NCBI GenBank assembly: GCA_029747585.1
Contig: JAPEVF010000187.1
Location: forward strand, 1 to 64,000
From: Pleurotus djamor
Lineage: Eukaryota; Basidiomycota; Agaricomycetes; Agaricales; Pleurotaceae
DNA: 64,000 nt
Direction of reading: 5' to 3'
The notes below the pieces were generated by a model, which was given only the letters and a program-made list of their open reading frames with translations, did no database searches and was not told the origin of the DNA. Made by a program: the position numbers and the translations under genes. Positions 1-64,000 of this stretch are shown piece by piece. Numbering within the stretch: the stretch's first letter is position 1; the number at the start of each line of letters is the position of its first letter.

Positions 1-1556
1 CCCACTCCGTGGATACTGTCAGAGGGTCGAGCCTTAGATACCGAGAATTGAGTTTCAGGAGCGTCACTGGTACTTGGTTGAGACGAACAGATGGGAGAAG
101 GGATGGTCTTTGGGGCAAGAGGAAAGGAAGGCGATTTGCGGTCTAGCCAGAAGACTTCCAGTCGAGCCTCGAGGAGACGACAGCAATCCGCAGAAGTGGA
201 CCCTGCAGAGGTATGCAATCGTCGGACTTTGTGTCCCTCCCTTTCGCGTCGAGTTAAGATGCCCGCCAACTCGGTGGCGATTGCGTCGCTCATGCCCTGA
301 TTGATCAGGATTGTGTCTAACCGAGGGAAAGGGATGGTGCCACTTGTACTTGTTTGAGGTTCCAAGAGGCGCAAGAAGGGTAAAAAACGACCAAAAAGAG
401 CCAATTCCTTGACATTTTGTAGTTGCGGGAGGTATTCATACTGGAAGTCCGTATCCGCGCTTAGTATTAGTCTATCGAGTTGTCGGAGGTCGAGATGATC
501 GCAAAAGTTCTTCATCACGACAGGCTTCAACGAAACGAGGACATCTGGATCCTGTAGCTCAGGAGGGTCATCGGACTGGAAGTACTTTAGGCAGTCCTTA
601 AAGGGCAATGCCTGAGTCCGCGCAGAGAGGCTGGGGTAGTACTTCTGATTGTAGATGTCATGGGAAACATAAAGTTGGTAGATGAGAAGGCGTGCGGGAC
701 TAAGGTCGCAAACATAGGGACATTTCCTGGATAGAGGAGCAAGAGAGGTTGAACTAGATCCATTACAATGGATCATTGGGACAACGGGAGACGGGAAATT
801 AATCACGTCTAAAAGAGCGGCACAGGATTCAGGATTTTGGTCTCGAACCTCCAGCTCACTGAGTCGGGGGAGTTGAGCAGCTGTCGCAGGAACCTCATCC
901 AGGCTTGGAGACAACCCATCGAGTTCTAACCGCTTGAGGTGAGGAAAGCTAGAAAGGGTTGTGACCAGAGCGAGACAGGACGTCTGCCAAGAAGGTCTTC
1001 GCAAGGTGAGATTCGTCACTTGGGGTATGGGAAGTGGGAAGGATGGAAGTCCAAGGCAAACAAGCTCCAAGCGAGTAAGGTGGCGGGAGAGACTAGGGGA
1101 GTGAAAGAGAAAGCAGCTGGTTGGCAGCGTTGTGACGTCAAGCAAGTTTATGGCGTCCAATGAGAGACTTCGAAGGGAGGGAAACCTGTTCTCCAGTAAT
1201 TTTCCTATACTTTGGGAGGCGGCTTTGACGGAAAATGAAAGGTCTAGATGTTCGATCCGATTGGTTTCCGACATCAATGGTTCAATAAGCTGCGCGGCAT
1301 TTTGATATAGGTAGTGTGAAGTTTTCACGGTAAGGTTCGAGTTCTTGGAGCGCTTCAAACAGACGTCCGTCCAAATGCGACGATCCAGATAGATATGGCA
1401 CCAGAGACGAGAGTCAGATATGATCAATTCATACCAGTGTTTACAGACGAGTATAACGCGGTTTAAATTGATGGGTTTCATTGGAACTTCGGAAAGAGCA
1501 TATTGAAAGATTTCGGTTAGAATCTCATTGGGAAGGTCCGCGATTGTTGACGGCAT
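1..1556 (-). CDS. F-box/leucine-rich-like protein, 3' end beyond the window
   Basis: Reading the minus strand from the ATG at 1556-1554 gives an open frame of about 518 codons that reaches base 1 without a stop, so the C-terminus lies outside the window. Residues 7 to about 50 form an F-box: LPNEILTEIF, then VCKHWYELI and SRLWCHIYLD, the usual layout of agaricomycete F-box-like proteins. The rest has irregular leucine-rich spacing (IEHLDLSF, FPSLRSLSLD, LTRLELVCL, FPHLKRLELDGL, LRQLDRLILS), as in F-box/LRR substrate receptors. Known role of the family: an SCF ubiquitin-ligase adaptor that binds Skp1 through the F-box while the repeats choose a target. The target here is unknown. No intron is needed in the visible part. 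The start is the first ATG of the frame and directly precedes the F-box. Confidence in the family is high; completeness cannot be judged. Confidence 0.85.
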   Translation of the reverse strand, partial: MPSTIADLPNEILTEIFQYALSEVPMKPINLNRVILVCKHWYELIISDSRLWCHIYLDRRIWTDVCLKRSKNSNLTVKTSHYLYQNAAQLIEPLMSETNRIEHLDLSFSVKAASQSIGKLLENRFPSLRSLSLDAINLLDVTTLPTSCFLFHSPSLSRHLTRLELVCLGLPSFPLPIPQVTNLTLRRPSWQTSCLALVTTLSSFPHLKRLELDGLSPSLDEVPATAAQLPRLSELEVRDQNPESCAALLDVINFPSPVVPMIHCNGSSSTSLAPLSRKCPYVCDLSPARLLIYQLYVSHDIYNQKYYPSLSARTQALPFKDCLKYFQSDDPPELQDPDVLVSLKPVVMKNFCDHLDLRQLDRLILSADTDFQYEYLPQLQNVKELALFGRFLPFLRLLEPQTSTSGTIPFPRLDTILINQGMSDAIATELAGILTRREREGHKVRRLHTSAGSTSADCCRLLEARLEVFWLDRKSPSFPLAPKTIPSPICSSQPSTSDAPETQFSVSKARPSDSIHGV

Positions 1557-2160
1557 GGTTGATTTGGCGACCCCAGTATGTTAGCTTGGGGGAGAATGGA
1601 GAGGGTGGTGAGAAGATGTGAGAGATACGCAACGCCGAGCCATCGAACTTATATCTCGACGTGAAAGGCCAGCGTGAAAGGGCGCATACCGTGCCATGTC
1701 CATCGGCGGACAAAGATTTGAAACAAAGGATCGACCTTTGATTGTCAAGCTGTGTCCGTGATAGAAGGGATTGCTTCCGCCGGGAGTGGCGCTTTCTGAG
1801 TTGTGAGCCATGGGCTCATGAACAAAGGCGTGTGCCCGCGTGCAGTTGTCGCGCCAGGGACGCTGCTGGCTTTGGGGTTTGAGAGTCAGGTTGTACGAAA
1901 TTCTCTATTGAATGAGAGGCGTACGCTCAATAGAACACCTTCAAGGGTGGAGGAATGGTGAATAGAATACTATCAAGGTATGTTCCTTGTAACATCGCCG
2001 ACAACACGGTGTATGGGACCATATGGAAACCTATTGGGAAGTGGATTCCCCCCTCCGATCCTTAACCTCTCAGAAAGCGTCACGGAATTTTGAGGTGACC
2101 TCGCCAGCCTGCGCAATGGCCATCACAGTCAATGGTCATAGGCCTTGACCCTGCTCCACG
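1557..2160. other. Intergenic, upstream of the F-box gene
   Basis: About 600 bases between the start of the minus-strand F-box gene and the stop codon of the next minus-strand gene. The short open frames here have no recognisable protein. It should contain the F-box gene promoter, but I see no convincing TATA box. Confidence 0.6.
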
Positions 2161-3023
2161 TTAGATCAGTCCTCCCGCAGACAATTGAACAAAGAGAACA
2201 AAACGAACCAACAGGCCCTTGAAGGCCTCAAAGCACCGCAAAACAATGCGACGGTTCTCTACAGCGGACATTCCCATTGTCGCGTAAGATTGGGGACTCG
2301 GAACGGAAGGAATGAACCGGAGAACAATTGTCTCCTCGATTGGGTATTGCAGCGAGCTCAGATTATTGAGGAGGTGTTTTGTGACGGTGGTGAGGTAGAA
2401 AATAGGCGACGTCCCGGCCAGAGTGATGCCAGGTATGACCTGTCGTTCAAGGGGCGGCTTAGTGGCATTATATCTGCGTTGAAGGGCGTTCCAGTGAAAT
2501 GCGGCAACAGACTTGGCGATGAGTTGCGCCTCGGGGTCGTCTGGGGAGTCAACTCGCTAAGATGGACGGGTCAGCGACCTCATAATAGACTACAGGACGT
2601 GAGGTTGTGGCTTACCCCATTTTCTTGGACGACAAGATAACAGTAGGTGTCATCGACGATTGTAAGGTCAGCCGTCGCATCGACCTTCTCCTTGCCCATC
2701 ACGAAACCCATTTCCTTCCTACGACGGATCATACAGTCTTCCCCTTCGTAGCACAGAAAACGGAGGAGAACCACGGCGAAGTCATCTACTGCAGATTTTT
2801 CTCCTTGCATAGCTGCTTTTAGGTATCGAAAAAAGCGACGATGCTCTGCGTTGTTGTCCGCGGAAGGTTCAGCGAGAATGGCAGCCGGAACAGACGATTG
2901 GGGTAGATCTAACCGCCCGAAGAAAGTTTCTGCGTCGACATCCTTAACTTTGATACGGAAAGCCGCAAGATCGTGTTGGGTCCATTGGTTTCCTGACTTT
3001 GGAGCACGGATGAGGTCGGCCAT
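2161..3023 (-). CDS. Agaricomycete orphan-family protein, two exons, 267 aa
   Basis: Exon 1 is 3023-2616 and exon 2 is 2556-2161, split by a 59-nt intron (2615-2557) with donor GTAAGC, a GCTGAC branch site and acceptor CTTAG. Splicing joins EENG-type residues to a frame that reads on through DDPEAQLIAKSVAAF, PLERQVIPGITLAGTSPIFY and LTTVTKHLLNNL to a TAA at 2161. The N-terminus begins MADLIRAPKSGNQW. I recognise this pattern from uncharacterised single-domain proteins that are multicopy in mushroom genomes, and the length is normal for them. No catalytic motif, signal peptide or membrane segment is visible, so no function is assigned. Without the intron the frame would stop 11 codons after the donor, and the downstream conserved half supports the splice. 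Confidence 0.7.
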
Positions 3024-3350
3024 TCTCGCTCGTTCAGCTTTTTACGGCTGCGTGTGACGTGTCCACCTCACCAGCTGGAGTTCATGTACATGGAAAGACA
3101 ACCTCCACGAAACCCGAGCGAATATGGTCTGAAATGTTGAAAGAAAGAGTCAGGTCCGGCGCTTGGAGGCGTTCTGACTAGGAAAGTCTCGAAGCGCCCA
3201 GCTGACCCTTGTTTTTCGTCGTGCTGTCCCCAACGTGCATGAAGCCAAAATCGAGCTCATGGTACGCCTATGCGATGAATCCGTAAAGCCAACCATGAAC
3301 AATTCATTTTTAGCCAATTTTCACCGACACAGTTGCTCAGAAATCCATCG
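3024..3350. other. Short divergent intergenic region
   Basis: 327 bases between the start of the minus-strand orphan gene and the broken plus-strand F-box copy. No clear promoter element or gene is visible. Confidence 0.5.
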
Positions 3351-4191
3351 ATGAAAAATCGTCCACCACGAGAGCTTGATTCGCGCTCTGAAAGAGGAGA
3401 GGAACCGGTTTTGCGCTGTAAATCTCCTCCCAGACGATGTCTTCTCCCTTATCTTTGTCACCTGCAAAGTTGAAATGGAAAGCAAAAGTCCTTGGATACG
3501 GCTTCTCAGTGTCTGTCGAAAGTGGCGCCAGATCCTCTTGGATATACCCTCGTTCTGGTCGACTATCTCCTTGAATGATTCCTCGTTTATCGATGTACTG
3601 GTTGAGCGTTCGGGTAATTCACCTTTATCTCTTGACTTCCCACTGTCTCGGCCGTGTCGGGGTGTTGATTTTGAAGCTGTATCTAACAAACTGTTGGATC
3701 AAAGCAAACGAACTCGAGAGATGTCCATCAGCTTATCGCGACACGCCGACTCGCACGGACGTCTCTCGCACATTATCCAAGAATCAGGGTCTCGGGAATT
3801 TCCAGTCCTCCGCACACTGAAGGTGGAATCGGCCTCACAAGCTCAGCGCCAGCACTCGTTTACCCTTCACAAACCAATCTGGTTTCCCGGTCTCAATTCC
3901 CTTCATAATTTGCAGCTCCTGTACATTTTGCTCCCGTTCGATGACATACCCCATTTCCCATCTCTGACATCCCTCCTCATTTACTATGATGCCAACACAT
4001 CCGATGGGCTGACATGCTCCAAAGTCGCCGAGTTCCTCCGCCGCACGCCAAACATCCAAAGCATCAACGTTGGAGACATAGATTCTGGTCGGCTGACGTT
4101 CACTGGGCCGCAGATTATGGCCCCGAAACTACAACAATTTGTCGCTCATTTTGCGTTTGTTCTTTTCATTCTTAGCTTCTTCGTAGTCTAG
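3351..4191 (+). pseudogene. Broken F-box protein copy
   Basis: The frame from 3376 to 4191 encodes an F-box (LLPDDVFSLIF, then LLSVCRKWRQILLDIPSFWSTISL) followed by leucine-rich text (FPSLTSLLIYY, CSKVAEFLRRTPNIQSINV). It has no in-frame ATG before the F-box: the frame opens after a TGA and the first codon is TTG. An ATG at 3351 lies in another frame and runs into F-box-like leader residues (RPPRELDSR), which suggests a small frameshift between 3351 and about 3390. The frame ends about 270 codons in, far shorter than intact relatives, after a hydrophobic run not typical of the family. A missed upstream exon is the main alternative to a pseudogene. Confidence 0.55.
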
Positions 4192-4933
4192 AAAGTGAGA
4201 CAACCGCTTGGAAATATCTGGATTTAGTCAATTCAAGGTGTGTGTTCCTTCCTCTTGGTCAAGTTAAAGTTGCTCATCGCGCNATGACCCCAGGTAGCCT
4301 CGCCCTCGGCCGAACACACTGCAAGCTCTGCTTTTGCTCCCGTCAATTAAGCTCATCAACGTTCCTGGACCTATGGCATGTGCTCATACGTTCGACGTGG
4401 AGTAGGCTCTCATCGTACGCACCTGAGGCCAGGTAGTAATATATGGAAAGCTAGCAATCAAACGTTGCGTGGTGCTGCTTAGAGCTTCTTATCATGTGAA
4501 GGGCGCTGTGTGACGTTGATTTGGCTCAGATGGCCAGCTCAAGGTAATTGTTCGACTAATGGATTCAATGTACTCTAAGCTAACATGGCGGCCCACAGCG
4601 TTCTCTTTGGTTTTGAGTGCTCAAATGAATTAAGTGCGTTATCGGCTTTCCTCGTTGTGGACGGCCTTCTTATCCTTTCATGCAAAGAAGAAGTCCGCAC
4701 CATACAGGTGGTTCTACTTTGTCTAGGGTTCATGATCGTGTAGAGTTCGTGTGGTATCAGTCTCGGGATGGAATGCTCCGGTACGTGCTCAGCTGTCTCG
4801 TCTATTCATGGCTTATTGATTTGGTCTTTGCAGTGGGTATAAAGACCGGACGCTCAATGCCTACCAACACCAACCCCACCGACATCCAAGAGACAGAATG
4901 CGCGGAAACCAACGTCACGGCAAACAACGTGAA
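4192..4933. other. Intergenic region with one ambiguous base
   Basis: No protein is recognised between the broken F-box copy and the next gene. There is an N at 4283. An intron-like segment (GTACGT near 4781 to TTTGCAG ending 4833) sits just upstream of a TATA box, but no flanking coding exons can be supported. Confidence 0.5.
4838..4843 (+). promoter_or_regulatory. TATA box of the downstream low-complexity gene
   Basis: TATAAA lies 96 bases before the ATG at 4934 and is followed by a C/A-rich leader, as in many fungal 5' untranslated regions. Confidence 0.45.
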
Positions 4934-5944
4934 ATGCCCAACAACCATGGTAAGTCCCTCTCCACCCCCTTCAACCTGATGCCTGCGCTAATTACATCCT
5001 TATGAAGGTCTATCTCTCCTTACTCTGCTGTCGATGACTCCGGAGCAGGCTTTGGCCATGGCAGATATCTTCATCGCCGCCGCAAACGGTGCGGTGATCA
5101 TGATGCCATCAGCCCCACCCGATGCCCAACCCTCCGCGTCAGGTGCCTATGCTCGTGGGGATCATTCTCCCGTCTCCGATGCTATCAGTATTCCCGATTC
5201 GGACAGCGACGACGTCACGCCAGCGGAGAGAGCTGCTTTGGACTTCTTGTCGGCGACAGCGTTCTTATCATCCGACGAGGAGGATGGCACCCATTATCAT
5301 GAGGTGTCCGGCTCCAGCTCCCGCCGCAACAATGACCCGGCGGCGTCATCTTCATCTTCGGCCTTGGTTGTGTCTCCCCCTCCGTCTTACCACAGCATGA
5401 GTACAGCTGGATCCGTCGCTGCGACTACCGCCTCTCTATCAGCACTCGCGATTGCACCACAACCTGCCTTACCACCACCACCACCACCACCACCACCACC
5501 ACCACCAGCAGCGGCAGCTGTAGCGATCCCCGCTGCCGCTGTTCCCGTGCCAGCTGCCCCTGCTCCGGGGGTACCTGCTGCCTTGCTTGCTGCGGCTGCG
5601 TTACTGGGTCCCCCGCCACCACCAGCAGCACCAGCAGCCGCACCTGCGCCGTTCATCGTCCCTGTTGGATTTCAATTCCACACTCCTGCGGCACACGAGC
5701 CTGGTCCCTATTACGTGGTCATTCGAGGCCGCAACATCGGCGTCTTCTCTGGTTGGTGAGTACCATTTCTCCCTTTCTCGGTCTTTGGTCTCTGTTTGCT
5801 CACTTTTCTCACCGCAGGAACATGACGGCCCCGCTCGTCCTCCACGTCTCCGGCGCGTATCAGCATAAGGTCAGCTCGGTTGGGCAGGGCGTCAATGAGT
5901 TGTTGGCAGCTATTCAGGTTGGGGACGCGGTCATCATCCCGTGA
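4934..5944 (+). CDS. Low-complexity protein with C-terminal RNase H1-N/viroplasmin-like domain
   Basis: The best model joins 4934-4949, 5008-5755 and 5818-5944 (296 aa). Both introns have canonical ends (GTAAGT...GAAG and GTGAGT...CGCAG), and the second is needed to join the two halves of the C-terminal domain. Residues 1-150 are acidic and serine-rich. A run of about 15 prolines (near 5464-5508) and alanine/proline-rich sequence follow. Residues of about 240-296 match the pattern of the RNase H1 N-terminal hybrid-binding domain shared with viroplasmin: PYYVVIRGRNIGVFSGW, then VSGAYQHKVSSV. In that family the domain binds RNA-DNA hybrids or double-stranded RNA. No RNase H catalytic domain follows, so a nucleic-acid-binding role is inference. 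If the tiny first exon is wrong, translation starts at the ATG at 5034. Confidence 0.6.
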
Positions 5945-6936
5945 ACTTCCGTGATTGTATGTGCTGATATGTTTGTGGACTTCTATTCGGACTTCTCTCT
6001 CTTAATCTACTTGTTTTGATTGACTTGGACACACGTATATATCATCCAGATTGTGTTGTGCTCTGCCCCCAGGGGCTCTACCCCTATGCCCTCTATTTCT
6101 ACTTTTTGTTGTTCGTGTCACTCGCTGTCACGCTGGGTTGTATTATCTATGTCACCCTACCCTTGTTCAGCACCGTGTGAAGTGGAAAAAAAGGTATTCC
6201 GTGAGAACTTTCCGGAAAACACCGCAAATGACCGTTTTCAGCACCGTGTGAAGTGTATTCTGTGAGAACTTTCTGGAAAATGCCGCAAACGCGGTTTCAA
6301 CAAAGCTGTCGCCAAAATAGGAAGGTTGCCGAGGCGGCAATGCGCTTTTTCGCTCTCCGCATCGGTTTCTCCTGCCCGCCTCATGGCTTTGACCAAATCT
6401 GCGGATAATTCTGACGGCGGCGCCTAATGGACTTAGAAGAATCTGAGACGCATGTCAACAATTCCGTTGGGAAAATCTGATGGTATACCTCTAATTTTAC
6501 AGCATGGGCTGAACGCGTTCGAGGACATTACCAACGAGAGATTTCGGAGACATTTTCGTAGACATCTTGCGCGTCGTTTGTTCCGTTTTACTAAATATGG
6601 AAACGTGAAACGAAACACAAAGTCTGACCTCCCGTTATGGAAACTCAGACAATCACCTGACCGAAGCAGAAATTTTGGACGACCCAGTCTCCCGTTATAG
6701 AAGGCAGGCGGTCAGCTGATCAACAGCAAAAGACCAGGTTCCCCCCAAATCCCGTGGGACCGCTCGATTTTCCATATATGGCATGCAGCCGCTCTCGGCA
6801 CTGTCTTTGAATCCCCGAAGCCTGTATTTCCAGCCCAGCCGGCCATTCCCAGTCAACGAGCGCTTATTTCGGATGGATACAACCATCTCCTTTGCCTCGC
6901 ATCGGAATGGATATATCCATTCTGTATTGTCTATTA
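5945..6936. other. Intergenic region with short direct repeats
   Basis: About 1 kb without a supported gene. It contains the diverged direct repeat at 6166-6295 and two copies of CTCCCGTTAT near 6630 and 6690. The right end is the 3' flank of minus-strand HET gene A. Confidence 0.55.
6166..6295 (+). repeat. Diverged tandem direct repeat, two copies
   Basis: TTCAGCACCGTGTGAAGTG at 6166 recurs at 6237. The downstream sequence (GTGAGAACTTTC, GGAAAA, CCGCAAA) is shared in the same order, with about ten bases missing from the second copy. It looks like a local duplication or the remnant of a repeat; no terminal features identify a transposon. Confidence 0.6.
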
Positions 6937-8766
6937 TTACAGCTTAGGCTGACACGGTAACCTCTCCCAAATAACCTTATTCGCCAGTCTCGAACGCGAA
7001 TACCCCCTCCTAGACACTCTATTCCCTCGTTCCAAAACAACAGCCTGCGAAACCTCCCCGACCCATCCGTATATCGCGATCACCGCGTCACGGTTCCATA
7101 TCTCCAAGTCCGTCACGGTGTGTTTCAGTTCGATCGTGGTGTCTGATTCTCTGCTGAGGAGACTATATGAGATTTTGGAGCGGCCATAAAGGTCGTTGGT
7201 GTTGAGCATAGGCTGTGAACGGCGCGTGAGCTTGATAGGTGGGGACGCAAGGTCGAAGATGTACATCATAACACGGATACCGTTGTTATTGAATGTGAAG
7301 GATTCATCAACGGGGGAGGATAAGTCGAAAATATCAAAATGAATCGGTTCATGCGCATATGCCCGTATATCAATACTCGTGGTGGGTACCTCATCCAACT
7401 GGTGGGGACTCGCCACCAACAGTGAGTTCCAACGACTTCGCGTGCCGGTCCATCGGAACAACGAACGCGAGGTGGTTTCGTGGAGACAAGTGATTTGGAG
7501 GCGGTAGAAAGCGCGTTCAGCACCTTCCCCGTAGATGATGGGGATGTGGATGTCGAGGAGGGAGAGGAGGGAGTATGCAATGTCTTCGGGGCGTGTTGTT
7601 GTGCGGTGTCGGAGGAATTGGGAGAGGAGGGGGGCTTGGTCGGGGTTTGGGGTGATTGGTGAGGAGAGGATGAGGTTGGGGGCCACTGTGGTGAGTGTTT
7701 GGGAGGGGGTGTGGGTTTGTGAGAGGCGTGTGTGGTAGATGGCTAGGGAAACGTACCCATTGCGGAGCGAGAAGCTTTCTCGATCTCGGGATTGCAGGTC
7801 CCAGTAATACCTGGATATATCAAATGTCGTCACGGAAATCCTTAATTCAGTAGAAGGCAAAAGGATGTCTTGTACTCACGATCGATGTCATACGGCGAAT
7901 CATTCCCAACGATCCGCGTCCACTGGGCAGTAAAGAACTGCATCTTCATCGGAGCAAGCAGCTCTTGTAGCGTCCACCCACGCCTGTACCACTCATCGTC
8001 TGCCAAATCCTCGATTTTGCTGGAACCACGGAGATACACGACACAAACATGAGCGTTCCGATACCACGTGAACATCGACCGAATGGATTCATCCACCTCG
8101 GGACCATTGGATTTATCAATGCACCCCGTATCAAACCAAACAAACCGACAGCCTTCCTCTCTCGCGGCTTTGAAGAACCCTTTGAGTTTCTCCACCGACT
8201 TCTTCTTCCCTTTTACCACAAAGGTTCCGGATTCCTCCACATGCATCATATCAGAAAAAAGGATCTCATCGTCACCCCACCGGTGTGACAAAATCGCATA
8301 TTTCCCTAATTCCCGGATATGTCGTTCGATGTTTGAGTAGTTGGAAAACGGCTCCCTTTGGGTGAGGCCGAGTGTTGGTAGACGATCGATGATCTGGGTG
8401 GCTATTGCGGAACGGGAGATAAGCTTGAGTTCGTGCGTGTCGAATAGCCGGATTGGACATTGGTGGGTGAATTCGGTGATGCGTTGTTGGGCTTGTTCGT
8501 ATTGCCTGTATGTCGTGGAGAAGTCAGCGACGGAGTATATGTCAGAGGGAGAGGTAGACGCACTCCTAATGATGGTGTTGGCGGGAAGGTTTGTTCATTG
8601 AGCGATCCAGAATGAACGGTTGGTGGCTTGACTACTTACCTTTGTGAGTTTCATAGATGCTGGTGTGCTAGGATTGCGAGAGCGTTTGCACACTACCACA
8701 GCTGATCAGGACCGTGCTTTGGTGGAAGGTGAGTAGCTCACGATCATTTTTGAACTTGCGATGCAT
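6937..8766 (-). CDS. HET-domain protein A, six exons, about 502 aa
   Basis: Proposed exons: 8766-8742, 8692-8640, 8565-8564 (2 nt), 8505-7880, 7810-7757 and 7685-6937. Every junction is GT...AG and the whole frame is open. The HET (heterokaryon incompatibility) domain spans residues of about 98-220: YAILSHRWGDDE, CRFVWFDTGCIDK, SIRSMFTWYRNAHVC, DDEWYRRGWTLQELLAP. The family mediates programmed cell death or growth arrest after fusion of unlike hyphae in ascomycetes; the role in mushrooms is inferred. Downstream comes TTTRPEDIAYSLLSLL and IHIPIIYGEGAERAF, the usual segment after the HET core. No NACHT, WD40 or other partner domain is present. The paralogue is HET gene B (24795-26702). The short exon 7810-7757 is the least certain part; the 2-nt exon is needed to keep QYEQAQQRITEF in frame. 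Confidence 0.8.
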
Positions 8767-9139
8767 GTTGAGATGGTGCGATGAAAGTGGAGCAATGAGA
8801 GAGTGGGGTCTGACGACATTTTAGCCTTGTTACACCTGAGGCACTCAAACGGGCTAGTCGGCCAAGAAACACGCTGAACGGGTAGGAAGGACCGTCAAGG
8901 GACGGACAAACAGTGTCCCGAACTGGTTACAACTTACCCGTTCAGGAGATGACAGGAGCGACTTTGCCTACTCGAAGTACGAAAGCATGTTTATCCCATT
9001 TTTCGTCTTGGGGAGAGCCTATCTATATGATCACATACTGACGAGATTTCCACAGAAGCTCGCCGTCCGGACGATTGGGGGTGAGCTCTGTCGCATTCCC
9101 AAATCCTCTTCTCGCTCCTGACTGTCTCCTCCTGAGTGT

Positions 9140-9180
9140 CTCGGAGACCAACGGCTCCCCAAACAAGCACGACCAAGCAC
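9140..9180 (+). repeat. Conserved dispersed block, copy 1
   Basis: CTCGGAG followed by a spacer, then CCCCAAACAAGCACGACC. Five other copies are at 14580, 31202, 39610, 55983 and 58541. CTCCT-rich sequence precedes it here as in the copies at 55983 and 58541. Confidence 0.55.
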
Positions 9181-11143
9181 GCATCTTTCCCTTCCTTCCT
9201 CCAAACCACCGCCATCGGCGCCAAACCACAACGACCATTTGAGCACTCTCCTCGTCACCAGCGGTAGATCTAGTTATATCATTCTAACCAACTTAGACCA
9301 CTCTATAACGCTGGCTCGGTTTTCTTCGTCTTCGCGCACGACTGCTAGACTGCTAGACTCCAAGTATATGCCTTTCTCTCCTCATCGACGGATGAGTGGG
9401 TGAGTGCCATTTGTGCGCGCATATACTCGGAACTGAAGTACTGACTGCTTTTCTAGTTTACGACGCGGACTCTTTCCTAGGTTGGATGTTAGAAGGGGTA
9501 ATACACTGAGGGTTTTTGGGAGCAGAGGCGACGCGTCATCGTGTGTGTTATGACGGTTTGGTACGTTCACCACCCGTGTATCCATGAGTGCTATTATACT
9601 GAGCTTGTATGCATGGTGACCTTCAGCTCACAACGTCCTGGGTGACGCAGGAGTCGCACCATCCCTTCGCGCGAATTTCGAGTGCTCAAACTGCCGTGTC
9701 AACCTCTCTAGGGCCTTTTTCCGAGTACTGGGCGTCATTCTTACCCGCTCACATCGTGTTCACGACGACGACACGCCTGAAGGCTTGGTGCCTTGCAGTT
9801 CAATGGACACATCCGAACGGAAAGGCTCTGGCGAGGCGGAGGAATCTGGGTCTGGTCATGAAGATGGTCGGAGAAGTAGAGGGTCGAACAAGCCACACCT
9901 TGCCGGAGGCGTCCCGGAACACGTTCATCAGCCTCAAGCGACTTGGGATACAATCACGCCTAATCCCCTCCGTCTTCCCCTCCCCTAGTTTTTGAGCTTT
10001 GCATCCAATACCAACCATCCCAGCGTACCTATCCCAGCCCGCTCCATCGACGTCCCACCAAGACAAAGCCGTACTTCAAGATACCCATCACGGACCGCGT
10101 ACTTCCTCCCTCAGAGTCTTCACCCCATCCATTCGACGCGTCACCCGTTCACGCTGGCAGCTTCAGCTTCGCCGACGTCATGGCTACGCTCCAAACTCGC
10201 CAATCCCGCACGCAAGTCTACTCGTCTTTCCTCCCTGAGAAGGCGTTCCTGGAGGAGTAAAACGCGGCTTGGAACTTACCTGGTTGTTTCCAATCATCCG
10301 TCCTCCTACCTCTACGTCAAGATCTTTCCTCTCCCTTCTCTTCTCAACTCTGCATCAGCCTCTTCCGATCTCCGAGCTCGTATCCGTAATCACCTAATGC
10401 CAACCCATCATTACCCCGATGACGATAGGCTCCCATGTTGAACACGAAGAAATCGAAGATGGGCTGGAGGCATCAGCGGCTCATAGCCCAGCTTGCGATT
10501 GATTGGTCGATGAACTGCAGGATTGGTTTTTTGGTGGGAAGGAAGGATAATGCGAAGGAGAGGAAGGGGATGCTGGATGAAGGGGCTTCGGTATTGATGA
10601 AGAAACGGAGTTTTGCTGGGCTCGATGAAGGAGAACGGGTCTTGGGGCTCTTGTGGTATCAAGCGATGGGTCCCTTCCCCCCGCATCATCTTCCAGCTGG
10701 TCTTCAAGCTTCATGACCAGCTCGAACAGAAATCCCCGCCACCACGACGCCCAGGTCGTCGCCCGCAGACTACGTTGATACGGCACCCGTTTTACCAATT
10801 TTCCAAGGGACGACCGCAAGCTTCTTCCCTCATCGACATCCCTCATCGTTTTACGGATCCGACGTGTCTCCGTCGTCAGGCTCAGACCTTTTGCTCGCCG
10901 CCCAGGTTCTACTTCGAATACGCGCCGGCGTATAGCTTGGGTTCGGTCAGCAACTACTTCCCCATGACACTTCTCGTCTGACGACCGTCATCTCCACAAC
11001 TTTGGGAGGCTGCGGTCTCGGGGTCTCGTCGCTCAAAGCTTGAATGTGGAACCTCGAACCTTGGTCACCCGGTCCTTGACTCTTGGCTCGTGGTGGGAAG
11101 ATATGGTGGGAAATGGAAACTGGAAACTGGAGGTCGAAGAGGT

Positions 11144-11174
11144 GGTGGATGTGGAGGTGGATGTGGAGGTGGAT
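11144..11174 (+). repeat. 12-bp minisatellite, 2.6 units
   Basis: The unit GGTGGATGTGGA is repeated perfectly twice plus a partial third. Confidence 0.85.
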
Positions 11175-12344
11175 TTGGGTGTCGTGGTGGAGGGGAAGGT
11201 ATAGGTAGAGGCGCTGGAGGTCGAGGGGGGGATCACGTTGTTGGAGGTTAGTTGGGGTTAGCTGGGGAAGAAGACGATGAAGCTTTCGATGATGTCTGAT
11301 GGACCTGGTGGATGAAAAAGGCTCAGCGTGTTGGAAGAGTCCTCAAACCCAGCGCCTTAGCAAACCCCTCAGTAGCAAAGTCGGCTTCGAGGCTCAAACT
11401 TCCCTGGTTGATTCATCGACGTTCCGACGATCAGTAGCGAGCAACATCACCCTGAATATCCATTATACCGCTAGTGGTCTCTATGACGCTCGACCTGCTC
11501 TCACCAATTCCCCCCCTGGATGGTCGTTTTCTCGTGCTCCGTCCCCCGTGTTGATCATATGGTCTTGCACGCTTGTCTGCCGTTGAGCTCAATGCCGACC
11601 TTGGTGTTTTCGAGCGCCATGTATCTAACGCAGTCATGCTGATGCTCGTATTGGCTCGGGATATTGCATCCACAAGCGCATGGAATCCACTGTACCCTCC
11701 CCGTGGATGCGCCCGCCCCTTTCAATTGCGATGTTCAAGGCGAGATCAAGTCGTCGATGGTGCAGGATGTTGTCACAAATGATGGAAGACGGAAATTGCG
11801 CTCACGCCTTGCAAACCGCCTCAACCACGACCAACAACCGCTACCCTTCGCCCGTTGTCCTGTTTGTGAACTCGATGTTCAAAACATACTCTAGACGATT
11901 GTGTCACTCCCTCATTGACCTTACCCTGTGATACTGAACCGTGTTCGCGCACACGACCCCAGAACGGGCAACTGGCCAGACGGGAGTCTATCAGAAACCT
12001 CCCTTTCCTCTTTTCTTTCGTCGTTGTTGTGATCTTACTTCTATTCATTGTGTCACTACCCACCGGTCCGAGCTCGCACCGTTGAAGTTGAGTAGAATCA
12101 TATCGAACCATGTTCAATTTCGTCAATAATCAACCCGGTAGCATCCCTTGACCGATTTCAACTCAACAGGGGGCCGTGAGGTATCCTATACTTCCCAAGT
12201 GCGCTCGTGACGTTGTCGATGATGGTGAAGTGCGATGACCAGGCATCGAATACTTCAAAGCTCCGATTTTTTTTNCAGCTCGGCCACCCAATGAAAGTAA
12301 GCCATCGAATACACAATCAGTAAACGACACTGCAAAAGTACGGA

Positions 12345-13743
12345 TTAAATATGGGGGAAGAAAGAAGACCATGACACAGCTTCCAACGCGGAAGGTGATA
12401 AATCACGTAGAAGAACAAAAGATTGTACGAAAAGGATGATGCGGGCGATGAAATATGCATTGTGGAGCATGGGAGACAGATAGGAATATGAGAGGAGACT
12501 CCCGATAAATAAAAGTAGCCTGTCCCGGAACGGCGACTCATCAAGGGTGTCATCGTCCCAGGCACAAACGGTAGACTGCAGGAAAAGAAGTGTGCCATAC
12601 ACCGGCGGGAGGGCAGTTACACCCAGCGAAGCGGATATCCAAAGCAACCACTCGACTCGGCTTGGAAATGCAAAATTCCAAGCGATCAAATGAATTCCTC
12701 CGAACAATGTCGCGCTGAATAACAATGAAGCTCCTCGAAAAGGGACTTCGCCTTCATTAGCTTGACTATCACCGACAGGATCCTCAACCGTTCGTTCATG
12801 AACAAGCCACATCCAAAGTCCATTGACAAATACTTTGAGACTTAGTGGTGTATGCAACCGGGGCACCAAGTCATTCGCTGAACCGGGGATGAGGATAGGT
12901 TGCTGCACATCGTAAGGCTTCGGGAACCACATCGCGTACAAAAGTGCACAGATGACAGCGTAGGTGAGTGTCATGATTTCGAGTTCGGTTACGGCCAATC
13001 CCTGGATTGCGCGAGAGCATAACTGAGCGATATACCAGGTGACTTGCAAGAGCACGATTGCCTTGGCTAGAGCGTCGCCTTTGCTTCCATTCATGATGGA
13101 AGCCTTCGTAACGACTGGCCATGGAATCCTGCCATCTAGAACGTCGTCCTCGTTGATGGATCTGGGTGAGCCTGACTTGCTTTCAGCATCAGCAACCGCG
13201 AAACCACCCATGAGGAGGAAGTAAGAATGGGTCTGTGTCCATTCGAACGCTTGAAAGTAGAACACATGGAGTTAGCTCGGTAAAGAATCGCTGGTAATCC
13301 CAATGCGTACTCACATCCCGCAATTGGCGTCTCAGAGACATTCTCTGAATCGATGTTTTGTACTGAAGCATTCACTTTCTCAGAGTTGGCTGGATCCACG
13401 GCGGGGTCCTGAGTACGCTCTATTTTCTTTCTGTGTGAGGGGAAACGCGGAGACAAAGGCTGATTAACGCACCTTGAGCAGCGCGAGATATTCTCCTCGC
13501 GCGAACCCATTGCTTTGTCGCCCAGAAGACCATCATTTCGGGAAGCATGATCGTCCAAAGCATCATCTTGATGCGTCTCAAAGCCATCTGTACCTTGTTT
13601 GAAGAGACATCGGCTGACGGGACGTTTGGATGGACCGCGGTCCATGTACATGCAAAGATAATAGCGAGGCAGCTCCAAGTGATTTGGATAGCTGAACGGG
13701 TATTCTGAGCAGGGCATTGGCCATCAGGCATAGGTGTAGACAT
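12345..13743 (-). CDS. Seven-helix membrane protein family, copy 1
   Basis: Exons 13743-13473, 13419-13315 and 13249-12345, both introns phase 1, predict 426 aa. Exon 1 carries helix 1 with the motif SCLAIIFACTWTAVHPNVP and helix 2 MMLWTIMLPEMM. The last exon carries TQTHSYFLLMGGFAV, SKGDALAKAIVLLQVTWYI, VTELEIMTLTYAV, KPYDVQQPILIPG, FGGIHLIAWNF and LHNAYFIARIILFVQSF, and ends WSSFFPHI. These give about seven hydrophobic segments. The exon between encodes a polar linker of about 35 residues unlike the other copies. Intron 1 must use the acceptor AAATAG, skipping a CACAG that sits too near the likely branch site; other choices hit a stop. It belongs to an uncharacterised family expanded in this window. 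A TATAAT is at 13801-13796. No enzyme motif is visible. Confidence 0.85.
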
Positions 13744-13795
13744 GACGGCGAAGCGGCTGGGAGTTCGAGTAGAGCGTTGAGGGACAGGTATCGCA

Positions 13796-13801
13796 ATTAT
13801 A
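13796..13801 (-). promoter_or_regulatory. TATA-like element of copy 1
   Basis: TATAAT on the minus strand, about 53 bases before the ATG at 13743. Confidence 0.35.
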
Positions 13802-14579
13802 AGCATAGAAAGCTGACCAGGGCGTCTGCGAGCGTCATGGGTAAAGCATGGACTAAGCACATCGTTCAGCGTTCGATTTGACAACTGACAGCACCCTGTA
13901 AGCCTGGCTGAAATAATCTCGCTTGAGGGAGGCGACCTATGTTTTTGATGTATTTTCATCGTCAACTCGTGGTATAGAGTAGGGAAGACGACGTCGTCGA
14001 GAGTTACCCCATGGTCATGAGATGACAGAGTGTGTAAGGCCATTCAGAAACGGTGTGGTGGCGTATCGATAGTGCCGCTGCGGTTCCAGAAAACAAGTCC
14101 ATGCCCTGTACAATGAACCTCGGAAGCGAACAACCTGACAGACGGTGTAAGTACTCTACGTTTGGCTTTATCAAGCAGCTCGCTGGATTAGAGTGTCATT
14201 TGACTTACACATTACTCGCTACATCAGGATACGCACTTTACGTTCTGGACGTGGATAGAAGTGCATTAGAGTCTGGACTCTCTGGAACGAGTTTCTGAAA
14301 CTACAGACTGTGTCAATTCATGTAGCCCGGGACGGATGTTTGCGTTTGCGACGAGTAAGTCCCTCTCCTGAGTCCTGACACCTCTTTTCGACGCTTGAAA
14401 GGACATGGATGGTTTGTGGATGGTCAGCGGTCAAAGCTGGGCTATAAACATGAAGTGTGAAGTCTGAGGAGCTGAGTACTGAGAGCAACCTGATCCGTGC
14501 AGCATGATCGATATCGTCGCCGATGTCAGAACCTCCTAACGGTTCCCTGTAGCTCCTGACGGGCGTGAAAGGCAACGAA

Positions 14580-14604
14580 CCCCGAAACAAGCCCGACCAC
14601 ACAA
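14580..14604 (+). repeat. Conserved dispersed block, copy 2
   Basis: CCCCGAAACAAGCCCGACC followed by ACACAA; it differs from the consensus by one base in the core. CTCCTGAC lies 27 bases upstream, but the CTCGGAG half seen in other copies is not clear. Confidence 0.55.
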
Positions 14605-15539
14605 CCCCATTTTTTTCTTCCGTCCAGTCCAACGACCACGACCACAATATCCCTACGATGAACCGTTCAGACAGGTGGCCGAATGACGACATAACTAATG
14701 GTCTCACTCGCACCCATACACGTCGAATAATCGCGAGCTTCATGGATTCAGACTGGCCGGACTTTGATCCCATGGTCTGCTGAGTTTTACCTTCTGTGTC
14801 TATGCAAGGGATGACTGAGCGAACAGGCCAGGATTTCAATGAAAACATGCCCTCGCGCTGGACGTGAGACGCTGATGCTGTGCCTCGTTTTAGAGCACGG
14901 GGGCTCCGATGCGACGTGTCATTGCATATGCCTTACGATTGGTGCGCTCGCGGCCTTTAGTCCTCTATCAGTCCCTCAATGAGCGCTGACGCTAATGTGG
15001 TTCTCTACTTCAGAACTATGTGGATGACGGGCGACGGAAAATAGCCAACCATTCACCTGAGGAATCCTTTATGAAAGGCCCATTCGCGATCCTCAATCCT
15101 TTGTATTCAACACGTTCCATACATAACAGCTCCCCAGGCTTGATGCCTTTCCTCTACTGCCGACGTATTGGCACTGACGTGGCTAGGACCTGGATATTCC
15201 GTCTTTAAAAGTGGATTTTCGACTGGATGATAGATATGGACTATCCGACGCGAGGGATAAACGGATGACGGAGCAGAGACTACTACGAAGAGGTCACGAG
15301 AGGAATTGGACGAATACTGTGGATGTACCGAGCTTCGATGGAGACCATGCATAACCAGCACCAATCATCGGCTTGATCGCTGGCTTGCTCCTCCTGGGTC
15401 TCTCTCAACAGCGCTATCCGGAATCATCCGCACTCGCCATCCACGTATAACCCTCGCAGCAGGTTGGAGACACCATCCCTCGGACCTGACCCCACAGACG
15501 ACGTCTTAACGGAGAACGAGGTCACTGGGGACTCGGGGT

Positions 15540-16995
15540 TTGTGGTTTCCCATGCTCATTGCCAACGAATGATGAGGTATGTTCTAGCTTTCGAGCGTAT
15601 GCATACATGAATCTGACGTTGACATCGAGTTAGTGTCGAAGAATCGCTTTTATCAGCGGAATGGAGGTTTCGATTCGTTTGGACTTCGGCGTGACGGGTC
15701 TGGATTGGGGCCGCTTTCCCCAACTTCTTGGTGCGTTATTCTAGTATACCAAGTCTCCACTCGAACGCTTATACATCATATACTCTATACCAGTCTGTCG
15801 TGGTCGTTGGCACCGCACCGATCTCTTGTCCGGGGAACTTTACTGCGACCTGACATCCGTCATTCCGCTCTCAACCCGTCTTCTCGTGTTCTCCAACACC
15901 ACGCTCAACGTCAGCCGGTGTCCTTGAATCGTCTCTGTCATCCCATCACGCGTCATGAACGCTTTGCGCCGTCACCAAGCACCATTGCCTCCTTCGCAGT
16001 GGTCCCCTCGACGTGACGATGGCGATGAAGAAAATTGGACTTCCTAACCTTGAACATTGGATCTTCAATTTCGATCCTTGGTGCTTTCTTTTCTCTTTTT
16101 GGTGGCATGTCAGAGCAGGGCGCAGGGGACGAGAGGCCGTCGACTGGGCATGGTTGATACAAGCTCTAAACGAAGCCAGGAAGGACGAAGAAGACCATGC
16201 GCTAGCTGGAGGCTCTGGACGAGGTGGAGGTGATCTCCTCATGGTTGTTGCGAAGCTGGAAGAGACGAAGAAGAAGTGGGGCATATGGGCGAAGAAATAT
16301 TGGGATGGTTCTGAGAGAAAATTGAGACTGGAAGTGGCCGTCATCATTCTCCAGCCAGGCTGCGTCTGCACGCGCCTCGAACTTCCAACGTGCGAGCTCG
16401 ACAACGATACTTGGAACCACAGTTCTCTCTTCGCATCACTTTTCGCATGGATCATCGACGGAAATGCGCCTCCGCAGCCGCGTCATCACCTCCTCGTGGG
16501 CTTATGCTCGTCCCAAGGACACATATCCTTACCTCAGAACCGACAAGCGACCTGTCGATCCAGGCTGCTCAGAATGTCAGAGTCCTGGAGCATGGAACTC
16601 GACTCTTGACCTTGATCATCGGCGGGACATGGAAGAGAGGAAACTGAGGAACGGTTCTGGATACTAGAGGAAGTTAGTGGAGAGGACAAAGAAGACGTCG
16701 TTGGATGGTTTGACGAAGAACTGTCCTGTCGATTGATAAGGGCAGGAAATCTAGGTATCGACCTATGATACCTCTTTTGAAGTGGCTTCCCCTGCATTAT
16801 GTCTCCGTCCTCGACGTCCGCAAGTACGAAAACAAGTCCTATGAGACCGCTCTAGTCACACCTTCAGGCGTTTACGTTCTTCGGTCATCAAGAGTCTTGG
16901 TGACCATATGACTACACAGTTCCCTCCATGTTCATCAACCGGCTTGACACTGATCGACTCAAACTTTGTCCTCATCGTTGCTGACGTTGAGTTCG
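15540..16995 (+). repeat. Degenerate repeat copy X, paired with 23490-24600
   Basis: Three separated stretches align in the same order with the partner: near 15560-15680 (an intron-like segment with donor GTATGT, branch TCTGAC and acceptor GTTAG), 15880-16000 (CTCGTGTTCTCC, CCGGTGTCCTTGAA, TTTGCGCCGTC) and 16240-16400 (GCTGGAAGAGACGAAGAAG). A fourth, near 16960, reads CAAACTTTGTCCTCATC. Identity by eye is roughly two thirds. Whether it is an old transposon or a dead gene family is not clear. Confidence 0.5.
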
Positions 16996-17544
16996 TTGTA
17001 CAGCTCTCCTTGTGAATTTGGGCTGGATCGTGCGGCTGAAAGGGCTTCAGAAGACGTTGCGAACTGTGATTAGTATGGGATTCCGTAGACGAAAGTGGAC
17101 TTGATGAAGAGAAGGTATTTTTTCAACGTTTCGAACCATCGACAGCAGCTATAGCTCGCCGCATCGCAGCTTCTTGCCATCATTTTTTACTCTATCCAGC
17201 CTTTTCCTTGTTAAACTTCTAGTTACCTCGAAGTTCGAATGGTTCAGGCCATAANTTTTTTTCGCTACTCTACAAATGGAGGATGCAGGGGTGGTGACGG
17301 AGTAGTTATGGCTACTGCCGCTGTGGGTGGTGCGGACCAGCTCCAAGCTGTGGGATAGACTCTTCTATAAATTCAAACTTGCTCTCGTTTCTCCCTTACG
17401 GCGGAAACTCGGCTCTTCTCTTCCATCCCATCCACCTTCGAGACCGCCGCTGAGGATACCTCTGAAACCTGAGTCTGATCGATGATCACTTGGGAGGCGA
17501 ATCGACGTCACTCACAACAGACTGCTGCCTTTCCAGCTCGTGCA

Positions 17545-17549
17545 CGCCC
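17545..17549 (+). repeat. 5-bp target-site duplication, left copy
   Basis: CGCCC directly precedes the 5' LTR and recurs at 22703-22707 directly after the 3' LTR. Confidence 0.9.
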
Positions 17550-17837
17550 TGTTAGCCATTCAAGTAGACGCCGGGTGTTAGCGCCCGTGCGATTATTTTC
17601 ATCGATTATTGCGCTGGCACATCTCAGTATTGACCCACCAATACTGAGATGTGAGTACTTATATTTTCATTCCACTATGCCTATCCTTACTCATATGCAT
17701 GTAGTCTTATTCTTCTCTAGGTATAGTTGATGTACCGTATAGTATTGACCCACCAATACTGAGATTCTTATTCTTCTCTAGCTCTCGCGTTCTCGTGTCG
17801 CCTCCCCGCTCGATCCCTCTCTCGTCCCCTGCTAACA
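17550..17837 (+). repeat. 5' long terminal repeat
   Basis: 288 bp, bounded by the 6-bp inverted ends TGTTAG and CTAACA. Inside is a perfect hairpin at 17621-17650 (12-bp arms, arm ATCTCAGTATTG, 6-base loop ACCCAC) and a second, shorter one at 17741-17760 with the same loop and 7-bp arms. Confidence 0.97.
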
Positions 17838-17849
17838 GGTTATGGGCCC
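17838..17849 (+). other. Primer-binding site, initiator-tRNA anticodon-arm type
   Basis: GGTTATGGGCCC starts at the first base after the 5' LTR. Its complement, GGGCCCATAACC, reads as the anticodon stem-loop of initiator tRNA-Met (anticodon CAU) and not as a tRNA 3' end. Drosophila copia and yeast Ty5 are known to prime from such internal tRNA-iMet fragments. Confidence 0.65.
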
Positions 17850-17877
17850 CGGCCGATCCTACTGAATACTCGATACA

Positions 17878-20800
17878 ATGTCCCGATCAACTTCGCTTAA
17901 AGTCCACTGCATTCCCAGGCTCCGTGACGACGGATCAAACTGGCATGCCTATAGGGAGCAATTCATCACCCACATCGAGTCAAAGAAGTACTCACGCGTC
18001 ATCGAGGGATACCCCTTTCAGAAACCAAAGGATCTTGTCCCGCAGGATGGGGAGTACTACCTGGAAAGCGATATGAACGTTCCGCTCTCGGGTGAGCAAC
18101 TCGAGGAACACTGCGGAAAGCTAGACGAGTTCAAGGCGCGGGAGGCCTACGTCCGAGGGATTATCCAAGAAACGGTTGGACCCTTGCTTCTTGAGCAACT
18201 TCAATTGTTCGAAGCTGGGAACGCTCGTGAATTATGGGAGCACATGAGAGAGATGTTTGAGAAACGAGGAAATATGGCTGCCGTCGAGACGTTGAGGAAA
18301 CTCCAGAGCCTTCGCTGCACAGATCCAAGCAAGGTGCGCGCCCATGTCACCGAGATGTGGGGATACACCGAGCAGCTCAGCGCGATGGGAGCTCCGCTCA
18401 GCGACATCCAATTCGTCACTCACCTCTCCGCATCACTTCCTCCATCCTTCCAACCTCTACTCTCTGCCCTCGACACTACCCACAATATCCTCAACATACC
18501 CCTCACCAGCACAACCCTCATCAACAAGCTCTTCATCGAGGCCGACACCCAAACGGCTCTCCGAAACATCAACAGCCGAACGACTACCCAACCGGCGGCT
18601 GAGAGCTCGGCTATGGCCGCTACTGCTGGAAGAGGAAGAGGACGAGGGCGAGGCAGGTCGGATCGACCACCATGCGAGAATTGCAAGAAGAAAGGGCATT
18701 CCAAGGAGAAATGCTGGGCGAAGGGAGGAGGAGCAGAAGGCAACGCGCCTGAATGGTGGAATCCGCGGAAGCAACCAGACGGAAAGGAAGGAGCATCGGC
18801 GAACATTGCTGATCAAGTCGGGCCGAATTATGCGCTAATAACGACTTCAGACAATGCCGACTCGACTCCAGCAACCGTAACTGGCACACCCGAAGATATA
18901 GAAGATTTCGACCACGCGCTAGCTACCTCTGAAAACCCGAAGCACTATGGCATCATCATCGACTGTGGTGCTAGCCGCCATTTTACGCCTCTCCGAAGCA
19001 AACTTCTGAATTACGTCGAAATCGAGCACGAGCCGCTGCGCACCGCCGATGGACGTATGTTCAAGATGATTGGGAAAGGGAACATGGAGTTCTTCCTACC
19101 CATGGGTCCTGGTAAACCCCCGACTCAAGTCACTCTCATGAACGTCTACTACTCACCGAACATGGCATACACCCTGGTCTCCGTCCAGACGTTGACAAAG
19201 AAGGGGTTCTCCTTGCTGTTTGAAAACGACGCATGCACAATCAAAACTCCAGGACCGGATTCGAAAACTCTAGGTCGAGTACCTCTTATTCATGGCCTTT
19301 ATCGAATTTCGCCCGCACCCGACACTGTTGCTGTTGCTGCTGCTGCTATCGCACCCCTCGAAACTCTTCATGAATTCCATCGTCGCATGGGTCATGTAAA
19401 TCACGACGACTTGAAGAAGATGGTGAGGAAGGGGACTGCTGTTGGCATCAATGTTGACCTAAACTCAAAACCTGAATTCTGCGAAGCCTGCATCCGCGCG
19501 AAAGCGAAAATCATCCCTTTTCCCAAATTTTCGGAGCGACGAGGGATCACCGCCTATGGCCACAAAATAGCTGCTGACCTTTGTGGTCCTGTCAAGGTCC
19601 AATCTCTCGGAGGGAAGAAGTATTTTATGCTTCTCAAAGACTTCTATTCTGGCGAAACAGTTGTCTATTTTCTGCGGACGAAAGACGAAGCCCTATCCTA
19701 CTTCAAGAAGTACCATAAGTGGGTCCTAGTCCAACGAAACGCCTCCATCAAAGTCTTCGGCTCTGATCGAGGGGGAGAATTCACCTCCAACGAGTTCGAC
19801 GACTATCTCGAAGCTCATGGCATCATCCGCCACCTCACCACCCACGACTCTCCCCAATCCAATGGCGCCGTTGAACGAGGGAACCAGACCCATAACGCGG
19901 ACGTTCGAGCATGCACAATTGCTGCTCGGCTGCCTTGGTACCTCTGGGCTGAGTGTCTTGCATTTTCGGTCTTCATTCGCAACCGAACGCCTACGTCGTC
20001 GGTCCCAGGATCGAAAACTCCGCACGAGATGGCAACGGGGGAGGTCCCAGACCTTTCGGGGATCATGGAGTGGGGCCGCCGTGTCTTCGTTCGCCTTACC
20101 AATGCTGGAAAGCATGAGCCGCGAGCTGTAGATGCTCGTTTCGTGGGTTTTGACCGAGATTCGAAGGGAATTCGAGTTTTCTGGCACAAGAAGCGCTCGG
20201 TGACGGTCGAGCGCAACTTCTACATCGATAAGAGCGAGGCTATGAAGCCCGGAGATGACTGGGACGAGGGGGAGATCAACATCTTCGAAGATTTTGAAGA
20301 TGGCATCATCCCACCTACTCCGGAGGCTTCGGAACCGCTCGATCGTGCTCGAAACGTTGGGGGAACCGACAGGATCGATGGAGCACCTAAAACGTCAGAG
20401 AACGAGCCCGAAATCGTGAAAAACGAACCTGTTTTGGTGGAGGAACAGCCAAAACTTCGTCCTACACCTCCCACACCTTCTACCAACCTTCCAGAGCCTG
20501 CCCAACCTATCCCAGCTGCCCAGATCGATGCCCAGACCGATAACGACGATATACGAAGCCAGAACGACGATCTTGAGGCACCAGAACCAGTCCAAGGGCG
20601 AAATCTTCGAGCCAGAGTCCATGGGAAAGGGTTCTACAAAGAACCAGACCTCAGAAGAGCCTTAGTGGTTGAGGACTTGGTTGGAGTTGTTGAAGGGTTA
20701 GGCCAGCTGGAACCAGGTCAGATTGAGGTGGATTTGGAGAGGGCCGAGTGGTTTTGTGGTGTGAGGGAGTATGCGCTATTGGCAGGAGGAGAGGAACCTC

Positions 20801-22407
20801 AAACCTTGGCGGAAGCGCTTAGTAATCCGGACGAAGCGCCCGAATGGAAAAAGGGAATGCGCACCGAAATCGACCAGATGGAAAAGCACGAAACGTTTGA
20901 CCTCGTTGAAGCACCCACGGACGCGAATATCATCCAGAATAAATGGGTCTTTCGACGCAAGACCGACTCCGATGGCAACATCAAAGAGAATGGCCATCGC
21001 GCGCGCCTCGTTGCTAAAGGTTTTACACAGGTCTATGGCGTCGATTATGTCGACAAGAGTGCTCCTGTGGTCCGGAGTGCTACCCTCAGAACTCTGCTGG
21101 CCATTGCTGCGCAACGGGGATATGTCATTCATCAGGCCGATGCGAAGAACGCCTACCTGAACTCAAAACCCCTACGGGTTCCCCTATACATGGAAATTCC
21201 CCCTGGCTACACCTTATTTCGTCAACTCCCTGACCACATCTCTCGCGCTATGAAGGAAGGCCGCCGAATCGTCTGTCGCCTCAATAAACCTCTCTATGGT
21301 ACCAAGCAAGGTGGTAACGAGTGGTACCACACTCTTCGAGAGATATTTCTCGAGCTTGGTTACTCCATTAGCGACGCCGATCAAGCTGTTTTCTATTTCA
21401 TTACCCAATCCATCTTCACCATCGTCGCTTGCGCCACCGACGACTTCACCATCATCGCCGACTCTGTCGAATCCGCTAACAAAATCAAGTCACAACTTGG
21501 TTCGCGCTTCGAGCTGGTTGATCTAGGCGAGATTAACTGGCTTCTCGGCATCAAAATCACTCGAGATCTTAATTCTCGGGTTATCCGCCTTAGTCAAGAG
21601 GCATACGCTAAGCATGTCGTCAAAGTCTTAGGTCTCGAGGATGCTAATCATGTTCTTACTCCCCTCGAGCCAGGCGTAGACTATACAGACGACGCGCCAG
21701 GTATTATCATCAGCCCCCGAATCACCAATCGCCACCAAATCTACCTTTTTCGGCAAGGTCTCGGGCTTCTACTCTACCTCGCGACGTCGACACGCCCTGA
21801 CATCATGTACGCGGTCTGTACTCTTGCCAGGCATATGGCCAACCCACGCCAGGTGCACCTGAACGCCATGAAACGCGTTGTCAGGTACATCAAAGGGACT
21901 ATGGACTTCTGCCTCACCTTAGGGGGAGAACTCCTAACTGGTTTCTCGGACGCCGATTTCGCATCCGACAACGACCGGTTCTCAATTTCCGGGTACGCGT
22001 TCTTCATTGGGAAGGGTCCTGTCTCTTGGAGTTCCAAGAAACAGACTCTCGTCACCCTTTCTACCGTGGAATCCGAATACATCGCGCTTGCCCACGCTAC
22101 CAAGGAACTCATATGGCTCCGTCGCATCATTGAGGAATTCTTCCATACCCTCGACAAACCGACTATCCTCTACTGCGACAACCAAGGCGCCATCAGCATC
22201 TCAAAAGACCCGACGAAGCACATGAGCACGAAGCACATCGACACGCCCTTCCACTTCGTTCGCCAAACGGTCAATAACCACAAGTCTCAAATCATCTATT
22301 GTCCCACGGACAAGATGGTTGCCGACATCTTCACGAAATCCCTCGCACGCGTCAAGTTTGAGCTCTTCAGAGCTTTACTAGAAGTCGGTCCTCCGGCATC
22401 GACTTGA
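17878..22407 (+). CDS. Copia Gag-Pol polyprotein, 1509 aa
   Basis: One uninterrupted frame. Residues 1-250 are a copia-type Gag. A zinc knuckle begins at about residue 266 (CENCKKKGHSKEKC, CX2CX4HX4C). The protease motif IIDCGASRHF has its aspartate near residue 362. The GAG-pre-integrase HHCC segment has HRRMGH and CEACIRAK. The integrase core has its D, D and E at residues of about 567, 630 (SDRGGEF) and 666 (AVERGN), a D62D35E arrangement. The reverse transcriptase has QADAKNAYLN (D near 1088) and ATDDF (DD near 1188-1189), where most relatives have a Y/HVDD form. RNase H begins near SDADFASD (D about 1358) and includes STVESEYIAL and YCDNQGA, and the protein ends with the usual KHIDTPFHFVR and ADIFTKSL. 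All catalytic acids are present. Gag and Pol share one frame with no frameshift signal. Confidence 0.97.
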   Translation: MSRSTSLKVHCIPRLRDDGSNWHAYREQFITHIESKKYSRVIEGYPFQKPKDLVPQDGEYYLESDMNVPLSGEQLEEHCGKLDEFKAREAYVRGIIQETVGPLLLEQLQLFEAGNARELWEHMREMFEKRGNMAAVETLRKLQSLRCTDPSKVRAHVTEMWGYTEQLSAMGAPLSDIQFVTHLSASLPPSFQPLLSALDTTHNILNIPLTSTTLINKLFIEADTQTALRNINSRTTTQPAAESSAMAATAGRGRGRGRGRSDRPPCENCKKKGHSKEKCWAKGGGAEGNAPEWWNPRKQPDGKEGASANIADQVGPNYALITTSDNADSTPATVTGTPEDIEDFDHALATSENPKHYGIIIDCGASRHFTPLRSKLLNYVEIEHEPLRTADGRMFKMIGKGNMEFFLPMGPGKPPTQVTLMNVYYSPNMAYTLVSVQTLTKKGFSLLFENDACTIKTPGPDSKTLGRVPLIHGLYRISPAPDTVAVAAAAIAPLETLHEFHRRMGHVNHDDLKKMVRKGTAVGINVDLNSKPEFCEACIRAKAKIIPFPKFSERRGITAYGHKIAADLCGPVKVQSLGGKKYFMLLKDFYSGETVVYFLRTKDEALSYFKKYHKWVLVQRNASIKVFGSDRGGEFTSNEFDDYLEAHGIIRHLTTHDSPQSNGAVERGNQTHNADVRACTIAARLPWYLWAECLAFSVFIRNRTPTSSVPGSKTPHEMATGEVPDLSGIMEWGRRVFVRLTNAGKHEPRAVDARFVGFDRDSKGIRVFWHKKRSVTVERNFYIDKSEAMKPGDDWDEGEINIFEDFEDGIIPPTPEASEPLDRARNVGGTDRIDGAPKTSENEPEIVKNEPVLVEEQPKLRPTPPTPSTNLPEPAQPIPAAQIDAQTDNDDIRSQNDDLEAPEPVQGRNLRARVHGKGFYKEPDLRRALVVEDLVGVVEGLGQLEPGQIEVDLERAEWFCGVREYALLAGGEEPQTLAEALSNPDEAPEWKKGMRTEIDQMEKHETFDLVEAPTDANIIQNKWVFRRKTDSDGNIKENGHRARLVAKGFTQVYGVDYVDKSAPVVRSATLRTLLAIAAQRGYVIHQADAKNAYLNSKPLRVPLYMEIPPGYTLFRQLPDHISRAMKEGRRIVCRLNKPLYGTKQGGNEWYHTLREIFLELGYSISDADQAVFYFITQSIFTIVACATDDFTIIADSVESANKIKSQLGSRFELVDLGEINWLLGIKITRDLNSRVIRLSQEAYAKHVVKVLGLEDANHVLTPLEPGVDYTDDAPGIIISPRITNRHQIYLFRQGLGLLLYLATSTRPDIMYAVCTLARHMANPRQVHLNAMKRVVRYIKGTMDFCLTLGGELLTGFSDADFASDNDRFSISGYAFFIGKGPVSWSSKKQTLVTLSTVESEYIALAHATKELIWLRRIIEEFFHTLDKPTILYCDNQGAISISKDPTKHMSTKHIDTPFHFVRQTVNNHKSQIIYCPTDKMVADIFTKSLARVKFELFRALLEVGPPAST

Positions 22408-22414
22408 GGGGGAG
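22406..22414 (+). other. Polypurine tract
   Basis: GAGGGGGAG directly abuts the 3' LTR and overlaps the last two bases of the polyprotein stop codon; it would prime plus-strand DNA. Confidence 0.85.
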
Positions 22415-22702
22415 TGTTAGCCATTCAAGTAGACGCCGGGTGTTAGCGCCCGTGCGATTATTTTCATCGATTATTGCGCTGGCACATCTCAGTATTGACC
22501 CACCAATACTGAGATGTGAGTACTTATATTTTCATTCCACTATGCCTATCCTTACTCATATGCATGTAGTCTTATTCTTCTCTAGGTATAGTTGATGTAC
22601 CGTATAGTATTGACCCACCAATACTGAGATTCTTATTCTTCTCTAGCTCTCGCGTTCTCGTGTCGCCTCCCCGCTCGATCCCTCTCTCGTCCCCTGCTAA
22701 CA
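22415..22702 (+). repeat. 3' long terminal repeat
   Basis: 288 bp, indistinguishable by eye from the 5' LTR, including both hairpins. Confidence 0.97.
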
Positions 22703-22707
22703 CGCCC
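22703..22707 (+). repeat. 5-bp target-site duplication, right copy
   Basis: CGCCC, matching 17545-17549. Confidence 0.9.
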
Positions 22708-23489
22708 TTTCCCCATCGCACGTTGTGATGACTCGAATGATCGGATTGAAACCGGACTTTTATCTTACTTTTATCATGAAGTAACGTACCGACAGGTGGG
22801 CTCTCCCTTGTAGTCTTCCCCCAAACTGGCTAATCAAACAAGTCAGGATGTATAGACGATGCTCTGTCTTCAAGTTGCAGATGGATGATGTTGCACATGT
22901 GCAGACCATTCCCCGGGACCTCTCAGACGACTCGTCATCGAGTCTGTTTATCGTTATACGCTCCTGTGGGTTCTTCATTTATCTATCGTACCCTCACTTG
23001 AAGTTCAACTGTCTCATGATTTAGGACGAATGCGGAGAAGACTTAGTTTCTTTTTCGACGGCTTTACCTCTTCGAAGAGAGGAAATTCGCGCTCTCTTCG
23101 ATGTTTTCCAACTCTCAAACAGGCCCTTGGGTAACCTACACTCAGCCACCATCGTCCCTCGTATCGACGCCTCGGAACAGCCGCCATCCCTTCAACAATT
23201 CCGTTCCCAAGTTTACCATTCCTCCGCGAACAGCACGTTTGGCATCGAGGTGTGACATCGGCATGGATATCTTTCGGACTATCCAACGAGATGTAGAGGT
23301 AGAAGACGAGCTATAGACGAAGTCGAAGAGATTGCTAGAGTACTTTGACCAAGTTGTCGAGGTCATGGTACCTTTTGAACGTCTCAACAACGACACCCGG
23401 AACCCTATACCGACGTCCTTGATACGGCCGCCATCGGTGGCTTTCTACCATCACAATATGATGTCACCACCTCTCAAGCTGGGGCCTTG

Positions 23490-24600
23490 GCCTATTACCT
23501 TCCTCACTCATTGGACGAATTGGTGAGTGCTAAGACTCACGCGCATACATATTGCTAACTCACTGCAGGTTTCTAGAGGTCGGATTCTACACAACGAATC
23601 GTTAGATTTGGTGTCGCATCATCGGTGGGTATGTCTATTTACGTTCTCCCTCTCAGGATACTCGTTGCGGACCCGTTCTTACTCATCCCTGAGGCCAGTT
23701 CATCGCAGATGCCAGGCCATGTATACTTCTCAGCCGTTTCTTTCCGGGTGGTAGCACTGCAGGGCGGGCGTCCTTTGGTTCCCATCCATCAGCTCCATCC
23801 CCCACTACGACTCTTAGCTTTCTCTCTCGTTGCAACGCCCCCAACCTCTTTTTCGTGTTCTCAAGTTCCGCGCTGAACACCATCCGGTGGTGTTCTTGAA
23901 ACCTCTCCTCCTTCTAAGCACACGACATTAACGCCTTGCGCCTTCGCCAACACCGCTACCGATCTGGGGATGTTGAAGGCGAACATCGGAACTTCAAGCT
24001 TCAAAGCTTGAACCTTGAGTTCGGGATTCTTGACCTTGTTTTTGATTGACGACCAGAGCTGGACGAAGAAACCAGGGGGGATGAAGAAGACAAAAGAGGT
24101 CGCTGGAAAATTCGGACGAAGAGGACGCAAAGGTAGCGGTCCTGTCATCGCTCATGCGCGGCTGGAAGAGACGAAGAAGACATAGAGTATGTGGACGAAG
24201 AGACGCTGGTATGATCCTGAGACGGATTTGAAGGAGGAAGAAACCATCATCAATTGCTGGTCAGGCTCCTCTGTGCGCACCTCGAACCGTTGTTTGCGCT
24301 TGCCAACGATGTTATGACCCAGCTTTTCGCATGCACCACCGTAACTTCGCTTCACCTCCTTCTGGCGCCATGATTCACCAAGGCCCCTCCCCTCGTCCTA
24401 GCGTCCGCAGCGCCGTCTTGTCCCCGAAGGGGGGCTCACTATGAGACTTCTGAAGCTCAAAGCTTCGTGCTCGATCCTTGACACATCGACTTATGATCCA
24501 GGACAAACCCCATGTTCATCGTTCAGCTTCTTGATCCCTTCAAACTTTGTCATCTTCCTTGTCGCCGACGCAGTGGTCTCTTCAGTTTCTCGTCTTTACA
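23490..24600 (+). repeat. Degenerate repeat copy Y, paired with 15540-16995
   Basis: Shares with its partner, in order, the intron-like segment, CTCGTGTTCTCAAG-like text with CCGGTGGTGTTCTTGAA and CTTGCGCCTTCGCC, then GGCTGGAAGAGACGAAGAAG, then CAAACTTTGTCATCTTCC. It is shorter than X by about 350 bases, so internal deletions are likely. Confidence 0.5.
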
Positions 24601-24794
24601 GTCGTAGCTGCGACGCACGGGTATTTTTACGCTTCGTGAGTAAATTTGGCGTATAATATCTCTGTCTATTGGGGCCCGCGATACCCGAGACAATGGCTAT
24701 ATTTTCTGATTGCTCCCATCTCCCGGGGATGTTGGCCACCGTGTCGTCGAAAATGAGTTTTGAGATATGATTAAACATTAAACATTGACCAGTA

Positions 24795-26702
24795 CTACTT
24801 GACATAAATCCATCGAGGTTGGATTCCGCTTTCCTTGATAGCCGTGGCACTGGGTAGCTCGTCCCAGCGAGCGGAAACTTTCTGAGAGAACTCGAACCGC
24901 GAGTAGCCAGCTCGAGAGGCTGAGTTTCCTCGCTTTAAGAACATAGCATACGAGACCTCCCCCACCCAGCCATATATCGCAAGGACTGCCTCTTGGTGAA
25001 AGGTATCTAGCGCTGCTTGATCCAACCAACGGTCTGATAACGAAATTTTCGTGTCCTCGCGTGCGCCAAGAATGCTGTAAGTGAGTTGGGAATACCCAAT
25101 TACCGTTTCTGCGTGGAACGTTGAGCTGATCGGTGGGCATGTGAGGTCGAAAATATACATCATTATTCGGATGCCATTGTTATTGAATGTGGAGGATATA
25201 TCCACAGGAGAAGAGAGATCGAAGATGTCGAAGGAGATGTGTTCTTGAGGGAACCAACACGGGGATTGTGCGAGTAGGGAGTTCCAACGGTTCGGGGACG
25301 CGTTCCAGTGACTGCACTGAAATAACGACCGTGATGTTGTCTCCTGTAAGCACGCGACTTGAAGGCGATAGAAGGCGCGCTCAGCGCCTTCACCGTATAC
25401 AATGGGGATGTGGATGTTGAGAAGAGATAGTAAGGAGTAGGCAATATCTTCGGGTCGAGTTGTTGTACGCCGGCTTGCGTACGAGAACACCTTTGGAGCA
25501 TGTTCGGGCCCTGGTTCAATAGTCTGAGATAGATCCAGGCTTGTTGTCCCTGTGTCCGCCAGAGTAGTGGAAGATGAAAATGATGGGATGAGACAGATTC
25601 GCGATGCGTTGTGATGGTGGTTTGCTTCGTACCAAAAGCCCATTCCATTTCCCCCTGGATGTCAGGGTGACATATCCGTTTTTCGCCTAGATTTACCGAT
25701 GTCAGACTGTAGAAATACCTGCAAGACGTCCTCCAGTATCTGCAAGTACGGTGTATACTTACGGTCAATATCATAACGCCATTCCGTTCCCGTAAGTCGA
25801 GTCCAACCTGGGCCAAAAAACTGCAGTCTCATTGGGGCAAGGAGCTCTTGTAGTGTCCATCCCCGTCGACACCATTCATCATCTGACAGATCATGCATCC
25901 TACAGGTATCCCGAAGGTAGACGATGCAAACGTGGGCATTTCGGTACCATGTAAACATTGACCGTATCGACTCATCAACCTCAGGGCCGTTGGACTTGTC
26001 GATGCATCCAGTATCAAACCAGACGAAGCGACACCCTTCGGCTTTTGATGCCGCAAAAAAACCATTGAGTTTCTCCTGGGCTTCGTGCTTACCCAAAACC
26101 ATCAAGGGGCCTTCCGAATGCAGGACGTCGGACAAAAGAACTTCGTTGTCAGACCATCGATGAGATAGAATAGCATATCTCGCCCGTTCTTGGAGGTATC
26201 CTTCAATTCCCAAAGGGGCCGAAAGGGTCGCGTCCATCTCATGGTCGAGATATGTTTTCCCGATAATGTGGTCTTTCATCGAAGATCGGGGGACCATTTT
26301 CATCTCCTGGAGGTCGAATAGTCGAAGTGGGCATTGTTGGATGAACGCGTTGACGTATGTTCGTACTTTTTCGCGTGCTCTACATCGACCTTCACGTCAG
26401 CNTTTTTTAGGACTCGGAGGGTATCGAAAGGTGACGTACGCCTAATGACAGAAGAGGTTTGCGGTCAGCTCGACCGAACCATCAACTCAAACTGATTCAA
26501 TCACTCACCTTGAAAGCCTGGAAAGTATGTCCAAGGACAGGATTTCAATACACATCAACCTGAGTCTACCACGGCAACGCGGGTACTTACAACGCGACGA
26601 TCATGTCTGACTGATGGCCGTGATAGAGGTAAGAACAGAGCATTAGTAACCAGTCAACCAGAGCTCACTCTGGGTCAGAGACACAATTGGGGTGAAGTTC
26701 AT
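24795..26702 (-). CDS. HET-domain protein B, seven exons, about 500 aa
   Basis: Proposed exons: 26702-26669, 26610-26591, 26517-26509, 26441-26440 (2 nt), 26379-25719, 25654-25633 and 25549-24795. All junctions are GT...AG. Intron 1 has a perfect TACTAAT branch site. The HET core reads YAILSHRWSDNE, CRFVWFDTGCIDK, SIRSMFTWYRNAHVC and DDEWCRRGWTLQELLAP, followed by TTTRPEDIAYSLLSLL and IHIPIVYGEGAERAF. It is a clear paralogue of HET gene A, with nearly the same length and the same unusual 2-nt exon. As for the family in general, a role in non-self recognition is likely but unproven here. The weakest part is the 22-nt exon near 25640 and the acceptor at 25550, chosen because they restore the conserved downstream frame. 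An N at 26402 lies in an intron. Confidence 0.75.
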
Positions 26703-27283
26703 GGTAAGGATGAAGTGGGTGCGTGGTTTGAAGTTTTTTGGCATTAAGGGTGCCGTCAAATAATCACTGTGAACCGAGGAGCATGAGGCCAAAGTTGAGG
26801 CAGTGCCCCTGCCTGTTGAAGGCGATGTCGTTATGTTTTGGGGAAACTGATACGCTGGGGACGAGATCAAAGTCCTTGTCCTAATTCCGACCCAGCCATA
26901 CGTTGATGTGATCAACAAACAGCTGGTAGACTAATTGAGTGGGCGGCGGTATGATTGAATTTGAGGAACCCGAGGCATCACCCTTTTCCATCCCTCTTCT
27001 TATTACTTGCGCCATTTCGACAGTTGCGGTAATTCTTATCATCAGGAGACCTGCAACTTGAACATCGCAGAATCAACGAAGACTGCATGAACCCGCTCTT
27101 TCCCTCCTTCCCCTCTGTTTCCATCGATCACTACTCCTGAGACTCCCGATCTTCGAAGCCAACGAAACCCACCCCTTAAATGAAATCTTCGATCGAGCGT
27201 GTACACAGAGTAGAGTACATTTCCTGGCTATACAAATGTCCATTCATCGAAGGGTTCTGCATAGATAAGCAGACATGTTCGTT
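26703..27283. other. Intergenic, between HET gene B and the BBE oxidase
   Basis: About 580 bases holding the upstream region of minus-strand HET gene B and the 3' flank of the minus-strand oxidase gene. No other gene is supported. Confidence 0.55.
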
Positions 27284-29268
27284 CTATATCTTCCATCCGC
27301 CGGCGAGACCCATAACATTATCCGGGTCGACGATGGCTTGCAGCTGCTGTAGAAGCGGTAGCTTGTCCCCGAAGATCTTCGAAATTGGGGTATCGGATAT
27401 AGCGTAGTTTCCGTATAGCGGAGCACTCGTTAGGCTGGAACCTTGCCCTTCAGCCAGAGCGACCTCCATAATGCGAGCGGCGCTGAGCTTGATGGCGTCG
27501 TGGATTGCGTCATCAAAGGCTTCAAGGGTCCAAGCGAAGTACAGATTGAGAGGTAGGAAGCTTTGGGCTCGTGTTGGAGGGTAAGCGGCCGCGTCCGCAC
27601 CGTGATTCAAAATTGTAGGAAGGAAAGGCTCGACGTCGTAGGACAGAAGGGTAGCGGATTTCCAGCTCAATCGTTGACCCCAGAACTGATTGGAAACAGT
27701 CAGAAAATGATAAAGTACCATTCAAACCTCGGGGTACTCACGACGGACTCGTTGACTATAGCCTTCAGGAGACTCTCAGAGTACCCGAGTAACGGAACGG
27801 TGTGGAAGACAGCCCTGAACGAAAAAGAGAGTTAACGTTAGCAGGGGTACTCCCAGCCGGGAGATTAGGCGTACCTTTGACCGCCAGCGAGTTGAGAGGG
27901 GGATCCTTGCACGAAGGACAGGAACGTACGTGTCGAAACGTCGTTCGTGAAGTGAGGTATAGCGAGGAAATCATTGAATATGCCTGCCGGTGGAGTTGGA
28001 GCGTCATAGAAAACGAGGAGAGAGACACCAGGCTATGAAGGACACAAGTTAACAAACACGGCAAACTGAGGGTGCGTAGCAACATACCTGCCCGAGGACG
28101 AAGTTATACGCAGGAATAATGGAGGCTTTGGGGTCCGTCACTTCAGCGGAGAATTTCGCCGTGGCCGCGTTGACAGCATCCAAGTGAGGAAACGTATACG
28201 TGATTAAACCAGCCTAAGATTGATGACAACAAGCCTCAAGCAGCGAGAGAAGAATTACCTACCCAGACGTAGGTTTGGGGGAATGTTTTGGCGGTGAATT
28301 TCGTAACGATACCCTAGGTATTCACATCAAGAGCTGGTCCTGAGGCCTGACAGGGAAAGTCAACTCACGAAATTGTTGTAGCCACCCTTGAGGGCGAAGA
28401 ACAGTGCATCGTCTGATACTTCGGTGACAGTGACAATATCACCGTTCGGCTTTACGAGCTCATAGGCAAGGATATTGTCAGCGGTGAGGCCGAATTGATT
28501 GGTTTTCCAAGAGTATCCTGAAAATATGAGCGTCCGTCAATGTGATCTGTTAGTGCGTGGAACGATGAAGCATACCACCACCAAGGGTGAAACCAGCTAC
28601 ACCCACGCCTGAGACACGCCCTCCAACAACGTTGACGGCGTACGGCTCAAGCGCTGCGTAGACGTCGTCCCATAGCAGTCCCGCACCGTAAGTAACAGTC
28701 TGTGTTTCCGGGCTGTAGACGACCTTGTTGAATCGACTCATTGCGATATGTACGCCGATTGTCGAAGAGAAACCAGGGTTCGTGGTGTGTCCACCACCTT
28801 TGATCTATTAGGTAGAGTAGAAGGTTGGAAATGAAATATAAATGAAAGAACGTCCGCACTTACTGCAAACGGTGTCCTCGTTTCGCCTACTTGTTTGATC
28901 TACGGTGAAATTAATAAGACATAGGAAGGGAATTGAGGAAAGGCTACGCCGTACGATGACGCTAACATCCTCCGCCGTACCGGGTTCAACGACGCAAGCC
29001 GACCTCTGTGTGCTCGATACAGCCCAATGGCTGATACCCTCGTTGTACTTTACCAGGTTGACTAAGGGATCAAAATAACGGTTAGCAAACATCGTCGAAT
29101 CAAAGGGGAAAAGGACTGACTAGGGAAGTAGACGTCGCTTGATGAGGAAACGGCAGCCTTGATGTTGTTGCAGACTTCTTTCGGCGTGAGTGCCATTGCT
29201 GTTGAGGCGACTGCAAGGATTGAGAGGAGGACCGTCGCCGTGGAACGGATTTTCAATATCTTGACCAT
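27284..29268 (-). CDS. Secreted BBE-type FAD-linked oxidase, ten exons
   Basis: The start is the ATG at 29268, with a hydrophobic signal peptide (STATVLLSILAVASTAMA). Nine introns with canonical ends split the gene; the first two exons are 29268-29121 and 29061 onward, and intron 1 has a TGCTAAC branch. The FAD-binding (PCMH) part contains TPFAIKGGGHTTNPGFSS, whose histidine is the residue that carries 8-alpha-linked FAD in the berberine-bridge and 6-hydroxynicotine-oxidase family. A second FAD segment is VVGGRVSGVGVAGFTLGGG, with no cysteine, so the cofactor is probably singly linked. The substrate part has AVFHTVPLLGY, and the C-terminus DPDNVMGLAGGWKI is the classical BBE ending. The family oxidises alcohols, sugars or alkaloids extracellularly with O2; the substrate here is unknown. 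The first in-frame codon upstream (TTG at 29286) is not a start. Confidence 0.9.
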
Positions 29269-32200
29269 GTTGTGGGAGATAGCCAAGGTCAGAGGTCGCT
29301 ACTAAGTTCTGACGGCGAAGGGATCACTAGACGAGGTCGCTGAATGTCAAACCATGCCAATTTTAAAGGGAAAGATGAGACATACCGAAGTATGACGCGA
29401 TGTCGAACCCGCACACAGTGGCTCTATTCCGACAGTATGTCATAATTAAACCGCTAACGGGGTGAAGTACCGCGGAGGTCGTGCTAAACACACTAATCCT
29501 AGATGGTATTCGGTTCTTGGCGATCGTTCAGATATGGGCGTCCCAAAATTCATCGTGGAATGGGATAGCGCGTACTCAAGCTCAAGAAGCACGGAAGATC
29601 CGACGGGTAAGTCGTACGAGGAATTAGGCGTCGCGCCCACCCTTGCAAGGTGGAAAGCCTGTGGGATGCGATCTGTCTAACCTGTTTGACGGTAACGTTA
29701 GCTCATGGGAGTTTCTGCAGTAATTAACCAAGCCAGATTATGACGGCATTTTCATGTCAGTGCCACGACGTCGGCAGATCCGATGCTCGCATATAGAGTG
29801 GGGGAGCAAGTGGCCTCGGCGACTTCAGTGTAGAGTATCGTCAGCGCTGATAACATACCTAACAGTCTGCGGAGACAATGGATCAGCCATCGTTCGAAGC
29901 ACTCATGCCGGGCACTAGGGAGGAAATACGCACCAAAGCGTCAACAGTTTTTGCGGGGTAGAGCCCGAAATTGAGCCCGACGCTCCGTTGATCAATGAAT
30001 ATTGACGAACGGTTATTCTATAATGAGAGCCTACTTCAGAATTGGATTTCTCGACCGGCTTGATTGAGAGAACTAGTCTAACCTTTGACTGTTGGCGTTG
30101 AAGACGAATAAACCAACGAAATTCGCCATAGAAGCAGAGAGAAAACCATTCATAATTGAGGATGGCCGCCTTGTGNTTTTTTTTTTCAGGGAATCATCGA
30201 TGATCGTAGCACAGATGAAGTAGGTAGGTACGGCGTATTGCTCGTCATCTCTAAGGATGCTTGCAAGCGTACCTTCGGCAATCCCGGTCGAGGCGAGAAA
30301 GAGAAGGACATCGAGGACACTAACGCAGGTCCTAGTCCAGTTGTTGCAGTCTGAGACGATTGAACTTGATCAAGCTAAGAAAGCAGGGGATTATCGATTA
30401 GGCCTCGATTAAGGCTCGCAGAACGCCGATCATGCTGTGTTTCAGTGGTATGAAAGTACTGTAAGACATTGACCATCCGTAGACAATCTAGAAACGAGCG
30501 AGATTTCGTTCTACTCTAGTATCCCGGAGATTTGATGAAAAGAAAGAGAAGAATTCGAGACCGGAAGCGTAAGCCGTCGAGTCCCACGTAGCCTGAGCCA
30601 TAGATATAGAGCCTCCGCTGATTCTAAGATTCGAGGGGGTACAGAGTCAGCGGGATGAGAGCCAGCAAGGTAAGACAAGAGATGTACTCTACGCACCACC
30701 CGCTTTTCTCCTCGAATCTCAAGCTCACAACCTCTATTTGTGAGTACCTCTCCTTTCGCCCGGAAGTAGTGTTTCCAGCAGGACGATTTACGTTGGTTCG
30801 AGGTGCGAATGTAGGAGGACAGCCTCTCGGATTTGCCTGACGAAAATTCCAGTTTTAGTAAACACGAGAGAGTTGAGACTAGCGCGACACAAGAGCTACG
30901 AGACTTGACGAGGGGGAAAGTGCAGGAAAAGAAGTCACGGAAGTAGTCGGTGCGAGGAGGGATGAAAATTCGAAGCAACCTGTCAGCTCGTTGTTTGTGC
31001 ACCAAGCCGAAGTGCGACGCTTGTTTGGTCGGTCGGTGTATCAGGCACCGTTGACGTCTCTCGGGCCTTGAGTCTACCACAGAAGCCAAAGTTTGAAGCG
31101 CTAGAGATCGGAAGGTGAATGGAGCATGTGGCTTGTCATCGCATCGACCTTGCTCGATCCGTTTTTCTTGCCTTTTCACTCAACCCCTGTTCTCCTGTCC
31201 ACTCTCGGGCTTCAATAGCCCCCGAAACAAGCACGACCACACAAGCTGACAGTTGCTTGTGGGTTTCTGTTCATCGCAGACGATGATTGACTCGTTTTTC
31301 TCCTTTCGCATGGTGAGTTATCTGCTGCTACTTACTATCAAAGTGAAGCTTACAAGTCCTTATCGATTTATCTTCCGCCAGTTGGCCTTCACCTCAGGAT
31401 TCCCTCCATGTTGACGCCGCTTTATAGTCGCGGTTCATTTTCTTCGGATTCCTTCTTCATGGTTGCAGGTGCGTATTCCCTTCGGGTTCTAAGTCTCATT
31501 TAAGTTTAACACTGAGGTCTACTAGGAGATACCGCGCCCATTCTACCTTAGGAACGTATTGGAATGTTCACAAGATCTAGACGTTGCAGAATTGAAGATA
31601 GATATTGAGACGTGTGTATGCTCTGGACTCAGGTGCGTGTTCAGAGTTAGTATACTTTTCAAAGCAAGTCCTGATATCTACGCGACGCTTCTCTAGCTCG
31701 ATGACTTCTCAAAACCTTGCGTCGCTGGACCTCGCATCCTTCCTTGGACAAGACCCCGCCCAACGCGCTTGGGAGCCAAATGCACGATGCCGAAGACACT
31801 ATTGATACCGGGTCTCAAGAGACCATCAATCTTTTTCATGGATTGGTGACGTTATGTCCCTTCTCCGACCAAATCGACCATCAGAACTGTACCCTGTCTG
31901 GATCTTTGGCACGACCTGTGACCTTACCCATAGGTCGATGCTGCAACACGTCTTCATCTTGCGCAGGAGACGTACGTATGTTGACGTGGTACTTTCACCA
32001 GTACATAGTCGTACCAGTCGGCTGGTTGCACCGCTACTCTCATCTTCAGACTATCACGCGACATCATCCGCAACTCCCCCACATTGTCAGTCAGCTTCTT
32101 CCGACTTTTCGCTGTTCTCCCACCTTCGTTACACCCCGATGCGTCTCTTCTTCCGAGCATTTGCACTAGCAACTCGACTGCTACGCGCCCCCTCATACCC

Positions 32201-34272
32201 TCCAACATGCTTAGTTGTTGACGAAGAACACAGCCAGTTCATTCCTCCGGACGCATGGGGTATGACCTGGAAAAGAACGATGGACCATATGTGTCCCTTG
32301 GCCACCATTCGGCGCATACTGTGAACCCAGACATCAAGGGCTCTCCGGTTGGGACTGGGATCTCGACTGTGGAATGTGTCGCTTCGTTGATCCCACCTCA
32401 TCAGCCTCGCCTACACCGATGTGGCCCCATGCTCCTCCTTGAGCTGGACGACTTGCCCTGGTACCATGTTCGGCCGATGTTACATGAGGCTCAAGTGCCC
32501 ATGTTCGGTTCCACTGACAGGATCGGCTTGATATTTTGTCCCCTGTTCGACAGTATATTACCCGGCAGTGACGTGCGCAAGAGCTGAGGTCATCACCTTG
32601 CTCTCCGCTGCCTACCATCCCTCGTTATCACGCTTCCGACAGATCACTGCCCATTCTTTCGCTGTCGGAGGTGGTTTCGAATACCTCTTCAACTCAACTG
32701 AACCCGCTCGAATTTGACCGATCTCCTGTTCTTTTCGATGCTGGTAGCCTCCTTTTCGACTCAGGTGTGAGGTCATTTCCCTCCAACCGCGCTAGCGAAG
32801 ACAAGGGACGCGTCGTGTAGGTGCTACAATGAGAAGATGAGGGGTGGAGGGGAAGATGAGGGGGAGAAAGCAGAAAGGGAAGGGTCGATCGGGGAGGCCC
32901 CGTTCAACTGGCTGCGCATACATGGGCAGATTCGACTCCGCCCGCCTCAGGAAAAGGAAGACATGCTTCTTCAAGCTTTCCTCGCATCGCATCTCGTGTT
33001 GAAGCCCTGAGTATAGCGTCGAAGTACAGTGCCATGCCTTCAAGACGCGGAAAGTTGTCCCCTGATATCATATCGCCATAATGTCGTTCCTCAGTCGTTC
33101 ATCCAAACTCTCAGCGAAATCTACAACCGATTTTCTCGCTGCTAATGATGTCCTAATGCCGCGTACAGTCTCTACCCAATTGACGCCCCCTCTCCATTGC
33201 AACTAGTCGCGGTGTGAGGCTCCCCGAATCAGGTCGATGAAGAACGTGGATATGGGGTAGAGGACCATTCGACCAACCTTGATCGAGACCAATCGCGAAG
33301 GGAATGTCCAGCCTAGTTACCCCGACATCGCTCCCTCTTTTGCTCCCCCTTTCATCGGTTATGTAGCCGCATGCTTCGTGTGGCCCGCCCTCAGAACACC
33401 GCAGGAAGAGTGGCATTGTGCTCTCTGTTCGTGGGGAACGGCCTAGGCTCAGTCGGTGCCAGCGTCCGGGGGCGACGTTAGCGTTTGCTCACTCTTCAAT
33501 TCCTTCACGCGGTTATGCCTCCCATCTCTCCAACGGTTCCTCTCTGTCGTCTTTCTCAACGACGCAATCATGTCTGGCCACCGGATATCGCGCAGAGTAG
33601 GACGGAGGGTGTGGTACTAGCAACAACAGAAATCATAGTTATCAGTCCCGTCCGTCTCTGAACCTCGCGTGGTGGTTACGGAGGAGCGAGAACGGAGCTT
33701 TTATGTGGTTTCCTCGCTCGCATTCTTGGAAAGCAACTGGGTGGCAGTATGAAGGATGTGGGGCCTGGGTCTCCGAGCGACTTTCTTGTCACGAATGCAA
33801 CTTTTAAACTTGGACTTTCTCGATGTCGATGTCACCTCTCCCTCCGTAGACCCTCCATAGACTTCCCGTTGTCGATGGACAATTACCCCCCTCCTTAAAC
33901 GTAATCCCATATATCGGCTTTCCAAGCAGGCAGTTTCCCCCTGTACTTCGTGTCTTCCTCTTCGTGGCAAGTCATCAACCCTTCATCTGTTTTGGCCCTG
34001 TGATGCGCGGACTTTGAGTTGAAGACGAGACCATGATGGTTCGTAGGATTCCTGAGGTTTCCTTCTCACTACTCACTCCACCCTTCCTTTTCCTAGACAG
34101 GCAGCCATTTACCGTTTACGACGGGGTATGGACATCTCGGCGAGATGACCATGTTTCCCCAAAGTGTCAAATGCGTCCATCAATCGTTTACGCGTTTACG
34201 TTCCATGCTCTTGGAGTCTGTACTTCAAAATGTTCATCACCAAGACTGTCAACCCCCTTGTACTTTCTCCCA
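29269..34272. other. Gene-poor 5-kb region
   Basis: No protein family is recognised on either strand. The longest frame (30511-31179, minus) has no homology I can see and biased composition. The conserved block is at 31202-31244 and an N at 30176 precedes a T run. The last few hundred bases are the upstream region of membrane-protein copy 2, without a clear TATA box. Confidence 0.5.
31202..31244 (+). repeat. Conserved dispersed block, copy 3
   Basis: CTCTCGGGCTTCAATAG followed by CCCCCGAAAC and AAGCACGACCACACAA, close to the consensus of the family. Confidence 0.6.
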
Positions 34273-35428
34273 ATGTCCGACGACGACGTTCAATCCACCC
34301 ATAACCATCGCACAGCAGTCCAGATCGCATGGAGCTGCGCTGCGATCATCTTCGCATGCACCTGGTCAGCCGTACATCCCAATGTCCCATCATCCAGAGT
34401 CGCATCGATTAAATGGAAGATGGCGTGGAGACGTCTTCGCATGATGCTCTGGACGATCTTACTACCAGAGATGATGGTAGCATGGGCCGCGAAACAGTGG
34501 TCGGACACACGGAAGATCTCTGCTATCGCCCAAGGTAAGTTTTCCCATACATCGTCCCTCTTGTTGCCCGTCCTGATGTACCTTGCTCATAGCCAATCGC
34601 CTCCCAGGGTGGACGCAAACCCATTCATACTTCATTCTCATGGGGGGTTTTGCTGTCAAGGGCCGTCGACCCGGCTCATGGAGAAACGTCACGCTCGTAG
34701 CTGGAAAAATCTTCATCCCGTTCCTCGAAGAAGTCGAGATCGCGAACGGCAGTAAAAGCGACGCTGTCGCAAAGACCATCATTATCATCCAAGTGACCTG
34801 GTTCATCTCCCAGCTGTGCTCACGCGTAAACCAAGGTCTCGTAATCACCGAGCTGGAGATAATGACTCTTGCTTACGCAGTCATCTGCGCCATGCTCTAC
34901 GGGATGTGGTTCTGGAAACCATACGACGTTCAGCGTCCTATCATACTGGAGGGCTCGTACGAGAGCATAACCAGGTACCGTCATGCCCCCATTACCGGTA
35001 TGGACGTCCTCTCCGGAACGTACCTATGGATAGCTCAAGGTCGTGTCGTCGATGACCCTTCCTTTGCCGACATCAAGCTCCATAGCTTCTCGACCTTCAT
35101 CAGCGCCACAGTGTTCGGTGCCATCCACCTCCTCGCTTGCGCTTACAGCTCGGAATTCCCCACACGATGGGAATATACGCTATGGGTACTAGCCTCGATC
35201 TGTGTTTCCGCAGCTCCGTTCGTTTTTGGATGGTTGCTTCTCAAAGTATTTCGGGCTGCGCATTATTTCTTGAGTCTCCCGTCCTCTACTTATACAATTC
35301 CTTTACTTTACAATGCTTATTTCGTGGCGCGTATCTTCCTTGTTGTTGAATCGTTCGCACTTCTACGTGACTTGTCACCCTCAGCAATGAGGACTGTACC
35401 ATGGTCTAGCTACTTCCCTCACATATAG
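34273..35428 (+). CDS. Seven-helix membrane protein family, copy 2
   Basis: Exons 34273-34534 and 34593-35428 with one 58-nt phase-1 intron (GTAAGT...CATAG) give 365 aa, the shortest copy. Hydrophobic segments lie at residues of about 16-34, 56-73, 148-165, 172-192, 245-263, 271-297 and 315-340. Family motifs are ACTWSAVHPNVP, LPEMMVAWAAKQW, TQTHSYFILMGGFAV, NGSKSDAVAKTI, TELEIMTLAYAVICA, KPYDVQRPI, LLYNAYFVARIFLVVESF and the C-terminal WSSYFPHI. The linker between exon 1 and THSYF is only a few residues, so helices 2 and 3 are close. It is tail-to-tail with copy 3, the two stop codons only 122 bp apart. The family is uncharacterised; transport, sensing or scaffold roles are all possible. Confidence 0.88.
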
Positions 35429-35550
35429 TTGACATTGCCGAGTTTTCTAGCTGATTTTCACGAGACCTTACCACCTCCTTTGTACCTGTACCGCTGCACC
35501 ATTCATACTCGTGTTAGCTGATAGCTGAATGATAGATATGATACCGGAAC

Positions 35551-36872
35551 CTAAATATGTGGTAAATAGGTTGTCCATGGAATCACTGGGATAGCCAGAG
35601 GGTGTAAGTCTCGTAAGAAGATAAAAGACTGAACGAAAAGGATTATCCGAGCAATGAAGTATATATTGAAAAGTATGGCGACGAAAATGGAAGATATCTT
35701 TTTGATGTAAAGCGGGGTGGAAGATGTAGACAATTTCTCGAATATAAAAATGAGTAGAAAATAAACCAATGGAATCGCCAACGCACACACAGAAGCTGAG
35801 AGCCACAACGTCACTTCTAGTCGTGTTGTTCGGCGTAATACAAAGCACCACCACAAGACAAAAGAAAATCCCCCCATGATGACCGCATTGGTGAACAAGA
35901 ACTTAGCGGTGTCTGCGAGACCAGGGCCACATGCAGAGGCGTCAACTATCCGGCTGTGTACTTCCCAGACCCACCCGCCGCTGAGAAAGTTGGATATTTG
36001 GCTGGAGTGTGGACGATTAACCTTGGGCAGTTCGGCGTTTCGATCGGGTAGAACAATCGGTTGATGGACATCGTAGGGCTTCTTGAACCAAGCAACATAC
36101 AGCGACGCACAAAAGTACGCATACCAAAGTGTCACCCACTCGAGTTCTGTGATGCGTAAATTATAGAAGATGCGAGCGTAGAGTTGGACGAAGAACCAAG
36201 TGGCCTGGAGGATGACGAGCGTCTTTGAAAAGGCATCACCCTTGCTACCATTGAGTATGTCCCCTTCCTTGACTGATGGCCATGGTATACGGCCATCGAG
36301 AACATCGGAAACGGAGACGGTGGTCCAGGAACCTGGCTTGTCCTCGTTGGCCACGGCGAAGCCACCCATGACAAGAAAGTAGGAATGCGTGCGTGTCCAC
36401 TGATGTATGGGAACAGCAGGGGGTGTTGTCTCGAATAGTGCCGATGGTGGGTTGTGATTGGAAGCCTCGGTATCCTGAAGAACTGGCTCAAGAGGCGATT
36501 GCGCACCAACACAACTTGTGGTATCGCTTTGTTCAGAAGGAGGTCCAGCGACTTTGCCTGAGGCACAAGTGAGTGTGGAACATCAATAACATAGAGGAGG
36601 AACGAACGATTGGCTACCTCAGAAATTCGTCGAGCACGGGCTCGTTGAATACTAGCCTCGACCATCATCAAGTCAGGCAGCAAAATCGTCCAAAGCATCA
36701 TTTTGATACGTCTCCACGCCATCCGCCACTGGCTGGTGGAAACACTGGCTGGAGGGACGTTAGGGTGGACGGCCGTCCATGTACACGCGAAGATGATAGC
36801 AATGCAGCTCCAGGCGATTTGGACTGCTGACCGAGTTTCATAGGATGGACACTGGTCATTGGGTGAGGACAT
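35551..36872 (-). CDS. Seven-helix membrane protein family, copy 3
   Basis: Exons 36872-36608 and 35551-36557 (minus) predict 423 aa. The 50-nt phase-1 intron uses the donor GTTCGT and acceptor CTCAG; this keeps EVAN in exon 1, as in the other copies, and opens the linker frame. The linker is the longest uninterrupted one, about 60 polar residues (GPPSEQSDTTS to TTPPAVPIHQ), encoded in the last exon and not in an exon of its own. Motifs: ACTWTAVHPNVP, TRTHSYFLVMGGFAV, NGSKGDAFSKTLVILQ, KPYDVHQPIVLPD, FIARIILFVQSFIFLRDL and the C-terminal WTTYLPHI. It departs most from the family near helix 5, where the usual FGGIHLxAWxF becomes MGGFSFVLWWCF. A TATAAG is at 36916-36911, 39 bases before the ATG. 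Confidence 0.87.
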
Positions 36873-38058
36873 GACGGGGAATGAGGAATTGCGACGCCAG
36901 CATACCCAGCCTTATACGGAGGCCACTTTATTACTGTGTGTTCGCAGAGGTCGTATTAGCTTTAGTGTTCCTTGAGGGTAGTGGAAGGCTGTGTCTTGTT
37001 TGAGGCGATGAACCAATTGAATACCTCGGTGAGCTGCCGAAAAAAGACCTGAAAATGACGAGCTATCATAGAGAATATAAGCTAGGGCATATAGAGGAAA
37101 GGGTAAACTCACCGCATCAAGGACCAGCAAAAAATTGGGCGAGATGGGTCCCCCGAAACCCCAGACAGATTGAGGAACAAGAAATCATACATGGGATGTG
37201 CTCGATAATTGTAAGTGGCCAACAGAAGGGATGCAAGAAGGGTGAGGAGAAGCATGAATATTGAGAAGACCAGGACAGGTAGGTGTACTCTATTCAAGGA
37301 GGAAACACGACATAGGTAAGAGGACGACGGGTGGATGAAACCACAAACACAAGGATGGATAGCTATGTACTCTATGGGGTCAATTGAGTCCGAGTCCTTC
37401 GGACGGTATTCTAGTCATCCGAGCAACATTGTCTAGAAGGAGCGAAAATGGGGGGACGTGGGGGGACGAAGTATAGTAGAGTTCATCCGTAAAAGTAGAG
37501 GAAGAGGTCTATGACCTCAGATTTGTCAGGAGGGTTAGCGCACTGCGCAGTCAATGATGAGCTCCGGAAAACGGCCGTATAACGCTGCATTCGCGATTAC
37601 CCTGGACAGCTCCCCATGTCCTAGAGAGCTACTTCGGCGCATGCCCCCCACACCAACTCTACCGCCCCAGGAGCAAAAATGGAGCGACATCGATAATGAA
37701 GGTCTTGTCGCGCTTCTGTCCTGGTTTCGTTCTTGCTTTACGGAAAACGGCAAAAGAACCTGAATATCATCCCAGCAAAATCGCGAGAAAATGGTGATGG
37801 TTCCCATCAAAAGAGAGAAAGATCATAACCGACGCGAATGACGAACGGGGCGGGAACCACTGGCGAGGCCTATGTTGTCCTGGTTCTGGTACAAGCGGCG
37901 GTGACGGTCGCGCTGCGTGCGCAGGTTGAGACGGTCACAGCGAGTAACGGGCAGTAGGTCCGTCGATGGATGACGTGAACATAACCAGCTTGAGTAACTC
38001 GGAGCCATTTGACCTCTTATACAGCGACAAAGCGATTGCCAACCTGGTTAAATTTGTT

Positions 38059-38091
38059 CATCCTCTCTGCCATCCTCTCTGCCATCCTCTC
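38059..38091 (+). repeat. 12-bp tandem repeat, 2.8 units
   Basis: The unit CATCCTCTCTGC is repeated twice exactly plus a nine-base third copy. Confidence 0.85.
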
Positions 38092-39609
38092 AAGCCCCGT
38101 TCGCATTTCTGCCGTCGCACGGGACTCTTACGATCTGAGGCTGCATGGGGCAGCATCGCTACATACCCGGTTGCGGATGGTCTGAGGAGAAGACGTGATA
38201 GATGGAGTTGCCGGCGGAAATTGCATCCATAGATGGTGCGATCGTGTAGTAGGTACAGGGCCCAGGCAATGTGCTTTGACAGTTCATCGTCTATTGCCAT
38301 ATCGTCTCTCTCCAAGTCTCATCCCACATCCAACCGAGACATCGAGCGAGAGCCTGTGACAGATGGACACGGAAAACCAACACGACAGTCCCCCTTCCTC
38401 AATGAGACTCCACGGGGAAGTTGGCGCAGATAGAGGGTACGAGAACGACGGGACGAACTCGAGTGTGAGTAGCGGCGGTATGGGTGTCAATTAGGCGTAT
38501 GGCTTCAATCTTGAGGCAACTTCCTGAATGTTCTTGTCGTCTCTGAGCTAGTGGTGGAGCCAGCGTCTTCATTCCTCCGTGCGTTCGGAGTACAAGAAGG
38601 CCGACCTCGGTTATCGTATCCTTCAAGCGTCCGCGTCAAGTGTCATCATCGCTCCCAAGGGTCCCCTCACACTCCCCACCACTTCCTTCGTCTTCTCCGT
38701 GCTCATCCCAAAAGGCGCCTTGAGCTGAGGAGGAATAACGCCGAATCGACTGCGACTTCGGCTCCTCTGACTCCCTTCCGACCAACTCCCTTGCCCTCGG
38801 CTGTAGCCACGACCTGAGCCCGTCACATTGTACTCTCGTCTTCTTCGCTGTTCCAAAGACGCAGCAGCTGTCTGGGCGATTCCGCCAAAGTGGTCCACAA
38901 GTACCGCGGCAGGATCTTCAACGCTTGATACGATTCTGTCACAGGGTGCTGTTGGAAGGGGCTAGTTGCGAGAGGGAAATAGGGAAGGATTGGGGTGAAA
39001 NGGGGGGAGCTACGATCATGGGAGCGCTTCTTCCGACCTGGAGCATGTTGAAAAGGCTACGATGTTCATTGCGTTGAGGGAAACAGTGGCGCAGCATCGA
39101 AGTAGACTGGTGCGCGGTAGTTATGGGTAGTCGGACGCGGGACGCGTCAACCACGAGAGTAATCACTAGAAATAGTGCCTAAAATGCGTACGGAGAAAGT
39201 CCAAAGTAAAAAATCATGGCCTAGCCCAATACACGGTTGAGAAACGCACCTGGGGGACATGGGTCCGGTGTTGTATCTGAACATGGCTCGCATACGATCC
39301 CCAGCCTCCCCCCTCCCCCACCAGCGAAGCCACACTTGAGGTCAAACAGTACGTTAACTGATATGGGAGTTGAATTGGATAGAAGTGAGCCTGTATACGA
39401 GCAAAAAGACCGTCAGAAAAAGCTCACCTTCTCATCGCGGTAATTGCGATTTTACCTCGCAAGGATTCAACTGAGGGAACTGGGATCTAGGAAGAGGATA
39501 AGTATCACCAAGTATCGGGCACGGATGATACTCACAGCCTATCTTAGATAACGAAGTCAACTGGTGTGGGGGTTTGGGATGATGGAGGTACGGGGAAAGA
39601 GGATGGGCA

Positions 39610-39634
39610 TTGTGTGGTCATGCTTGGTTCGGGA
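39610..39634 (-). repeat. Conserved dispersed block, copy 4
   Basis: On the minus strand it reads TCCCGAACCAAGCATGACC followed by ACACAA, with two changes from the core consensus. The CTCGGAG half is not preserved. Confidence 0.45.
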
Positions 39635-39849
39635 GTCACTGTAACAGGGGGATAATAGGGAGACATGCGAGGAGAATCGGTGCAAGTTCAAGTTCAAGTC
39701 TCAACGCTTGAAAAGTGGTGCTTTCACTGGCGTACAGTACCACTGACTTGAGGTAGAGTCATTTACAGAAAAATCTGCCAAAAAAGAGCATAAAAAGGTA
39801 GAGATTTCGATTTGTTTGTAAGAGGAAAAACCGAAATCAAGAGAGAATT

Positions 39850-41012
39850 TTAGATGTGGGGGAGGTATGTGGTCCATGAGATGAGCTCCCTCGCGGAGGA
39901 AGGCAGATTGCGAAGAAGTACAAAAGAGTCAACAAGAAGAAACAGCCGCGCAGCAAAATAAAGGTTGAGTAGAATGGGCGTCGTAAATATGGTAATACGG
40001 AGTAAGGGGATCGAAACGGTGTTCAAGAGCAGCCCACCATATATTACTGGGACAACGAGGAGACAAATGGACGCTCCTATCCACAGTGTATACTCCCATC
40101 GAGTCGGGAATTCGAACGCAATGGCGACGAGGTTGATGCCTCCGAACATTATGGCACTGGTCAACGGCACAGGGTTGGAAAGATCAGCGGACACGAAGTG
40201 AGGGTCGTGTACAACTCGAGCTTGTACGATCCAAAGCCACATGCCACGAAGGAAGGTCTGCTTGTTGAGGGTAGGATATGTTCTCGGTGACAGAACACTC
40301 GGAGAACCTGCGATTATGGTTGGGCGTCGAACATCATATGGCTTCCAGAGCCACATCCCGTAAAGGATTGCACAGAGGACGGCGTAAGCGAGCGTCATGA
40401 TTTCAAGTTGGGTAATCTCGAGTCCTTGGTGGACACGAGCGCACAGCTGGACGACAAACCAGGTGACCTGAAGAATGACAAGAGTCTTAGCGACCGTGTC
40501 GCTTTTACTCCAGTTATTGATTTCGGCCTCCTCAAGCAGTGAAATCGAAACTTTGCACTCGAGGACATCATCGACGGAGACGGGTTTCCAGCCACTGCGA
40601 TTAGGGTATTGAACCGCGTAGCCTCCCATGAGAAGGAAGTACGAGTGGGTCTGCGTCCACTTGCGGTCGGTGGCAGTTTCTTCAGCTGCGATAACGTAAG
40701 ATCGTGCCGTTCATGAAGAACTTCAACACAGCATAGCGACGTACTTTCAATACCCCGGGATATCCTACGAGCGTCGACCCATTGTTTAGCGGCCCACGCG
40801 ACCATCATCTCTGGCACAAGGATCGTCCAGAGCATCATGCGAACCCGTCTCAACCCCATCCGCCAATGACTGGATCCAACGCGGGCTGACGGTACATTGG
40901 GATGGATAGCTGTCCAGGTACATGCGAAAATAATTGCAACACAGCTCCAGACAATTTGCATCTCAGAGCGAACAACATGTATTGGGGTTTCATCGTTGGT
41001 GGAGGTAGACAT
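39850..41012 (-). CDS. Seven-helix membrane protein family, copy 4
   Basis: Exons 41012-40745 and 40685-39850, with a 59-nt phase-1 intron (GTACGT...CGCAG), predict 367 aa. Exon 2 has exactly the length of exon 2 in copy 2 (836 nt), and the linker is equally short (EETATDRK), so copies 2 and 4 form the compact subtype. Motifs: ACTWTAIHPNVP, VPEMMVAWAAKQW, TQTHSYFLLMGGYAV, SKSDTVAKTLVILQVTWFV, TQLEIMTLAYAVLCA, KPYDVRRPTI, LLNLYFAARLFLLVDSF and the C-terminal WTTYLPHI. HNAY of the last helix is changed to LNLY. There are about seven hydrophobic segments. Function unknown. Confidence 0.88.
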
Positions 41013-41961
41013 GGCGGAGAGTTGGGGGGCAACCCCAGAAAACCACAGGTTGTTTTGAGGTAGACCAAGGACGACGTGAGCTCAGATCGCCGGTGATAGA
41101 TAACGTTATAAGATTGGGTATTGATGGACGCAGCGAACAATTTGGGGAAAGATGGGGATATCGCCGAGATGTCCATGTTTGAATGGTGTTCAAATAAGCT
41201 GGTCACTTCGTGAACCTATGCACACGTTCAAAGGTCGAATAACTGACCAATATTTGTACTCGCTCCTGTCAAACCCAAGCGTCGGCTACGAACCTTTCTG
41301 GAATCTCGCCTCCCAGAACAGCGTTTTCTCCAGAGTTTCAGATGAACAGCGAACGAAAGGGGACCGATTCATTTCAAGTAACTTACGGCACCAGTTCCCT
41401 TTATCGCCGAATGTCTCTCTTCGGTATCGTCGTTCCAAGAAGCACATCGAAGAGAGATCAAAGCCTGCGAAAGGTCATCAAAATCGATGAGAAACACGGT
41501 GTAGATGCATGTATCCACACTCACGCATTGAGGCCGAACGTAGCTAGTTTACGGTAGTTCGAAGCTTGAATCTCCTCCGTAGAGCCGTATCATCGGACGA
41601 TGCACTGGCGTCCAGCTGCATGAGTTGTATGAAAAGCTAGCAGGAATGTGAGAGCAGATTTGAAATGTACTAGCTCACTCACATCGAATACATGCTTCGG
41701 AATATACGGGGTTGCTCGCGGAAGCTCAAGTCATTTCAACACTCGTAGTCAAAGTAGGCAAGCNAAAAAAGCAAGAAGTGGGGTAGAGACGATGACGGCG
41801 GTTCGGGAAGGAAGCATACAGTGTGCGTCCCTGACTAATGAAGTAGCGCTAGCACCTCCTGAACGACTCCTTTACTTGACCCTTCGGATGGCTTGATCTC
41901 ACACAGAAGATGGACTCTAGAAATGTATTAGCGGGATATTATCTGTTAATTATCTGTGCTT
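41013..41961. other. Intergenic region with one ambiguous base
   Basis: About 950 bases containing the promoter of minus-strand copy 4 and the 3' flank of the minus-strand DUF6699-like gene. An N at 41764 precedes an A run. No gene is recognised. Confidence 0.5.
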
Positions 41962-42805
41962 CTACATTGCACGCGACATACTACTGTGGTCAGTGAAACC
42001 CCCGGATGACCAACGGTTCAGCCCCTTTGGCGCTCCTGTGAGTAGCACATAATGCTCCGTATTCGCAATTCTGATCGTTTGAAGTCCCATGAATATCGTC
42101 CGTCCGAGTAAGAAATCTACTCGACGGACTTCTGAGATAATCCTGCCCTCGCATACTTGACTACTATGTCCAAACGCTCGGCGCCGGGTGGTCTCCATTA
42201 CTTGTCTCTGTAGGAAAGTCGGTAATCGTGCATACTCCTGAACGTGGACGCGGGTATAAAGCGCCATGTATAGTGCATGGAGTACGTCCAATACGGTAAT
42301 CTCACAGGCCCCCATGGAGGGATATACGTCAATCCTCCAAGGAAGTCCGCGACAAATAATGAGCATATGGGCTTGGGGAGGATAGATTGCCAGGCTTGAG
42401 AATATATGCGGCGAGATGATCAGTGAGGATTTCGGGGGATTTGGCGGATGATGGGCAATGTCGTACTCGTACAAGGAACTGGGAGTAGCGAGTGTTGGGT
42501 GTAAGCGGATTGGTGGTGGTGGGATTGCCTTGGCCTTCTTCAGTATGGAACGGGGATTTGCATCTGACCGAATCGGTTGTGTAGGACGTTCTTGAGTTTG
42601 TGGAAAAGCTTGTGACGGTGATGGCGTTGGGCGTGGACAAAGGCTTGTATGCTCTCGAAAGTGTACGTGTCGAGTTCTGGTGCTCCGATGTACTTCGTGA
42701 AACATACAAGCTTGCTGTGGGATATGGATCTTCTGCGAAAGTCAGTGTCTGTGCGCGATGGGTCCGTGTCGTTTGACCGTACGAGATGTGGTCCTTATAA
42801 GACAT
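41962..42805 (-). CDS. DUF6699-like protein, two exons, 259 aa
   Basis: Exons 42805-42708 and 42643-41962, with a 64-nt intron (GTATGT...TACAAG), join a short polar leader to the conserved body. The first 100 residues are rich in proline, serine and threonine and probably disordered. The C-terminal domain (about residues 125-245) has the pattern I know from DUF6699 proteins of mushrooms: LPWRIDVYPS, ITVLDVLHALYMALYT, EYARLPTFLQRQV, and ISEVRRVDFLLGRTIFMGL. These domains are common and multicopy in Agaricomycetes and have no known function. Both frames around the intron have long open stretches, so the splice is set by continuity of the conserved part. Confidence 0.75.
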
Positions 42806-43240
42806 CCTGAAACCGTCTTCTCGCTTACCTGGAGTCGCTATTATGGGAGAATGTCAGGAACTCATATAAGTGTGTATTCAGAAGGGAACCCAGAGTATAA
42901 AAAACGCACGGAGTACGTCTCAGGACCCGCAAAGCTGCTCGTTCCTCAGCTTCCAATGATACCAGCGAGCCGCATGGTATGGATACAAAGAATCATCATC
43001 TCGCAGTTGCCGCACAATGGAAGTGGATTTTAGCACAGGTTTCCTATTCGTCCCTTCTCATGAGAGACTGCACGAACAGGATTCCGGAAAGGCTCAACAG
43101 GATGACATCATCGCGTCCAAACTCAGGGCTTCAGGGAATCATAGGGGCGACGAGCAGTCGAAACTTCTGACATCCCAGACGATTCAGTTCCCTGTTTTGA
43201 TGTAGATTACTCTAGGGTAGGAAGTAAAGTACAAGCTTCT
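42806..43240. other. Intergenic, between DUF6699-like gene and copy 5
   Basis: 435 bases with no recognised gene. A plus-strand TATAAAA occurs near 42897 but faces away from both neighbours. Confidence 0.5.
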
Positions 43241-44631
43241 CTAGACGTGAGGGAGGAAAGACGACCATTCTACATCTTGGACAGCAGACGGGGAAAGACT
43301 GCGTAAGAGAACAAAGGCTTCGACGAACAAAATGATCCGCGCGGCAAAGTACGCTAACTGGATAATCGGGATGAGGAAGGATCCGCAAAGGCAAACTCTC
43401 ATCCAATTGGGGGTATCGTCTGGAAGGACATTCTTGAGGCCACTGTAGGCGAGGTACAAGAGACCGTATGGGATAGGAAGTAGAGTCACGCAAAGCGAAG
43501 CGTACCTCCACAACATCGCTTCGGCGGGTGTGGGGAAGGTGAAATTCCAAGGAATGAGATGGATCCCTCCAAAGACCACAGCAATCGAAAATGCGAACAG
43601 ATTATTATGATGGTGGGGACGTGGGAGAGTGGGGTCATAGAATCGACGATCGTCGACAATTCGTCCATGAACTTTCCACAGCCAGACACCAGCGAAGACA
43701 AGATGGGGGATGTCACCATCCTTGCGTTCCATCTTCGGAGAGGGTTCGCTCGATCCCGGAAGAACAATAGGCCGCTGGACATCATATGGTTTCTTGAACC
43801 ATAAGAAATAGAGTGCCCCGCAGAGGACGGCATATGCAAGAGTCATTATTTCGAGCTCGGTCACGGCTAGATGTTGAGCCCAGCGAGTGCAAAGCTGAGC
43901 GATGAACCAGAACATCTGGATCGCTGCAAAAAGCTTCCCAACGATCTCACTTTTGGCACCGTTCAAGATCGCTCCTTCTTCGACTTGCGGCCATGGATGG
44001 TTACCATCAAGGACATCATCCTTGAGGATCTGAATCCATGAATCTTGATTCTTCGAGGGGACGACGAATCCTTGCATAATAAGGAAGAAAGAGTGTGCTT
44101 TCGTCCACTTATAAGGCCCTGAAAGCGAGGGTGGTGCTGTTCAGGGATGAGTCGATCATGAGCCGGGTAATTAAGAGCTTGAGTAGTGACGCACCAATGA
44201 ATGGGGGATTTTCTATCACAATTTCAACGTCTTTCGTGGGGTTATTGTCCGAGACTGGCTCACGCGCAGATGATTCTCGACTGTGCTCAACATGTTCGCC
44301 AACTTGGATAGATTTTTATTTTCAGTAAAGAGTAAGTACACTAGACGTGGTTCAAACTTTACACACCTCGTTTCACAGCCTCTGCGGATACTTCGAGAGC
44401 TTCCTTCCACTGTCTCGCAGCCCATGCAACCATCATCTCCGGTAGAAGTATCATCCACACCATCATTCTGAATCGCCGCCAAAACAGTCCCCACCAACTT
44501 CGCGAGACATGGGGAGGCGGGACGTTTGGATGGACAGCTGTCCAGGTACACGCAAAGATGATAACAAGGCAGCTCCAGGCGATCTGCACGGTTGGTCGAG
44601 TATTCAAACACTGAACGTCAATTGTAGACAT
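43241..44631 (-). CDS. Seven-helix membrane protein family, copy 5
   Basis: Exons 44631-44367, 44302-44195 and 44118-43241, both introns phase 1, predict 416 aa. The middle exon encodes a 35-residue acidic/polar linker (EHVEHSRESSA to IENPPFIG). Motifs: ACTWTAVHPNVP, LLPEMMVAWAARQW, TKAHSFFLIMQGFVV (a divergent form of THSYFLLMGGF), NGAKSEIVGKLFAAIQMFWFI, TELEIMTLAYAVLCG, KPYDVQRPIVLPG, FGGIHLIPWNF, IQLAYFAARIILFVEAF and the C-terminal WSSFLPHV. The linker exon is symmetric (phase 1-1), so skipping it would keep the frame. The TATATA at 44683-44688 is 52 bases upstream. It is the most divergent copy in the region after the linker. Confidence 0.87.
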
Positions 44632-45272
44632 GCTGCGAGGGGATAGGAAATGGGAAACATACAAAGTTGTGCGTAGATAGAGTATATAAGATCACCACCT
44701 TGGTGTCTGTGTAGGCGTCTGTAATGGGTCATGTCAGACATGAGGCTTTCCGACAACAAGTGGCCATGACGGAAATTGAAGTCTTACGAGTTGCTGTAAC
44801 ATTGATTGACAGAAGAGCGCTTTTCATCCACGCGCGAGCTCCTTCAGTTCAACACGGCTTTTTCCATCGCCGTGCCATTGAGAGACCACCAGTCGGTCAA
44901 CGAATCTGGAGGAGAGATTGTCAAAGGGGAAAGAGAGATTTCACGGCGAAAATTTGACAGGCAATCGAAGCGTCCTTGCGCGACTGAACTGAAGCTGAAA
45001 GGTCGTCTCCTCGAGGCTGACACGAGGCTCGAGCATATGTGGAAGACGGTTGAGGGGAGGTAAGTACCGTCACTCTGAGCGTCTAGCATGGGGTCGAGCT
45101 GTTAAGGTGCTGTACAGTTCGGATCGCGGCAAGCACAGTATCAACGTTCTTGCGAAGATTTGGTGAGACATCACCGCCACCGATGATTGTGGGACACGCC
45201 GTCGTCTCGTTTACAAAGCCTAATACAGCTTTTCATTGATCAAAAATAGATACGTACAACAGCATTCTCATC
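44632..45272. other. Intergenic, between copy 5 and the proline-rich gene
   Basis: About 640 bases. A plus-strand frame at 44806-45063 could encode 85 charged residues, but nothing in it is recognisable. Confidence 0.45.
44683..44688 (-). promoter_or_regulatory. TATA-like element of copy 5
   Basis: TATATA about 52 bases before the minus-strand ATG at 44631. Confidence 0.4.
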
Positions 45273-47186
45273 TCATCGTTTATTCACAGCATTCGAAAGA
45301 GTGTTCAGGAATCCTTTCCATCCCGACGTCGGCTGGACCGTCCGCTGAGGGGTCTCCCAAGCATCGTCTGGATGTGGGTTGATCACAATCGACGGCTGGG
45401 CTGGATACTCGGCTGGGTAACGGGGCTATGATACCGAAGTCAGTAATCGTGTGGACATCAGCAATATGTAGGGTATAAACACACCTCAGAGTTGTACCTT
45501 CGATGCCTACTCTTGGAGAAACTTTTCTCAGGTGGTGGTGGAACGATAGTGGTAGGCTGCTGGGATGGACGCGGAGGTACAAAGACTTCCGGGGAGCCGT
45601 ACCAATCTTGAGATGAAGCTTCTTTCCTCCTCGAACGTTTCTCCTGGTAATACCCTGGTGTCGTACTAGATTTGTGCATTGTCGGAGGTATCATGACAGG
45701 TGCTTGAGACTGTACAGAAGTTGATGGAACAATAGGTCGAGTAGCCCTACGACGAGACCGGGAGGATGGCTGGACAATCACAGGTGGGGATTCTGAGGTA
45801 GGTACGATGATCTGGGGAGATGGAGCGCGGGGTACAATCACTGGTGGCGGGCTTGGATACATGGGAACGGCTATCGGCTCCGGAGAGGGCATAGGTACCG
45901 GCTGCGGTGGTACTGGGATAATAGTCGGCTGTGGAGAAGGGACGACGATAGGTCGAGCTGGAGGTATGATGACGGGTTGCGGTGCAGGTATCACCGTTGG
46001 GGATCGTGGTGGTAGGATGTTTATCGTTTCTGGTTGTGGAGGGAGTACCACAGTCGGTGATCTTTTCCTTCGTGGTATAACCACTGGTTCTTGAGGTGCA
46101 GGTATAATTATGGGAGGATGGCTACTTCCCCATGACGTGTAAGGCTCAGGGGAAGGGTACGACGGAGCAATAACAGGTTGTTGTTGTTGGACGACGATAG
46201 AGGGAGATTTAACAGATCGCATGCGGGTTCGTTTCCTCAGATTAGGGTCATAAGGATCATAGGACTCGTACGGAGAAGGTGGCTGTTGAATGATGATGGG
46301 TGCTGGCTCTTGTGGCTCGCGCTCGCGTCGTGAAATTGCATCGGTTGGAGTGTAAGTCTGAGATCGAGAAGGGCGAGAACGTTCGCGTCGACTGGTAGAG
46401 AACTCGTACTCCGGGTATTTAGAAGAGCTAGCCCGCGGTGGTATAATGACAGTGGGTGGCGTAGGTGGTGCTTGTGGGGAGGGGGGCTGTTGGGCTGAGA
46501 CCAACTGACTTCTCTGACTTCTCCCTGATACGCCACTAGGACTAGCATAGTCATATCGATACGCGTCCAGGTCTGGATGACGGCGGGAGCGACTTGACCG
46601 ACTTGTCCCATCCTCCTTCCCTTGTTCCTGATCCCTCTCCCTCTCTTGCCTAGCCTGCGACGAAGGCCGTCCATCCTCTACCAAAGACGACATAGATTGG
46701 TACTCGCGTCTATGCTTTGAGGTACCCGACCGAATCGTTTGGGGCGGTGTTAGATATCCCTCACGAGAACTCGGCGAAGAGGTGACAGAGGCTCGTGTAG
46801 AGCCACCGTGTCGCGTAGTCGGAGGTGAAGGATAGCCTTCATAGTCCCGATGATGTGTACGCTCTCCGCGCTAGGTAGACAGAACTCATGAGCTTCTGTG
46901 AAAACGGTGGTCACAAGAGACTCACCTCCTTGCGAGACCGATCACGGTCCTTATACACATCGTCCCACCACCGTCCTGACGAAGCAGCAGCAACGGGATC
47001 TTCACGGGTCCAGTCAAACCCATCCGTCGGCCAACCACCAGTCCTATCTGCATAAGGATCCCCTGCTGGGGTAATTGGGACTAAATCGTCCGTCACCTCT
47101 TCTCTACGGCCAGCGGGGTATCCACCGTAATGGCTCTTCGTCGCAGACATGCCCTTGTTCGATGTCGGTCCAATTACCAGGGCCAT
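45273..47186 (-). CDS. Proline-rich, intrinsically disordered protein, 599 aa
   Basis: Exons 47186-46926, 46870-45485 and 45425-45273 join in frame through two phase-0 introns (GTGAGT...CCTAG, GTGTGT...CATAG) and end at a TGA at 45273. The protein is almost free of predicted folded sequence: residues 1-87 are Gly/Asp/Trp-containing, about 90-330 are Arg/Ser/Glu-rich (RRERSRPSRSQ, QERERDQEQ), and about 340-455 are an irregular repeat of P-x-P-x-x-I/V-I/V-x-P units. The C-terminus (ETPQRTVQPTSGWKGFLNTL) is an amphipathic end. Such proteins in mushrooms are commonly of unknown function. SH3 or WW ligand roles are possible from the proline motifs but not shown. The splices are supported by continuous codon use across each junction. 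Confidence 0.75.
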
Positions 47187-48988
47187 TGTTGTAGCCGTGG
47201 ATGTGAAAGAGGAAAAGCCCGACTCAGAGGAACTCGCAGGGCGAGAGATACGAAAGCTGTGAAGGAGGCGAATCCGGAGGAGGAAAACATTGGCTCATCA
47301 TTCTAACGAAGTTTATGAATGATTTTGGAAGACTTTTGTCGAGCAGGCGATAGAGAGGCGGTGTTGAAAAGCGATGCGGAACCAATACGGAAGCGAAAAT
47401 AGAACGGGTTTAGCGCCCGCTGGAGACTGAATCGGATTATGACTCGAACCAAACCCGAACTCCTCGCACACAAGTAGGTGGGCTTGACGGTAAGAGACGC
47501 GAGTCCAAGCATTGACGAAAGTAGCACGAGAAGGAACCCTCTTTGCCATATTATGCGATATAAGGATCCAGAGCTTCAAAATACAAAATATAAGGCGAAA
47601 ATCGACGCGGCTATCCGAGCCAAGCGTTGGACTGAACCTTGACTGAGCCTCATGGTATGTGAAGTTCGTGTTCGCTGTCTGAAACGGTGACATCAAGTGA
47701 GAGCATCACATCCCATAGTCTGCATAGAGGGATCGATTAGGACTTAGGTGAGTAGTGGTATGGGATGAATCAATGATGACTTGCAGACCGACCTTTCGGT
47801 CCCTCTAGTTGACAGATGCGAGTGTCTCCGACAGCATAGCAGTACCGTACCCGAATGTTGGAGGAAGGAAGCCCCTGAGAAACGTTTTACGGTCAAATCC
47901 AGGCCACAGAAAGAAACGAACAGAATGTACGGTTTTGGGGAAAGTCCACGACATGGAGTTTTGCTATGTTGATCTCGTTGTAGGTATCTTGACCTCCGGC
48001 ACACGTTTTGTCATCGAGGCTCGCTTGGATGGAAAATTGTAGAGTATAAGGGTAAAAAAGTAGGGAGCGCTCGATTCGGTCTCTGCAGAATAGGGAATGG
48101 GTGCGATAGTCTTCGAAGCGTGATTCAACGAGGATGTAAAATTCACATCTACTCGTATATTCCATTAGCGTGGGCTGAACAGAGAAAAAGCTAATGGCGC
48201 ACCATACATGGTTTCAGGGATATCTATTCATGGCTGGCAGCGCAAAAGCCGAAGAAACTTTTCACAGGTGGGTTCGGTCCAGGACTGTACGGCAGCTCAC
48301 TGAGACAAACGATTGGTCGCGCGTGATTGGATAGCCGTATATCCATTCGAGGCTTGGATTGACAACGGGGCTCCGAGACGTTGTAGGCGTTGATGCAGAA
48401 GGTTGAGGTCAGTATTTGGCTGAGCTTGCAGCTCGATTAACGCCTGTCTTTTCCAGTGTCTAACGTTAACCATGATGACGACGGGGAAAACTCGAGTAAG
48501 CTGCTGTTGACCTCCAGTATGCCCGATTCTCAGGTCCACTCACATAATCACCTGAGTGGCTGTGAGCTCTCTCCAAGCAGAGCATCATCCGGGTCTGCCA
48601 ATCATCAATATTTTAAGATTGATCAGACTCACACCAGAGTTCTCGTGGGTGTTATGCACCATGGATATAGAGAATCAGTCTTACTTGATCCCCTGCGCGT
48701 TTGACGATTTATGTATTCTTGCTCCTCGACTTTGGCCCAAGAGTCGGGGACGCTGGTTGAGTCGAAGGCGGTCGAGTGGTGGTTGTATTTCGTCGGCCTC
48801 ATCGCCGTACAGCTTTGGAGACAAGGCCTAAACAAACTCTTGAACGCAAGTCAACAAGTACTACTGGACGCGCCGCAATATGAAAGGGATTGAGTATTGC
48901 TTTGAGTCGAAGCTTGAGCCCAAGGGCGCAGCGCACAGGGGCTACAAGTATGAGACAGATTTGATATGAGTCTAGAGAGAGCGGAGCT
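47187..48988. other. Intergenic 1.8-kb region
   Basis: No recognisable gene. Short frames at 47303-47696 and 48297-48539 (minus) have no known motif. The left part is the promoter region of the proline-rich gene. Confidence 0.5.
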
Positions 48989-49183
48989 AGGGCATGCCCA
49001 GGCTCCTAAAACCAACCTCTCGTCACGTGCGTTTTGTTTGTGTTTGTGAAATCGCAAGCGATTTCCATATTGGGTCGGAACAAACCACAAAACTCCCGTG
49101 AGGGAGGCTGGCAACATATTCGCCCGAGATCACCGAACCTTTCCCAGGCCACGTCCCAACTCACCACGGCACAGCGGCAGGCA
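48989..49183 (+). repeat. Left inverted arm
   Basis: 195 bp, complementary to 49993-50193. It contains the internal palindrome GAAATCGC-AA-GCGATTTC at 49048-49065. Confidence 0.85.
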
Positions 49184-49992
49184 TTGTCACGCATTTAAGA
49201 TAGCATTTTCCCGCAGTACCACTTAGTACATCCAAATATAGACATTACACCAACAAGTTAACCAATCGCTCGCTTCCATCACAGCCGCGTCGACATTGGT
49301 CGTTCAACGCGGTACGCCGTTCGACAAACGACCATGTCTACTTTGAATACGCGCCGCGGAAACCCCTCTACATTAGGAAAATAACACGATCTACGCGCTG
49401 GGACGCAAATACTCTCCTGGGTCGAGCCATAACCGTTGCTCCTGGCTGATGTAGATGGACTACAGCTATCAATATGACATTTGTGGCTACTCCTTTGGCT
49501 GCCCTTTGAAAGTAGTATGAAGAATACTTACGGAAAGTGGGAATCCCAGTGGCCGCAGTCAGTCCTAGGTATAGCGGTTCTCTGAGGGACGATCAAATCG
49601 CAGACTCGCATGACTCATCTGGTATTGAGGCGATACTCTCTTCGTGCCATACTTACCCAAACTTTCTGTCAGGATATAAAAACAAAGGATCATCCTCATC
49701 AGTCCCGAGATCTTGATGGATACTAGATAGCACGCAGCATGAGCCATGAGAACACTCGAGTATATCGCAAGCAAATTGCAAGGATACACCGAAATCTTAC
49801 CCTCCTACTTTCCGGCGACCAATGTTACACAGTTGACAGTCCTTATCCCTCCATCGTGCCCGCAGCTTCGCGATTTATCACTATTAACATTAGTTATTAT
49901 TCCCTATTTAATTCCCATATCGGACCATTGTATTATTTACTTATCCCTATTTTACGCTCACACGGCTAACCTGGTCACGGTGCTACTGTTAC

Positions 49993-50193
49993 GCCTGCCG
50001 CTGTGCCGTGGTGAGTTGGGACGTGGCCTGGGAAAGGTTCGGTGATCTCGGGCGAATATGTTGCCAGCCTCCCTCACGGGAGTTTTGTGGTTTGTTCCGA
50101 CCCAATATGGAAATCGCTTGCGATTTAACAAACACAAACAAAACGCACGTGACGAGAGGTTGGTTTTAGGAGCCTGGGGCATGCCCGTGCCCT
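49993..50193 (-). repeat. Right inverted arm
   Basis: 201 bp, inverse of the left arm, with a few extra bases at its outer end and one base change in the internal palindrome. Confidence 0.85.
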
Positions 50194-50994
50194 GGGGCCG
50201 CCTTCACTGACATCGACCACGATGTAGAATAGAAAGCAAACCAATTGTCTGGCCGAAGTCTGATTCGGACTCCGAGTCTCCGACGAGGTCAGGAGTCCCA
50301 GGATGGGAACAGGGGGAGACAAGAAAGCGAATGAATCATACGCTTGCGAAGCGGAGAGGTCATGTACTTCTAAGCCTGAGAAGAGCATCTCCTCAGAGGT
50401 GTGATTGTTGCAGTAACATTGCTTGAACTCCGTGACCAACTGATGGATGAGGGGTTTTAAATTGGAAGGATGTGATGGGTATATTGCGTTGTTGACGTTT
50501 CCACCCACCATCTCTGATGATCTTCAAGAAATGTTCAGCCTTGTATCGAAGAAGATCATTCGAATGGAAGGACAACAATGATCTAACCTTGTACAGGGCC
50601 GGCAATGATTCATGTACAATTCCAGTTGGCGGAAGGCCAGAAGCGAGTACGTCTTTGCAAAATATGCCAATAACTTACATATCTTACATCCAGATTTCCT
50701 CTTATAGTCCTCCAGTCATAATAACTTGGGTCATGATCGCGCTCCTTCTAACTTTTCTATGTTTTCGAGATGGTTTTGCGCACACGACCACCCACTTCAT
50801 CTGATGCAACACTGCCAAATCACAAAGATTTCGTCGCTTGGGAACGCTCTAAGTTTAACGCATATCGCTAAACCCACTAACCACTAATATAGGCGTTTGC
50901 TGGATTGATATAAATTCGATGTCTCCGATGAGCTGACTGATACCGTTCAATCCAGTTCTGCGTCCTCTCATCTCTGTCCCACCCAAGTCCCGCC
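50194..50994. other. Intergenic, upstream of copy 6
   Basis: About 800 bases, with the TATA box of copy 6 at 50909. No gene is seen. Confidence 0.55.
50909..50915 (+). promoter_or_regulatory. TATA box of copy 6
   Basis: TATAAAT, 86 bases before the ATG at 50995. Confidence 0.5.
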
Positions 50995-52417
50995 ATGGTC
51001 AACATCATGACCATGTTCAGCCAGACTCCCTCTCAAGATACTCGATCTGTGATCCAAATCATCTGGAGCTGCCTCTTTATCATCTTTACTTGCACCTGGA
51101 CGGCTATCCATCCCAATGTTCCTCCAGCTCGTGTCTCGTCTAGCAAGTGGCGGAAGTTATGGTGGCGGATTAAGATCATGCTTTGGACTCTCATGCTACC
51201 AGAGACGATGGTCAGTTGGGCGACTTATCAGTGGAAGCAGGTACGGGAAATATCTGCAAAGGGTATTTGTCTATACATTGCCCCTTTTCTCAGCTTTCAC
51301 CTCACCGTTCCTCAGCTCCCACCCAGCCTACCACCCAGCCCAACCCCGCCGGACGGATGGTGGGAGCTCACGACCTACCATCAGACATGGAGCGGTCGTT
51401 GATTGTTGATGAATTCTTACCACACACAGAGAGCAGCGACCCAGGTCTGCCCTCATTCACTGAATGAATCCAACGACTGACTACCTCGCAGTGGAATGGA
51501 CACGAACTCACTCCTACTTCCTTCTCATGGGAGGCTTCGCAGTCCCTGACACTGAAGCCAAGGATTCATGGAAGCCAATTCAGCGCGGGGACATCTTACA
51601 GACCAAGAAGCCACAATGGTCCTGGGACATCCAGAAGAGTTGTCCATGGCCACGCATCAAAGAAGCAGACATACTAAATGTAGCGAAGGGCGAAGGTCTT
51701 GCAAAGACTATCATCTTCCTTCAGGTCATTTGGTTTATTACACAACTCTGCGGTCGCGTCATCCAAGGGTTGGCCGTCACTGAACTTGAGATTATGACAC
51801 TCGCGTACGCCTTAATTTGCGCGATCCTGTATATCCTGTGGTTTGGGAAGCCGTATGATGTCCAGCGACCGATCTTTTTGGACGAATCATTCTATCATCC
51901 TTCACCGCCCTCCGACAATACATTTCACCGCCGTCACTTTTTGGAGGGGTCATGGCTTTGGCTCTTGCATGGTCGAATCGCTGGCGACTATGAATTCTCA
52001 AAAAACTTTCTTCAAGTTGGCGCCGATGAAGTAAATGCCCAAAACCTTGCTTTGCTCATCAGCGCCACCGTCTTCGGATGGATTCATCTGTTCGCCATGA
52101 CCCTACATTTCCCTACACAACTAGAATTTATGATGTGGAGGATAGCATCGTTGTGTGTGGCTTTGATTCCGATCGCGTTTTTCTTTCTTTTGGCCTTGCT
52201 TATCACTCTGGGGACATTCCTGAAGGACAAGGTCGGGATACTCGGTGCGCTGAAGAAAGTACCTACCTATCTCATTGCAATACTGATTGCCATTCTCCAC
52301 AATGCCTACCTAATTTCGCGTATCACACTATTCGTACAATCTTTTGTCCTCTTACGAGCCTTACCACCCTCAGCCACGCAGACTGTGTCTTGGGCATCTT
52401 TCTTCCCCCATATTTAG
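50995..52417 (+). CDS. Seven-helix membrane protein family, copy 6
   Basis: Exons 50995-51262, 51316-51444 and 51492-52417, both introns phase 1, predict 440 aa. The middle exon is a 43-residue linker (TTQPNPAGRMVG to TESSDP). Motifs: SCLFIIFTCTWTAIHPNVP, LPETMVSWATYQW, TRTHSYFLLMGGFAV, NVAKGEGLAKTIIFLQVIWFI, TELEIMTLAYALICA, KPYDVQRPIFLDE, FGWIHLFAMTLHFPT, LHNAYLISRITLFVQSFVLLRAL and the C-terminal WASFFPHI. Its closest relative is copy 7. It has an extra insert before NVAKGE (GDILQTKKPQW) that other copies lack. The second donor is GTCTGC, which is unusual, but it gives the only phase that joins the linker to VEWTRTHSYF. Function unknown. Confidence 0.85.
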
Positions 52418-55400
52418 ATATTCAAATATTCCCATATTCACCCTTTACTCTAGAGTACATTCTTGCCACATGGTTCTTTGTACGCCTGACACTGTATGAC
52501 TACAATCCAAGTTTGCCCTCTCCTACTGCATACAAGCTGCGGCGGCGGTGGCCCAAGCGACTTGGTGATCTAAGCCCATCCCAGGTCCCTTTCAGTACTC
52601 CGGTTGCACCTTCATGAGATCTGAATAACGCACCACTCTCCACTGGTGACGAACTACGGCTGAGCAGCGAAGTGAAGGACACGATGCGCCATAAGTCAAT
52701 GTTGTCAACCATACGCCGGTATTAATAAAGTCATGGTGTGCCGAGTTGGAGACATGAGGTTCGCTGCAGAAAACCACCTTCGCAAAGATACGCGAAGTAC
52801 TCTATAAGCATTCAGGCGTTCTTATGCAGTAGCGCTGATTCAGTCCCATTATCCAGGCTGAGACTTATCTTTCAACTCCATTCGCTGGGTAAGCCGTCCG
52901 TGGCGGCTGATACATTCTGCGGTGGATCGTTGCGAATGTTGGTTGTCGCTAAGAAAGGAACGATATCAGAAGAGTGTCCATGTCCATTGGGAATGTCCGC
53001 ATACGTAGAGAAGGAGACTTGTATAAAGAGTCATGCATGAGAAGGTAATAAGTAGAGGGCAGGTGGGTGGGTGGGGAGACGTGGAATGTAAGTAGCACCA
53101 TCGGTAACATCCTACTCTAGATCCATGAGAGCGACTGGGTCAGCGTCTTGCGCAGATGGTCCCCGTTTCTTGGGAGAGGAGGAATCGAAGTTGGCATTTC
53201 GTTGACTCGTGGTGGTAGCGGTGGAGGCAGAAGGTCGTGTTAATGTGAGCGTGTGCTCCGTAAGCTCACTTGGTCATCGAGACTTGCGGTTGCGATATTT
53301 CCTGTCTTTCCCGTTGTACAGGCGGAAACGGTGTAGGGCTGAGTCCTTTGATGAAGGCGACAGAGTTAGGGAAGTGACATAGCGTCGAAGAGCTGAGCTT
53401 TGGGAAGAACGATCTCCGTTGGAACTTCGTGGCAAAGCTTCAGTACTCTATCGCGAGTTCACCACTCTTTCCCCACTCCTGAGATACAGCGTCTCCAGGC
53501 AAGGACTAGACGAAGGATTGAGGACGGGAGGAGATGGCTGAGGATAACGTGGGATGGTCATTGACGGTCCTTGATGCCTCCGAGGAAATAAGGCTTCGTA
53601 AGGTGCGCAACAGTGGGTATACCAGTAAGCCTTCGTAGACTCGTGTATTCGAGTTTGTGGATTCGGTATTGGTCGTCCCAATTTAGGGGGATGAATGTGC
53701 TTCCTGGATTAGGGAGTTGGAAGTCAGGTACTAGTCAGGTTGGATAGAGGGACTGTCAACGCACCATGTATCTACTCTAAAGTATAGTCCGCATGGTTTT
53801 TCTCTCTGTGTGCACTACTACCCCGAGCCCTCGCTCCCATTTCCCAGTGTACAGAGAGGCAAAGAGGGAGAGAATAACTGGCAGCGCATCAGGCAGTGAT
53901 GGCACCATGACGACCTGTGCTCCGACTCGAGCTGTAAGAGAACGAGCCTGATAGGGTTCCAGAACATTGATCTTGCTGAAAGAAGGCGAATCCCTGCGGT
54001 ACTCAAGCACGGTTTCTGTACCAAAACCTTTCGCTGATGACCAGTTCTTCTTCATCTTCGTCCCGATCCAACCTGAGGATAGCATGACCTCCCATCTGCC
54101 TCTTCACCCTCTCCACGAACACACGGAACCCTTTTGGTAAGATTTGATCTTCAAGTCTTGAGTTTCAAGAACCCAGTCGAAGCCATCGTCTCTGTCACGA
54201 CGCCGCGGGAAGGAAAGGGAAAGAGCTGGGTTGGGTACCGGTGCGTGGTGGCTTGATCAGAAAGACAGATGTATCATAATATGGATAGGGTCGATGCCGA
54301 GGTGAACGACGACAAGCTAGACGAAGAGCATGGAAGGAGCCGTGTCTTCGCATAGTCACTGGGACGCTTGATGATCAACGAACGTAAACAGCTCCTTGGC
54401 GCACGAACGGGACGGTCTCGAACTCGTTTCGACGGTCAAAGGCGTTGGGGATGGTGCCATAGCGCAGGAAAAGTTTCCTTGGAAGAGGTACAAGAGGTTG
54501 ATACCCCCTGCTCGTCGACCTTCTTCTGCGCTCCTTAGAAAGTGGACCACACGAACACAGTATTTCTTCGTCAACCATCCATCGACATCTTCATCTTCGT
54601 GTCCCTCAACCTTCTCGCAGCCAGAACCATTCCTCCGCTTCCCTTGCTCTGCATCCTGTTCATGGCCGCAGGTCAGGAGTGAAGCTTCGCGTTCGTTTCA
54701 AGGCTCTGACGTTCTGAGCGTTCCATCTGGGTCAAAACGCCGCTTGTGAGAGAAGCATGAGTAGGCAGGTCGCGCATAAACCCGAGAGGGAGCGATAGTA
54801 AGGCGCGGAGGTACGTATCCGTCATCCGTCGATGATCCAGCGAAAGGCTCGGCGAGGTGTTCTATACGATGATGTATTGGCGGTTGAATGGATTCAAGCG
54901 AGCGTCAAAGACGGAGGGACGAGGGGTGTACGGAGCCTGCGATCGATGAACGATACGTCCGGCCTTGAAGCTCTCGTAACCGTCGCAGCATTTCTTCGTC
55001 TATATGCACCACAAGCTCTTGTTCTTCCTCTCGTACCTCTGTGTCCTCTTCGTCCGAATTCTCCAGCGAGTTCTCCGTCTTCTTCGTCCCTCATGAGCTC
55101 GTAGCAGCCATTACAGTCCCCCACCTCTCAATCCTTGATGCGCCTCCGATCNAAAAAAGCAATAACGAACCAAGAACCCAAAGTCAAGGCTCAGGTATGG
55201 AGGTCCCAATATTCGTCTTCGGCATCGCCATGTCCACCGTGGGGTAAGGACGACTCTGTAGTGGGAGCAAAGGAGTCGTGAGGGTTTGATGTAGCAGTGG
55301 TAAAGGCTCAAAGCATTCGCGGCGCGTGATATGGCATGAGGGAAGCATCTACCATCCCAGAGACACGAGAATTTTCAGCCTTGGGCATGGGGTTCGGGAC

Positions 55401-55982
55401 CACGATAAGCATGGTGTAGAGCGTCCTTTGAGAGACGACATTGGGAGGCGAAGAATGTTCAGCCTGTCATGATCGGGTAAGAGACGTCCAAGAAATATTC
55501 ACGGCGTAGAACCAGCGATGGAGTGGCCTAAAGGGAGTATTAGGTTAAGTAAGTTCTCAATGACTGCGATGCTATACGAGAAAGAACGCACCAATCGTCC
55601 AGAGTGTGTATCACCGAAACGGACACGATGACGCGTCGTCTGCATCTGCGAGCCTCCCAAGTTCAACAGAAGCGTTCCAAAAGCCCATTATCAGAGTCCC
55701 GTATCTATACTGAGTTCGCCTCGAAGTCAGTCTCAAGCATATATGGAGAGGATGTTCGAAAGTTGGCACTCACTTCATTGACTCAGAATTTAGCACGACA
55801 GAACCAGGGCAGCATTCATTTCAGTGATTCTTGCGTTTCGGGGACGTCGTTCGCGTCGGCCGGACATGGGGTGTCAATCGAGCATATGCATGAGTACTTG
55901 AGTCCGTGACTGGGGGACTACAGGCCGCAGTGGTGGACGTTGATTGAGATGTGTGTTGACAGTTTCGCGAGGAGTCCGCCCG

Positions 55983-56023
55983 ATGTGTGGTTGTGTTTGA
56001 TTCGGGGTCCGTCGAGCTCCGAG
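55983..56023 (-). repeat. Conserved dispersed block, copy 5
   Basis: On the minus strand it reads CTCGGAGCTCGACGGA followed by CCCCGAATCAAACACAACC. The matching upstream text CCTCCTCCTGGTCGACTCC is shared with the copy at 58541, so their homology extends over about 80 nt. Confidence 0.6.
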
Positions 56024-58540
56024 CGACTTAGGAGTAAAGGAGTCGACCAGGAGGAGGCACAAAGGAAGCTCGATCAAGTCGAACGTCGATTGGCGTATGG
56101 AGAGTTAGACTCTATTCCATCCATGCATTTTTATAGCTGACACTAGACACCATGATTAGAGGTACGAGCCAGTGTGACGATGGATATGAGGTCCTGGCCT
56201 TACCTGAATTCGCAGTATCGAATGGTACATAGCACAGCCAGATTTTGCGACAGCGACGTGTGTTGGATAATGCAGAATGACCCGCTGTGATTGATATTCA
56301 GTCCGACTCAAAGGGAAAGGAAGAAGTAAGAGAACTTACCGTCTATGAGACAAATTCTAGTTCACGGTATGTTCGCGGCAAAGATCTATGCTTCATAACC
56401 GCCTGAGACTTCTCCTTCAGCTAACGATGTTGTATAACCCATGTAGAAAGGTGGGTGACTTCTTCCGGTCGGCGTTCCCCAATTCCTCTCATCGCCGAAG
56501 AAGTAAAGCAGTAGTAACCGTCAGAGAGGGCAGTCAACGATTTGAGTGGGGCGAAAGCAACGGTGGAAACGGGGAAGCCAGGGAGATATTGAAAAAGAGA
56601 GAGAGAATGAAGTCTCCGTTAGATGAGAGTCAAGGAAAAACAGTGAGGCCGATCGGGTCCGAAACTTGAAACGATAAAGGAAACGACGAACGATCCATGT
56701 CCGTTATAAAGGGCGGGGTAGGTAGGGGAGAGAGACAGGTGCAGGCCGTGGCGTATGACAAATTAATACACAAAGAACAGAGGCGGGTGCGTGATGAGAT
56801 CAAGGAGAAAGAAACATATTGTAGCCGCGCATTTGAGAACGCTGGTTGGGATAGCAGGCAAACAGCCAGGAGCGTATCGTGGGGTTCATCCCATTGTAGT
56901 ATGACAAGAGGAATAGATCCAAGAGGTCCTCGAGTGGCGTGGAGGTGGAGGGTTTGGATAAAAGGAGAGCGTCGTGGCTTGCGTTTGGGTGATTTGGGGG
57001 ATGGTGTTTGGTAGGGATTTGAGAAAGCTCCCTGAAGTATGGCTTCACCCGAAGCCGAAGAGGACGCGGCATCACGTCCAGGAGGTGAGACTCTTGACCT
57101 AGTAAAACCCCAAAGCCACGCAGAGGAGTAACGACGGAGGGTAATATGGTCGAGGCCGATGTGTGATAACCATCCACTCTCCTTGTGACTGAGAGAGGGT
57201 AAGCCCGGCTTCGACAGGTGAAGCCGACCGATGGGCAGGCTTCGGATTCGAGCTTTTGAAGATATTCGTCATCCTATATCACAGGGACGATCTGCATTCA
57301 GCGGTTAGACATCAAGACTGTCGGGTTTTGAGGTAGAAGATGGCAACGCACCGTAGATCTAGAGTGCCAGTCCTCACTTGCTCTCCTGCGCGTTTACCTA
57401 TCTCCGTACCCTTGTCTACAATCCTCTGTGTCTGTCGACGCGAGAGAGGGAGAGACAGTCAGACGCAGCATTATGACCGCCAGTGCTGCGACTTGAGAGG
57501 TAAGACGTCGAGCCTGATAGTGGTGCAGGGACGAAGTATCCTCATCGTAGTCCAGCCCTTGAGTAACGCCCATATGAGTTCTTGAATTGAGTCAGAGGGT
57601 GGTAAATATGACACGAAGAGAGATTCACCTTCACTCAGCGTCGAGGTTTGAACCCAGAATCAAGGGCAGAGAGTACGCTCGAACGGGAATTGACCTAGAG
57701 CTTGAGTGCTTGAGGCACAGGAAACAGCAGCACTTCGACCTAGATCCGACCATTAGAAAGGTGAGAAGAACCGTAGAGAAGTATACGGACCACTCGCGTC
57801 GTCAAGAGTACAAACCCGACCTGAGCCAGTGAAGACCTTGGGTGGTCATATTGACGCCGTGCTTTGAGTCGATCAGATGGAGGAACTTGGAGTGTGAATT
57901 TGCCGGGATGTCCATGGAGATCTTGAACCGTGTCCGAGAATTTCGTGTATGGGTTCAAGTGCGATTCAACTGAGTCTCGGATGGCCGTATGCGTGCAAAG
58001 AGACAGTCCTCGTCGACGAACGTATGAACCACAAGNAAAAAAACTGCCTGCCACGACGGCATGTTCTGGGGGAGAGGGCAGGAGCGTTTTTTGTGGCGTA
58101 TCAACGCTGAAAAAATGACAAGGTATACAGAGTCCCATGCAATCCACAATGCGATGATCTAAGGAAGGATAAAAGAGTCAAACACGTCGATATCGGATAA
58201 GTGGAAGACCGCACCAAAAGAAAATCTCTATTTGCAAATCCCCGAATCCGCTCAAAGCTCATATCTCCCAGTTCATGGTCAACCGCGACAAGTCTCTTCC
58301 ATCGACTGTGACTCTGAGGATGCTAGCGTCGGATTGCGATTTCTACCTCAATTCATGACGCGTGACGGGTTTTTGGCCATTTGATGGGCGACTGCAGAGT
58401 CAAAGTGTTTATGCGTCGAAGTTTGGGCTATTGACAGGCTGTTATCGAAGCCATTTGCGTTGAGGGCGGTGTCGTGGGCTGGGATATATCCTGACCTAAA
58501 GAAGTCCTCACAAAGTCTCCCAATCATCATCATAACTCGA

Positions 58541-58581
58541 TTGTGTGGTCGTGCTTGTGTCGGGGGATATCGAACTCCGAG
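58541..58581 (-). repeat. Conserved dispersed block, copy 6
   Basis: On the minus strand it reads CTCGGAGTTCGATATC followed by CCCCGACAC and AAGCACGACCACACAA. CCTCCTCCTTGCTACTCC precedes it. Confidence 0.6.
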
Positions 58582-60654
58582 CACGTCAGGAGTAGCAAGG
58601 AGGAGGCAGGAGAGTCCAGGGATTACTCCTCCACACCAAGATGGGTTTCGACTCGCCTCTAACGACGAGGTCTCCTTCTCGGAATAGTATGCGGAGATGC
58701 TAGTACTTAACTGCGAATAGCAAAACCGACAAGAAAGGCGAACCAGTCTGACTCTTACATCATATAGCAACATTGCATCGTTGTGACTTGAAACTGTGAT
58801 GTGTTTCGCAGTATTTGAGAAATTCACAGAGCACCAGAAAATTCGAGAAGGCCAAAGCCTCTGTATCAGCAGCCACAATGCCCAGTTATGCAACCACGAG
58901 GACAACATGCAACGAACCTGTTTTTAAGTTCAATCAATCAATCGGAGGCCCTCCGCGCTCCTTTGTCGAGTAAGCTACCTCGAGGCAATACTCGGTTCAG
59001 CTTCAATGAGGGTCACAGGGAGGGCAGTGAGTACCATTCTTTAATATACTCTCGCACCCAAGGTGGATGGAATGGGACTTGCTAGAAGATAGAGAATCAG
59101 TATACCGTACTCATTTCGGTAAAACAAACACGACTCGCCTGGTGTACCCTCAGCCCAGACATAGGTAGATTTGGCGCCTTCGAGAGGGGAGCGTGCTTGA
59201 ACTTCTCGCAGCAGCGTGACCATTCAACAGTTCCAGTAACAGGCTGCCCTTTGGACGTAACGCCAACCTCAGCGCTTTCAGATCAAACAATCAGAGTGCC
59301 AATGCGGACGGGGAAAGTGTACGCTCTCGGGACCAAGTAATACACTACCAACGGTGCAATGGGAGGGCAAAGGCCTGTGGAGAATTGCGCAGAAGCCACG
59401 ACTAGAAGACTGGAGAAATGGCGAGAGTAGCCTCTTATTTTCATACATACTCTAGGAGTGTCATTCGCTAGTATCCACTTGCCTGTTCAGAAAGTCAACT
59501 CGAAGTCGCAGTCCAAGTCTGGGAAACAGCCTCGATGCTACTTCAAAGGAGTCAACTCAGGCTCCACCGAGAAAACGAGAGGTCGGTCGAGCGTAGCCAG
59601 TATTTTTGTGCGGAAACAGTCAATCATCTCCATCTGGAGATCACCTCGAAGACAACCGAGGCGCAGATGCGCGAAGAAGGTAGCCGTGTGATGCTTGTTT
59701 TGGGAGCGGTCAGTGGAAAGATATCGCAGACTTATCTTCCTCAAAGCTGGGCCGCTAGCATCATCTGTAGTCGCTCAGCATTTTCGCGATTGATTCTGAG
59801 TCGGTGAGCAAGCGGTTTCCCAAGCCATTTTATACCAGAGAAAGCGAGAGAATGACCTCAGAGACCCATAGTCGGCCCAAGGATAGCGGCATCTAGCTGG
59901 AAACACGGCAAGAACAGCCTAAAGAATCCGAGAAAAATGGGGGAGTAACGAGTTCGGTGGCTGTTTGTTGGTAGTTTGAAACAAGCTGACTCGTCGCATT
60001 TCGCGTGAAGGCGGTTGCGAAAGTCATGTATATGATCTATCTTGAGACCTTGAGGCCCAGGAGTCCCTGAGATCGAGACGTTGAAAACGATGGGGGAAGG
60101 ACGAGTGAAGGAGTCGTTTGATCGTGAGGTAACATGAGACGCTCAATAGACGCCCATCCGTCAAAAGGATTGTTTCAAACCCTCATGTTCTCCGTCCGAC
60201 ACACCAACATGCTCACGCCATGTTCCCCTTTTCACCGTTCAATGGAAACGTTCTATCCATAACAATGGGCTCTCTTGCGGTGCATTTCCTCGCGGCACAC
60301 GCGAGACATCCACACTTCGGTAGTCGCGTTGATTGGTCCAAAATCAATCTCTTTCGATTCAAACTGCTGGCTAACTCACGTCGTGTATCTAGTGGAGGTG
60401 TCGCTCCGTTGAATCATACCCAAGTCAGAGGTCCAGGCCCAGGACCTCGTGCCGAGTCGTGCGCGAAGTGTCTCTGTCTGTGGCGCAGCTTCGCGCGTAC
60501 AACCCCTGGCGNCTCTGTCTCCAATTCACGACATTGATCAAATGCTGAATCTCTCTGGGCTGCACGATTTGGTCCTCGAGTTTGAGGCCTCACATGAGCA
60601 ACGCGCACATCCTGATCTCGTATGTTCGGATAAACGCCCACATACTGACTCGAC

Positions 60655-60661
60655 TATAAAA
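60655..60661 (+). promoter_or_regulatory. TATA box of copy 7
   Basis: TATAAAA, 104 bases before the ATG at 60759. Confidence 0.5.
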
Positions 60662-60758
60662 TCGCTCTCCCAGTTATCCACACCGAGGTCGGAGGTCCAC
60701 CATTGATCCCGACCACTTTTCAGTCTAATCCTCACCCTCCTCATCCATATCCTCCACC

Positions 60759-62146
60759 ATGTTCTCCCTTGACGACCCGCCTCCCGTTCATAACACTCGA
60801 TCCGCAATCCAAATTGTATGGAGTTGCCTCTTCATTATCTTCACGTGTACATGGACCGCCATCCATCCCAATGTCCCTCCCGCCAAAGTCTCTTTGAGCA
60901 AGTGGCGGAACTTATGGTGGCGCATCAAGATCATGCTTTGGACTCTCATGCTACCGGAGATGATGGTCAGTTGGGCGACGTGGCAGTGGAAAGAGGCCCG
61001 CAAAATTTCCAGGGAAGGTATCCATCACTCTATTGCCTTGTTTCTTTGCATCCAACTCATCATTCCTCAGCTTCCGAGCAACCTACATTCCAGTCCGTCC
61101 CCGCGGAACACGGGGTGGGATTTCGTGACCACTCATCAGAGATGGAGCGGACGTTGATTGATAAATCCCCATCGCATACAAGCAGCCCAGATGCAGATGA
61201 TGAAACTCAACCCCCGGGTAAGCCTACATTGACTCAACTCAATGAACGAGTCATCCAACTTTCTCTCACAGCCGAATGGACTCGAACTCATTCTTACTTC
61301 CTCCTCATGGGAGGCTTCGCTGTCCCAAGTTCTGCAGCGAGGCTTTCCTGGAAACCTGTTCGGTCCAAGGATATCTTGAATGACAAATGCCCCTGGCCGT
61401 TGGCCCAAGAAGCAGACATCCTAAATGTGACCAAAGGCGAAGCTCTCGCCAAAACCATCGTCGTCCTTCAAGTCATTTGGTTCGTCTCCCAGCTATGCGG
61501 CCGCGTCATCCAGCATTTGGCCATCACCGAACTCGAGATCATGACACTCGCCTACGCCATTATATGCGCGATGTTGTACATGCTGTGGTTTAGCAAGCCG
61601 TACGATGTCCAGCGACCGATCTTTTTGGAGGCCTCAACTTATCACCCTTCGACAACAGAATATGAAACACTTGAGTTTGAATATTTCTTGGCGGGGTCGT
61701 GGCTTTGGCTAATACATGGACGAATTGTTGGTGACTCTAATTTCTCTCCCAATCAAGTGATAGAAGCCGAGAGCTTTGCCTTGCTCATCAGCGCCACCCT
61801 CTTCGGAGGGATTCATTTGCTCGCCTGGAATTTTGAATTTCCCACCCAGCTGGAGCTTATGATGTGGAGGATAGCATCATTGTGTGTTGCTTTGATTCCG
61901 CTCGCGTTTTTCCTTCTTATGGGATTTTCGTTGACTGTGATCAATTTCCTCGATAGGAAGGATGGATTACTGGGTATGCTGGGACGCACCCTTCTCTATC
62001 TTCACTTCATTCTAGTCCCAGTTCTCCACAACGCATACCTAATCGCACGTATCATACTTTTCGTACAATGTTTTCTTCTCCTACGAAACCTATCATATTC
62101 CGCTACACAGGCCGTTTCTTGGGCATCTTTCTTCCCCCACGTTTAG
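60759..62146 (+). CDS. Seven-helix membrane protein family, copy 7
   Basis: Exons 60759-61017, 61071-61217 and 61272-62146, both introns phase 1, predict 426 aa. The middle exon encodes a 49-residue linker (SEQPTFQSVPAEH to DDETQPP). Motifs: SCLFIIFTCTWTAIHPNVP, LPEMMVSWATWQW, TRTHSYFLLMGGFAV, NVTKGEALAKTIVVLQVIWFV, TELEIMTLAYAIICA, KPYDVQRPIFLEA, FGGIHLLAWNFEFPT, LHNAYLIARIILFVQCFLLLRNL and the C-terminal WASFFPHV. Intron 2 is 54 nt (GTAAGC...CACAG), a multiple of three, with no in-frame stop, so retention would add 18 residues to the linker. Copy 6 is the nearest paralogue. There are about seven hydrophobic segments. Function unknown. Confidence 0.88.
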
Positions 62147-64000
62147 GTTACATTCACTTCGATTTACATACTTCCCTACATGCTTTTCGTACACTTTGAT
62201 ACATTCAAATATGATATACCTCTATACTCCCTCGTTAGGTGCGACGAACTATCGTCAATGCGACCACGATTCACCCAAACGAGCCTCTGGGACTCAGTAA
62301 CCTTTCTTCATCCCTCTCGCGGTTTGTTCGACCATCTCATCACCTCACATATCTAAAATCATATGGCTCTCGACGATGCTATGCAGGGGCATGAGCCCGC
62401 ATCGCATCACAGGTCAACGGCGTTGAGAAGGTGCGAAGAAAGTGACGGCTCGAGGGACTTACATTCCCTATCAAGACGCTGGAAATAGATCCACGAAAAG
62501 CTGGGGATTGTCAGCCGGGTGATTCAGAAGGTAGCTTGACCATCCCTATTCATCCCAGACTTCCCCCTCAACACCCGTGGCTATGTGGGTTTTACGACGC
62601 AAGTTCGGGAAGACGGAAGAGGGTCCTCAAAGACACCGTATCAGTCGTTCATGGCTCTCATCGACCCCTGGAAAACGTCAACGGAGGAGATGAGAAGTTG
62701 TAACAGACATTTGTGACGGGGATGTGTGGATTTCGCGTGGATTCCGCAAAGACGTTTGGTTTCGGATTGGGCCGATTGGCCATCGCGCTTGGAGGCTTGC
62801 TTGGAGGTGATGAGCATCTTGGGCAACGTGTAAGCCACACACCTAGAACAAAATGAGCAAGCTGGTACAGCAAAGATCTAGCGGCGCAGCGTAACGTCAG
62901 TGTGAAACAGTGGAAGATCTGACCAGATACTCACCTCTCTCGGAGCGCCGTAGCTCGGACCATTTGAGCAATTATACCTCCCCGAGGCTGCAATTGTGAG
63001 CTGTGGCAATGGAAATCGTCAAACAGATATAAACAGGGAATGTGTCTTGAATAGTGATTGGTGATCCCAGATACATAGGGAGGACAGAGAGGAACAAGAG
63101 TAAAGTCCGTAACGCAAGAGAGGGAAAAAACCGGGGAAGGATCCCATAAACCGATAAGACGACGACAAGCTAGCGGTATAGAGTATATGACATCTGTGTG
63201 TGATCGAGACCGGTAGGACCAAAATAGATGAGGAGGGAAGAGTATGATACCATTGGGAAAGCAACAAGGAGGTAAATCAGGTTTCAAACGCGATTTAGCG
63301 CCCGTGCGGTATCGTAGTCTACCCAAGGCCTACCCGTGGTCCAAGAGTTCCTGTGAGCGTATAATCAGTAGCGGACCACCGGAAAATCAATGAAGAGTTG
63401 CGTACCCGACGCCAAGCTACCACGAATTATGAACCAAGGTGGCGTAAGATCGCGTCTGCCCAGATCCAAAAGAGCACATCGATAGCAACGTAGCGATCAC
63501 TGACGGCTCGCCCAGGAGAGCGACTTGTAGAGCTCAACCACACTTCGTTAGCGGAGGAGGAATTAAGTTAGAGGTGCTTCCTCAAGTGGTGAGACAGGTG
63601 GTGAGAGTGGTGGAGGTCCAAGAATTGCGACTGCTCTCTGAGCGGCTACCCTTCGATTCCAGGCGACGGATAGCGAAACCAACCGCCAAGGCGTACAGGC
63701 ACGATATGACCTACTCCTCAGTGGTACAGGCGGAGGCGCTGAATCGTTGGGGTGATGTGGCTTTGAGCAGACTCGAGGAGTACGTTCATAATTGATTAAC
63801 GCTCGCAGTCGTCGCTTGGAATAAAGGGGAATTGGCATTGAATCGAAACTGCGTACGTCTGTGATCGCGAGCCCGTAATCCCTGGTCTACATCAGAAGCC
63901 GCGTACTCGGCGACTTCTAACAAAGCCAACCAGACGACGTGGATAATTNGGGGGGATGACCGTATCCAGACTTCGGTTAGCTAGACTGTGAGTACAGCGT
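62147..64000. other. Gene-poor right end
   Basis: About 1.85 kb after copy 7. Frames at 62931-63326 (minus) and 63574-63795 (plus) have no recognisable motif. An N is at 63949. A gene could continue beyond the window. Confidence 0.5.

Follow-up and report, generated by a model that had tools for sequence, protein, structure and literature searches.

The HET-type gene A of Pleurotus djamor (minus strand; ONZ45_g7716, protein P0001) probably encodes its N-terminus in a short ATG exon, a 2-nt exon and a main exon, separated by two short introns, and the 2-nt exon appears to be old in the clade of the gene. We put the probability of this reading at roughly 0.8. Gene A is located in the 64,000-nt stretch of DNA that was analysed here (contig JAPEVF010000187.1, positions 1 to 64,000; the window). 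If the reading is correct, a 2-nt exon common to a clade of paralogs joins the small number of ultra-small exons known from fungi, and its length has been kept while its base content varies. The annotated N-termini of HET proteins in P. djamor would then deserve a second look.

Probable structure of the gene A N-terminus

On the minus strand, the 5′ region of gene A reads CTCACAAAG / GTAAGT...CATTAG / GA / GTGCGT...CATACAG / GCAATACGAACAA, and the sequence following the second intron continues from 8505 as GCAATACG (Table 1). The preliminary description had placed a 2-nt micro-exon here, with these intron ends and a CGCTGAC element in the second intron. The ends and the element are present as it gave them, the sequence, coordinates and frame fit, and the micro-exon is the best model for the gene, with additional support from the paralogs. 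The predicted mRNA junction is AAG-GAG-CAA. As the main exon contains no in-frame ATG before the HET start, translation should begin upstream of it. The reconstructed protein contains a HET domain (PF06985, 57.2 bits, cut-off 22.5) at residues 75-168, and the gene resembles the self/non-self (HET) genes of fungi; it may have a role in incompatibility or cell death. Its best protein match is ONZ45_g7716 of P. djamor, with 100% identity over 99% of the query.

Table 1 Exons and introns of the gene A model and the candidate 2-nt exon of gene B
Feature	Position	Strand	Description
Gene A exon 1	8640..8654	-	Coding from ATG, ATGAAACTCACAAAG (MKLTK); ends in phase 0
Gene A intron 1	8566..8639	-	74 nt, GTAAGT...CATTAG; donor 9.3, acceptor 4.4 (23-intron matrices)
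Gene A micro-exon GA	8564..8565	-	2 nt; completed to codon GAG by the G that opens exon 3
Gene A intron 2	8506..8563	-	58 nt, GTGCGT...CGCTGAC...CATACAG; acceptor 2.3; donor 7.7 from its six intron bases, 0.6 when the exon side is included
Gene A exon 3	7880..8505	-	Starts in phase 2; QYEQ...PIRLFD and first part of the HET domain
Gene A intron 3	7811..7879	-	69 nt, GTGAGT...ATCCAG; from annotated structure of P0001
Gene A exon 4	7757..7810	-	From annotated structure of P0001
Gene A intron 4	7686..7756	-	71 nt, GTACGT...CCACAG; from annotated structure of P0001
Gene A exon 5	6937..7685	-	Contains stop codon TAA
Gene B candidate 2-nt exon GC	26440..26441	-	CATTAG, GC, GTACGT; ambiguous

Splice sites were scored with donor and acceptor matrices built from 23 annotated introns of related genes, all located downstream of the HET start. 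These training introns are 41-184 nt long, with donor scores of 3.6-11.5 and acceptor scores of 2.1-11.2. The listing of gene A models allowed one or two GT-AG introns, each 40-130 nt long, and applied set score limits; it returned exactly one model, containing the 2-nt exon GA. This exon is flanked by scoring sites, CATTAG before and GTGCGT after it, the latter on the intron side only. As a concession, the intron 2 donor was judged on its six intron bases; with the exon side included, its score falls below the training minimum, and demanding the full donor score would leave no gene A model at all, the 2-nt model included. The earlier claim that this is the only way to keep the frame therefore holds as the sole model within the set limits, while the deposited annotation reads a different structure with a single 537-nt intron.

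We estimated how often such a model arises by chance by shuffling the upstream region 400 times with dinucleotides kept. A model of some kind was obtained in 300/400 shuffles, one with an exon of 5 nt or less in 43/400, and one with some 2-nt exon in 5/400, none of which (0/400) lay near the same place. Taken alone, gene A thus amounts to about one chance in eighty, which is modest evidence, suggestive and no more. The case for a 2-nt exon appears to be decided by the paralogs.

The AG-NN-GT pattern recurs in the gene A clade

HET-family genes are numerous in the 55.9-Mb P. djamor assembly, with at least 150 scored matches, counted by exon. The first HET exon of gene A as query gave 120 matches, around which 70 loci were fetched, 67 of them with a usable reference point. 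In the 155 nt before the HET start of these 67 loci we searched for the pattern [ACT]AG-N(k)-GT[AG]NG[TAC]. With k=2, 15 matches were found in 14 loci, against about 2.3 expected at the rate seen in 1388 control windows from these loci (0.034 per window). The pattern is also in excess for k=7 (12 loci) and less so for k=1 (7 loci). A zero-length recursive splice site, with AG directly followed by GT (k=0), had no match before the HET start in the 67 loci; in gene A such a site is ruled out by the two bases between AG and GT.

The k=2 matches are concentrated in the clade of gene A (14 members, support 100/99). The pattern is present in 11/14 members, its donor lying 76-110 nt ahead of the HET start, compared to 47/4426 control windows of 50 nt. 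Nominal binomial values are 7e-20 for 11/14 and 4e-16 for 9/12 after merging near-identical pairs; they are descriptive only, as the pattern was defined once the sequences had been seen and the paralogs share descent. The remaining k=2 loci, outside the clade, are L036, L043 and L064. A second landmark (SHRW at 20-140 residues) is absent in 22/67 loci, and the reference point of L032, at the start of the frame, is probably misplaced. Restricting the count to the other 45 loci leaves 13 matches in 12 loci, 11 of which are clade members.

The two bases themselves differ between the loci: GA in gene A (L009), GC in gene B (L010) and L021, GT in L012 and L017, AT in L013, CG in L014, AA in L015, TA in L019, and TT in L020 and L022. 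The 8 different dinucleotides in 11 loci suggest that the encoded residue is not under selection. Among these loci, the intron 1 acceptor scores within the training range in 8/11, the intron 2 donor with its exon side in 3/11 and the intron 2 acceptor in 9/11. The introns of gene A resemble those of eight other modelled loci mostly at the level of shuffled sequence (z -2.6 to 1.5), with the exception of intron 1 compared to L013 (z 3.4). A blastn comparison of gene A with 29 paralogs returned nothing upstream of the exon, the hits beginning at position 1526, inside the exon.

Reading frame and first exons across the clade

A first exon with an ATG and a phase 0 donor could be traced in nine loci (L009, L012, L013, L015, L017, L019, L020, L021 and L022). 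The frame is continuous in 9/9 when the two bases are included and shifts in 9/9 when they are skipped, partly by construction, as the search for first exons was set to phase 0 and the L019 donor (full score 0.8) was chosen manually. A check of all three phases at the nine donors gave an open ATG frame in phase 0 for 9/9 loci, in phase 1 for 1/9, and in phase 2, on which skipping would depend, for 3/9. Retention of intron 2 leads to a stop in 8/9; the exception is L013, where this intron would be 36 nt long and in frame, so that the two bases would read through into exon 3.

The first exons of L012, L015, L017 and L019 share the sequence MEFDE. Differences between the first exons of L012, L017 and L019 number 13, 8 and 2 at codon positions 3, 1 and 2, while those between L020, L021 and L022 (10, 10 and 8) have no codon pattern.

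Other structures can be read in part of the clade. At stricter limits, single-intron alternatives exist in L012, L014, L017, L020 and L022, and none were found in L009, L010, L013, L015, L019 and L021. The alternative of L020 and L022 is the structure used by the annotated protein P0005, L012 can also be read as open through both introns, and further in-frame readings were listed for L013 and, at relaxed limits, for L010. Looser limits add one alternative each in L015 and L019, ranked below the 2-nt model. The score of -0.9 for its last acceptor leaves L021 with no model at these limits. In L014, the 2-nt model requires a first exon that is doubtful. At fixed limits, some model with a 2-nt exon was obtained in 6 of the 14 clade loci (L009, L012, L014, L015, L017 and L019), with top rank in 4.

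Gene B and the history of the exon

Gene B is the second HET gene of the window (24795-26508), with 58% identity to the HET exon of gene A. Its candidate exon GC is ambiguous: the search for an in-frame first exon yielded none with an ordinary donor, the only one found having a donor that scores -4.4, and under relaxed limits one intron of 129 nt keeps the frame without GC. The 5′ part of the gene contains an N.

Within the clade, genes A and B form a branch with a support of only 91/60, and the other 12 members one with 96/81. Both branches bear the AG-NN-GT pattern, which is most simply explained by a 2-nt exon already present in the clade ancestor. The pattern is missing from three of the 14 members. 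In L011 a longer ATG exon runs into the donor, in L016 an AG stands in place of the donor GT, and L018 has no matching donor; in L016 and L018 the frame stays open, and with the donor missing the two bases continue into the next exon. All three look like escapes through the loss of one intron with the frame kept. L051, a related copy that is broken, also lacks the pattern over the stretch examined.

Alternative readings of the gene A 5′ region

Four other readings of gene A were weighed, which are not exclusive of each other. We consider it improbable that the deposited model is correct, with a start at 9215 and one 537-nt intron (9042-8506) to which both the ATG exon and GA would belong. P0001 is annotated in this way, with the donor GTCAGT and the same last acceptor as in the 2-nt model, but its intron is the longest among the introns mapped (the next being 269 nt) and lies well outside the 41-184 nt of the training set, and its 58 N-terminal residues are, by eye, unlike any other protein compared. 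The four annotated proteins that map exactly to modelled loci (P0001, P0002, P0005 and P0009) moreover have four different beginnings. None includes a 2-nt exon, as is expected of a program unable to model one. It is likewise quite unlikely that gene A is unexpressed or decaying and the AG-NN-GT pattern a relic. Some relatives would fit such a state: the sequence of gene B includes an N and offers no clear first exon, the donor is lost in L016 and L018, and L051 is broken. The frame of gene A, however, is open through all exons, its HET domain scores above the Pfam cut-off, and introns 3 and 4 are ordinary.

The remaining two readings concern the stwintron-like or sequential splicing that the preliminary description had put forward, of which removal in two steps agrees with the frame and donor splitting does not. 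In an acceptor-splitting stwintron, or tandem acceptor, the cut would fall after GAG and not after TAG, giving the product AAG-CAA, one residue shorter; this form could coexist with the main one. After removal of intron 2, gene A reads CATTAG-GAG-CAA, and either cut keeps the frame. Splicing usually prefers the first AG that follows the branch site, which speaks against the use of GAG in gene A, and bases able to form a second AG occur in only 2/11 pattern loci (L009 and L015), so that acceptor splitting cannot be the mode shared by the clade. We regard it as an unlikely variant of gene A. A donor-splitting stwintron that removes the whole 134 nt is hardly credible. By our own reading, removal of an internal intron starting at GTAGTC would restore an outer donor GTAAGA, but joining the outer borders without GA takes phase 0 to phase 2 and shifts the frame, and the sequence does not qualify as a stwintron of the donor type.

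Possible mechanism of inclusion

Sequential removal of two ordinary short introns would be the simplest mechanism for including the 2-nt exon. By the usual view, a short intron in fungi is recognised as a whole. With such intron definition, each of the two introns would be recognised by itself, and the exon between them would not have to be recognised at all. Because only two bases separate the intron 1 acceptor from the intron 2 donor, the two sites are probably not bound simultaneously. The introns would then leave one after the other, and either could go first. If intron 2 is removed first, two in-frame acceptors would arise in gene A, TAG/GAG and TAGGAG/ (cut at the slash), and a variant lacking the glutamate may be produced. 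We infer splicing and its order, like the reason why the exon has been retained, from the observed sequence and frame, the recurrence in paralogs and the variety of the two bases. The length of 2 nt would be kept because exon 1 ends in phase 0 and exon 3 begins in phase 2, so that loss of the two bases alone shifts the frame. With 11 loci, 8 dinucleotides and apparent losses on both sides, one genome would then offer natural variants for studying intron-defined splicing where only two bases separate an acceptor from a donor.

Relation to known small exons

Among the literature matches listed, none described a 2-nt exon in a fungus or micro-exons in HET genes of Pleurotus. The size class itself is not new, as exons of 2-5 nt are known in Arabidopsis, Drosophila and humans (PMC12940212); these are of the same size as the gene A exon and non-fungal. 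The nearest known case appears to be the 1-nt exon of Fusarium CYP621A, which was deduced from phase and homologs and is supported by 18 SRA reads (PMC12940212). As in gene A, the flanking phases do not fit each other, the arrangement is shared by homologs and missed by annotation, and two short introns lie side by side. The CYP621A exon differs in measuring 1 nt, in being found in orthologs across Fusarium species, and in placing a fixed base inside a conserved motif with RNA reads in support, whereas the gene A exon measures 2 nt, occurs in paralogs of one basidiomycete, varies in its two bases and is known from sequence. In plants, APC11 and VPS55 contain 1-nt microexons that RNA-seq and RT-PCR have verified (PMC8831610). 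These are similarly ultra-small, conserved and missing from annotations, and in VPS55 the N-terminus is affected; in contrast to these RNA-verified plant exons, that of gene A is fungal and deduced.

NACHT-ANK genes of Tuber melanosporum contain codon-sized (3-nt) microexons that are alternatively spliced (Iotti et al. 2012, cited in PMC10197012, PMC3689799 and PMC4986451). Here too, tiny exons follow one another in a fungal family associated with non-self recognition; they resemble the apparent 3-nt exons of L041, L050, L058 and L059 described below. They belong to another family and phylum, and at 3 nt they differ from the 2-nt exon of gene A, which is not frame-neutral. In stwintrons, two consecutive short introns are removed stepwise, with the internal intron splitting a splice element of the outer one (PMC5639578). 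Stepwise removal would be common to both, while gene A has two coding bases between two complete introns. A microexon switch was shown by experiment in Xlr2 of Trichoderma virens (PMC11121469). Like gene A, it involves a fungal micro-exon whose inclusion decides the protein, but in a different gene and as a regulated switch.

Apparent chains of tiny exons in a second HET clade

A second HET clade comprises L041 and L058 (contig C607), L050 (C1306) and L059 (C98), with support 99/95. All four loci contain AG/GT-flanked stretches of 3 nt at -162 to -164 and -216 to -229, and of 7 nt at -91 to -100. Apparent serial exons of 3, 6, 7 and 12 nt were observed 90-680 nt before the MPINV motif, in places with one codon per exon. 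In L041, L058 and L059 a chain of 3 - 27/33 - 12/6 - 41/35 - 6 - 3 - 3 - 3 - 7 nt is readable; it was first read by eye from the comparison of the loci and afterwards checked. The 27 introns deduced for these chains are all 49-74 nt long, and one open frame leads into the HET exon. Weak sites are two acceptors (-2.2 in L041 and -0.8 in L059) and one donor (0.5 in L059), and L058 has an N in one chain exon. The chain peptides of L041 and L058 are clearly alike (z 12.2, 0/1000 shuffles as good), those of L041 and L059 weakly so (z 3.1, 5/1000), and those of L058 and L059 have no likeness (z 0.8, 208/1000). A protein search with the L041 N-terminal chain (residues 1-75) gave one match among 15 candidates, P0029, which is the L041 copy itself; the search thus gave no confirmation of the chain from any other protein. 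Among sixteen proteins, mostly from metagenome sources, that were compared for N-terminal extensions, none helped. We consider the chain of tiny exons in L041, L058 and L059 a strong lead, not proven.

The small exons of both clades could together act as a splicing lock, in which the 5′ coding region of HET-type genes is cut into exons of 2, 3, 6, 7 and 12 nt and the death-related protein is made only if all of them are included in order. We consider this doubtful, though possible. The 2-nt form would then act as an all-or-nothing gate by frame, while the 3-nt chains would allow single-residue variants through skipping, as is reported of the Tuber NACHT-ANK genes. A gate on a death protein is speculation.

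Stretches of 7 nt flanked by AG and GT were also observed in L030 and L031, which belong to another clade, at a similar distance before the HET start; outside the L041 group, AG-N7-GT matches occur in these two loci, in L063, L070 and others. In L050, the region about 480-1583 nt before the motif contains, by eye, repeated segments like LEALFG and LDVG.FF..SE, suggesting a repetitive N-terminal region. A different repeat is located in the window at about 5400-5520, in overlapping open frames, and would read as polyhistidine, polythreonine or polyproline depending on the frame.
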